Shown piece after piece: positions 1 to 64,000 of a stretch of 64,000 nt of DNA (the first letter of the stretch is position 1; every line of letters begins with the position of its first letter). The DNA comes from Tetracentron sinense. Its lineage: Eukaryota; Streptophyta; Magnoliopsida; Trochodendrales; Trochodendraceae. A program made the translations under genes and the position numbers. The notes under the pieces were generated by a model. That model saw only the letters and a list, made by a program, of their open reading frames with translations. It made no database searches and was not told the DNA's origin. The stretch covers positions 7,609,664 to 7,673,663 of the forward strand of contig CM026563.1 in assembly GCA_015143295.1 (NCBI GenBank), read 5' to 3'.

Positions 1-1528
1 AAACTGCTTATTTTGAATATTATCTAATAAAATTGTAAGAAATCTTTTTAATATTATTATTTTTTTTCCGAATTGCTCATGATTTTTTCCGAACTTGACC
101 CTTGCCAAATTATTCCCGAACCCTGACTTTGTCACTATGAATAGGTCAAGGTAGGTGCTGCTAACCTACAAGGCTATAACAAAGCTAAGAAATGCGTGAC
201 CTTTGGGAGGATCAATTGAAATCTATATTGGCAATTGGTTACTTGTGAGCTAATTGGATAATGTGATGGAAAGGTTGGACTTCTCCAAAAATAAGAAATG
301 GCAGGATGGAGGTAGATGTTGCACATTCTTGTGTCAGGCATCAATTCCAACAATATAGTGTTTTAATTAAAATCTATCTCACAACTTTTTCAGTTGGTGA
401 AAATATAGAATTTTCGATGGGTGCTTGACTTAGCAAACAATCAGTTACATTGGATCAGCAACCATTTTTTTCCAGATGTCATTATCCAAGTTCCAAGGCA
501 AGCAAGTGGAGATGTGATGGTAAGTACCAACCAGATGAAGATTTGGCACGGTTCTCTCTCGCAGAGTATAAAATACTTAGGTTCTCACAATTTAGACCTT
601 AGTAAGTACGAGGCGGTAATACCAAAAGTTCAAAAATGAAAACCTGGGAAAATTGAAAATAATGTCCGGAAATATAAGTGAAATGTGAAAGATAGAACTC
701 TTTAGAAGTATTAAATGTTTTTCTCTCTCCCTGGACCTTGGTTAGCCCTCTATTTACAAATACCCCCAACACCCTCTTTCTACACTTACTTCCTATGTCA
801 ATTTTAATGAGCTTACCATCCACTTCAATTAGGAATCCGCACCTTGTATAACTATTCTTACTCTCCATCAAAACTATTGCTACAAGAGCACTCCCTTGTC
901 TTGTTATAGCTGTCATGATTTGATCTGATCTGTTACATCATTCTTTTCTAATGTTAAAATATGCTGATACTTACCGGGCAGGGGAAATATATAAGGAACG
1001 AATGCGGAAACACATGAATTTGTGAGGGAAACAGTTTTTTATAACTATGGTATGTCTTCCTCGTTTACCAACTAAACACACATGTCACACAATTGCTTCA
1101 ATAACCAAAGTCATAATATATCCAACTCTATTATCAAATTGAAAGGGCAAATCAAGAAAGACTGAAATTTCCTGCAGATATTCTCTGTGGTTAATGGAAT
1201 TTAAAGGAAAACTTTTCCAAACCCAATTAGCCTATGCAGCTTTCGTGTCTGAGGTTGCTAAAAATAACATGTTTAAGTTAGAGGACTGCATATAAACTAT
1301 TTTCTCTCCTCAATAGTAAGAGATAGAATCCTATTCACCACAATTTTGCATCTGAAATTTCTAATCACATCCCAACCTATATCACATACTTACGCTTAGA
1401 TATGCATATAAGCAATCAATTCAAATTAAAAAAAATAAAGTCATTATTCACATTCAACATAATTTAAAACTTAGAATCATGAAATATCCCATAGCAAATT
1501 TTGTAAAGGAAAAAAAAAGAAGATAAAC
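1..1528. other. No gene seen; probable MPP6 intron
   Basis: AT-rich sequence downstream of MPP6 exon 2 on the minus strand. Short open frames occur at 421-639 (+) and 599-916 (-), but neither resembles a family I know. A possible acceptor and exon around 830-880 (-) does not read as the missing MPP6 segment. Nothing else is supported. Confidence 0.4.
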
Positions 1529-1906
1529 CATTTTCTATTGTGGGTATTAGCTGATGAGAAGCTCTCTTGGGGTTTGAGCTCTTCTTCCTTCTTAGGCTTT
1601 TCCTCTTTCAGAGCTGCTCTTTGCATGAACTGAAATAAGAAAGAATACCAAAATTAGCTCAAGGAATTACAAGGATAAATCTCAACTGGGTACTTGGAAA
1701 ATTTGAAGGGTTTTCTGAAAAGAAGAAGAAGAAGAAGACCCACATAAATTCAAGTTCGAGTTCAAAATCGAAGAGGTGATTAGAAAAATTGGCTGATAAA
1801 AACCAGTGGGAACAGTGATTTAAGTAAAGGGAAGAAAGAAAGGTGGCTCATTTTGGTATTGTACCTTCAAGTTCTTCAAAGTGCTAGAGAGCTCACGCTT
1901 AGCCAT
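1529..1906 (-). CDS. MPP6: MPP6-like protein (M-phase phosphoprotein 6 family), first two exons
   Basis: Exon 1 is 1865-1906 (14 codons, starts MAKRELSSTLKNLK) and ends at a GT donor. Exon 2 is 1529-1629 after a TTTCAG acceptor and reads FMQRAALKEEKPKKEEE, then a basic RK before a GTTTAT donor. The start and the FMQRA core are typical of plant MPP6 proteins. In animals and yeast this family binds RNA and helps the nuclear exosome, so a role in nuclear rRNA/RNA processing is inferred. The family's expected next segment (CVVIMEGDPHPGA type) was not found between 1 and 1528. The gene therefore continues left of the window or is truncated. The start codon is chosen because it is the family's own N terminus. 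A Mutator-like element sits about 130 bp upstream, so the promoter may have been replaced or shifted. Confidence 0.8.
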
Positions 1907-2024
1907 TTTACAGTCTGGTTCTCCGTTCGAAGATCACAATAGAACTCACACTAGATCTCTCTCTGTTTTTTTTTTTTTTTTTTTTGCTCATCTGCTTTTT
2001 TTCTGTAAGCAGAGGAACCGAGGG

Positions 2025-2033
2025 TTTTGGATG
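2025..2033. repeat. Left putative 9-bp target duplication of the MULE
   Basis: TTTTGGATG; partner TTTTGGAAG lies at 11628-11636. Eight of nine bases agree. It falls in the 5' flank of MPP6. Confidence 0.55.
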
Positions 2034-2409
2034 GAAGGTGGAAAGTACGGATATAGGCTCCGTATTATGAAAAAACCTTTGAAAATTTCACTTATGTAGG
2101 CTCCAACAGTGATTTTAGTGGAGCACGTGTTTTCCACTATTTTTTTTTCTCCAAGATACCCCTACCCCTATCTCTGTTGACTGCAACACTCTGCAACAGA
2201 GGTTAAATATTGCGATTCCCTTTCGTTGAAGCGTTCATCCGAAACCAAGCTTTCCCCTTCATTGCAATGAGCTAAACCTTTCTACTTCCTCTGAAACCCT
2301 TCAACACAAATTGAGATAAACCTTTCTACTTCATCCGAAACCCTTTTGAAGAAGAAGAAGAAGAGGTAGAAGAACAAGAACATAGGGTAAGTGTTTGATA
2401 CGTTTTTTA

Positions 2410-3290
2410 TCCATTTTGCGATGGTTACAGTGGTCATATTCGGTATTTGCTAGGGTTATATGCTCATTTTCGGGATTTTCTGTTATTAAAGTTCATTTAC
2501 GATGGTTACAGTGACGAAGTTTGATGTTTTTTTGCTCATTTTAGGTGGTTATCTTTGATCACAGTGCATTTTCAATATTACAGTGCTCATTTTCGGTGGT
2601 TTTGAGCTCATTTTCGGCGGTTTTGTGGTCATTTTCGGGGGTTTGATGTTATTGCATTTTCGATATTACAGTGCTTTTCGATGATTTTATGCTCATTTTT
2701 GGTGGTTTTCTGTTATAACAATGCTTTTTCGATGATTTTATGCTCATTTTTGGTGGTTTTCTGTTATAACAATGCTTTTTCGATGATTTTATGCTCATTT
2801 TCGGTGGTTTTGTTGATATTACAGTGCATTTTCGATGATTTTATGCTCATTTTCGGTGGTTTTCTGTTATTACAGTGCTATTTCGATGGTTACAGTGCTC
2901 ATTTTCAGTGGTTTTCTGTTATTGCATTTTCGATATTACAGTATATTTTCGATGCTTTGATGCTCATTTTCGGTGGTTTATGTTTTTACATTGCTTTTCG
3001 ATGGTTACAGTGTTTATTTTCGGGATTTTTCTATTATTGCATTTTCGATATTACAGTGTATTTTCGATGCTTTTATGCTCATTTTCAGTGGTTTTCTGTT
3101 TTGACAGTGCTTTTCGATGGTTACAGTGCTCATTTTCGGGGGTTTGCTATTATTGCAATTTCGATATGACAATGCTTTTTCGATGGTTTTGTGATTTTTT
3201 TCGACGGTTTTCGTTATTACAGTACATTTTCAATGGTTACAGCGCTCATTTTCAAAATTTTCCAGATTACTTTAACGGATTGAGTGTTTT
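2410..3290 (+). repeat. Minisatellite array, CATTTTCGG motif, 5' of the transposase
   Basis: Imperfect repeats of CATTTTCGGTGGTTTT, GGTTACAGTGCT and CTGTTATTACAGTG units. They create long but meaningless open frames, for example repeated MILCSF-type peptides at 2681-3169. The same core in the opposite orientation fills 6015-6735, 7915-8225 and 10455-11140, all inside the same element. The array lies between the left terminal repeat and the transposase, where the promoter and 5' leader should be. Confidence 0.85.
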
Positions 3291-3303
3291 CCCGATATTG
3301 CAG

Positions 3304-5913
3304 ATAATATCGATATCAGTAGTTTGTTGTTATGACGGTAAGTGGAACATTGACGACCCTGTTCGAGGGTACGTATACAGTGGTGGAAAATCAAAGTTGT
3401 TGCAATTATCTTCGAAAATGACATATGACAAACTATTGGATAAAGTTTATAAATTGATTAACACTCGACTAGAAGAGTATGAGATTATAGTGAGGTGTTT
3501 GATTCCTACACCAGCGCCAATCCCTCCCAGTGATATTACAGACGATGAAGAGTTGCGGGCATTTCTTTCACATGTGAAAAAAGTAGAAAATAAATACTTG
3601 CTGCCATTATATATATCGAATGTGAGAAAATTTGTACCACAGCCACAGTTTGGTTTGAATGATGCGAGTTGTGAATATCAGCGTATTCAGGAGGTTGTTG
3701 ATCCTTATATTCAGGAGACTGTCATTCCTTTCTATAAAGGGACTCATATTCAGGAGGCTGAAAATGATAATGGTGATGAAGGTTTAGAAAGTATAGACTC
3801 AAGCTCAACTGATGAAGATGAGCATGAATTTTATAGTGATTTTAATCAAGATGAAGATGTAGCAACATACGGTATCTGCGATAAGCTTGAAGAGTTTTTA
3901 CATAGGGAGGCAACAGCAGAGTGAGACACAAGGACTATACACTCTCATACCCCTCATGCTGATATTCCTAGTTCCTCAGCGTCTGCTTTTTGTCGAGTAA
4001 GACAAGTAGATACAGAAGCTCATCCAGAACCATCACCACAAGCTCCTCCACAAGCTTGTGTAGAATCGTCAGCACAAGCTCCATCATCACCACAAGCTCT
4101 AGTACAATCACTGACAAATGTTGGGATCCAACTAAATGACTATATAGATGACTATGTAAATTGGGAAGCATCAGAGTTTGAAACTGGAGTGGAAGCTGGT
4201 GAAATATCGCTTGGGCAATTATTTAAGTACAAAAGACGTCTACAAAATGTACTGTCTAGATATGCGATGCGAAAAAATTTTCAATTCAAGGTTATGGATT
4301 CAAATCAACAAAAGTACACAGTTAGATGTCTTATAGATAATTGCAGCTAGAGATTGCGTGCATCGAAAGTGAATGAGGTTGGTGTCTTCAAAATAAAGAC
4401 TTATAATTCACATCACTCTTGTGGATATCCCTTAGGTGGTACCGATCATCGACAAGCAACCAGTTTAGTTGTGAGTGACATGGTTGTGGGACGTATTGAA
4501 GCAAATGTCTCGTATAAGCCCAAAGAGATTATTCATGATGTGTGGGAAAAATATGGGGTTAGAATGAGTTACAGGAAAGCTTGGAAAGCTAAGGAGATTG
4601 CCATTGAAACAGTTAGAGGTTCATACGACCACTCTTATGCTGAACTCCCTGCTTATTTTCATGAACTTAAAAGAACTAATCCGGGCACAGTAACAGCAAT
4701 AGTGGCTGGCCCTGAAAATGGGGCATTTAAAAGATGTTTTATGGCTCTTGGACCGTGTATTCGAAGTTTTCAGACGACTTTACGGAAAGTGATAGTCATT
4801 GATGAGACACATTTAAAGGGAAAGTACAAAGGAATACTAATCGCCGCAACAACTCTAGACGGAGACAATCACATATTTCCAGTTGCCCTTGGGATAGCGG
4901 AGTCGGAGAATAATGTTACTTACAATTTTTTCTTAACTCAATTATCAAGAGCACTTGGACACATAGGTGATCTAGTGATTGTAACAGATCGACATGTCAG
5001 TTTGATAAGCCAAGTCCCTGTTGTATTCCCACATGCAATTCATGGCTACTACACATTCAACATTAGCCAAAATATGTACGCAACATTCAAGAATAAGCAA
5101 TTGTTTTCGTATTTCTGGAAAGCCGTGAAGACATGTAGAGAAAGCGAGTTTCATGAGATGATGACAGAACTCGCAGCTGCAAACCCTCTCGTTGTGCAAT
5201 GGTTAAATGCAATACCGAAAGAGAAATGAGCCCGAGCCTTTTATTGTGCGAAAAGGTATAATGTGCTGACTACGAACATAACCGAGAGTTTGAATAGTTT
5301 GCTGAAAGAAGCAAGAGAATATCCAGTCACTATGCTTTTGAAGAATGTGGGACTCAAGATACAAAATATGTTCTACAACCGAAAAATTAGCGCTATACAA
5401 ATGAATGGCAAGCTAACAACATGGGCCGAAGAGCAAATACAAAAGGGACAATCAAAGACACGTTATTTAGATTCTCATGGAATTGCTATGTATCAGTATT
5501 ACGTGGTTGGGAAAAACAATTGAGATACTGTGAAGCTTCTTGATGAGAATTGCACTTGTGGGAAATTCTATAAAATAGGGTTGCCTTGCGAACATGCCTT
5601 GACTGGATGTAAAAAGTATCGGGTAGATCCATACAACTATTGTTCGCCATTCTACACATCACTGACGAACCAAGCCACCTACCAAAAGTCAATATAACCA
5701 CTGCTTGACAAAAAATCATGGGACCTCCCACCTGAAATCATAGTAGAGATGGAGATGATTAAACCACCGGTGGGAAGAAGACGTTCAAGAAGGCCGAAGA
5801 AGAATAGAATTCTCTCACAGGGTGAGGAAAGGTACACTGTAAGATGTGGAAGATGTAAACAAACTGGGCACAATAGGCAAACATGTAATAATTTTATCCC
5901 CCATGGTGGTTGA
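3304..5913 (+). pseudogene. MuDR-type transposase, one frame broken by five stop codons
   Basis: One reading frame runs from a likely acceptor (TATTGCAG before 3304) to TGA at 5911. The N-terminal part has a PB1-like segment (CYDGKW, RGYVYSGGKSK, DKVYKLI) and an acidic linker. Next come the MuDR DNA-binding region (TVRCLIDNC...RLRASK), the DDE transposase core with VIVIDETHLKGKYKG near 4790-4830 and VTDRH near 4981, a SWIM zinc finger (CTC...PCEHAL, 5551-5600) and a CCHC zinc knuckle (CGRCKQTGHNRQTC, 5845-5886). In-frame stops sit at 3922, 4348, 5227, 5521 and 5695. No frameshift was found. The stops at 4348 and 5227 replace the conserved Trp of 'CxWRLRA' and 'KWARA'. The protein would cut and join the element's ends in the nucleus; this copy cannot. 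The true start and any first exon are uncertain, because the frame stays open into the minisatellite. Confidence 0.85.
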
Positions 5914-6014
5914 GTGTAGTCTCTAATGTTGAATGTAATGAAAAACATGTAATGCTTAATAAATGGTTGGTTTCAAGGTTCTCTATTATTTATCTAATAT
6001 TAGAGAATCTCCAA

Positions 6015-6735
6015 AAAGATGGAAAATGACAGACAAATGCTGAAAATTGATCTGGTAATGCCGAAAATGACAGGAAAAGTACCGAAAATGGCTATAAAAT
6101 GGCGAAAATGGCTATTGGAAATAGCAAAAATACCGAAAATGGCTACTGGAATGCAACAGAAAAATACCGAAAGTGACAGAAAATACCGAAAATGGCTAGA
6201 AAATGCCTAAAATGGCTACTGGAATTGGCGAAAATTGCGAAAATCTGCACTGGAATGCAACAAAAAAATATCGAAAATGGCTATAAGTTGCCGAAAATGG
6301 CTACTGGAATGCAACAGCAAAATGACGAAAATGACAGAAAACTAACGAAATTGGCTACAAAATGTCGAAAATGGCTACTGAAAATGGCGAAAATGCCGAA
6401 ATGGAATGCAACAGAAAAATGCCGAAAATACAGTACTGCAGAATACCGAAAATTGGACTGTAAAATGCCGAAACTGAGCCCTGTTATGCCGAAAATGGCT
6501 ACTGGACAATGTAAAATGCCGAAAATGAGCCCTGTTATGCCGAAAATGGCTACTGGACAGTGTAAAATGCCGAAAATGAGCTCTGTTATGCCAAAAATGG
6601 CTACTGGACAGTGTAAAATACTGAAAATGAGCCATGTTATGCCGAAAATGGCTACTGGGACAGTGTAAAATGCCGAAATTGAGCCCTGTTATGCCGAAAA
6701 TAATGTGTAATATGGTGAAAATACCAAAAATCCGC
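6015..6735 (-). repeat. Minisatellite array, CCGAAAATGGCTACTGGA units, between the two MULE genes
   Basis: About 25 copies of a CCGAAAATG core. In the right half there is a clear ~57-bp higher-order period (ATGCCGAAAATGAGCCCTGTT then ATGCCGAAAATGGCTACTGG, repeated from about 6465 to 6700). The array lies 3' of both convergent genes. Open frames through it on either strand are repeat artefacts. Confidence 0.85.
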
Positions 6736-6739
6736 ACTG

Positions 6740-6948
6740 GATATTGTAATTAATGACAAAAATCATCATCCTAAATACACAATATTACAGGACTGTACAC
6801 AAATAGTCCATAAGAAGTCAATATTACAACATTACAACATCATTGTAACAATCCATAATAGTCCATAACAATCCATCCATTCATCCATAACAATCCATAA
6901 TAGTCCATCAATAAACTGCACCCCGGCCTATCTTCTCCCTCCTCTTCA
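6740..6948. other. Short spacer, 3' end of the Ulp1 gene
   Basis: Contains CCATAA/AATCCAT short repeats (6805-6910). Likely 3' untranslated sequence of the Ulp1-like gene. No gene. Confidence 0.4.
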
Positions 6949-9900
6949 TCATGGGACCTCAGCATCCAACATCGAGACGTTATCACAGCCCATCACTGAC
7001 CCCGTCATAACATCGAAGGCTATTCGCTTCCGCATTGAAGATACATCGTCCTACAAAAATAGGTAGACAAAGTAAGTATGCTACAAATGATTGATGATAT
7101 TCACCAATGTGAGTACAAATACCTGAGTGAACCTAATGGGTAAGTCAACGCATAAGAAGTCAATATATTTCATAACGAATACTCCACAATCTCGACTGAA
7201 TATGCAAAACAAACAGTTACAGTTGCTTAGGATGAGTTATGTTAGTGTATTGGTAAATATAAGATTAAATGTTTTGGAAGACTTACGTATTCTTCTGTTT
7301 TAGTATATTTTTGACTTCTACGACTTCCCATTTTTGACCTACGAAGGCTGAGTTGTCACCGCACATGTAAAACAGTGCAGGCATCCTCACTGTGATAACT
7401 GAGATATGATCTCCATGTTGTAATGCCGGGTGTGGGAAGAATGAGTCCAGCAGGAGGATCCGCCTTGTGGGGGGTTCAAGCACAACCAGCAGTCAGTGTT
7501 TACCGGGGTTCAAATGGAAGTATACCCTTTCACATTCCCACATGGGGGTCCCTCCTCGAACCCCCATGATAGCGGCCTTCATATCTGGTCCCACCCGGCT
7601 AGTCATGTCCGCAGTCAGCTTCTTGGAATTCAACGTTGAATGGTAGGTGTCCAAAAAATGACACTCCTTGAATAACGAATACTGAAACATAACAAACATT
7701 AATACATTCTAGAAATTGCGGATATACATTGGATAAATGTATATATTGGATAAACTAAAACATAACGAAAGTCTTATGAGTTACCGTGAACCAAGTTTTC
7801 CCAAAAGCGCAGACTTGATTGTATTTCGAGGAGTATTGCTCCTGTCTTCGAGCCAATAACTCCGTATATATGTCAATATGCTGTCATATTTATCCAATGT
7901 TAGATAATCTCACAAAAGAATAACGAAAATAACGATAATGGATTCATCATTAAAACAACTGAAGTACCGAAAATGGCACAGACAAATACCGAAAATGGCT
8001 CTGAAATACCGAAAATAGCTACTGCATTCATCATTAAAACCACTGAAATACCGAAAATGGCTACTAGATTCATCAATAAAACAACTGAAGTACCGAAAAT
8101 GGCACAGACAAATACCGAAAATGGCTCTGAAATACCGAAAATGGCTACTGGATTCATCAATTAAACCACAGAAATACCAAAAATTACACTGAAATACCGA
8201 AAATGGCTACTGGATTCATCAATAAAAGTACTGGGTTTACCATTGACTCAATCCACCTAGCTGAGTGAGCAATCCCTCCCACAATATCCCCTGTGACCAT
8301 CATCTTTTCAATATAAATTGAAGTTGCTCCCGACTTTATGAAATCGCGCAATTGCTTCGACTCCTCTTTTGATAAAGGATTTTTGGGGTTAGCAGCTTCA
8401 ATTGTCATTTTCCTTCTTTTCATTTGAATGAAAGGGGATCGCAGATATTGAGACTTTACTACCGGTCTATTTGACACCTGCATATATTGCCAAATATAAG
8501 TTCCGGCTTGATGAAAACCCATTTCACAGACTCTCATTACACGTCTTAGGAATGTAAACACACACCTCTAGAGGGTCTTCAACCCCCTTTGAATCTGCAC
8601 CCCCCTTAGAGTCTACGGGAGTCAACTCAATGATGGGATCCATCTTCTCATCGATGAAAGAATGTCCCTGTGTCGGCGTAGCTTCGGGAGTGAAGATGTG
8701 ATCCATCTTCTCATCAACGAAAGAATGTCCCTGTGTCGGCGCTGCTTTGGGACTCAATATGGGATCCATCTTATTATCACTGAAAGAATTTTGATCACAA
8801 GAAAATTTTTCATCTTTTTTCTGTTGCGCTGCCCATTGCTCAAACAAGCTTTTTATTTGCGGGGATACTCGCTCAACAACTCGGTCGACAACTTGGTCGA
8901 CAACTCGGTCAAAAAAACGGTCTAAAACTTTCTCCATTGCTCGGTCAACGGAGGAATTGATATCATGAACCTAAAAATATTGAACATCAAACAACTAGTA
9001 AGTAAAAATCCCGAAAATGAGACAATTCAATTCATATGTCAAAATGTTGAAAATAAAAAAAAATAATCACTATCAATATTCGTACCGTTTTTGACCTCTG
9101 CTCGAACTTTCTCTTCTTCGCCGGAGATGGGGCTGGACTGACATCATCATCACCATCACCCCCATCGCTATCACCACCATCACCCCCATCACCATCATCA
9201 TCATCCTCCTCCTCTCTCTCCTCATCATCCTCCTCCTCCCCCTCCTCATCATCATCATCCTCACCCTCAGCACTCAATCGTGCGAACACATCCTTTTCAA
9301 CCTGTTACTCCTTCTCTGCAGGGGTAGGCTTTATATTGCTCAGCTTGATCTGTAAAACAATAAAGGATATGTTATAAAACAACAAATGATATTGTTAATG
9401 AAAAGTTGCAAGTTGAATATTGTAAAACAGCAAGTCCAATTACATACTTTACGTAAATTGAATATGACATTTGCGAGTGACTTGTAGCTGAGATAGGATG
9501 TATTCGCCCACCGCAGAACGCGTGGGAATGTCATCGCACCTAGGGGTGCATTACGAGAACACAGCCTCTCAAGTGCTGGGATGCACTCATAAGCCCAAAT
9601 CTTCATCAGTCATAAATTTTACTATTAGTTCAAGTAGAAGTAAACACAAATTAGCTAACACGGAAAATTTACAAAATTTAGGTAATCATATGTTTACCTG
9701 GAAGGCAAGAGCACATCCGTTGATATTGTATTGCTTCTTCGTATAAAGAGCAGTTTCTAGGCCAACCTTGCACAACTCAAAACCCAAAGTCCCCCATAGG
9801 TATTTGTTGAAGGCCTCCCAATCATCCACTAGGCATAAATGGCCTGTGTTAACACCCACATGCGTGCCGGTGCCTATGAGCAACAACTCAATAAAGAGGA

Positions 9901-10375
9901 TCAGTGATAGCTTCACCGCATTCATATGATCATCAAATCCCTTCAACTCCTCAAGAAGCTTCGCATTTTTAATCACCGCCAACTTTTGAAACTTCCGATA
10001 CTTGAGAGAGGTTGGTGGCGCTTTATGTTTAAGAACCGGAGCCTTAGACACTTGGGCATTAAGGCCCATGATCAGCGTAAAGTCCAACACTGTGAACTCT
10101 ACACTCTTCCCGCATATTTCGAAGCGTAACCCTCATTTACGCCTCTGTAGAAAATGGTGGATTGCTTGGCCACACAGTGGTATTTTAGGTATGTTGTAAA
10201 GGTGGGCAAAACAGCTCTCCATCCAAATTCTTTTTCTCTCTGGATTGGCCTCCAGTAATGGTTTTATCTCGTCAAACCATATTGTTTGGGAGCATTTAAT
10301 CGAGGGAAAATATTTATCTTCTTTATCTTTTCTCTTTTTCTTTTCCCTACCGACTTTTCTCTTTATACAAGGCAT
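6949..10375 (-). pseudogene. DUF1985 / Ulp1-like cysteine protease gene of the MULE, nine exons, three stop codons
   Basis: Exons: 9698-10375, 9448-9600, 9086-9349, 8566-8970, 8241-8477, 7785-7880, 7287-7681, 7123-7195 and 6949-7050. Every junction has GT..AG and the phases join. The first exon has a basic N terminus (MPCIKRKVGREKKKRK) and the DUF1985 signature (ICGKSVEFTVLDFTLIMGLNA core, then DDWEAFNKYLWG). The third exon encodes a long Asp/Glu tract (9130-9275). The C terminus is a C48 Ulp1 peptidase: catalytic His in NPGKH near 7500, Asp in ILLLDSF near 7450 and Cys in RDCGVFVMKYIDF at 7170-7195. Such proteases cleave SUMO-like tags; in MULEs their role is unknown. Stops in frame: TGA 10133-10135, TAA 9305-9307 and TGA 7493-7495. 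The last falls on the Trp that normally follows the catalytic His. The third intron-like gap (7881-8240) holds a minisatellite array. Confidence 0.85.
7915..8225 (-). repeat. Minisatellite array inside an intron of the Ulp1-like gene
   Basis: ATACCGAAAATGGC / ACAGACAAATACCGAAAATGG units with a higher-order period of about 127 bp: the segment from 7945 recurs from about 8072. It is the same core as the flanking arrays. It is bounded by a good donor (ATG/GTAAAC at 8241/8240) and acceptor (GACAG/CAT at 7881/7880), so it would be spliced out. Confidence 0.8.
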
Positions 10376-10454
10376 CTTGTCGCTGCAAAATTGTAAAACA
10401 ATAAGCACTATCATAACAATAACCATCGAAAGTACTGTCAATAACCAGTCATAG

Positions 10455-11140
10455 CAAAAAAAATACCGAAAATGCCCACTGGGATAACAGAATAATATTG
10501 AAAATAGGCACTGGGATAACAGAAAAATACCGAAAATAGGCACTGTCATGACAAAAAAATACCGAAAATAGGTACTGTCATGACAGAAAAACACCGAAAA
10601 TAGGCACTGTCAGGACAGAAAAATACCGAAAATTTACTGTCAGGACAGAAAAATACCGAAATATCGAAATTGCAGTGTATTTTTCCTGAAATTAAGCACA
10701 AATCCATCGAAAATGCACTATAACATAACAATTGAAAATCACGAAAATGAGCTCAACATCAACAATAATACCGAAAAAACAATGTCATAATTGAATAATA
10801 CCGAAAATAAGCAAAAACATAAATATACCGAAAATAAGCATTGATAACTGAAAATACCGAAAATAAGTAAAAATATAACGAAAATGGTCGTAAGAACCAT
10901 TGAAATTGCACTGTATTTTTGCCGAAAATATACCCAAAAGGGTCGAAAATGAGTAAAAAACACCGAAAATGGTCGTAAGAACCATCGAAATTGCAATGTA
11001 TTTTTGCTGAAAATAAACCCAAAATGGTCGAAAATGCACTTTAACTTACCATTGAAAATCACGAAAAATGAGCAAAAATCAACAATAATACCGAAAAACC
11101 ACTGTCATAACTATCGAAAATGGTTACTTGAAAGCATCGA
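10455..11140 (-). repeat. Minisatellite array 5' of the Ulp1-like gene
   Basis: ATACCGAAAAT(A/G)GGCACTGTCATGACAGAAAA units followed by a duplicated stretch (GGTCGTAAGAACCAT...CTGTATTTTTGC, about 10890-10935 and 10970-11010). Read in the direction of the Ulp1 gene it carries CATTTTCGG, as does the array upstream of the transposase. The two outer arrays thus form an extended inverted arrangement. Confidence 0.8.
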
Positions 11141-11530
11141 AAATGAAGTCGTTAACTGTGGGGCCCATTTTTAGGTTTGAATTTTTTTTTTAAAACCGCT
11201 AAAACTTACAGGGTTCTTCTTCTTCTTCAGGGTTGTTCTTCTTCTTCTTCTTCAGGGTTATTCTTTTTCTTCTTCTTTGGCTTCTTCTTCTTCTTCTTCT
11301 TCAATACGAAGCCCGTAGAGTTCCGGATGTCAAGGGTAACGAAGGGTTTTACTTTGGGGAAGGATTTGCAGGTTTCAAGGATTTTGAGAACTGAGGGTAA
11401 CCGAGGGCTTCAGTTGGGGAAGACAGCAAGGGCAAGGGTTCGTAACCGAGCTTCAGCTTGGGAAGAAAGCTAAGGTAAGCAAGCCAGGGGTATTTTGGGG
11501 AGAAAATGAGAAGGGGCAACACGTGCACTT

Positions 11531-11550
11531 GGCTCCCACGCGTGGGAGCC
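11531..11550. other. Perfect 20-bp palindrome in the right MULE terminus
   Basis: GGCTCCCACGCGTGGGAGCC reads the same on both strands. It adjoins GTGCACTT and sits about 80 bp inside the element end. The left end has only GTAGGCTCC at the matching place. It could be a protein-binding or hairpin site; no function is shown. Confidence 0.8.
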
Positions 11551-11627
11551 TACAAAAATATGTTTTCAAAACCGGAGCCCATATTTGGGTTTATTCATAA
11601 TACGGAACCTATATCCGTATTTTTCTC

Positions 11628-13734
11628 TTTTGGAAGATCAAAGATTCAACAGATTCAATTCCAAAACAAATGGCGAGCATGTCCCTAAATTCCCTAGTGG
11701 CATAAACACCCTCGATCATTATCCAAATTATGACAAGAAGCTAGGGTGGAGTCAGGATTCTCTTGCAAGGGAACAATGGGTTCCCAAAAGAGTCTTAAGT
11801 TCATTGGTCATCGCGTTTGTTTGTATCCGTTTTTAAGGAATATATTTTTTCTTATGAGTTTAGGGAGGGCTCCCAAGCAACACTACACCCATACAAGTAC
11901 TATAGGTAAAAAAAAAATTCAAAATTTCAGCTCTCCCAGGCTGCACTACACCCCTATTAGTACTATAGGTTTAAAAAATTCAAAATTTCAGGGTGGGGCT
12001 TCAACACCCCTGGCCCCATGTGGCTCCGCCCATGATTACAAGGAAGGTCCAAGAAAGACCTAGGTGGAAACTGAACAAAGCTAAAGATACAGAGCCTAAA
12101 AGAAGAATTTTAAGACCTTTTGTTACAAGATAGTGAACTATTCCATTAGTTGATCTATGAACATATCTAAATCAAGTGAACAACATCAGATTGCTAGTTG
12201 AGGGAGGCTATTAAACTTGTATCATCATTTTTCACCAAAATACAGGGCCACTCTGCAGATATAGCTATCTAAATGCCACATTTTACTGCCAAAGCTTTCA
12301 GACAATCTGCTATTGTTATTACTCTCTTAGCAAGCTGCACAACTATTCGATCATGGGAGTTGGGAGTTGCGAGTTATGATACCAATTGCTGCTTTGTAAA
12401 AAGACGCATCAAAAGACTCATCACAATTTATCTTAATCCATCACAAATTATCTTAATCCAACATTAGGGAGGAGTCCACTCCACCAAGAGATTCATGTTC
12501 TCTGAACGCGTATGAGCTAGGCCTGGATCTGAGGGTGGGACAATTTCTTCTGTTAAACACGATACTCTTTTTACAGTGCAGTAACTGGTTTGGAGAAATG
12601 TTATGGAAGACCTTTTCATTACTGCTCTTCCATATGAACCAGAATTGATAACAATTTTGTTTTACAACTTGCTCCCACCATTCCCCTAGGCCCTAACTGA
12701 AAATTGTGCTAATAAAAGAAAAGTTTTCCAAAGTGTACAATGCACATAAAGTAAATTTCCATTGGCTTTGTTTGTTTGAAGGGAAAACATTGTGGAAAAG
12801 GAAATTGTAATCAAAAATCATTTTCTTAATTTTTAGAGAAAATTTTCCCTTAAACATAAAGCAAATTGCAGTAAAAGCTCATTTTGCAACATTCCTAACA
12901 TGAAAATGAACTATTCTCCTGAAAATAATTCATTGCACCTATTTTCCCTCCAAACAAACACAGCCTCAAGAAAACATTTGTATTCCCTCCAAACAAACAT
13001 AGCCTCAAGAAAACCTTTGTATGCACCTATTTTCCACCCAAACAAATGGAGACAAGCAAGATAATGCCCATGCTACTTGTATTGGATTAAACCCTCAATC
13101 CTCCAAATTTTGAGACACTTGAAGGAACATTTACAGAAGCCAGGGGCTTTTCTTTCAATGCTGTGACCTTTTGATCATGAGTTTCAAAATTACCCATATA
13201 CAACATTCACAAAGTTCCTTTCATGAATGATGCAAATGTTGATACTACAGCTCAATTGCTGGTACTCTGCGTCACACTTGCCAGTTGCTATTCTGATTCC
13301 GCACACACCTATCAGATGACCCAAATGTGGGGTAAAAATGGCCCCACAGGATTTGGCACAAGTGCACCCTTGGCTTTAACTGAGGAACAAAATTAAATGA
13401 AGAGGGCGTGTGTAATCGATATTGGATAACATACGAAATGGATTCTGTTACACTACCAAGGGGTTTGTTCACATGCCGTTAGCCATTCTTAACACAATTA
13501 CAAAGTAAGTGACCTACTGAATTTGAGGACATGTTTGAAAACTGGTATCAATTAAAAACTGTAAACCTTAAGAACTACATTGATTTTTATGTCTCATTCA
13601 CAGGTTCTCACGAGGCCATGCAAAGCTAATATGCTTATTTGCATTTTCTGTTGTCCTTTCCTCTGATCAAAATATAACTAGTATAACGATTAAAAGGTGT
13701 AAGACCCGAGTTCTGAATGAGTTCCATTCAGACC
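11628..13734. other. Gene-free region right of the MULE
   Basis: Two copies of a CTACACC..AGTACTATAGG..TTCAAAATTTCAG unit at about 11883-11930 and 11943-11990 end in GGCTCCGCCCATG, a repeat type also seen at 41270-41615. A foldback MITE follows at 12774-12965. No exon was recognised; the 3' flank of the NAD(P)-binding gene begins below 13735. Confidence 0.4.
12774..12965. mobile_element. Short foldback MITE
   Basis: Left end GGCTTTGTTTGTTTGAAGGG; reverse complement of the right end GGCTGTGTTTGTTTGGAGGG. The right end is duplicated in tandem once more (TTCCCTCCAAACAAACATAGCCTC to about 13007). The target duplication is unclear. Confidence 0.55.
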
Positions 13735-18286
<4,552 letters not shown>

Positions 18287-18980
18287 TGCTGCTGCAACCG
18301 CTATAAGTCTTCTGGAACTCTTTTTCTACCGTTAGGAAGAAATGTCGAGGGAAAAAGAAGACGAAAGAGTTGATATTTTTATTTTATTTTTTGCAATCAG
18401 AGGAATGAGAATAGAGATGGCAACGGATTACTTGACGAAGAAGTATATGAAGCGCAAATGAATTTATGACACGTGTCCACATTTAATTTGCAAAGACTGG
18501 TGGGCATGACTGGCACCTGGCGGTATTCATCCGGTCCCTAGTGGGATGAAGAGTCTAGAAACAGCGAGAGTATACGTTCAACTTCCAAAGCTCCTAGTGG
18601 CGCTATGGAGGACAAATCTTCTAGTCGGCAGCTAATACCAAAAGACTCAATATTCTACGGTTTGCTATTTAACTGTGGTTAACATTCACTCATATAGTTC
18701 ACCCACTTATCTTTAGTTTTTAGAAAAATAATATTCAAAAAAATTTAATCTTAGGAGTTAGTGAATTTTAACCATGGTTAATAATTTTTTTTATTTTATT
18801 CTAAAAACTAAAAATAGGTGAGTGAACCCTAAGACTGAGTGAATCTTAACCACAGTTAAGAAGTGTCAAAAGGGACATGTCGCTACCCTAGGAGCATACC
18901 GAATTTGGCAAAACTAGTTAGAACTGGAGAAGATTACGAGTTATACGTATCAGGGGCCCACATACTCAATTAAAATTTAC
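18287..18980. promoter_or_regulatory. Promoter-side region of the NAD(P)-binding gene, with a palindromic repeat
   Basis: Upstream of the start codon at 18286. At 18655-18880 an inverted repeat occurs: TTAACTGTGGTTAA...GGTGAGTGAACC...TTAACCACAGTTAAG. It belongs to a family scattered over the whole window. No TATA box stands out. Confidence 0.4.
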
Positions 18981-20137
18981 GAGCATCTTCAACGGTGAAT
19001 GCTATATTGGCTGTGTCAATTTCAAATTTGGCATAGTTTACAGTGTCAAAATGTCATATTTGACATACACTGCTCCAATGGTTTGTGCCAAATTGGCTAT
19101 GTCAATTCCATTTCTTTTACAATCACAACCCTTGAGGTCGCCACGTGTCCCTTTTGACACCCCTTAACTTTGATTAAGATTCACCCACCTCTAGGGTTCA
19201 CCACCCCTAAAAATAATTTTTTAATATTTAAAAATAGAATTAATATTTTTTTTTCTACAAACCAAGGATTTGAGGGTAAAATATTAAAACAATTATAGCC
19301 GGTGGAGGGAAAAATAGTAAAAAAAAAAAAAAATCAAATATAGCCGTTAGAGAGTAAAATGGTAAAAAAAAAAAAACCGTTGGAGGACGAAATGGTAAAA
19401 AACAAACAAAAGTCATCCGGTCAAAGGGTGTGCCAAATTTTGGCATATGTCATTTCTTGTGTCAAATTTGGCCCAAGAAATGACAAATGCCAAATTTTGG
19501 CACACTCAAAAGCAACCGTTGGAGACCAGATTTTTATTCTCAATAATATAATATAACATTGAGACACCATATATGTGAATGCTATATTGGTTGTGCCAAT
19601 TCCAAATTTGGTAAAGCTAGTGTCAAAATATCATATATGGCGTCTGTGCCAAATTAGTTGTACCAATTCCATTTTTTTCACAATCACAACCCCTGAGATC
19701 CCCACGTGTCTCTTTTGACACCCCTTAACTGTGGTTAAGATTCACCCACCTCTATGGTTCACCCACATCTAAAAATATTTTTAAAATATTTGAAAATAGA
19801 ATTAATAATTTTTTTCTAAAAACCAAGGACATGAGGATAAAATGATAAAAAAAAATATAACCGTGTGAGGGCAAAATAGTAAAAAAATCAAATATGGCCG
19901 TTGGAGGGTAAAATGGTAAAAAAAAATAGTCGTTGAATGACAAAAAGGTAAATACCCAACAAAAGCCATCTGGTCAAAGGGTGTGCCAAATTTGGCACAG
20001 GAAATGGCATATGCCATAATTTGGCATTGCCATTTCCAACCGATGGAGACCACTTTTTGTGTTTCAATGCTATAATATAGCATTGGAACACCAAATATAG
20101 CATTTGAACACCAAATAGCACACTGTTAGAGATGCTC
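18981..20137. mobile_element. Foldback element with internally duplicated ~580-bp unit
   Basis: Left end GAGCATCTTCAACGGTGAATGC; reverse complement of the right end GAGCATCTCTAACAGTGTGC. Inside, the first unit (about 18993-19560) is repeated from about 19573 to 20110. Landmarks recur in the same order: AATGCTATATTGG, CAATCACAACCC, CCACGTGTC(C/T)CTTTTGACACC, TTCACCCACCTCTA, GGTCAAAGGGTGTGCCAAATTT. No protein is encoded and no clear target duplication was found. Confidence 0.65.
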
Positions 20138-20268
20138 TAACACTTCAAATAGCTACTAAACAAGGTTGAAAGTATAATTTGCCTTTTCATGCAAAGGCAA
20201 ACTGATGGGAACTGATGTTCTTACCGTCCTACTAAACTGATGACTCTCATAGCTAAAGTAGTTATGTA

Positions 20269-22454
20269 TGAAAGTATGTCTCTTTTTAATTTTAGAAAAA
20301 CAGTTCTTGGGGGGCATACATCGAATCCCAAGATCTGACTAAGATTCTAATTGATTTTATTCAATGAAGGTTAGAATAACATTCACCTTTGTGACTTTGA
20401 AATTGTTAAGTCAAATCCACGTTAGAATAGTACTCGCAAAACTTCACAAGTGTCAAGTCTCCTGTCGATTCACACAAACCTTCTTTTTCTTTTAAAGCTT
20501 TCTCTAATGGAAGCTAATGGCCCTTCCAAATTTCCAGCTTTAGAAATCTTGAATAAAGATCCAATCTTTATTGATCAAGAACCTTTCTTGATGAACAAGA
20601 TGAATTCTTGCTTTTCTTCAAGATCCAATCAAGAAGACAAAAGAAGAGAGAGATGGGTGTGACCGTACACCTCAATGAGAGAGAGGGGAGGGCGTGAGGT
20701 TTTTAGGAGAGAGAAAGAAGAAAAAATTCTGGAGAATTATATATCTTAAAGGGCTGGGCATCCAATCCTTTATATAAGTTCCCTCTTGGTTGCTTGAATT
20801 GTAATCCAATTATAATTCATTAACCTTATCCTAATCCAATTAGGATTTCTCAATAGTTTCCTTTATTGATTATTCTCCTAATCCAATTAGGATTAATCTT
20901 AAAAGAAACCAACCTTATCCATTAGTAACTAATCTTATCCTTATCCAATAAGGAATCTTGAATTAGTAACTAACTAATGGAATCTCTAACAATTAGGGAA
21001 TCTTTAATTAGTAACTAACTAACTAACTAACTAACTAACCTTATCTAATAAGGATATTAGTTATTAGAAACTAATTAAAATAAAAATTCCTCCATAAAGT
21101 GGGCGTCCCACCCTAGGTGGGTCCCACTCCACACGCCCAAAGGGTTTCCAAAAATCCTCTTGGTCACTTGAATTATTCTTTTATAATAATTCTCAATGGG
21201 TCCTACCCATTTGGTTTTTCACATCTAATGTGATTCCACCTTTTAGAGCTTCACTATACCATATAGTGATTACTTAGAGAAATTAATTAATTTAATTATC
21301 AATTAAATTAAATACTTTAAGAAGGTCCTTGTGTGTGGGATCTAAAGGGATCTCCTATTTCCGGTTGTGGGACCAAATACTTCACCTTTTTGGTTGAAGC
21401 ATTGTTACTAGGAAACACATTTCCTAAAACTCTATTAGGATCATAGAATGTTATCTAAGTCTCTGGACTTCCACAAATCACAATTAATGTCCATTAACAC
21501 AATGTGATTAACCTCCAGAAATTAGAGAATTGCTTGTAAGTACCATCTCACAATATATTTACAAATAAATTCTTCCACATTCCGATATCACATGTAAGCT
21601 TCCGGGATTTGAACAATTCCACTGTCTTAGTCCCTAGCTTATGAATAGAACTCTTTCTCATGATTACTTTTCATTGAACTGAACCTCCAAAACACTTTTG
21701 AAGAAACATTAGAAAAGAACTGACATATATATATATTTATATATACATTTCTATATTGAAAATATCAACTTCGATAAAGACCATTTTACCGAAAAGCACC
21801 AGTACTGGATTTAACAGTTCAGTTCAACAACTATTACCTTGATATCATTATCTCCAATTAAGGAGTTGTGGATTCCTTATTGAGTGTTTACACACTTCTC
21901 CAAACATAGTGTACATGACCCAACGTACCCGAAGTTAGTCCTGTGTATTGGACATTGCCGATTGGCACATCAAAGCCATATAGACAAATGTCTGAGAAGA
22001 TGTTAACCTCTTAGGTCTAAGGACAATTTGTCAAATGGATAACCCTAATACAATCTGACAGTATATTTCATAGGGTATCCACTAGTGACCCCGCTCAGTA
22101 TTATGTACTTGCTACATATACTCACATTTTAGTCAAGAGTCACCACTCTCTGTGAATGAGATTCATCACACTATCTCATAGAACTACACATGTGCAAGCC
22201 ATGATGAAGTACGGCGCCCAACCAGTACTCTAGAGGCTTCGAACAATATTAGGTTTACAAGGAACCGGAAAATCATATCTCCTCGCAACCTTTGCATGAT
22301 TTTCTTACAATGTTACATATGGAACTTTATGTCATCATCATATGAGACAGTAATTAATATAAATACCCTTTATAGTTGGTTGTGTGAATATGATGTTTGT
22401 CTAATCAACATAGAAAAGTCTCTTATTGGCTTTCGAGGGCATATATGTCCAACA
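20269..22454 (-). mobile_element. Solo LTR, Ty1/copia-like, 2.2 kb
   Basis: Read on the minus strand it starts TGTTGGACATATATGCCCTC and ends CTTTCA, the TG..CA ends of an LTR. It is flanked by a perfect 5-bp duplication ATGTA (20264-20268 and 22455-22459). No internal retrotransposon region is present, so it looks like the product of LTR-LTR recombination. It ends about 60 bp before the REVEILLE-like start codon. Confidence 0.85.
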
Positions 22455-22514
22455 ATGTAGACTGTAAAGTTTCGCAGGTTTTGCAAACCACAGTATTTTG
22501 AATCTGACAAACAA

Positions 22515-23630
22515 ATGGCGAAAGCACAAAGAAGAGACTACAACATTGGAATGGCTCGTCCTGGACTCGCCTCTTTTGCAACAACAATAACATCTTCTTC
22601 ATCAGATGATCAAATCAAAAAGATTCGTGTTGGGGAGAATACCTCATCTTAGCTGTAATCCAAAGGTTTCGAGCTAATTGGTTGAAGAAAATAATTAGAG
22701 TTGTTAGAGTGCGGTCATTAGACCTGTAAAGATACTCCGAAGCTTAAGTCAAAATGAGTGAAAAGCACGGATTTAGATTTATCGCTGAAAGAAGTGATTA
22801 TTTCTTACGTATTGATCCGTATATTTATAGATGAACATTCGTTCAAGTGTCATTGTTGGAGAATGCTGATTGTGCATGTTCGTCAATTGATTGACAGCTC
22901 TTGGTAAGGCTCACATGGTGTTTGCCACATGTCAATTATATTATATATTCAGATAATGATTACCCATAAATATTATCATGAATGCATATGTATGTGCTAC
23001 ATGTCAACAAATTAAGAATCATCATAACTATTGAGTCGGATAGCATGTGCATATTTGTGGGATAATGTGATAGCATGTATAGATAAGTGAGATAAAGTGA
23101 TAGTGGCTGCGGAATTTATCGTTTTGTATATTTGTTTTTTAAGATGACGTACATATTGTCTTATTCGTACTTTTGGTCTTTAAGTTTTAGCTGGTATATG
23201 TTTGAGCTACATAATAATAAGTTATATAAGTCGTTGGATAGCAATAGAATATACAAGCTAAAGATAGCATCTGTTAACATTAAAAGATATACGAGCTATG
23301 GATAACAATAGAATATATAAGCTAAAGATAGCATCTGATAACATTAAAAGATATACGAGCTATAGATAACGGTTGGTGTGTACGAGCTACATATGATAGC
23401 TGGTGTATACAAGCTACAAATGATAGCTGCTGTATACGAGCTACGTGTGATGGTTGGCGTATACAAGCTACAAATGACAGCTGGTAGAACTTTTATCCCC
23501 ACAATTCGAAAGCCCTGCACCATCTCCAAGTATAGAAAGAGCTGGACTGAGCAAGTAATAGAGTACATGTATGGTAATGATAAGTTTGTTTTTCAGCGAG
23601 AGCATGACAAGTTCCTCGAAGCTCTCAACT
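22515..23630 (+). pseudogene. REVEILLE (LHY/CCA1-like MYB) gene 5' fragment, split by a solo LTR
   Basis: The open segment from ATG 22515 contains NIGMARPGLASF, a Ser-rich stretch and ends KKIR at 22627. After the 876-bp insertion the frame resumes KPCTISKYRKSWTEQ and, after 42 extra bases with GT..AG ends (23555-23596), EHDKFLEALN, with a donor GTGAGT at 23631. RKPYTI-K-SRESWTE-EHDKFLEAL is the start of the SHAQKYF-type MYB repeat of the RVE4/6/8 clock proteins. The second half of that repeat (FDRDWKKIE, SHAQKYF) is absent from the window; a retrotransposon starts at 24006. The gene would encode a DNA-binding clock regulator, but this copy is clearly dead. The family is firm, the exact RVE member is not. 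Confidence 0.8.
22628..23503. mobile_element. Solo LTR inserted in the REVEILLE-like exon
   Basis: Ends TGTTGGGGA and TCCCCACA (inverted, TG..CA), flanked by a perfect 5-bp target duplication ATTCG (22623-22627 and 23504-23508). Removing one copy of ATTCG plus the insert makes the flanking coding frame continuous. The right part is a minisatellite of ~30-bp TACGAGCTA/TATACAAGCTACAAATGAT units (23285-23485). No internal region is seen. Confidence 0.85.
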
Positions 23631-24005
23631 GTGAGTTTTCAGTCCACCTTTCTACCTTTTTGATTTTTCTGGAAAAAAAAAGATTGGTTTAGCAACTTCG
23701 TTTGGTTTCTCTTTTCGAGTTATTGAGGATGAATTTGGTTCTCAATTGGGCTTTCAGTTTAAAGAGAATTTTAGTTTTTTCAGGTTATATCTGTGTTGAA
23801 TTAGAGTAAGCATGGGTGTTTGTGGAGTGGGGAATTTAGTACGGTTAGTGGGTAGTAGTAGTAGTATGAGAATTTAGGGTTTTAAATTGGGTCTGTAATG
23901 CGTTGTAGTGAAAAGCTTCATAGACATTGGATTTTCTTGGGTAGATGTCTCATGTCTTTTAAGTTTTAACTGGTTGGATTTAGATATGATTGATGAAGTG
24001 TGTTG

Positions 24006-24596
24006 TGTTGGAAATAGAATAATCGATGGAAATAATAAACAAGCATGCACAAAACAAACACAAGAGATATACTTGGTTCGACAATAACCTGTCTATGTCC
24101 ACGGGTTAAGATCTAATTACTTCTTTCTTATTTAGAGAAACCTTGAAAAGCCACTAAAATAATACTCTCTTCTCATACTAAATACAAACCCAAACCTAGA
24201 ACCCCTTGTACACCCCACTCAAGTCACCATCTCAATGAACTCGAAGAAGAATCTCTATCTATCATCCCTTAAACCTTTTCACAAGCCCTGGTGTGGTTAA
24301 TCCCTTTCTCTTATCTCTCACTTCATTGCATTACAAAACCTAGACCTACAAGCACCTATTTATAAGCTTATACAAGAATCCTAGACAAAAAGAAAGTCTC
24401 TAATTTGCGTAACATGTCAAATTCGTACTCAGAACGCAAATCTTGCGCAAGTAGATCGACCGAGATGCAAAAGCGGTTCAACCGACTTAAAGTGTGGTCT
24501 CTGGAATTTTCGGTCATACAAAAATCCGCAGCTCGATCGAATGAGATTCAAGTCGATCTCCCGACTCCATTGAAGTTTGAGCCACACGCTCAAGCA
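24006..24596 (-). repeat. 3' LTR of copy A
   Basis: Starts TGTTGGAAATAGAATAATCG on plus. Shares ACACAAGAGATATAC, GGTTCGACAATAACCTGT and TCTATCTATCATCC with the other LTR. Confidence 0.8.
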
Positions 24597-25891
24597 AACT
24601 CCACCATGGCAAACAATTTCGAGTCACCACCACTAGGGGTGTATCTGAACCAGGCTAGCTCGAAGTTCGGCTCGGCTCGGCCCGATATAGCCCAGCTTAA
24701 ACTTGAAAAATAGGCTCGATCGGGCCGAACTGAGGTATATTTTGAATTTGAAAATGTGAGCAAAGGCCTGTTTGCTTTGGCTTGAACTCAACTTGATTTG
24801 AATATTATAAAAAAAAATAGTATATTATATATATAAATATAATTATTATATATATTTTATATATAAAATAAAAATATTATTATTTTTACTTTAAAATAAT
24901 TTTTTGATAAATGAATCCGAGCTCGAGCCTAGCCAAGTAGATTTGAGCCGAGTTGAGCCGAGCCAAGATCGAGCATAGATGAAAAAATTTCAAACCGTGC
25001 CGTGTAGGGCTTGAGAGATCGAGTATAAATGAAAAAATTTAAACCGAGTCGAGAAGGGCCAAGCCCGACTCAGTTCAGCTCGAAAACAATCTTAACTGCA
25101 ACAACATCATTCACCTTGAACCGATTGCCACCACCAAGAGAACCGATTTGCTAATCATCAAACAAATCTTCAAGACATAACACCGCATCACTCATAATCG
25201 GGATGCTTCTCCACCTCGAATCAAAACCTCTCTCAAAATTTTGTAATCTCGTTTGTAAATACCGCAAACAACTCTTTTGACCTTGCCCACCTCTGCACAA
25301 TCTGCAAAAAAACCCACCAGCTACACACACCCTCAAATCATCCCGGAAAGTCATCCACCGGATTCAATGAAACACTGTCAAAACTCGTGTGTAGCTTGCA
25401 AACCATCCTCCTTTTTAGAAAAACTTTAGATGAGGGCATAGACTCGTCCTCTCTGCTAAAGGCACCTCGCCCTTTTGAAAACCCTTAAGAAGAACTCGTA
25501 GTAGCTTCACCTCTAACTGTATCCACATCCAGGAGATACAAATCACCACACTTCTTCCCCTTCATCAAAACTAAGCATTTGCGCTTCAACTTGATAACTT
25601 CAGCTCTTGCTATGTAGTAACAACTGAGGGAGTCTAACTGGCCAAGTGAAATTAGGTTTTTACACAACTTGAGGACATAGATACCCCTCCCAGTTTGAAC
25701 CACTCCGTCAAACGAAGCCCCCGAATCTAATAACCGTTTTATTGGAAAATTGTTCATATTATTGGAGACTATGAGAACATCTTCAAAGTATTCTCCTCTA
25801 TTTTTGTACTATTTCAGCATAATAAAGCCTATTTTCTGTCAAATTCCTCCACATAAACTTGCCCAAACTAACTTGTAGCTCTAATATCAGT

Positions 25892-26488
25892 TGTTGGGAA
25901 TAGAATAACCGAAAAAAAAGATTTTAAAAAAAAAGTACACACAAAAAAAAACACAAGAGATATACGTGGTTCGACAATAACCTGTTTACGTCCACATGTC
26001 AAGATCCGATTACTTATTCCTTATTCAGAGAAACCTTGATAAGCCAGTACAAGACCATTCTCCTCTCATATTAAATATCAACGCAAACCCAGAGCCCCTT
26101 GTACACCACACTCAAGGCACCTTCTCAATGAACCCGAAAAAGAATCTCTATCTATCATCCTCTAAAATTTTTCCCAAGCCCTAATGTGATTAATCCCTTT
26201 TTATTATCTCTCACTCCCTTGCATTACAATACCCTAGACCAATAAACACCTATTTATAAGCCTATACACAAATCATAGACAAAAGGAAAGTTTTCAATTC
26301 GTGTAACATGTCAAATTGCAATTAGAACGTAAATCTCATGCAAGTCGGTTGTCCGAGATGCAAAACTGGTTCAACCGACTTATAGCACACTCTCTGAAAT
26401 TTTCGCTCATACAAAAATTCGCAAGTCGATCGACCAAGATTCAAGTCGGTCGACCGACTCCACTGAAGTTTGAGCTACATGCTCAACA
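25892..26488 (-). repeat. 5' LTR of copy A
   Basis: Starts TGTTGGGAATAGAATAACCG on plus and ends GCTACATGCTCAACA. The minus-strand sequence has a GTCGGTCGACCGACTT palindrome near its start. Confidence 0.8.
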
Positions 26489-26493
26489 TGTTG

Positions 26494-27571
26494 TTGGAGG
26501 TGGGGATGGGGTTCCATGTGAAACAAAAAGCAAATAGCAACTTATATTTTTGGGTGGGGACAAGTTCCATGTGAAGACAAAAAGGAAATAGCAACTTATA
26601 TTTTTACCCTGCCATGAACGAAGACCCGGTGCATTAAGTGAGTAAATGAGGTTGTTATTTGAGGTGTCAAATTTCAATTGGGTATGTGGAGCCTAATACC
26701 AATTTTGGTATTAAGTGTCGAAAGATTTGCTCTCATATCAAGCGAGTCCAATAGTGGTTCAAGCTTGTTATTCGTTAATTAAACGGGTTTCAAGTTGGAG
26801 CTTGATTTATTTACTAATAGGAAGTCATTTAAATCGCTCAATATTAGAAAGGGCAGTGATTAGTACACCATGCATTTGACTATGTTGTATAATGTCATGA
26901 CCACGTGTCCTTTTTAAAACTCTTTTAACTATGGTTAAGCTTAAAAATATTAAAGTTAATATTTTTTTTAAAAAAAAACCAAGATTAGTTTACTTAATCG
27001 TAGGAGTGAATGAATCTTAACTAGAATTGATGTGTAGTAAAAAAGGGGCATGGACCAAAGATCACATACTATCATGAGTTGGCCGGTTGGATTGAATCAA
27101 ATGTAGCCCACCGTTTAAAGCATGTATGTCTCGACTCCGTTGGGTTTTCAATCGGGCTCTCAATAGTACATAATATAGAGAGAGTACTTTTTAAATAAGC
27201 AAGTTCTCTTTTAATAAGCCGAGCTCGAGCGAGCATGGTGGATCGCTAATCAACCCTGTGGTTGATAGCTATTTTCTCCTTTGTTTATTCCTAAAGATTA
27301 AGGGTGTTAACCCTCCCACGACGATATACGGTCCTATGTGACCCAAGAAAAACATTTTTTTTCTTCTTTCTAATCTCTTAAGTCCAAGAGCTAGGTTGGG
27401 ATTTTATATATAGTTTGCCTATTTTAGAGACGGGCTTGATAAAAGTCTTGTTGAGCCCGATATAGCCCTTATGCTTGTACATATACTTTAACTTTGTTTG
27501 TCTCAATCATCATATTTAAATTTATATCATAATAATTAGTAAAAATTCACATACATTGCACATAAAATATA
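26494..27571. other. Gene-free repeat-rich spacer
   Basis: A short direct repeat (GTTCCATGTGAA...GCAAATAGCAACTTATATTTTT, 26512 and 26568) occurs. At 26885-27060 is a diverged copy of the CCACGTGTCC..GGTTAAG inverted repeat family, and at 26740-27240 short GAGCTCGAGC-type repeats. No exon seen. Confidence 0.4.
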
Positions 27572-28890
27572 GGGTAAATTACATTCACCTCTCCTGAGGT
27601 TTGGTGAAATTTCATAAACCTCTCCTCTAGTTTCTGAAATTACATTGCCCTCCCTGTCAGGCTCATCATTTTAATATTGTTAACTAATATTATCATTTTT
27701 TCTATTTTACCCCTATTACAAGAAACATGGCTTTACGGTTTGACCGTTTGAAAGCTCAATCAAAGAAAAACATAAACTCCCAAGCAATCACATGTCCCTT
27801 TTAATACTCATTAACTATGATTAAGATTCACTCACTCCTAGGGTTTATCCATCTAATCTTAGTTGTAGAGAAAAAATAACCTTAGGTTGGTTATGCTTAA
27901 CCGTAATGAAAGAGGGCTCTAGAATCCGCCATGAGTCCCTTTTAACACCCACTAACTATGGTTAAGATTCATTCATCCCTAGGATTCATTAATCTAATTT
28001 TGGTTTTAAGAAAATAAAATAAAAAATATTAATCTTAGGTTAATTATATGTAACCACAGTTAAAAGATCTTTATAAGCCGCCACATGTCCCTTTTAACAC
28101 TCACTAACTATGGTTAAGATTCATTCACCCCTAGGGTTCATCCATCAAACCTTGGTTTTTAGAAAAAAAAAAAAAAAAACCTTGGGTTGCTTATGCTTAA
28201 CTACAATTAAAGGGAGCTCTACATGCCACCATGTGTCCCCTTTAACGCCCACTAATTGTGGTTAAAATTAAAATTCACTCACCCCTAGGATTCATCCATC
28301 TAACATTGATTTTTTGAAAAAAAAAACCCTTAGATTGATTCTGCTTAACCACAATTAAAGGGGGCTCTATAAGCCGCCACGTGTCTCCTTTAACACCCAC
28401 CCACTAACTATGGTTAAGATTCACTCACCCATAGGATTCATCCATCTAACATTGATTTTTAGAAGAAAAAAAAACCATAGGTTGATTGCTTAACCACAAT
28501 TAAAGGGGGCTCTACAAGCCGCCACGTGTTCCCTTACACCCACTAATTGTGGTTAAGATTCACTCAGCCCTAGGATTAATCTATCTAAATTTGCTTTTAA
28601 GAAAAGAATAAAAATATTAAAGTTAGGTTAATTATGTTTAACCTTGGTTACGAAACCAATTACATTTATTTTATTAGCTAACCTTGCGTTTAAAATGGTA
28701 CTTTTGACATTTTCAAATGTTTAAAAGATGACATCATCAAAATCTATTCATAAAGTAACGGTAAACTTAAGGGAATGAGGTATATGTTATAGACAACCAA
28801 AGTTAAGGGGAGGACAGTGTTATTTCAGAAACTAGATGAGAGATTTGTGAAATTTCACCAAACCTCAGGGGAGGTGAGTGTAATTTATCC
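27572..28890. mobile_element. MULE-type MITE carrying six tandem ~150-bp units
   Basis: Long terminal inverted repeats of about 85 bp: left GGGTAAATTACATTCACCTC, right (inverted) GGATAAATTACACTCACCTC, followed by TGAGGTTTGGTGAAATTTCA in both. A perfect 9-bp duplication TAAAATATA flanks it (27563-27571 and 28891-28899), as expected for Mutator-type transposition. The interior has six direct copies of a unit beginning CA(C/T)GTGTCCCTTTTAACAC..ACTA(A)CTATGGTTAAGATTCA, starting near 27790, 27927, 28078, 28226, 28375 and 28519. Confidence 0.85.
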
Positions 28891-29157
28891 TAAAATATAT
28901 TAATTTATTTCATTTTATGAAATCTAAACAAAGATTTTTAAAAAATAGTTAATTCGGATGAATGAGTTCATAGAATTACATTGGATTTGTGAAGTTCAAT
29001 AATACACAGTCTAGTTTATATTGCAAAAACCCTAAAAATCATTTATTCTCTTCGAGTCATAACCATAATTCCGTCCATGTAACAGTAAAAGCAAATTGAG
29101 ACCCACAGAAGACACACATGATCCAAACCCACCAAAGAGACATTTAATACATTCATA

Positions 29158-29300
29158 CCATGGCTTGTCCCAGTCGTAGTGTATCTCCCTGTGGGGAGTT
29201 GCGACTCGTATTCGAGTCCTTGGTGTAGCTATGACACCCACCATGAGTGCTAACCCTAGTGACCTCCTAACCCCAACATCTACACTTAGGTTGATAAATG
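29158..29300 (+). mobile_element. SINE-like repeat
   Basis: Starts TGGCTTGTCCCAGTCGTAGTG (box A-like) with box B-like CGTATTCGAGTCC. Related to the copy at 30571 (GGCTTGTCCCAGTGGTAAGTG). Lacks a clear A-tail. Confidence 0.55.
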
Positions 29301-30570
29301 ATTAGGACCAACCAAAAAGAAAACATAATTACATTTGGATATATATTTAGTGTAATTAAGGAACCTTTTTAGAGATTCTAAATAAGAATATATACATTGT
29401 AAAACTATATTTATAAAAAAGCTATTACTAATATTTATAGAAACTCCTCGTAGGTAGTGGCGGGTTTCGACTCATTACAAAAATATTAGTGCATGAGACT
29501 ATATTTTAAGGATAATACTAAGTCCACTTTCTTTCTTATTCATATTCTCATAATTTCTTTACCAAAAAAAAATATTCTCATAATTTAAATATATTGTATA
29601 GTGTGTATTGTTACTTGTAGTTAAAATTATTGTCATGTTAATGTAGAGACCTAAGTTCTACAGCCAGTCACCTAGAACCTAGGCAACTACATTGGATCGT
29701 TTACTCTCTGCGATTCACCTCAAAGCAACCATAAATGCATGACCTAAAATTTTGAGGTTCGGCATCACTGAACAATTAAAACTATTTTAATGATTTCAAA
29801 CAGACTCCTCTTCCCCATTGCTCCGCATCTCAAAATTTCGTGGGAGCATACAATAAATAATTTGTAATTTGTTTAAATTATAAAATATTTTTAAAATATT
29901 AATCTGAGATCATTTTTCATTAGCTGGCTTTGTCATTCTCCTCATTTTAACGGTTTGCTCTGCAGGAATAGAGATCCCCAATTATGTTGACACTAAAGTT
30001 TGATGCACTGGTGTGAACCAACGTGATACGCTATGTTTTTTGGCTCATTGGAGGTCACACAGACTTATAGGCTAAATGAGGGGTCATTGGAGGTCACACG
30101 GACTTATGGGCTAAATGAGGGGTACCCCCCCCCCCCTCGCGAGCGATGTAGGTGGAATTCGAAACCTCTTCCCACTCTTGTATATGGATTCTTCCCACTC
30201 TTGTATATATACGATGTGGGACTAAAAACCAAAGGCAAAGTTTTGTTTTAAACTTTACAAAAAGATGTTTTTCGAACTTACAGCAACAACAGTAACTTGT
30301 ATAAGTGAGTGGTTCCAGGTCACAGAATTGGTTTCACCATGAGATGGGTATGACTTAGAGGAGCTGATACACCAAAAATTAACCTCAATTGGATGACCAT
30401 AACAATCCAACTAACAGCCTTGTTTTGGTGTGTTACAGATGCTTTGATGAGAGAAATAAAGGTGTACAGATTGGACAACTCTAAGGCCCTTACCTAAGAT
30501 CTCAGCCCCACTCCTATTGTCAGGTATGTTATTTCTCATTCATAATCTGTACACACAGACACACACACTG

Positions 30571-30700
30571 GGCTTGTCCCAGTGGTAAGTGTTTCTCCCC
30601 ACACGGGTAGGTTCCGGTTTCAATCCCGAGGGGGTGTGATGGTTGTATCCACCCTCTTAGCCAAGATTCAAATGTTAGGCATTAATCCATTAACCTTTAG
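30571..30700 (+). mobile_element. SINE-like repeat
   Basis: GGGCTTGTCCCAGTGGTAAG at the start and GGTTCCGGTTTCAATCCCGAG as box B. Preceded by a CA-rich run. Same family as 29158-29300. Confidence 0.6.
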
Positions 30701-31541
30701 AACATATACTAACCCAGTAGACCATACACTATACAATGATGATAGTGTCCCTCGATGCTGATAGCTGATGAGGGCTTTTGTGAATTATGATTTAGGATTT
30801 GGAATTCTTCATGTGATTCTCTTTGGGAGAAAGATATATAAGAGCAAAGATAGGCTTAAACATTATGTATCGGTTCCAGGACCTAAACATAACAAGGCGA
30901 TCCAGTATATTGTAACCATTCATCCTGTACAGTCAATTAGTAGCAATGAAAATCAGGAACTTTTGAATTTTTCAAAAACACCGGGTACTCATTTAGTTAT
31001 TCAAAATCAATGTCATTCAACCAAATAGTTCGAATCAACAGATTTGGGTTGTTGGAGACATCTGGTATTATCTTACAGAGGTACCAACTTGAAATGGTTT
31101 GGGGTCAAAAGTCCAAACCGTGACGATCCTGCGACCTGTTAAGTGTTTTTTAATTGTTGATGTAAACTACAAAGAGAGCGAACTACTGCTAAGCTCACAA
31201 TCAATCAATGTCTTGGATGCCAGGACGTCACGGGTTGTATCGCTGTGGGCACATGCTCTATTACACAGGACCTCTGCATATTTTATGCAAAAGAGCAAGG
31301 ATAGCCCATGCCAGCTTGACCTCAAACGCTTTGCCTTTTTATTTTATGTTCATTTCAAAGGTAGTGGTTGAAAGACACCAAATTGAAAAGAAAAGAGGAG
31401 ACATTTGTTTATTGAATGATGATCACATAACATCTACATTCATTAACAAGGTGAGGCAGATGATCACATAACATCTACATATATTAACAATTTTATGTCC
31501 TGACCACATAAAATTTTCTTCCTTCACATTAACAACATAAG

Positions 31542-33419
31542 TTAAGCTGTCACAAATGTCTCGATCGCAACATTGCAAGAGTATCCGACCTTCTCTGATT
31601 TCTCATTGGTTTCCCAGAGCTCCGGCAATGCTTCCCTGATGTTGTGGATGCTCTCTAACACATCATCTGCACCTTTTGTCCTGTGAGATGTGCCTACCTG
31701 CACACATTTTCAAAAATTGGTTAGGATCATATTTAACTAAGCAGTGCAGAAAGATATAACATCCTTTCTGTAATTATTCACAATTTGACTGAGAAATGCT
31801 GTTAGTCACTGCAAATTCCAATTACTTACCAGCACGGTGTGGAGGCCCACAAGTTTTCCAGATTGTATGTTACGGACACTATCTTCAAAGAACATCTGGA
31901 AGAGCAAGATATTACACCACTAATATCATACAAGTTGTAAATCAATGACAATAGAATGTTCAACCATCCTTTCAATGGAATAATCATAGTAATAGGTTGG
32001 TACCCTCCATTCATGTATCTAATCTAGATCTAATTTTGACAATTCAACGCTCACATTCTCTGGAGTGCACAGAGGAGAAATTGTGAACAATTCAGAAATA
32101 TGTCCACAGTCGATTGGAAGATTATGATCACCATAGAGTTACATAATGGTATTAAGATACCCTAAGTGGGGGCTCATTTTATGGTTAACCAGAGCACATT
32201 GTTGTAAACCACTCCTATGGCTCTCTGTTGGTGGTCTACTGTCTTAAGAGTTTTTCCCAACATGTTCATAATTCTAGTCCAGTAATTACTCTCTAGAAAG
32301 AGTTGATCAGCTTACTGTTCTCTGAGGGTTGATGTTGGCTATCTGGAGAGCTCGCTCAATGGCATCTTCAGATGGTTTGCAGATAATTGGTGTCTTTGGC
32401 AGTTCTAACCCAGCAATAGGTTGAGAAAAATGTCCGATAATATCGAAAGGTTGAGTGGTGGGATTAGTAATTTTCGAGCCTTCGACCTCAAAATCATCAT
32501 TGTCACCAGAAATAGTGTTCTTGTGAGTAGGATTCAGAGTCTCAAAGCAGATAATCCCTTCGAAACAGTCCTCCAACTCTAGTCTGCTAAGAACTTTAGC
32601 CGCATGGACCCTATCCGCGTTTGTGAAGATCTATGGTACAGACAGAAAGATGGTCATAAGAAGACAGCATTGCAGCTTAACAATTTATAAGTCTATCTAC
32701 TTGGTGATAAGAAGCTTACAATTTTCCGAAGAGGCAGGCTTAGGAGAAGGCTCCTTAGAACAGGGTCTGGCTTTAGCTTCTCATAAGGTAATCTCCCATG
32801 AACAAAACTGTAAAAGACGCACTATTTAAGATTATGACCCTTTTTCAAATAAACATGCAAAGAGGAAAAAAAGGGGGAAATTGGCACCTGTGGTATTCAT
32901 CATAATTGAAATCAAAACCGATGGCCTGCAAAGGAGAAAATCGGTAAATGACAAAAAAATTATGAATATGCTTTGTTTTAACAATTAAGAAGATTTTGAG
33001 CTGGAGGAGAATCAAAGCCATACCCTAAGACCCGCCATCGTCGTTCCATAATTCTTGTACAGTAGATTACACATTTCAGGGATTTTGCTCTCCTCTATGC
33101 CAAGCTTTTGAACCATATAATCTAGAAAAGAGCATACAGAGAAGAATTATGAATACCAAAATTCAACAATACGTAGGATAAACCTGAGGAATAAAAACCA
33201 TATCTACATACCTTCAATATTCTTGCGGCATGCTATTGCCAAACCAGAACTGAGAGGATAAAGGGTATCATCTAGATCTGAAAGTAAAAATAAATATTAA
33301 TAATCCTCCTCACAGGTAGTCAGTTTGACAATCAAAGGATTGCAACCTAAAGGCTTACCAAAAAGAAGGCAATCATATTTAGGCATCTGAACCTGTTGGT
33401 ACCGATCCACATATTCCAT
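31542..33419 (-). CDS. HAD-superfamily hydrolase, SDT1-like pyrimidine 5'-nucleotidase type
   Basis: Eight coding exons: 33359-33419, 33212-33277, 33024-33121, 32888-32925, 32720-32807, 32316-32630, 31830-31895 and 31542-31697. Borders are GT..AG and phases join to 296 codons (295 aa). All four HAD motifs are present: I, FDLDDTLYP (nucleophile Asp and second Asp, split by intron 1); II, KLIFTNA-like KIIFTNA; III, the Lys of ICKPSEDA; IV, MFFEDS. Conserved family blocks YKNYGTTMAGLRAIG, GRLPYEKLKPD, GLEDCFEGIICFETLN-like and VRNIQSGKLVGLHTVLVG follow. Similar proteins include Arabidopsis At5g59480 and yeast SDT1, which dephosphorylate nucleotides; the substrate here is inferred only. MEYVDRYQ is the start because it matches the family N terminus and directly follows an in-frame stop. 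A 5' UTR intron probably spans about 33425-34700. Confidence 0.93.
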
Positions 33420-34980
33420 TTTGATCTATGAAGCTTCAAAATACAACAAAAAAGTGTGACCACCAATAATTAGATATGCATGATCCCACATAAACTAATA
33501 AGAATATAACTGATTTCTTCTTTGAACTACAAAATTTCTTTTGTGTCTTGTAAAATGATTAAGTTTACATGCTATTACAGGTTACCACCATAAGGTCCAA
33601 GATGAATGGGAAATCCACAACATTCCCAATAAATAATTGGATTAATAGTGAGCAGACCAGTAACAAAAGGGTGATGGAATTTTCTTTAAAGAGTATACAG
33701 CTCTAAAAGCTTTTAATTAAGATTAAAAGCTCAGTCGTTAACGAAAGAAGCACAAATTATAGAGTTGAAGCTAAGAGAAAATGCCTTAAAAATATTATTT
33801 CAATTTCCAAGAGTGTGACTAAAAGCCATGAAACTGATGAATAGGAAGAAAATAATGAAAGATTTGATAAAATGGGATCATCTTTGAACATCAAACTGTG
33901 ATGCTGAAGAGAACGAAGACAGCCTCGCAACAAAGGAAGTTGAAATCATTAAGCATAAGAGACTTCATCATAATTGGAAACATATATTTGACCCCAAGTT
34001 TCTGACCATTTAGACAGAGCCAACTTTCAGCTAAAAACAGATTAGAAACCACATTCTGAGGATTCTCCATATAAATGACAAACTCTAAAACAGAGAGACA
34101 AACTCCTAAATTTTTTTTGCCCGAATCTCTGAAGCCTCGTTCAAGCAGATGTGGAAAATATTAACAGGAACAACTACAATTCAACTTTAAGAACTTAAAT
34201 TGACACTCTAAATCCATACTAAGCTCTCAAAGCAACATTAAGAGAAATATTAAAGCTTTAATCTCTACATCTGAACAAATTTTTCGAGCAGCAAAACCAA
34301 AACTTTCATCCGCGGATTTCAAACTCGAAGTATCACAAAAAAGGATCATAAAACTATAACAAGTGAAATTTTAGAGGAAAAAACAAAAATAACTCTGCAG
34401 TTATCAAATTTAAACAACATTTAACACGAAATGATGCAAGTTTAAGCCTACCCTGAGACATCCAAGCATCATTTTAGAATCCAAAAAAAACAAAGAAACA
34501 AAAGAATTCATGATTCAATCAACATTGCAGAAAAAGATCTTTAGGCAACTCCAAGCAGGAATAGAAATAAATTAGAAACCGAAACCTTCAAAGAATCATC
34601 AGAAGACTTGAAAAAAGGAATCTGCAATTACAGGAGAAATGTAGAAACACTCAAACACCATTGTAAAGAACAATCTTTGAGCTTGGAGAAGAGAACGTAC
34701 CAGATTCAAAAGGCCAATGCCAGAGACAAAATGCAGAGAGAGAGAGAATAGAAGGACGCAAGAGGGAGGAAAAGGAAGGAGGGGAAGGTGGGTTTAAATA
34801 GGCAAACCGTTGCTTCTCTCTCTACCTCTTTTCCAATAATTGGAGAGTAAATTAACTCTCTCTCTCTCTCTCTAACCATGATAGCTGTAAATATTCCTAC
34901 TTTCTGGGGTCTTTCTGCTACCCCACTTTCCCACTCAAGGTCAGGACTCAGGGTGTATAGTATAGGTTGCTCCACTGGTA
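33420..34980 (-). promoter_or_regulatory. 5' UTR intron and promoter region of the HAD gene
   Basis: No coding exon occurs upstream of 33419. A plausible non-coding first exon around 34700-34800 ends in a donor GTACGTTC near 34700. GA/CT microsatellites at 34736-34750 and 34857-34874 are typical of plant core promoters. The transcription start cannot be fixed from sequence alone. Confidence 0.5.
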
Positions 34981-35333
34981 ATAGCTATTTGATTATTTTC
35001 CCTTCACAATAATTCGCTCCTCGAAGGTCGGGTGGTTAACTAATCATGTTGCTCCGGCTCCTCTCGTTAAAAGTTTGCTCCGCTTGTTTATTTAATAAAT
35101 TAATTTAAATACAAAGAGGAACTCTACTTCACGGCATTGAGGGGCCTTCCTTTTAACGCATTCCCGGTGATAATCTTGTAATTTGGTGAGCTCTTTCAAT
35201 AATTAATTATAAACGTGTCACGACCATAGTCTAAAAAAGGGGAGCTCTGCATCAATCTCTTGAAGCTGAGCTTCAACTCAAAATTAATCTCTTATTAACT
35301 AAGTCAAATCTTGTTTAATTATATATATATGTA
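34981..35333. other. Intergenic, nothing recognised
   Basis: AT-rich sequence with a short TA repeat next to the Helitron end at 35321-35330. Confidence 0.4.
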
Positions 35334-36140
35334 CTAGTGGGTTGCACGGGCGATGCACGTGAGATAGGGAAGAGGGAGAAAGAGAAGGAAGTGTGAGCCA
35401 CGCTAGTGTGAGTAACGTGATGCATGTTGGCCTCTGACTAACTTAAGGAGAGCTCAATCACACCCACAGGTCAACACGTATCCATTTTAACTCATCTTAA
35501 TCGTGGTTAAGATCTACTAACTCTTATGATTTAACAATCTAACCTTAGTTTTTAGAAAAGTAATATTTTAAAAAAGTAACCTAAGGATTAAGAAATTTAA
35601 ACCCTAAGTTTATTTTTTTTAAAAATAATTTAAAAACCAAGATTTGATTGTTGAACCCTAAGGGTTAATAAATCTTAACCACAGTTAATAAAGATTAAAT
35701 GGGACACGTTAACCTAAGCTTATTTTTTATAAAAAAAATAATTTTTAAAAATCAAGATTAGAATATTGAACCCTAAGGGTAAATAAATCTTAACTACGGT
35801 TAATAAGAATTAAAATAAGCATGTGTTGACATAAGGGTGCGATTGAATGTGAGTGCGATTGAACTTGAGTTCAATCAATATCGGTTGATTCAATCTCTAT
35901 ACAAGGAGAGAGTGGGGTGAAAAAGGAAGAGAGGGTAAGGGAGGAAATGACGTGAGAGTGATTGAGACTTGAGATAGGAAAATGGAAAGAATAAAAGGAC
36001 AAATCTACCCTTACAAAAAATTTAATTTTTTACAAATTTTCTTTTGCACCTTTAGTTATAATCATTTCATGTAAGGGTATTTTAGACATTATACTTTCAA
36101 TTACGTTTTGAACATCCCGAATTCTCTTTATTTTAGTAGA
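35334..36140 (-). mobile_element. Non-autonomous Helitron, copy 1
   Basis: On the minus strand it starts TCTACTAAAATAAAGAGAAT at 36140 and ends CCGTGCAACCCACTAG at 35334, with host A before and T after. The 3' end carries a GTGCA..TGCA(A/C) hairpin just before CTAG. These are Helitron hallmarks: 5'-TC, 3'-CTRR, insertion between A and T, no target duplication. The interior repeats the TTAACC(A/T)(C/T)(A/G)GTTAA-type family. No Rep/helicase gene. Confidence 0.8.
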
Positions 36141-37398
36141 TATATATATAATATACTGAATTCATTTAAATATTAAAATTAAGTATATTTATTATATAGT
36201 GATAAAGAATAATAATGTATAATTTATTCTACATGATAAGAATATCTTTTATATAATTATAAATTTATACTAAACTTTTAGTTAATACCGTAATTTCTTT
36301 ACTTAGGATAATAAAATAAAATTTCACTCAATGTAATTAGTTATATCCAATGAACCTGTTCACGAATGGCTAAAGCTCAAACTTATTTATTTAATAAATA
36401 AGTTAAGTTCAAGCTTGATTTTTTAATTCGATTTTTTAATTCGTTTAATTAACAAACAAATTTTAACACATCATTACTTGGCTTGATTCGACTCGATAAC
36501 ACTCTTACCTCACGAGGTGTCATTAGACACAATGTCTCGTACCCTTTTCTCGCCGAATATCCTTTTTGAAATAAAAAAGACAGAAAAATGGAGAGTGCAT
36601 CCTGAGGAGAGTGTGGCAAGCAAAATTTATATCGAAATTGTTCCAATAACAACACTTGGCCAATTCGGAGCCATCTTTGTTGAACCGACCTCGCGTATTG
36701 ACCTTCCTATCCTTGTTCCCTACTATTATTCGCCTTGTCTCTGTTGTGACGTCGTAGGGCATTTTGGGTTTTTTCATAATCATAAAAATTGTACCCCCAA
36801 AATTTCTAAATCCGTGCTACGAAAAAGGCATTGTTTTGTCGAGAAACGGACAAATTATGCGGGTATATACACCAGCCCCTTTATAGCAAGGCATATCGGG
36901 TTTTGCAGAATCATAAAGATTGATGGACGAAAATACCGATAATTCTAATTCCTTGATACGAAGAAGGGGACAAGTTTTTTTTTTTTTTTTTGGTAGTGGT
37001 AATACGGTTAGGCCGCACCCCAGTTAGTGGGTTAGTATCTGCTCAAGTTAGTTGGGCGGGTGGAAGACTCGCACCCTGACGGGAATGGAACCCGGACCAC
37101 TTCCTTACGGAAGGGATACACTTATGTAGGTAAATAATACACATGCACCCTTGTAGCAAGGTGTACCTTTTTTTCGAGGGCGTCCTAAATCAAGTCTAAT
37201 GTAACTTATATTCGCAATGTGACTGATTTTGCTGTATGCCCAGAAGAATTACCATATTTCATTAAGCCTCAAGTTTCAGCCGACACTTCGTAATGTTCTT
37301 TTTTTTTATATATTTTTTAGTGATAGTTTCATTATAAAAAAATATACAATAAAGATAACATGGCAAGCACGAAGCCCACTCAAATATAAGCGATGCCT
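36141..37398. other. Gene-free, SINE and tandem repeat
   Basis: Around 36760-36960 a degenerate ~140-bp tandem repeat (CATAATCATAAA(A/G)ATTG) occurs. It opens a 141-codon frame (36517-36942, +) and an overlapping 86-codon minus frame that match nothing I know. The SINE at 36970 follows. Confidence 0.4.
36976..37125 (-). mobile_element. tRNA-derived SINE
   Basis: On the minus strand: GGAAGTGGTCCGGGTTCCATTCCCGTCAGGG (box B inside) and, at its 3' end, GCGGCCTAACCGTATTACC followed by an A-run (T-run at 36976-36993 on plus). Family typical of plant genomes. Confidence 0.7.
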
Positions 37399-37998
37399 TG
37401 TTGGAAAATGACCAACTTACCAAACCATGACACACCTGTAAAATTTTGACTCGTTCTGAACTCATCAAGGAGGGTCGATCGATCGGCCACTTATGGCCGA
37501 TCGATCGGTAGCGCGATGGGACTTGAGTTTGGGCTACCAATCGATCGGTCAAAGCGGGAATTTTTCAAAGATTGTTATTTTAAGTTAGTTTTGCTTTGGG
37601 AAACTCCTATTCCGTGTGAGAGACTTTCTATTTGTCTAGGTTTCTTGTTTATGCCTATAAATAATGGATTATGGGTTTAGGGTTCGTATCTAAGGATCAA
37701 GAGAATGTTTTTGCATTGGGAGTGGGAGAAAATAGATAGGGTTAGAGCATACTCAGGCTTGGGAAAGGTTTAAGGGAAGATAGATAGGGATTCTCTTTTG
37801 AGTTTTCATATAGAAAGTGAGTTGAGTGCATTTGTACTGGTTCCTCAATATTTCTGTGAATAAAGAAGTTATCGGATCTTGACCCATGGACGTAGGCAGA
37901 TTGTTGCCAAATCACGTATATCTCTTGTGTTCCTTGTGTATTTGTTTTGGTTTATTTTTTTCCGTATGTTTATTTTTATTGGTACTTTTCCCACAACA
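37399..37998 (+). repeat. 5' LTR of copy B
   Basis: Contains a self-complementary stretch: TCGATCGATCGGCCAC, then GTGGCC-like TGGCCGATCGATCGG, at about 37473-37508. Ends CCCACAACA directly before the primer site. Confidence 0.8.
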
Positions 37999-38000
37999 AT

Positions 38001-38012
38001 TGGTATCAGAGC
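38001..38012 (+). other. Primer-binding site, initiator tRNA-Met
   Basis: TGGTATCAGAGC, complementary to the 3' end of plant initiator tRNA-Met, two bases after the 5' LTR. Confidence 0.9.
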
Positions 38013-39722
38013 TTCAGGTTAATTATTTTTCAATGGCGTTGCAAAATTCTAGGCAATTTTCCCTGGAGAAGTTTGACAGAAAATGAAGTTTCAATCTGTG
38101 GCAAATGAGGGTTAATAATGTCCTAGTTCAACAGGATCTCACAAAGGCGTTGAAGGGGGATTCCGGTAAACCAGAAAAGATGTCAGATGCAGATTGGGAA
38201 AACATTGAGGTGAGGGCGGTCAGCACAATACGCCTTTGTCTTGTAGATAACGGGATGCATAGCGTTATGGATGAAGAATCGTCACCAAATCTTTGGAAAA
38301 AGTTGGAAACGGTTTATATTGGAAAGAGCCTTACCAACAGGTTATACTTGAAAAATGAGTTCAATACCTTAAAGATGGCGGAGGGTGCAGATCTCATGGA
38401 GCACATTAATGTGTTCAACCAGATCTTGAATCAACTGTAGAAAGGTGGTGTCAAGTTGGATGAAGAAAACCAGGTCGTGGGGCTTCTTGCATCACTTCCA
38501 GACTCATGATCACTTGGTGACAACCCTCATGTATGGTAATGAGACATTATTGATGGATGAGGCACTACTCTCTTACGAGATTAGGCGAAAGCCATCGCAT
38601 AATAGAAATAATCATGTCATGGTTGTTCGAGAAGGTGGAAGGGACTTGGAGAGAGGATCTAGAAAAGGCAAGAGCAGATGCAAATCCAAGGGAAAAGACG
38701 AGGTCCAGTGCTATCATTGCAAGGAATTATGACACTTCAAAATGGAGTGTCCAATGCGTGCTGATGGGAAGAGGAATTCTTCCGGAGGAAATTCTTCGAC
38801 GGTAATAGCAGCGGATAATGAGGAATACATTTGAGATGTTTTCACAGTCTCCAAACGTATGGACAATTTTTCTAGTGAGTGGATTTTAGATTCGTGTGCT
38901 TCATGTCATATTTACTCAAATATGAAATTTTTTGATACATTTCAAAAGGGGACAAGAAAAGTATTATTGGGTGATGGATCTAAATGTGAAATTATGGGGT
39001 TTGATAATGTAAAGATAAAAATGTTTGATGAAGTTATTCGGACTTTGGGAAGTATAGCTTGTGTCCCTAAGTTACGAACGAATTTAATATCCCTCGGGCA
39101 ATTAGACTTCAAGGGCTGTTGCTACACAGTTGTAGGTGAAGTTATCAAAATAAAGCGGAGAAAATAGGGATGCTTGGTTTTGATGAAAGGAAAGAAGTGT
39201 GGTGGATTATATCTCCTGGAGGGGAATACAATGGTAGGTGGAGGTACTACAAGGTCTACAGGAAAACGAAAACTTGATATTGTGCAGATGATAGAAAGCT
39301 CACCAAAAGTCTCTTTTACAGTCGTTGCAAAGATGGGTATTCCGGTAGGTTTTCGTAAGAGTGGAGATGGTGATGATGTGCCTTTGACGGAGAAGACGGG
39401 TCTATATCCTTGTCCGGGATTCTTCTAGATTAAAGAATGAGTTTTCAAGTTACACATGGGTTTTAACCATGTTTTATCGAATTCGGTGGAGTGCTTTCTG
39501 GGGTTGAATTCAAGGGTGTGTGTAGCTGGTAGGTCTCTTTCGCAGATGGTACAAAGGCGGAAAGGTCAAAAGGATTGTTTGTGGTATTTGCAAACGAGGT
39601 AACAAAATTTTGAGAGAGGTTTTGGTTCAAGATGGAGGTGCTTCCCGGATGTGGGTGAGGCGGTGTTCTATCTTGGAAGTTTACTTGATGATTAGCAAAT
39701 CGGTTCTTTTGGTTCGTGGTGG

Positions 39723-40338
39723 TGTTGTGGAATTTTCGTCAATGTGGAGATTTATAGAATTTTGGCTCGTTTCCGAACTCTTCAAGGAGGGTTGATCGAT
39801 CGACCACTTATGGTCGATATATCGGTAGCGCGACGAGAGTTGAATTTGGGCCGCCGATCGATCGACCGAGGTGCGCTGCTCAATCGGCCAAAGCGGGAAT
39901 TTTCCAAAAATTGCTATTTTAAATTAGTTTTGCTTTGGGAAACTCCTATTCCGTGTGAGAGACTTTCTATTTGTCTAAATCTCTTATTTAGGCCTATAAA
40001 TAGGGGATTATGGGTTAGGGTTTGTATCTAAGGATCAGGGGAATGTTTTTGCATTAGGAATATGAGATAATAGAAAGGGTTAGAGCATAGTAGGGCTTGG
40101 GAAAGGTTTAAGGGAGGATAAATAGAGATTCTTCTTTGAGTTTTCATAGAGAATGTGAGTTGAGTGCTTTTGTACTGGTTCCTCAAGGTTTCCGTGAATA
40201 AAGAAGTGATTGGATTTTGACCCGTGGACATAGGCAGGTTTTTTTCGAACCACGTATATCTCTTGTGTTCTTTTGTGTGTATGTTTTAATCTATTTTTTT
40301 TCCATATGTTTATTTCTATTGGTATTTTTCCCACAACA
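39723..40338 (+). repeat. 3' LTR of copy B
   Basis: Shares with the 5' LTR GGAAACTCCTATTCCGTGTG, the GATCGATCG(A/G) motifs and the CCCACAACA end. Diverged by scattered changes. Confidence 0.8.
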
Positions 40339-40410
40339 ACACCTTGTTTGATAATTTGAAATGTACATTTAAATAGCTAAAGGGAATACAAAATAATGAA
40401 AAGGGCCATA

Positions 40411-40712
40411 GGGTCCGTTCTTTTGCTGAGACTTGTAAAGCTTGACACTTTGCATTTCGTTGTGGTTGTGTAGTTGGTAGGAAATGTGAGTTATTTTGTC
40501 AAGATTTTTAACAATATTAATTCTTATCATCATGAGATTTCAAGTCTTATCAATTTTATGAGATTTGAAATCATTCATTTTATTGCATTTGAAGTCTTAA
40601 CCTAAGAGATGATAAGCAGAGTACATCAAGTTTTCCAACTAAAACACATACTGTCAAATGATAAAACTAGCAAAGTGCCGGATATTATAAGTCTCGCCAA
40701 AAGAACGGACCC
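40411..40712. mobile_element. Foldback MITE, GGGTCCGTTCTTTTG termini, copy 1
   Basis: Left GGGTCCGTTCTTTTGCTGAGAC; right inverted GGGTCCGTTCTTTTGGCGAGAC. Flanking TA on both sides suggests a TA or TWA target. Related copies lie at 40936-41648 and 45746-46127. Confidence 0.75.
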
Positions 40713-40935
40713 TAAATGAAAAATGAGGAGACCTTTGTTGGTCACCCTTTTACATTCGTTAATAAATATATAGGATGATGGTTACCATTTGAAAGTAACA
40801 ATCGAGGCGGTGGCGAGAATGGATTTTGAAATGGTCATTTCTAACTCCTTACTAGCTAGAGAGATAGCACTCTTAATCGCCCCTCAAGAGGTTATAGGAC
40901 AATAGCCTTACGAAGTATTCTGTCATATTATCCTT

Positions 40936-41648
40936 TAGGTTCCGTTCTTATACGGAGACTTATAAACTTGACACTTTACACTTTATCATGATAGTTGTTA
41001 AGAAATTTAAGTCACTTTGTCAAGGTTTCTTACAAGATTAATTCTTATCATTATGAGATTTCAAATCTTATATTTTTTTACATGATTTAAAAAAAAAAAT
41101 TCATTTTGCTACATTTGAAGTATTATAAGAATCATCATCCAAGAGATGAAAAGCACACTACATAGATTTCAAAAGAAAATGCATAATATTCGATGACAAA
41201 ACTTGCAAAGTACAGGCCACATTCCCCTCCTCCCCCCGAATTTTGAAAAAAATTTATACAGTATCAAACATGGGCGTAGCCTGGGAGCAAGGGCGAAGCC
41301 GGGTGGCAGTGGGGGCTCTAAGCCCCCCCCCCCCCCCCCCCCCCCTGAATTTTTGAAGAGAAATAAATCAATAAGCTTATACTTATATTATTTAATTTAT
41401 GAGAACATAGGCATGGGAGGGGCAGTTACCCTCTTCAACTAAAAAAAAAAATTTAATATTATATTATTTAGTTTAAGATGACATAGTCATGAGCAAGTGA
41501 ACAACAGTTCCTAATTATGAAAAAATATATTATTTTACAAACGGATAAATAGATGAGATGAATCCCCCTCCCTCATTGTTAGCCCACGGAAGGATATCCT
41601 GACTCCGCCCATGAGTACAAGACTTTATAAGTCTCCGCAGAAGAACCA
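40936..41648. mobile_element. MITE copy 2, interrupted by a GC-tract repeat
   Basis: Left end AGGTTCCGTTCTTATACGGAGAC; right end (inverted) GTTCTTCTGCGGAGACTTAT near 41620-41648. Between about 41215 and 41615 sits a different repeat with GGGCG(A/T)AGCC motifs and a run of about 22 C (41323-41345). That repeat's ends, GGGCGTAGCCTG and CTCCGCCCATGAGTAC, also occur near 12020. Confidence 0.5.
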
Positions 41649-42339
41649 ACCAGCAATTAAAGATGAAGGCAATTAAGGCTAGCATTACCATGCCATAAAA
41701 TATAGGAACATTTCTAACTCTTTCATTTGAGATCTCTCCTCCCTCAATTATTTCAACCGCCTTGGTTGGCCATGACAATGACCTTTATCTTAACAAAATT
41801 ACTTAATTTATATTATTATTGGGATCGCGTAATTTCCCGTCTATGTTAGGTGAGATAGACTAACTCTAGGAGAGTTACATCTGCGGATACCAAAAGTTTG
41901 GATGCTAGTAATCAAATGATTCAAACTTAATGTCACGTTGTCGTTGAATCGCCTATGATTATTTGGGAAATTTTAAGTTTGGAAGATTGGTTCGTCGTAT
42001 ATAGCCCGGCTTTGCTGGCCAGGATAGATTTTTATGATTTTGAGTCCTTTTATAGAAGTTTGGCCTCATTTGGGAAGTTTTTAAACTGTTCATCAACTAA
42101 TAATATCCAATTATCAGTGATGAGTTTTGAATGATGAAAAAGAGGGCTAGTAGCAGAGGCAACAAGAAATATCTAATGGTAGGTTTAGGTTTTAAAATCT
42201 AATGAAGAAAGAGGCATTAGCCAAGTACATGAAATGTAGGGAAGTACAATACCAGTAATGCAGGCCACCAGATTTTTATATAGCCTTTTGTTTTTTTATG
42301 ATTTCCAATCTCTAATCATCAAAGAGCATTATGCTTGAA
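41649..42339. other. Gene-free spacer
   Basis: No exon or repeat recognised apart from short AT-rich runs. The 82-codon minus frame at 41530-41778 overlaps the repeat and is not convincing. Confidence 0.4.
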
Positions 42340-43171
42340 CTAGTGGGCTGCACTTGTCGATGCACGTGAGATGGGGAAGAGGGAGAGAGTGAGAAGGAAG
42401 TGTGAGCCACGCTAGTGTGACCAATGTGATACCATGTGTGAAAGGGAGAGAAACATGTTGGCCTCGGGCTAACTTAAGGAAAGCTCAATCACACCCACAG
42501 GCCAACATGTATCTATTTTAACTCATCTTAATCATGGTTAAGACTTACTAACTCTTATGATTTAACAATCTAACCTCAGTTTTTAGAAAAAAAATATTTA
42601 AAAAAAGTAACCCAAGGGTTAAGAAATTTAAACCCTAAAGTTATTTAAAAAATAATAATTTAAAAACCAAGATTTAATTGTTGAACCCTAAGGGTTAATA
42701 AATCTTAACCACGGTTAATAAAGGTTAAAGGGGACACGTTAACCTAAGCTTATTTTTTATTAAAAAAATAATTTCTAAAAATCAAGATTAGATTATTGTA
42801 CCCTAAGAGTCGATAAATCTTAACTACGGTTAATAAGAATTAAAATAGGCATGTGTTGACATGAGGGTGCGATTGAATGTGAGTGCAATTGAACTCGAGT
42901 TCAATCACGATTGGCTTATTCAATCTCTATACTGGAGAGAGTGGGGTGGGAAAGGGAGAGAGAGTGAGGGAGGAAATGACGTGAGAGTGATTGAGACTTG
43001 GGAGAAAGAAAGGGGAAGGATAAAAGGACAAATCTATCCTTACAAAAAATTCATCTTTTTACAAATTTTCTTTTGTATCTTATTAATAATCATTTCATAT
43101 AAGGGTATTTTAGACATTATACTTTCAATCAACGTTTTGAACATCCGGAATTCTCTTTATATTAGTAGAGA
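42340..43171 (-). mobile_element. Non-autonomous Helitron, copy 2
   Basis: Minus strand starts TCTCTACTAATATAAAGAGA at 43171 and ends GTGCAGCCCACTAG at 42340, between host A and T. Collinear with the copy at 35334-36140 over most of its length, for example GATGCACGTGAGAT(A/G)GGGAAGAGGG and GTGTGAGCCACGCTAGTGTGA. No coding capacity. Confidence 0.8.
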
Positions 43172-43261
43172 TTATGGAGGACCAAAATTTTCATGGGTTC
43201 AGAAACTATTAGTTTTGGAAGCACTCGTCCATGGCATTCCCTCTGGCATGAGGAAAAAATA

Positions 43262-45281
43262 AATTAATATTTTTTTTTAAAATCAAGATTAGATTATTTA
43301 ATCCTAAGGATTAGTACACAATTGGTTTCTAGGAAAAAAAAAAAAATTTAATTCATCCTCGTGCCAAAGAAATAATGTGAAGTCACTAGTTTTGTTATCA
43401 TTTAAAACACATTCTAATTTTTTTTTTTTTTTTTTTTTTTGTGGGGGGGGGGGGGGGGGGGGAAAGTTATCATTTAAAACACATTCTAATTTCACATAGC
43501 CAAACCTAAGGTAGCCACTAAGGTGCCATAAGCGTAGCTCAGCCGGTTGCCAGCTTGACAATATTGTGTTGTAATCATGTTGCCACTAAAAAGAAAAGAA
43601 AGTGATGCTCGGATGAATTCAGAACAATGAAAAGTGATGTGGAATAGAAAATGGTACCCTAAAATGCCCTCTCATGAGCAGATCCAGAAGTAGTTTGATT
43701 AGAAAAATATTCTGGTATATAACCGCGTATATATATGTTAGGTTTAGGTTTCCATTGAGCGAAAAAAATAGAAAAGTAAGGAGAGATTTGAGAGGTTTGT
43801 AACATCATTTTTTAACAGAAAATAGTGAAAGGGATCTTTCGTCCGCCATCATAAACGTAGGCATATTGGTGAACCATATAAATTTAATGTGCTTTGATTT
43901 TCTTTTTTATTGCATTATTTTTGTACACAAATGTTAATGCATACTTTTAGGGGCGATCTAGTTGCGGCGATGCTCTATTAGATTAATTATTGTGGCCTAA
44001 GTAATACTTTTAGGGGGCATCTAGTTGCGTGATACTCTAGTTGAATAATTATTGGGGCCCAAGTACAAATAAACATTTTCCGACGGTGTAAGATTATCCC
44101 TGAAAACACAAAGCCAAACACTCATTCATAATCCCGTTAGCCAAACGATTAAATAGCTGTTATGACATCATAAGCCGATTTCATAGAGATATCGCTCAAC
44201 CAAACACCCGATACATGATTGATTATGCTTTGATTCCTCTACAATCCACGTGAATGGCTCACAGAAAAGAAAAATACAAAAAAAACAAATTAATATTTAA
44301 AAAAAAACCAAGATTAGATTATTTAATCCTAAGGATTAGTACACGTTCGGTTTTTAGAAGAAAATTTGTTTAAAAATTTCATCTGCACGCCAAAGAAATA
44401 ATTTGTAGTCACTAGTTTCGGACTCGAGCCCGTAGCTCAACTGTTATTTTTTATAGAAATGTTATCATATAACACACACTCTAAACTCACATAGCCAGAC
44501 CTAAGGTAGCCGCTAAGGTGTTATAAGCGTAGCTCACCTGGTTGCCAGCTTGACAGTATTGTGTTGTAATCATGTTGTCACCAAAAGAAAAGAAAAGAAA
44601 GTGATGTTGGGTGAATTCAGAACAATGAAAAGTGATGTGATATAGAAAATGGTACCCTGGAATGCCCTCTTATGCATATCCAGAAGCAGTTTGATTAGAA
44701 AAATATCCTGGTATATAACTGGTTGTATGTTAGGTTTAGTTTTCTATTGAGGGAAAAAAAATATAAAAGTAAGGAGATATTTGTAACATAGGCATATTGT
44801 CAAACCACATATATTTAATGTGTTTTGATTTTCTTTTTTATTGCATTATTTTTGTACATGACTGTTATAGCATACTTTTAGGGGCCATCTAGTTGCCACG
44901 ATGCTCTATTAGAATAGTTATTGGGGCCTAAGTAATACTTTTAGGGGGCATCTAGTTGCATGAAACTCTAGTTGAATAATTATTGGGGTCCAAGTACAAA
45001 CAAACATATTTTTCCAGGGTGTAAGATTTCCCTGGAAACACGCATCCAAACACTCATTCATAATCCCGTTAGCCAAACGATTAAATAGCTCTTATGACCA
45101 TATAAGGATGATTTCTTAGAGTTACTCTTATCATAGAGTTACTCTTATGACCTTATAAGCGGATGATTTCATAGAGTTATTGCCGCAACCAAACACCCGA
45201 TACATGATTGGTTATGCTTTGATTCCTCAACATTCTACTTGAATTGCTCATAGAAAAGAAAATTCCAAAAAAACAAAAACT
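43262..45281. repeat. Tandem duplication of a ~1-kb segment
   Basis: Copy 1 is about 43262-44288, copy 2 about 44289-45281. Shared landmarks in the same order: CAAGATTAGATTATTTAATCC, GCCAAAGAAATAAT, AAGCGTAGCTCA, GGTTGCCAGCTTGACA, CAGTTTGATTAGAAAAATAT, TAGGGG(C/G)(C/G)ATCTAGTTGC, ATAATCCCGTTAGCCAAACG. Each copy contains a tRNA-like box A (GTAGCTCA(G/C)C(C/T)GGTTGCC), perhaps an old SINE. Copy 1 has a long T-run followed by a G-run (43419-43462). Confidence 0.85.
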
Positions 45282-45587
45282 TCTACACTTGAAGACACAA
45301 AAGATGCAGAATCTGCATCCCCATTTGCTTTCCACCACAGAGGCCATTTATGCTGATTGATGAACACCTTTTATGCATAAAAGCAACAATGGTTCGTCAG
45401 TATGATTTATAGGAAACCCACTAATGAAGATAAAAATGGAGTCCCATCCAAACCAATCTATGGCCTCCCAACAGCAACACTTCTCTACCATGTTCTTAAG
45501 GAATGGTCCAACTGTCCCTGGATTCTTGGGTGTATGGTTGGTATCTTCTTGAGCTCAATATTTCATTTCCAGTCCTTGTTTCTCCTG
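45282..45587. other. Unrecognised open frame region
   Basis: A 70-codon frame at 45402-45614 (+; KPIYGLPTATLLYHVLKEWSNCPW) matches no family I know and runs into the next MITE. Could be a gene fragment; not called a gene. Confidence 0.3.
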
Positions 45588-45741
45588 GGGTATGTTTGGT
45601 TCCCAAGAAAATAGGTGAAAAACATAGAAAAGAAAAAAAAAAATTTGTATTTTAAATACAATTCTTAGTTGGGTTTTGTCCAATTTTCTTTTCTTTTCTT
45701 TTCTCTCTCTTCATGTATTTTCTCGGCGACCAAACATAGGG
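45588..45741. mobile_element. Short foldback MITE
   Basis: Left GGTATGTTTGGTTCCCAAGAAAA; right inverted CCCTATGTTTGGTCGCCGAGAAAA. About 155 bp. Confidence 0.6.
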
Positions 45742-45745
45742 TTAA

Positions 45746-46127
45746 GGTGCATTCTTTTTCTGAGACAGTCTAGCACTTTGTAAGTTTTGTCATTTCAAAA
45801 TCACGAAATTTTCTTTTAAGAACTAGATGTATCGTGCTTTTTAGCTTTGAATGCAGCAAAATGACTGATTTCAAATTTCATAAAAATTGATAAGAACTGA
45901 AGTTTCACAATGATAAGAACTGATTTCGTTAGAAACCTCGATAAAACGACTCAAATTTCCTACGCAAAATGACTGATTTCAAATTTCATAAAAATTGATA
46001 AGAACTGAAGTTTCACAATGATAAGAACTGATTTTGTTAGAAACCTTGATAAAACGACTCAAATTTCCTAACTATCATGGTAGGGCAAATTGCAAAGCTT
46101 TATAAGTCTTAGCAAAAGAACGACCCT
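45746..46127. mobile_element. MITE copy 3 with an internal 109-bp tandem duplication
   Basis: Ends GGTGCATTCTTTTTCTGAGAC and (inverted) GGGTCGTTCTTTTGCTAAGAC. GCAAAATGACTGATTTCAAA begins at 45855 and again at 45964, followed by nearly identical sequence. Confidence 0.7.
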
Positions 46128-46849
46128 TATTAGTAATATTATATCAAGAGACTGGCTTAACAAAATCTCAAACTTTCTAATATTTACGGCGACTTTTCCG
46201 CCTCCCACGAAGTAGTAATTGTGAACTGAGTTCAAAAGATTTCAGTGCTCAGATCAATTATTTCAGGATTAGTTCCACCAAAAATGGGAATTGTGAACCA
46301 CATAGACCCAACTAACTTCAAACCAAAGTGCTATGTTCTAAGCCAAAATGGTGGAAGAGCATAAATGATAAAAGTACAGAAAAAGCAAAAGGTGTTCCAT
46401 AGTTTCAAAAGCCAAATACAGTTCCAGATTCAGAGAATTCCTACTAGATTCCCTCCAGTGTTTGCACCCCACAAGTATTCGGTCCAATCCACTTTGGTTG
46501 GTCGAATACAAATGCGACTCCAAGCTGGCCAATAGGTCCACGACATCTCATCATTGATGTGTTGGAGTAGGAAATTCAACATCACAAACATGCTGCAACA
46601 GTGGATTTTATGGAACTATCTATGGCCTTCAGTTAAAATAAGAAGCACGAGCAATACCATCCAATTGCAATACTTCACCAGATACTCCTTTTGGCCTTAA
46701 CCCATTGTCCAAAAGATGGAAAGTGTAAGGAAATTGATTATTTGAACTATTTAATTCTGATTATTTAATTCTAAACACAAAACCACGAAGTCTCAGTTCT
46801 TATCAAGAAATGAGCGCCATTTGCATTGAGTTTAGAGAAAAGAGCTGTC

Positions 46850-47050
46850 AAGGACCAGTGGTTCTCGGGGACGTACGCCTCATGGAGCGGAAGATCCTGG
46901 GTTCGACTTCTCACTCCCCCTTTGGAGCCAGCCCCGAAAAGGATTTTCCTGAACTTACCTGATGTGGCAGGTTGCGGGCTCTCGTCACACCCTCAGGGAT
47001 TAGTCCTGACCCAAAGGGTTGGGGACACCTTGAGTTGCCAAAAAAAAAAA
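46850..47050 (+). mobile_element. tRNA-derived SINE with A-tail
   Basis: CAGTGGTTCTCGGGG start, box B-like CTGGGTTCGACTTCTCAC, a family body with CGGGCTCTCGTCACACC and CAGGGATTAGTC, then GTTGCC and a 10-A tail at 47041. Confidence 0.7.
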
Positions 47051-50000
47051 GAAGGTAATATTTCAATATGCATTTGATTAATATGAATCATTTCTTATTG
47101 ATAAAATATTTGTTTGATTTGAGTGAGACATTAACTAATGTATTAACATCTCCTACATAAGAATTGGTCGGTGATTATATGGAATATCTCATGCCCCAAA
47201 AATTAGATACAAGCTCTAACGTATAGCGTATTGCTCTAACGTATAGCGTACTAGTCAGCACCCATTAAGCGGATGCCAAACAATTTACTTTTGACCTGTA
47301 TTGCCCAACCCCCCTTTCTTCATTTTTTTTGGTATTTTGTAAAGTGATAATACACAACTCACACATAGGGCAATACTTTTAGGCATCAGATTCTATCTGG
47401 CAGATGTCAGAAAAATTGGTCTTTGGGCTTCACACATCATCTGACATGTGGCGATAAAAAGGGGGAGAGATATCAAGTGGGGAGAAGTCAAAAACATGGA
47501 GAAAAATTAACTAATCTGATGTCATACTTTTGACCTCGCCTTAGGTTTTTGGTTCAACACCATCTTGCTATAAATCTCTACCATTATAATCAGAGGGATA
47601 GGTGGTGTTGATTAATTTTTTTAGTATGACAAAAAAATCCAATGTTATATTATCTCCAAGGCGCAAGGTGATGGCAACAAGTGTCAACCCATCTCCATGT
47701 TATAGGTAGCAACACCATGTATTGCACACACGCTGCTTTAGTGGAAAAAAATTGACTAAGTACATCTAGTATTAGCATTCCTCATTTAGTAAATAAATAT
47801 TTAAGTGTATTAAAATCATTTCAAATCTATTAACTTTAATTCCCTTATATAAGGTTTATTCCCTCAACTATTTGCTCCGGTTTTTATCTGTTTTCTACTG
47901 CCGCACAACTTACATTTTCTCTCCTACATCTCCTCTCTAACACACATGCATAGACTTACTAGGTCCCTCTTTTAACTCTCTCCCTTCCCTCTCTCACTTC
48001 GCACATGTGACCCACTAATAAAAATAATAATAACACGCCAAGTCTCAAACATATGATTTTTTTTTTTAATTAGTCTTATTGTAAGACGTTAGTTTGCATG
48101 TATACATGGCATATCACCGAGATAGCCTACCCTCCCTAAGGGCTAAGAGCCGATCTCAGGCCACGTTGAGAGGGGACACATCTTGCCATATGAGCTACGG
48201 GGAAAAAGGATGTCTATGTGAATACAAATCTTCTTGAAGGTAAGTCCTGCGCATCAACTGCAATTCGTATGAACCGGAACTCCCTAAACACCCTTTGTTT
48301 CAGGAATTTTTGGTAAATATACAAGTAATGTAAGGATATTTCAGTGCATAAACTTTTATATTTACCAGTGGTTCATATTTAAACTCTTGGAAGGAACCAA
48401 CAAAAATATGAGATTATAGATGCTTTGAGGCCAAAGTGGTGGGCTTCAGGGGCCCAAAAGAATATTTCTTAAGGATCCCTTTAGCAGCTTTTGCTGCTCA
48501 GCTCTGTAGTTAGAGAGATAAGAAGGAAACAGGCTGTGTCATCCTTCCACCTGGCTAAAAAGTGGTAATTAATAAGGTAAAGCGAGACAAGCAAACATAA
48601 GTCCAGTCACACACAAACCAATTATATGATATCGATGGGGAACACTTCACACGTGGCTTTTGTTTGGGTATTTTACTATCAGACGCAACTTTGAATAGTA
48701 AGATGGGCCACAAATATGCAAACATCTCTACTTTTTCTCTGATCATGGAAGGACAGACATTTCATTTCAAATATTATTTCCTAATTTTTTTATTTTAACA
48801 AAAATCAATATTGTGTATGTCTGATCTTTTCATTTATTTTCTCTTCATTTTTTTGGGGCATTGGAGATTTCTATAGACCTTTTGTTTGCACTCAAGCCAA
48901 CTAGTTTGAGTTAAGCTCAAGCTAACAATAAAGCTTCAGCTTTTATTTGAGCTCAGAATGTTTAAAGTTTATACCAGCAGAGCTCGAGCTACACCCTTTT
49001 TGATTAGGCTCACCCCAAAGATCAGCTTGGTTCGGTTACAATTATATATATTATAGTTCATAGTAACATTGGTTATACTAATATGCAATAATACTTTTTC
49101 TCATAACTTATAATGCTTTTTAAATTTATAATAAACAAGTTTGCCAAATAATAATAACAAAGAAAGTTAAGAAGATAAAAAAAGAAAGTTCCCCGCCTCT
49201 CTAATCTCTAAAGTATAAACTGAATGATTACTCAAATCTTAGTTGTGTGTGAAAATATTATTTTGTATAGTTTCTTGTATTGTAATTTAATAATAAACAT
49301 TCTTATTAAAATCATATAAACTTAATCAAAATACCCTGAAAGTTGAATCAAGCTTGAGCCAACATGAGCTTCACTCAACTTGAATCAAGTTCAAGCTTGA
49401 ACTCAGTCAGCCTTGTTCAAGTCTAGCTCAAGCACAGCTAAAGCAGAGTTCGAGCCAAGCTAAAGCACAGCTGAGCTTGGCCAAACTCGACTAGACTCAG
49501 CTCCACTCGAAATACAGTTCTAATTTTAATGTCCCTGAGTTTGAACTTCTTTCTGATCACCATTTTGTTTGGGCTATCATAAGCACAAGATTTACTACTA
49601 TGTCCATAGAGTAAAGCTAGACCTCTAGCAATGCATTACATCTATGGTTTGTGTAAACAAGAATCAAATGATCTCATCATTATAGTAATAACAATTTGGA
49701 AGGCAGTAATAAGAAAGAGAAACATTACTGCCTGCAAGTCTGCGGCAATATTAATTGATAGTTAAATTTGATAACCATGAGCCAATGGCGCACCTGGCGA
49801 AGGTGAGGCCTGCCATTGGCTCACGCTCTTGTCCAAGAGATCTGCAGTTTGAAATTTGATGCAATCGAATGATCATTAACATCCAATTTACCACATTATT
49901 TTCAGACAGAAAACTTATGGAGAACAGTCGAGAAATAAGCCAGTAGATATCCTATGCAGGACCGACTTAATGTTAATCCAACCTCTCTGCATGTGTTTTG

Positions 50001-50374
50001 CAACATAGCCCAATCTGGGTACTTCTTTTCTCTTGACAGTTCAACATATCTTTTCTAAAAGTTGGCAGAGCATTGATTACACTGACTGACAGACTTCTAC
50101 AGTTTATCCTTCATCTTGAATTCTTTCCTTTAATTCTGTAGTTTTTTCATGGGGTGAAACAGGTCAATTAAAAGTTTAAGATACGGAACAAAGAAAACAT
50201 GTATTTGGTGAATTTAATTTTATCCAGCATTAAAAAGATTCAGATACAGCTATTATCAATGGTTATCTGCACTCACATTTGACTAAAATGGAAAGCACCA
50301 GTGATAGCAATCATTTGTCTGAGATCCCATCGTCACATGTTAAAGATAAGTTACGAAACAGTATGAATATGTAA
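47051..50374. other. Gene-free spacer downstream of ARP5
   Basis: A SINE lies at 48057-48210. AGCTCAAGC/GCTTGAGC-rich degenerate repeats fill 48890-49510. Nothing else is recognised. Confidence 0.4.
48057..48210 (-). mobile_element. SINE-like repeat
   Basis: On the minus strand it has CCCCGTAGCTCATATGGCAAG (box A-like) and GGCCTGAGATCGGCTC (weak box B). It ends in an A-run (T-run at 48058-48066 on plus). Confidence 0.5.
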
Positions 50375-53300
50375 TTAGAATGTATACCTCAGATTATATC
50401 TCCGAAGCCAATCTTCACCCTTTTCATAATAATCCTGCCTACTGAAGATTTGCTCTGAGAACGGCACAGCAGCAGCAAAAGCAGCAGCCCCACGCCATGC
50501 ATCAAGAACTGGGTCGGATGCTCGGACCACTCTTATAGGTGACTCAAATGGGCGTATCTTCCGGATTCCGGCTTCCAAGCGCTCACCCATACCAGGGAAG
50601 AGACAGCTCCCACCCGTCATAAGGATCGAATTGGTGATTCTCTCCTCAACACTGTTGCCCTTCAATGGCAACCTCCGAATTGAGATCCCGGCCATCTCGT
50701 CCATCCCCGCCTGATCAATTCCAATCATGTTCGGCTGAAATAGAATTTCAGGGCAGCGAAACCTTTCAACCCCAAGTATAATCTGAAAATCTTCCTTGGT
50801 GAGAGGACGGAATCGCGGGATCTCAACAATAGTTTGAAAGGGACCAATTTCTGATTTGGCAACAAAAGTCGGGTCTATGTCCTGCCATGGTGATGATCCA
50901 AGAGGTGGTGAAACAAAGTAGGGAAACTAACAACTCTATAAAATGAATTTATAATATGGAGTTGCACTACACCATACAAGAATGAATAGCTGACCTGGAG
51001 ACGAGAAGTAACGCGAGCCAGCTCCGCCTCATCCTCATCTTGTCCCTCATCATCATCATCAATATCTTTGCTCATCAGTTTGTACAGTTGCCAATCTTCG
51101 TCTCTTGTTCCAAAAGTATCCTCACCCTTCCCTCGATCAAATGCCGCAGTTGTTAAGAGACGCATCCTTTCCTTCTGGGCAGCATTCAATCTCTCACCAC
51201 GACCAACACCTCCCGACGAATTGTGACTCTCATTTGTATGGGTCCCATTTACCTTCAGCCGTTTTCTCTGCTCAAATTTCTCAGAGAGCTCTCTATGTTT
51301 AGCGTGTAATTGTTCTAAATAAAGCTCCGGGTTCTCTCTACATTGAAAAAGGAAGAGGCATAAATCAAACAAAGAATATTGTTCAAGTTCATAAAGCTAC
51401 ATCATAATTATTCATTTAGAGATCCAAGGAATGGACAAATGTTATTATGGTCTGGAATCTTCTTAGAGTATTTGATCATTTTAAGAGATCCAGACGATTT
51501 AAAAAGTGTTCCTCAGACCTTCTAAATCCAACCAAGTATTACATTCAAAACCCAGATGCAATACTAGATATTTTATTTATTTTCTGAAAACCTGAGCCCC
51601 AATTGAGAAGTTCACAAAAACTTGAAACAATTTAATCCAGAGCTTGACAACATACAAACGTTTTTTCTCATCTAGTTCATTTTGCCTTTCTCGATCTAGT
51701 TCCTCTTCAAACCGTTTCTGTTTCGCTCGTTGGCGACCCTCTGATGTGGTTTTAATAAATAACTGCTTCCTCTTTTCCTTTAGCTGGTACATGGAGAACA
51801 AAATAGAATGGTTAGCAATAATAATAATAATAACAATAACAACAATATTAACAATAACAATAACAATAACTATAACTATAACTATAACAATTATAACAAC
51901 AATGATAAGGGCTCAATTGATCAAAAAGATAATGATAAGGGCTCAAGCCATAGCTCAATTGGTTGAGGTACTCCATTGCAACCATCAGGTTGCATGCTCA
52001 AGTCCAGCTTACCCATAAAAAAAGAAAAATAACACTCCACTTCACTCAGAAAAATTGGCCAGAAAATTATTACCAAAATTTAAAATACTGAATACATAGA
52101 ACCATGGAATGAAAATGCAAGTAACATTTTTGTAAACATAAATCAACCACAACATCATAAAAGAAGGATTACAACCAGCCATTCAGTATAAGAGCACACC
52201 TGCTCTGGGGACAGCATATTGTCGGGGATATTGATGAGAGTATACTTCTCAGTCATTGAAGGATCCATCTTTTCCTCGATTTCAACTTGCTCACGCTTTG
52301 CTTTTTTTAAAGATTGTGTTACTCTAACAACAGCGGACTCAATTTCCAGCTTGGAGATATAGCCAGTCTCCGACAAGAAAGAGGGAACATCATTTTCCTG
52401 CACATTTTCGAGCTGATGTAGAAGAAATTCCAAACCTTGCAGTTCATTTTCCAGTTCAGTTATTCTAGAAGACCTCTTTGCAGCAGCCATTTCTCGCAAT
52501 CGTTGACCTTGTTTCTCCTTTATAGCCGCCTTTCTTGCTATCTCTTCTTCTGAAGGTGGCTCTTCAGCTGGAGGTGGAATCCATGGGAGTTGCCAACACC
52601 TGTTTTTCTCTTCAGCTTCCTTTGCCCCTTTCTGTCATGAAAATTGTAATACTTGAACATCAGAGCTTTTAGAAGAACACAATTGTAGAAAGAGCCAAGC
52701 TCATCACCTGAAATAATCGAACTTCAGAAGCATAATCCAGAGCTACATAACAGTGCTCCATCTTCAAGTCTTCAACCTTCTCCCATGTAATGTTGGACCT
52801 ATTTATGAGCAGAAACATGACCAAAGTTCACCTATACATCCCATTTGGTAAAAAGACCATGCAATTATTTATGCTTACATGTGATTGGGGTATTTAAGTG
52901 AAAGAAGCTGCTTCAAGTAGTCAGTGACATGGTATCCACCAATGTTAGTTCTGCAGCATGCTTCAAAAACAGGTTCTCCATTTACAAACTGAAAGTGGAA
53001 TCAATACACATCATCACCATGATCATCCAAGCATTGCTCCCAACTCTTTGGTGTTGCCTATATGAATACTTTTCGGCCATTCCAATCTATTCAGGACACA
53101 CAGTAGATTGGAATGGCAAGCTATAAGAATGGAATATGCAAAAACTGAAACGTAGCATTAGTATGCATGATGAAAAAAATAAGAGCTGAAAATCCTACTC
53201 AGTTCATAAAAAAAGTTTTGCATAAAATAGAAAATAACCCGCCAAAAGTCAAGTAATTACTCCAGTAATTAGTTCATTTCTATGTACCCATCTATCTACT

Positions 53301-56300
53301 TTCTTTAGTTATTCACTAGAGTGATTTTGATCTAGAAGACAATCCAGGGAAAGTGTTCGGATCTATTATGAGGCGCTCAACAGAGCAACACATGCACGCG
53401 CGCACACACATGTATGTATGTATGTATATCTGTCCATGCTCATGATTCATAGGTGTTGATGTAGCCAGAGTGATGTAAAACCATGACTTGTAGCTTGCAA
53501 AGACCATATCAAAGCTCACTAGTACTACTTCAGTGCGAAAAGGATTACCTATAGGCATCACAGAGAGCATCTCTTTTACTTTTTATTTTGGTTCATTTTT
53601 TCTTTCTTTTATTTATTATTTATTTTGTGTGTATGTGTGTGGGGGGTGTTCTCAACAGGTGGGTATGTGGAAGGATCACATCTTACGTGGGATTACAATG
53701 AACACAAACTGAATTTACCAACTTAGCGAGCGGCCATGGTCGAATTATGAACAGTTGTCCACCAGAAATTCTCTACGAAATCAATACAAAAACAGCCTTG
53801 ACTTTATTTTGGAGTTTGAATCTTGGGCGGAGGGTGCCGTTTAAAACTCCCCAACTTTAACTGAGTTGAGTCATGAAATCTAAATCATGTCAATAACTAA
53901 AATTAACAATAAGAGGGCAACTATTATCTGTGAAGGAGAAAAAAAAACCAGGAAACCTCAGGAGAAAAAGGCACAAATATATAATATATATTATTTCTTA
54001 ACAGATATCACAAAGTTTAGCACACACAAGTCACAACTCATCTTACTGCATGTTCTACAGCATATAAGCATGAAAGCCGGTTGGGTATTGCCGTATTGGT
54101 GGAAATCACCCACAGTTTTTTAGGGTGGGGATGTCATAACTCATGCCTCAACCAGATTAACACTCAAGGTGGGTTCAACCTAGCAGTTTTATGCTGAGCT
54201 AGCTTGTGCAGCTGCTTACTAAATTGAGAGACAGCCTGACCTGACTGGCTTAGTACCACCCCTGGTAACAATCAAGTTTGAATTTAACTAGATAACTGAT
54301 GCTGAAAATTTGATGGCACTGGCACCACGTAATACTTGTTCACTCAATCATATAGCCAAGCCTCTCCAAATCAGCATTGAGAAGAAAACAATTCCATCAA
54401 TAAACATGTGTGAAGCAAGAGCTTTACCATAGTTGGTACTATATCTCTTGATCCCACAGTTGCCAGTACATAACCCATGCATGTACCATACTACCATAAG
54501 ACTATGAAGATGAAAAGAAAGCTCAGATAAGTAATCCTAACTATTTAGCAAGGTTCTAAATGTCAATATCGCATGTCATGTCGAGCCGTTGAAAAAAGAT
54601 ATATCGGGGACGGGGATATATCGTAAGTTTTAGCGATATCGTGGGAATATATCGCACGTGGAGGGAAAAATAAAAAAAAAATAGTGAAAACATGAATTTT
54701 TTAAATGAAACTTCATGAAATATTAAAATAAATGTTAATATACATCAGAAAATCAAAAATTTTAAAAAAAAAAAAACAATGTATATAAGAGATGCAATGA
54801 GAAGGGGGTCAAAGATGTGCGATGACGCTGAAGACAATGTATGATTCACTAATATTAATGCAACTTACATAAAAAGTTGTATTTATTTCTCAATCAAGCA
54901 TAACAATTAACTCATATACAATCAATTTCATACATACTAGTTAATACATCAATAATGGTATCTCCAAGTTAAATGGCATGCGTTGTCTGTTTATTTAAGT
55001 TATAATTTCTTCTTGATATTTCTCTATATTGTCAAAATAAAGTAAACGCAATTTTTTCTCTTAGGGTTCGTTTGGTAGATCTTCTCCATTCTTGTCTATT
55101 TCGGATAGATCTAATCAAAATAAATCTGTGACAAAAAGATATGTAAAAAATAAATTTATAGACAATAGAACCGTTTGCCAATGCACAGTAATAGACATAG
55201 CTTTTTTGTAAAACTGTGTTTGGTAACATCATCTTATTGCATCTTATTGCAGGGGTAGTTGACATCATTTTAAAAAAATTAATTTCTATTAAGTAGCCAA
55301 TTTAACATAAATACATGTCAATTACTCATCAACCATTCAAGCCCCTTACCGTATAGAGAGATGACAAGTCCAACTAAAAAATAATTGAGTATTGCAAGGT
55401 ACATCAAAACATGTTATGCTTCATCAAAACATGTTGTATTTTTTTTTTTTAAAGCATATAGCGATTGTAGAAAGACAAGATAACATGCATGAGAGAGAAG
55501 AATTAATGAGACCAAAAACAAAGAGAGAGGAATTAAGTGCTTTTTAGACTTTAACATTGAACTATGATTGGAATGGATAGACTCTGCATTGGAAAAATCT
55601 GGGCAAGTCATCTGTGTTTCTGTAGGGATTCACGAGTTGAAGAAGGGAGGATACCGTGGGATCTTGAAGGTGCCTCTGTGCCGTGAGATCTTGAGAGAAA
55701 GACGAAGGTTATCTTCTTCTCCATTACAGTATTTTTTTTGTTTTGTTTGAAGGATTGTTTAAGGTTTAAAGAAAGATGAAGGTTCTCTCTCCCCTTTCTC
55801 CCAGTCTCCATGCGATCTTTGCCAGCTGTCCGACAAGTCACATGTTTGAATCAGGAGCTTATAGTGTTCTTGATCGATTTGGGGCTTTTGTTTATAAATG
55901 AACGCTTTTTGCTGGTGTTGGATTCGCTGCTAGTCTTGTGGGTACGACTCTCTCAAATGGGTTGATCAAGATGAGGAAGAAGATGAATCCTAATTTCAAG
56001 ACTCCCAATAAGGCTCCACCTACAGTTTTGAATGTTCTTACTTGGGCAATTCACATGGGTTTGAGCAGTAATTTTAGATACCAGACATTGAATGGGATCG
56101 AGTTTTTGTTGGCGAAGTCGCTCTCGCCCTTTGGATTTAAGGCCTTAGTCATGGTTTTGAGGGCTTTGAATAATGTTCTTGGAGGGGTTTCTCGTTTGTT
56201 ATGTTACCAAGGTTGACGGGAACCCAGTCGGATCAGGAAGAGAATTTGGGTTGACAGGAGGAGAGAGATGAGAGAGGAGTGATGAGAGAGGAGAGAGAGA

Positions 56301-59300
56301 GGGGCTCGACAAAGGAGAGATGAGAGAGGTGACAAGAGAGAGTCGAGGGTGATTAGAGAATTTTATGATTTTTATAGGGGTAAAACCGACTGTAAAAACG
56401 TCGGAATTACCGTCAAAATGTCTACCCACAGTAGATACCAACCTCTGTACAAAAAAGCACCGCTTTCCTTACTTTTTGAAAAAGAGGTAAATTTTCTTTT
56501 TGTCTTTTTGTGACAGACATTAGACATCCATCCAAACGGTCTAAAATTATGATACGTCTACCCGCCGTAGACAATTAGACTCTATAAATAGACATGCCAA
56601 AAACGGGGTCTTAGTCAATTGAAGGGGATATGTAGACCCATTTTATTCTCTTTAATGAAATAAATCTTTTAAAAAATAATAATACTACTAATAAAATTCA
56701 TCACTAAATAAAATATTCATGAATTCAAATATAATCCTTAAAATAAAAGGACATTGTACTAATCAATAACTGTAAAAAAAAATTGTACAAACCAATCTGC
56801 GATTCGTAAATTTTGACCGATATTTCCGAAATATCATGCAATATTTTGGACATATTGATCTACATTTACGAAAAATTATAAAAATCAAAATACCTAGTAT
56901 AGATGTGTCGAGAGTCATCGAAATAGATATATATCGTCGATATTTCGGAAATATCAACGATATTTTGAACCATGCTCTTTAGATATCTAATAATGGCAAG
57001 ATAAATAAAAATAATTAGAAAGGAATCCCAAAGCGCATCCATTATACACTAATCTTTTTATCAATTTTCCACACCTGCATTCAGGACAAGTTCCTAAACG
57101 TGCTCCTAAACACATCCAAATACTGACCACTCATTCTGCAAGAAAACCTGCTTATTATGTCCATCACTAACTTCAGATATATCAAGGTTGATAAGCTTAC
57201 AGGGATAATATGACTTGTATTTAATCCTGAGCATATTGCAAGACCATCTTTATCACAAACCCCAAGCTGTTGATTATACTTGTAGCTGAATACAGCATCA
57301 ACACCAAATGCTGTCATCCCAGAAAGAAAAGACAGATCATTAGAAAATAATACATACCAACAATAAGCATTTAAAAGCATCAAAAGAATATTTGGGCTCC
57401 AAGCAGTGCATTTAAGCATTTTTAATGAGTGAACTTACAAACACAACAGTATGGACCAGTCTTTTAAAAGATGAAAGCGTGAAGCGAGGGACGTTAGGAC
57501 CTAAGTAATATGAATAATATTTTTTCATCGGCAACTAATATAAATAATAATTACAAATGGAAAAGCTGAAAAAGTTTTTTTTTAAAAGAACACACACACA
57601 CCCCATGGCGTGCATGCAGCATGCGTTAGCGCGCGTGCGTGCACACACGAAATTACATGAAATGTGATATAATTGATTTAATCATCATATAGAAGGAAAA
57701 AAATAATAGACGCAAGGAAAGGCCACAATATTAGTTTTTTGTTCAATGCGTAATGAAAGCAAATGATGTTCAATCATCAATTCATGCCACGGATTTTAGA
57801 CACTAATGGACAATAGCACAAAAATCATTAAAAAATGGAGAAAATAAAATTTTAAGTCATAAGGCATGCAGCTCATGTGACTAGAACTCTATTTTTGGTT
57901 AATGTATGAGTATGCTCCTTATGCATAAAACTAGCCTCAAGGCATAAGGCATGCACCTCATGTGAGCCTCACACCCTGAAACGTAAGCCTTAAATAATAT
58001 AAGCCTCAAAATTGAGCCTTGGGGCAATTTCCTTGAACCTCAAGGTGTATGCCTCACACACACTTTAAAACACTGGTATAGACTATCGGCCCCCAAAAAA
58101 ATGAATATTTGGGTCAATGGTTAGGCCAATCCCCTGACAATCCAGAAAACATATGGCCCACTGACTCATGGTGGACCATGCATCATGCTAATAAAAAACT
58201 GAGTCTAACCAAGTACTTAAAACCATAATTTTTTTTCCATTTGCAGAATTTAGCTTATGCATTCATACCTACTGATGGAACCCCATAACCCTCAAAAAGA
58301 AGTTCTGCCAATTTACTGCGAGACTGAACTGGATTGCATACACATTCTGTGATCAGGATAGGGTGATCAACCTGTTCTGCCCTCGAATTTAACATTAAAA
58401 AAATAAAATCATGTGAATACACTGCAAAGCAAAACCTTCTAAATCATGGTGTCAAGTATTATGTATTAAAAATTCTTATGAACAGATCAATGTCACTGCA
58501 TAAACAACACAGCATCACACATCATGCATGATGCACGTGTATAAACATAGAAGATGTAAGCATGTACTAGCTGAGGATGAATTGAGTTAAGCAACCAGTT
58601 TTACATTAGCCTGAGAATGTAAAAAGAGAACTTATCAATTAACCCTCAAGCCACATTATTAGTATCCTAATATTGACAAACTCCCAACGCCGTAAATCTA
58701 TGATCCATGATGTTTGAATCAAGTCACCTAAGAAACCAAAAATATTTCTTAAATCAATGTGGTTATAATCAAGGTTGTTAAATCGTAAAATTGTTTTAGG
58801 ACCGATTCGATTCAAATCGGGATTTAAATCGTAAATCGTAAGATTCAATCCATTTTTTTAAAAATACAAAAAATTACTTAATAAATAAATAAATAAAATA
58901 GAATAATCTATTATCCAAAAGATTTTATTCATATCTATTGATAAAATAAAGCAATGAACATTTCATTGCATACACTATAAAAAAACGCGAATGAACTCTA
59001 TAAAATGAAAAAAAAACTCAATATCATATAGATAAATGAACAAAAGTAAATTCATATAATCATGTTATATGAGATCAAGTATCAAAAGACTTGTACAATT
59101 AAAAAGACTAATAAAATAAATTATTAAGTTTTCCCAAAATCCAACTCCATCTTTCTTCTTCCTCTTTTTTTTGTTTTTTCTATTTCACAACATGTTAGCA
59201 ACTAAAAGAAAACCCAAATAAGGGTTTTGGTATGTCTGTAGCAGGGAATTTCCTGTTTCTTCTCTTTTTAAAAGACATTAAGTACCTTTAGAAAATCAAA

Positions 59301-60790
59301 AGAATAAAAAATATTTTTTAAGTATTGGTCCGTAAAAGGGGTTTCGTGCTCGAATCGCCTGAATCGCATGAAACGTACGATTTGAATCACAAATCGTCAT
59401 TTGAATCGCAAATCAAAAGAGATTTACCCAATTAAGATTTTCACCTCCAATTTGAATCGTTTTGCTTAGGATTCGAATCGAATCGTAGGATTTGAATCAC
59501 AAATCACCAAGATTTAACAACCATGGTTATAAGTAACCCTCAAATCACCAGGATTTAACAACCAGGGTTATAATTAACCCTCAAGCCACATTATTAAAAT
59601 ATCCTACAAACTCCAACACCTTACATCTATGATCCACCGTGTTTAAATCAGGTCACCTAAAAACCAAAAAATAAAAAATAAAAATCTTAAATCAAAGTGA
59701 TTAGAATAGAGCAGACTGTGAAATCCACTATGTTGGCCCTCAACACCATCTAATGTGACTCTTGAACCACCATATCCAGCCTCAATGTGAATAAACAGAC
59801 AGGAACAGTAATTGCTAAACATACCCACAATAATGCAGAAAAGAAATGCTCCCAATGAAAGACTTAACCATGGTAAGTTAATTTTGTTCAGTCAAGCATA
59901 CAATGCAAAGACAGGAAATGGTCTATTTACCTGCGATCCATCTGCACCCATTCGCTCAAACCCATAATCGAGAATCTACAAATGCATGAAACATTTGTGA
60001 GGCTACAACACTAGATAGACAAGCCAGGACCTTTCTACTAGAGCCTCCTGGCTTTCATTCAACAATTACTTTAAATACTGTTGTTCGTGACTTTGGAAAG
60101 CATAATATCCTTTCCAGCCTCTGGAAGAAAGTACTTTTTTATCAGAAAAAGTAAATTAAAGCTAAGTTAACAGAAAGACTAAAATAAACATTCTATATTA
60201 CATTTTTATATGAAAATAATAGTCATTCCAATCCCCCATCTTAAACTGCGTACACCTAAAGGTTGGCTGCTTGAATACTTGCGAATATGGCAGTTTGTAT
60301 GGGTTGATTTTGCATCAAAAAGTATGCTAGACTGTGAAGCTTTTTTATAAATTATGGTTACGATAATCAATAAATAATCACTGGGTTATTTTTATCCAGT
60401 TGTTGCTGGTACTTTAACAAAAATTTCCTTCTTTCTATTCCTTTCTTTTCTGTAGGGAGAGTGCCAGGCAACTCCATATTATGGAGAAACACTTGGAAAT
60501 CATGATAAACTGCAAAATCTTTATCAGGAGAAAAAGAGGTTCTGAGACTACGATAAACATCTATAGGAAGTTTTTTTTAATATTTGAAAAAGATTAAAGC
60601 ATTGATAGGTGAGGTCCCAGTCATGCAAATAAATCGAGATTCACACTAAACTAAATTGACCTTACATATTCCATTATTTCAAACTGATAGACAACATTGC
60701 CATCAAACGCAGAGCGATGTGATGAACGTGTGCAATCAAAGTATTTCATCAGCGCAGGATCATGGTCACCAACGATAGTGACAGTTTCAC
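50375..60790 (-). CDS. ARP5: Actin-related protein 5 (INO80 complex), exons 2 to last
   Basis: Ten exons: 60666-60790, 59931-59975, 58269-58371, 57201-57310, 52879-52988, 52708-52798, 52200-52631, 51656-51783, 50995-51337 and 50375-50881. All borders are GT..AG and the phases join without a stop to 663 codons plus stop. ARP5 blocks appear in order: [99 protein letters not shown], an ARP5-specific charged coiled-coil insertion (52200-51000), [50 protein letters not shown] and the C terminus [17 protein letters not shown]5 is a nuclear subunit of the INO80 remodeller. The first exon (about 60 residues; the VDNGSSYFRIGWAGE-type segment) was not found up to 64000, so it lies beyond the window. 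No lesion seen. Confidence 0.93.
51938..52031 (+). mobile_element. SINE-like repeat beside an AAT/AAC microsatellite
   Basis: CATAGCTCAATTGGTTGAGG is box A-like and CAGGTTGCATGCTCAAGTCC box B-like, followed by an A-rich tail. The microsatellite (AAT, AAC and AACTAT units) precedes it at 51818-51900. It is in an ARP5 intron. Confidence 0.55.
55064..56610. mobile_element. PIF/Harbinger-like non-autonomous element carrying a host gene fragment
   Basis: Ends GGGTTCGTTTGGTAGATC and (inverted) GACCCCGTTTTTGGCATGTC. The 3-bp target TTA occurs at 55061-55063 and 56611-56613, as expected for PIF/Harbinger insertion. The element contains a RETICULATA-RELATED coding fragment and a GAGAGAGG-rich stretch (56260-56350). 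No transposase is present. Confidence 0.65.
55902..56245 (+). pseudogene. RETICULATA-RELATED (DUF3411) gene fragment
   Basis: The frame reads [68 protein letters not shown] and [13 protein letters not shown], which are consecutive conserved blocks of plant RER proteins (chloroplast-membrane proteins linked to leaf mesophyll). After GGVS two extra bases shift the frame; the next frame continues [19 protein letters not shown]- and C-terminal parts are missing. There is no intron in the captured piece, so it may have been captured from one exon or a cDNA. It lies inside the Harbinger-like element at 55064-56610. Confidence 0.8.
57457..58075. mobile_element. hAT-type MITE in an ARP5 intron
   Basis: Ends CAGTCTTTTAAAAG and (inverted) CAGTGTTTTAAAGT. 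Flanks GTATGGAC (57449-57456) and GTATAGAC (58076-58083) agree at seven of eight. Interior carries GCCTCA-rich repeats. Confidence 0.75.
58638..59680. repeat. Direct repeat of ~110 bp flanking a MITE
   Basis: ATTAACCCTCAAGCCACATTATTA...ACAAACTCC..ATCTATGATCCA...GTCACCTAA.AAACCAAAAATA occurs at about 58638-58745 and again at about 59574-59675. The MITE at 58770-59525 lies between the copies. Confidence 0.75.
58770..59525. mobile_element. hAT-type MITE with CA(A/T)GGTT ends in an ARP5 intron
   Basis: Ends CAAGGTTGTTAAATCGT and (inverted) CATGGTTGTTAAATC. Flanks GTTATAAT (58762-58769) and GTTATAAG (59526-59533). The interior is rich in GATTTGAATC. Confidence 0.7.
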
Positions 60791-61224
60791 CTGCATGACG
60801 AAAACATTAGTTACTTTAAAATTTTAGTTCACAGTACCCAGCACTTCAAATTTTCAGGCAAAAATAAAGAAACCGTCTATATTATATAGAAAAGAAATGA
60901 AGAAGAAAAAGGAATAAATATACAAATATAGGATTATTATGTATTTCGTAAAACCTACCAACGATTCCATACCAATCAGTTCAGTTCAGTTCATTTGAAG
61001 TCGAGACAATGAGATGATAATACAAATTTTAATGTTCTACGTATGTCATTGCCTAAGGGTTTCACCATGTTCTACGTATGTCATTGCCTAAGGTATCACC
61101 AACCACAGGCCTTAACAATCACCCAGTTCGAAGCCTTTGAAGTCCTTGCACAATCTAGAATCAGCGAGCCTTCTAGCACCACCATATCCCATGTCAATGG
61201 GCCATTTCAAAGGGTTGATAGGTT

Positions 61225-61520
61225 TTAGTTATTATGAGAAGATTTGGAAGCTCGAGGTTCCCCCAAAAGTTAAAGCAGCCACATATTGTGGATCAGGTTA
61301 CTGGAGACGATATTTGGAGGCTTTGGAAAGAAAGGAACAATAGAATTTTTTAAGACTCAAACAAGTCTCTCCATGGTTTAACATTAGGTGGAGTTTTCAG
61401 ATTGGCTCAAGTCATCTTCCACAATACTCAAAATAGAAACCCTACAGATTTTTTGTACAATTGGAGTCGATTGCTTTATGCGCCTCTTGAATATACTTTG
61501 CAATTTTCTTTATTTGTTTA
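61225..61520 (+). mobile_element. LINE 3' fragment (zf-RVT end)
   Basis: Peptides IWKLEVPPKVKA and then, in another frame, DIWRLWKERNNRIF and GGVFRLAQVIFHNTQ resemble the C terminus of plant LINE reverse transcriptases. Frameshifts and stops show it is dead. Confidence 0.65.
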
Positions 61521-62739
61521 GGGAATTCGCATTCCCCCAACACTTGTACATTCTTCTTCTCTTAATGCAATTCTCGTTATTCATAAAAATTATAAGAAAA
61601 AAGGGCTATATTGAGACCATCAATCCATGAATCCTCACACGCATATCATGCCATACAAGAATAAAACTGAAAAAAGAAAAAGGTTAAAAGCGTATCTTTA
61701 AGCTATAGGGTCCATATTATGACCTCTAATCATAAGAGCATAGACTCTAAGCTCTGAAGGGGGATATCACCGAATCATAGCCACTTCTACCCTAAATGCA
61801 AGAATCTTAGCTAATAATTTGTATACGCTTCCATCCAGACTAATCTAATGGTAATCTCCAGGTAATAAAAATCACCGATACCATTACGTAACGGTTTCGG
61901 TAAGAGCTAAACCTATACATTGACTGAAACATAAAATAGTGTAGCAGGAAAAGGTAATTTTCAGTAAAAGCAAGTTGCAACCATAAAATATCTTTTTAAA
62001 AAATAAAAAACAATGAACTATAATTTTTAGTAGAAAGTATAAACAACTCGTTTATAATAAAATGATTGTTTTACTAATCGTTTATTATAAAGGACCATAA
62101 GTGGTGTCGTTATAGTAAAAACGATAAAAAAGGGCGCGAACCATAACGTCTGTTACATAATGGTTTCGGCAAGGTCTGTTACGCACGCCGAAACCGTTAT
62201 TTAATCCTTGGGTAATCATTGAGATTTGCGGCTCTTCATTTCTTTGAACTTAGCATTGTTAAAAAGTTGGCATTGTCACTTCCTAGTAAGGACACATTCT
62301 GGAAATTCTTTGACACAAGCATAACATCTATAATAACTCTAACATATCTTATAGAAATCCATGATTATGATGTGGCCTAAGATCCTTTTCCTTCTTTGAC
62401 CCAAAATCTTGGGTACGACCTGCCTCCTCCAAAGCTCTTCTTACCAATCACTCATATCAAGAGAAATGTGATTAAATTTCAACCTATAGGCCTACTCTTC
62501 CGTGTACAACTAACTATAGATAAAATTGCACAATAGCCTCCCTGATAAGATCCTCCTCCAACAGACACCCATTAACTGTCATGGACTCATCCTCACTTCT
62601 TTATATTGGTTTATCCTCTAATTTCAAGGCGTACTCAAGGATAGCCATTAGAGGGGGCTCAGAGATGGAGTGTGTGGGCCATGGAGGTAGGGGTATGTTA
62701 TTGAGAAGTTTGAGATCTTCTAATCCACGGAAACACTCA

Positions 62740-63007
62740 TTTCTCTGATACATAGGTCAGCGAATGACCTTGTGGACGAGCTAACCAAGCAAGGTGTGGG
62801 TAGAAATAGTTTGTGGTGTGAGCCCTCCCAATCTTGATGTTGCTCTTCTTTTTGTCTTATATCTACGTTTTTCTTTGTCCTTTCTAGCTTTGTTTGGGGT
62901 CCTCTAAGATGGGAATTGTATCATCTTTTGTAATCTCTTTCGGATTGGTTAACACAAATATACATATGACATTGTTACCGATCAGAGGGAAAAAAAAACA
63001 AAAAAAT
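62740..63007 (+). mobile_element. LINE RNase H-end fragment with A-rich tail
   Basis: SANDLVDELTKQGVGRNSLW in one frame resembles the end of the LINE RNase H domain (ANDLADxLAKxGV). It is followed by a stop, a ~150-bp 3' trailer and an A-rich tail at 62988-63007. Confidence 0.6.
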
Positions 63008-64000
63008 TCCACCTCTATCTAGAAATATGAGGTGCTCTAACATTTCTAGGGAGCTAGTAACAAAGAAAAAACAGATTGCGGATTGTATAGCACTATCACA
63101 CCTCGGTTAGTAAGAGAATCTGCAATAAAGTTACCTCCGCGACAAAGTATAAACGTGAAGAAAAGAAATAAGGAAACCTGAAAATATATATAATAAATTG
63201 GATTTCCTTCCGCCATTACCGGGTGATTGACGAAGATTGAACCTCCATTTTAAGCTTCTGAATAAGAACCATTCAATCCCTTTCTATGAAAATACTCTGA
63301 ACGATGTGATTAAGACAAAGCAAAAGAGCACCCATTCTGGCCATTGTTTCAGCCACATAGTGCAATGGTCATAACAAGTGTATGTTACGATCATTGTTTT
63401 AAAAAGCGGTAGAGGCGCACGCCTTGAGGCGTGCCTCAGGGGGGAGGCGTTAGCAAAACGCTACCAGGCGTTGAGAAAAAGCGTTTGGGGTTGAATAGCG
63501 TACGCATTTTTTGAAAAGCGTGAGAAAAGCTTACACATCCAGAGTGGTGTAACACCATTAAGCGCTGTCTTACTGCTGTTATTTACGCTACAAAGACAAG
63601 TTACAATCAATGTATTAGAAGCTACCATTTCTCTCTCTCTCCTTTAGAAGTCCAATACCCTATTTTAACATTTTTTTTTAAAAATCAGACATCTTTGTTG
63701 AAGACGTCTCCAGTTCTGTAGTTCAACCCAAAGAGGATATCTTCAAACTTCAATACCTCTCCTCATCCTCCTCTAACTCCTCTCTAACTCAAAAATAGAG
63801 AGTAGAAAGGAGGGGAAAAGGGGAAAACAGCAGAGAAGAAGAAGGACAACCATACAACCTACTGAAGAGTCTTCAGCTCGACACAAAGAAGAAGAAGAAG
63901 AAAAAAAAGAAAGGAATTTCAGGGATATATTCATCTCTCTCTCTCTCCCTCCTTTTTTTTTCGGCCTCCAGATTGTTGCGTTTTTCTGTGTCGGCTTCCT

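Follow-up and report, generated by a model that had tools for sequence, protein, structure and literature searches.

A RETICULATA-related gene piece in a Tetracentron sinense PIF/Harbinger element, probably patched in by template-switching repair and then spread

How does a plant DNA transposon come to carry a piece of a host gene? The question is raised by a nest of transposable elements in a 64,000-nucleotide stretch of the Tetracentron sinense genome (the window, C13:7609664-7673663; positions without a contig name are those of the window), which we analysed with genome searches over the 1.16-Gb assembly of 1479 contigs. A preliminary description had read the locus as three layers, the gene ARP5, an outer element and an inner PIF/Harbinger-type element that had captured a fragment of a RETICULATA-related (RER) gene, and every layer was found where it had been placed.

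The inner element is a non-autonomous PIF/Harbinger element of 1547 bp (55064..56610, plus strand), flanked by TTA target-site duplications at 55061..55063 and 56611..56613. Its 5' end, GGGTTCGTTTGGTA, corresponds to the reverse complement of the 3' end, GACCCCGTTTTTGGCA, and the two ends match each other in part only. A paralogous empty site is present in L079 on C22, a copy of the outer element that continues uninterrupted across the insertion site and has TTA there only once (TCTC-TTA-GTCAATTG, against TCTC-TTA-element-TTA-GTCAATTG in the window; 756/882 columns identical). The outer element (54549..56974, plus strand), which the inner one interrupts, has CAAGGTTC ends and lies between the 8-bp duplications CTATTTAG (54541..54548) and CTCTTTAG (56975..56982), identical at 7/8 positions; it is putatively of the hAT type, as judged by the 8-bp duplication only. 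An element with ends of the CAAGGTTC type inside L017 has a perfect 8-bp duplication, GTAACATC. Judged from match-table coordinates alone, with 40 of 3348 first-look candidates scored, the left and right parts of the outer element abut exactly at five more places, C1:44.3, C7:28.7, C12:11.2, C15:14.7 and C22:32.2 Mb.

The host gene runs on the minus strand, and its outermost pieces tested around the nest span 50378..58443. Solved Arp5 chains were the best matches for 58258-58443, 52158-52634 and 50378-50926, among which Pfam assigned actin to the last only and gave 52158-52634 two weak matches to other families, below their cut-offs. The nearest piece on the other side of the nest (~57.2 kb) had no match in Pfam or PDB when searched as 57084-57434, and trimming it to 40 residues gave only a weak match to Arp5 (E 0.063). 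Since minus-strand ARP5 coding pieces flank the nest on both sides, the RER piece runs antisense to this gene.

The window element lacks a transposase. Its 5' terminal 239 bp (55064..55302, plus strand) are ~76-87% identical in relatives, some of which bear a transposase. One such locus on C15 (L043, and L066 as a longer cut) has a DDE_Tnp_4 profile match (2.4e-13) and, in L066, a Myb/SANT ORF (Myb_DNA-bind_3, PF12776, 1.5e-15); a 3' end was sought in L066 and not found, and we rejected it as a full transposase-bearing element. A relative on C4 (L035/L069), which over 1-1724 shares 93% identity with L043, retains two ends ~4.8 kb apart, GGGTTCGTTTGG following TAA and CCAAACGGGCTC preceding TAA, with the sequence that was read excluding ~1.1 kb in the middle. 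Its 3' homology to the window element is 72.6% over 106 columns (E 1.5e-8), and L069 is the only one of the five transposase-bearing relatives examined (L066-L070) in which a 3' end was detected. By eye, several RER-less loci share transposase-like ORFs encoded on the opposite strand. Pfam returned only a weak, unrelated match for the N-terminal ORF on the transposase side of L043 and none for the ORFs of L042 and L039, and among the 150 of 948 candidate transposase matches that were scored, none was seen by eye to overlap element ends. An H2A-like ORF near L040 was taken as flanking sequence. We assign the inner element to PIF/Harbinger on this sequence evidence, because of the duplications, the transposase and Myb/SANT ORF at L043/L066 and the presence of both ends in L035, in agreement with the preliminary description. 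Transposase supplied in trans by relatives with similar ends probably mobilised the element.

The reading of the locus depended on these termini recurring as a family, and they do recur, bounded by TWA, in copies with and without RER. At least 51 genome matches were obtained for the whole inner element (40 of 661 first-look candidates scored) and at least 41 for its first 247 bp (40 of 608). A 25-base 3'-end pattern that included TWA had 21 matches at up to 2 mismatches, against 0 for a reversed control. The ends form a short TIR starting with G(N)5GTT, GGGTTCGTTTGG at the 5' end and, in several copies, GACCCCGTTTGG as the reverse complement at the 3' end. Within a set of 30 loci with the 5' end (eight RER copies and 22 RER-less), the neighbouring triplet is TTA or TAA at 21/22 RER-less loci, L052 being one base off; L039 and L050 are one site, hence 20/21 sites. 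An exact TTA/TAA pair was found at the window site, L005, L013, L038, L039, L054 and L035/L069. The duplications are non-matching in L008 (ATA and TAA) and L015, and the first bases and flank of L012 do not fit.

The captured RER sequence, 449 bp corresponding to codons 187-335 of the parent, lies at 55797..56245 on the plus strand. An RER coding fragment had been recognised correctly, and its extent, given as 55902-56245 (~340 bp), had been underestimated: 55902 is the point where the reading frame reopens after an in-frame TGA. All 11 genome matches of the piece (11/11 candidates scored) are accounted for by eight element copies and three RER gene loci, so that it occurs outside element copies only as RER genes. 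The parent, whose location the preliminary description had left to be found, is at C7:30238539 (L009), 93% identical to the piece; a 5'-truncated duplicate of it lies at C7:30536786 (93%) and a paralogous gene at C13:24714201 (83%). The parent ORF has 366 codons and matches PF11891 at 4.3e-64, with the window piece itself matching at 7.3e-23. Because this ORF is intronless, the exon borders of gene and piece cannot be compared. With the parent gene and eight element copies in hand, the claim that the inner element captured RER sequence is borne out.

The eight RER-bearing copies were rejected as independent insertions, as L001, L002, L003, L007 and L004/L017 have common ARP5-intron flanks and, by these flanks, represent one insertion duplicated together with its surroundings. 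Together with L005 (TAA on both sides), L006 (without the first 12 bp) and L008, this leaves four independent sites. The element thus has the features of a Pack-TYPE element: it is non-autonomous, contains sequence from a host gene whose parent can be identified, and moved after capture.

The piece could be thought functional, either in a chimeric protein or through regulation of RER or ARP5 by antisense or small RNAs, given that it lies antisense within ARP5 and remains so similar to its parent. We regard such a role as very unlikely. The piece carries the in-frame TGA and a 2-bp frameshift; in seven aligned copies, the same TGA was present in six, with an extra base there in the noisy L007, while all seven had the 2-bp insertion close to the end of the piece. 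The stop and frameshift therefore appear to predate the spread of the RER-bearing copies. Between the two RER genes, differences at the first, second and third codon positions number 12/8/36. For pairs of independent insertions the counts are 8/3/10, 7/9/6, 12/5/10, 8/8/8, 10/4/9 and 12/10/8; these sum to 57/39/51, with no third-position excess, in six pairs that are not independent of one another. Parent and copies differ by 9/5/12, 8/7/15, 7/4/16, 9/10/13 and 5/6/14, a third-position excess (as in 7/4/16) which might be counted in favour of function, though it can stem from the gene's own constraint. Thus the piece does not appear to have been preserved as coding sequence for RER, and its reading frame is dead.

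The seam at which the RER piece joins the element bears on how it was acquired. Downstream of the piece, 56246..56610 (plus strand) represents the 3' portion of the element as it was before capture, with homology to the RER-less relatives L012-L016. These relatives are continuous across the insertion point and have 22-25 nt there in 4/5 cases (L012-L015; L016 is ambiguous). L008 alone among the RER copies retains ~360 bp also present in L012-L014 and L016, and partly in L015, and in L008 ~540 bp replace the 22-25 nt. L008 also lies furthest from the rest of the copies (K 0.088-0.095, compared with 0.054-0.067 between other sites, noisy L007 omitted). It apparently represents an older state of the insert, and it could instead be a recombinant.

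We compared the seam in seven copies, omitting L002 (99.9% identical to the window). In L008 its order is patch 1, patch 2, an ArfGAP snippet, patch 4, a CT-rich stretch too simple to assign, and RER as patch 5. Patch 1 (55691..55710, minus strand) is an inverted copy of an internal segment of the element itself (positions 700-723 in L008), entered at a common TGGGAAGA and matching at 24/24 nt in L008 and 19/20 in the window; only the full 24 nt indicate an inverted source, because 15 letters of that source also occur in direct orientation within the element. Patch 2 (55712..55725, minus strand) is an inverted self-copy from just 5' of the seam (positions 954-971 in L008; 18/18 nt in L008, 14/14 in the window). 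Patch 3 (55722..55767, plus strand) matches an intron of an ArfGAP gene at C1:10784530 in 44/48 columns in both L008 and the window, with a 23-nt exact run and fewer matching columns in L003, L005 and L006. Outside elements this snippet occurs at two sites, C1:10784530 and the ArfGAP-like C1:10361001 (10/10 candidates scored); at the former it lies directly behind an exon with an ArfGap match (1.3e-18). Patch 4 (55770..55785, minus strand) repeats part of the source of patch 1, again inverted, and matches at 16/16 in the four copies other than L008, the window included, and at 15/16 in L008. The best inverted self-match in L008 scored 51.8 bits, compared with a maximum of 35.6 in 100 shuffles that kept two-base blocks, a control that falls short of full dinucleotide modelling; short length and a composition rich in purines or T mark the patches. 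The RER piece is left at CAGGA, present in both the gene and the older element, a microhomology that could be due to chance. The best match of the filler to the RER genes is 17 nt. The interior of the RER-less L013 (641 bp) had 15 matches, among which no donor was recognised.

The intron snippet also bears on whether the RER piece was derived from mRNA or cDNA. The piece has no introns, as would be expected of a retro-derived sequence, but this is uninformative because the parent ORF has none either, and a snippet that adjoins an exon and matches an intron points to DNA or unspliced templates. A retro-derived capture is accordingly a marginal prospect.

A more established alternative is fusion, in which two neighbouring insertions flanking RER were mobilised as one after the inner ends were lost. 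As far as the accessible text of these sources goes, this is the model put forward in plants, both for Pack-TYPE elements including a maize Pack-PIF cluster (PMC8903248) and, in a 2026 review, for Pack-CACTA (PMC13317346). At this locus, however, single RER-less elements carry the two flanks as one continuous sequence, in which only the 22-25 nt occupy the position of the insert (4/5). No element termini were detected beside the insert in five copies (12 bases, 3 mismatches allowed); one 3-mismatch match, in L003, lies inside the RER piece. More than one unrelated template was used, together with inverted self-copies, and the RER source is on C7 and the ArfGAP source on C1. Fusion is therefore improbable here, if slightly less so than a retro-derived or a functional piece. 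The evidence of the seam suggests that template-switching repair fits better than neighbour fusion, for what is one capture event only.

We consider it likely that the window element is a Pack-PIF into which the RER sequence was patched, within a single element, by repair that switched between multiple templates, and which then spread. Before the family spread, the interior of one older element of the L012-L016 type would have been broken, the start being a break or a stalled fork. DNA synthesis during repair would have switched templates several times, probably in the order of the patches, copying inverted stretches of the element, the ArfGAP intron snippet and 449 bp of the RER gene, before returning to the element 22-25 bp beyond the point of departure. 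The RER-bearing product spread to four sites or more; the line leading to the window copy would later have lost the ~360 bp beside the seam, and one copy jumped into the outer hAT-type element inside ARP5.

A sister element, L038, has TTA duplications, both ends and a stretch that shares 84% identity, over 527 columns, with a PPR gene at C4:4707965 (L071; 516-codon open stretch). Its PPR-like ORF scored below the Pfam cut-off (19.5 of 30 bits), and the PPR origin is taken from the DNA identity to L071. A closer relative of the L038 interior lies at C13:40283938. The preliminary description had overlooked this sister element, as it had the ArfGAP intron snippet and the inverted self-copies of the seam.

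The preliminary description had considered the locus notable for the rarity of gene capture by PIF/Harbinger elements. This argument fails, because such capture is already described, in the accessible parts of the papers, for grapevine PIF (PMC2528002) and for Pack-PIFs of maize and rice (Gisby and Catoni 2022, PMC8903248). The maize and rice elements, as presented there, are likewise non-autonomous PIF/Harbinger elements, mostly with TTA/TAA duplications, and multicopy carriers of gene fragments with fragment-less sisters. They include cases compatible with neighbour fusion, whereas the insert here resembles a multi-template patch within one element, in a host that is apparently an early-diverging eudicot. 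Grapevine Pifvine-3 transduplications also hold gene fragments within PIF elements, some in multiple copies, but are described with transposase and ORF1 regions (PMC2528002), absent from the window element. In Medicago, the TIR of MtPH-A6, GGGTCCGTTTGGTTC, and its G(N)5GTT motif resemble GGGTTCGTTTGG of the window element (PMC2213677); the core elements described there have transposase and orf1, and the likeness is one of ends. Gap filling and fork switching have been argued from animals, where the accounts available describe microhomology template switching inside TIR elements followed by spread through transposition; their authors leave application to plant Pack-MULEs open, and the present proposal involves several switches, together with inverted self-copies, at a single seam. 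Judged by titles and abstract starts, we found no report of plant PIF capture by template switching in the open-access literature.

The window element is thus of a known kind, and its value is a readable seam that bears on how PIF capture happens. At a practical level, genome annotation could mistake the captured piece for part of an RER gene. Uninterrupted relatives, donor genes, an older-looking copy and later copies occur in one genome, so that the steps of a capture can be read. It is possible, though we hold this only tentatively and at somewhat below even chances, that the capture of unlinked gene pieces by plant PIF/Harbinger elements proceeds through serial intra-element template switching (FoSTeST/gap-filling), from inverted self-copies to an intron snippet and on to an exon piece, and that this family did so more than once (RER, and PPR in L038). 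If so, this element family would be a standing record of capture seams.

The copy of the RER element at L007 (C13:7676429–7678010), which shares its ARP5-intron flanks with the window, lies approximately 3 kb beyond the window end. Comparison of the ARP5-intron segment with this locus revealed a noisy near-copy, with 87% identity and 285 gap openings across 4.6 kb, and some of the window-specific letters were common to L007. L007 looks like an unpolished false duplication. Another copy with these flanks, L002, was located on the minus strand of the same contig (C13:19709703), and was 99.8% identical with the window across 4.4 kb despite a separation of 12 Mb; this locus may represent either a recent duplication or an assembly error.

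The parent RER gene has a 5′-truncated duplicate on C7 (L010, C7:30536786), ~300 kb from the parent. At L038 (C2:38866073), a sister element with the same ends as the RER element contained a PPR gene piece, and a closer relative of its interior (88%) was found at C13:40283938. An ORF resembling histone H2A was observed at L040, ~1.4 kb off the 5′ end of the element, and is probably a neighbouring gene.

Within the RER-element copy L017 (C563), a 2.3-kb CAAGGTTC...GAACCTTG element was present at positions 934–3212, the first ~300 bp of which were 75% like the outer, hAT-type element. This insertion, hosted by the RER element and bounded by an 8-bp GTAACATC duplication, is one more level of nesting.
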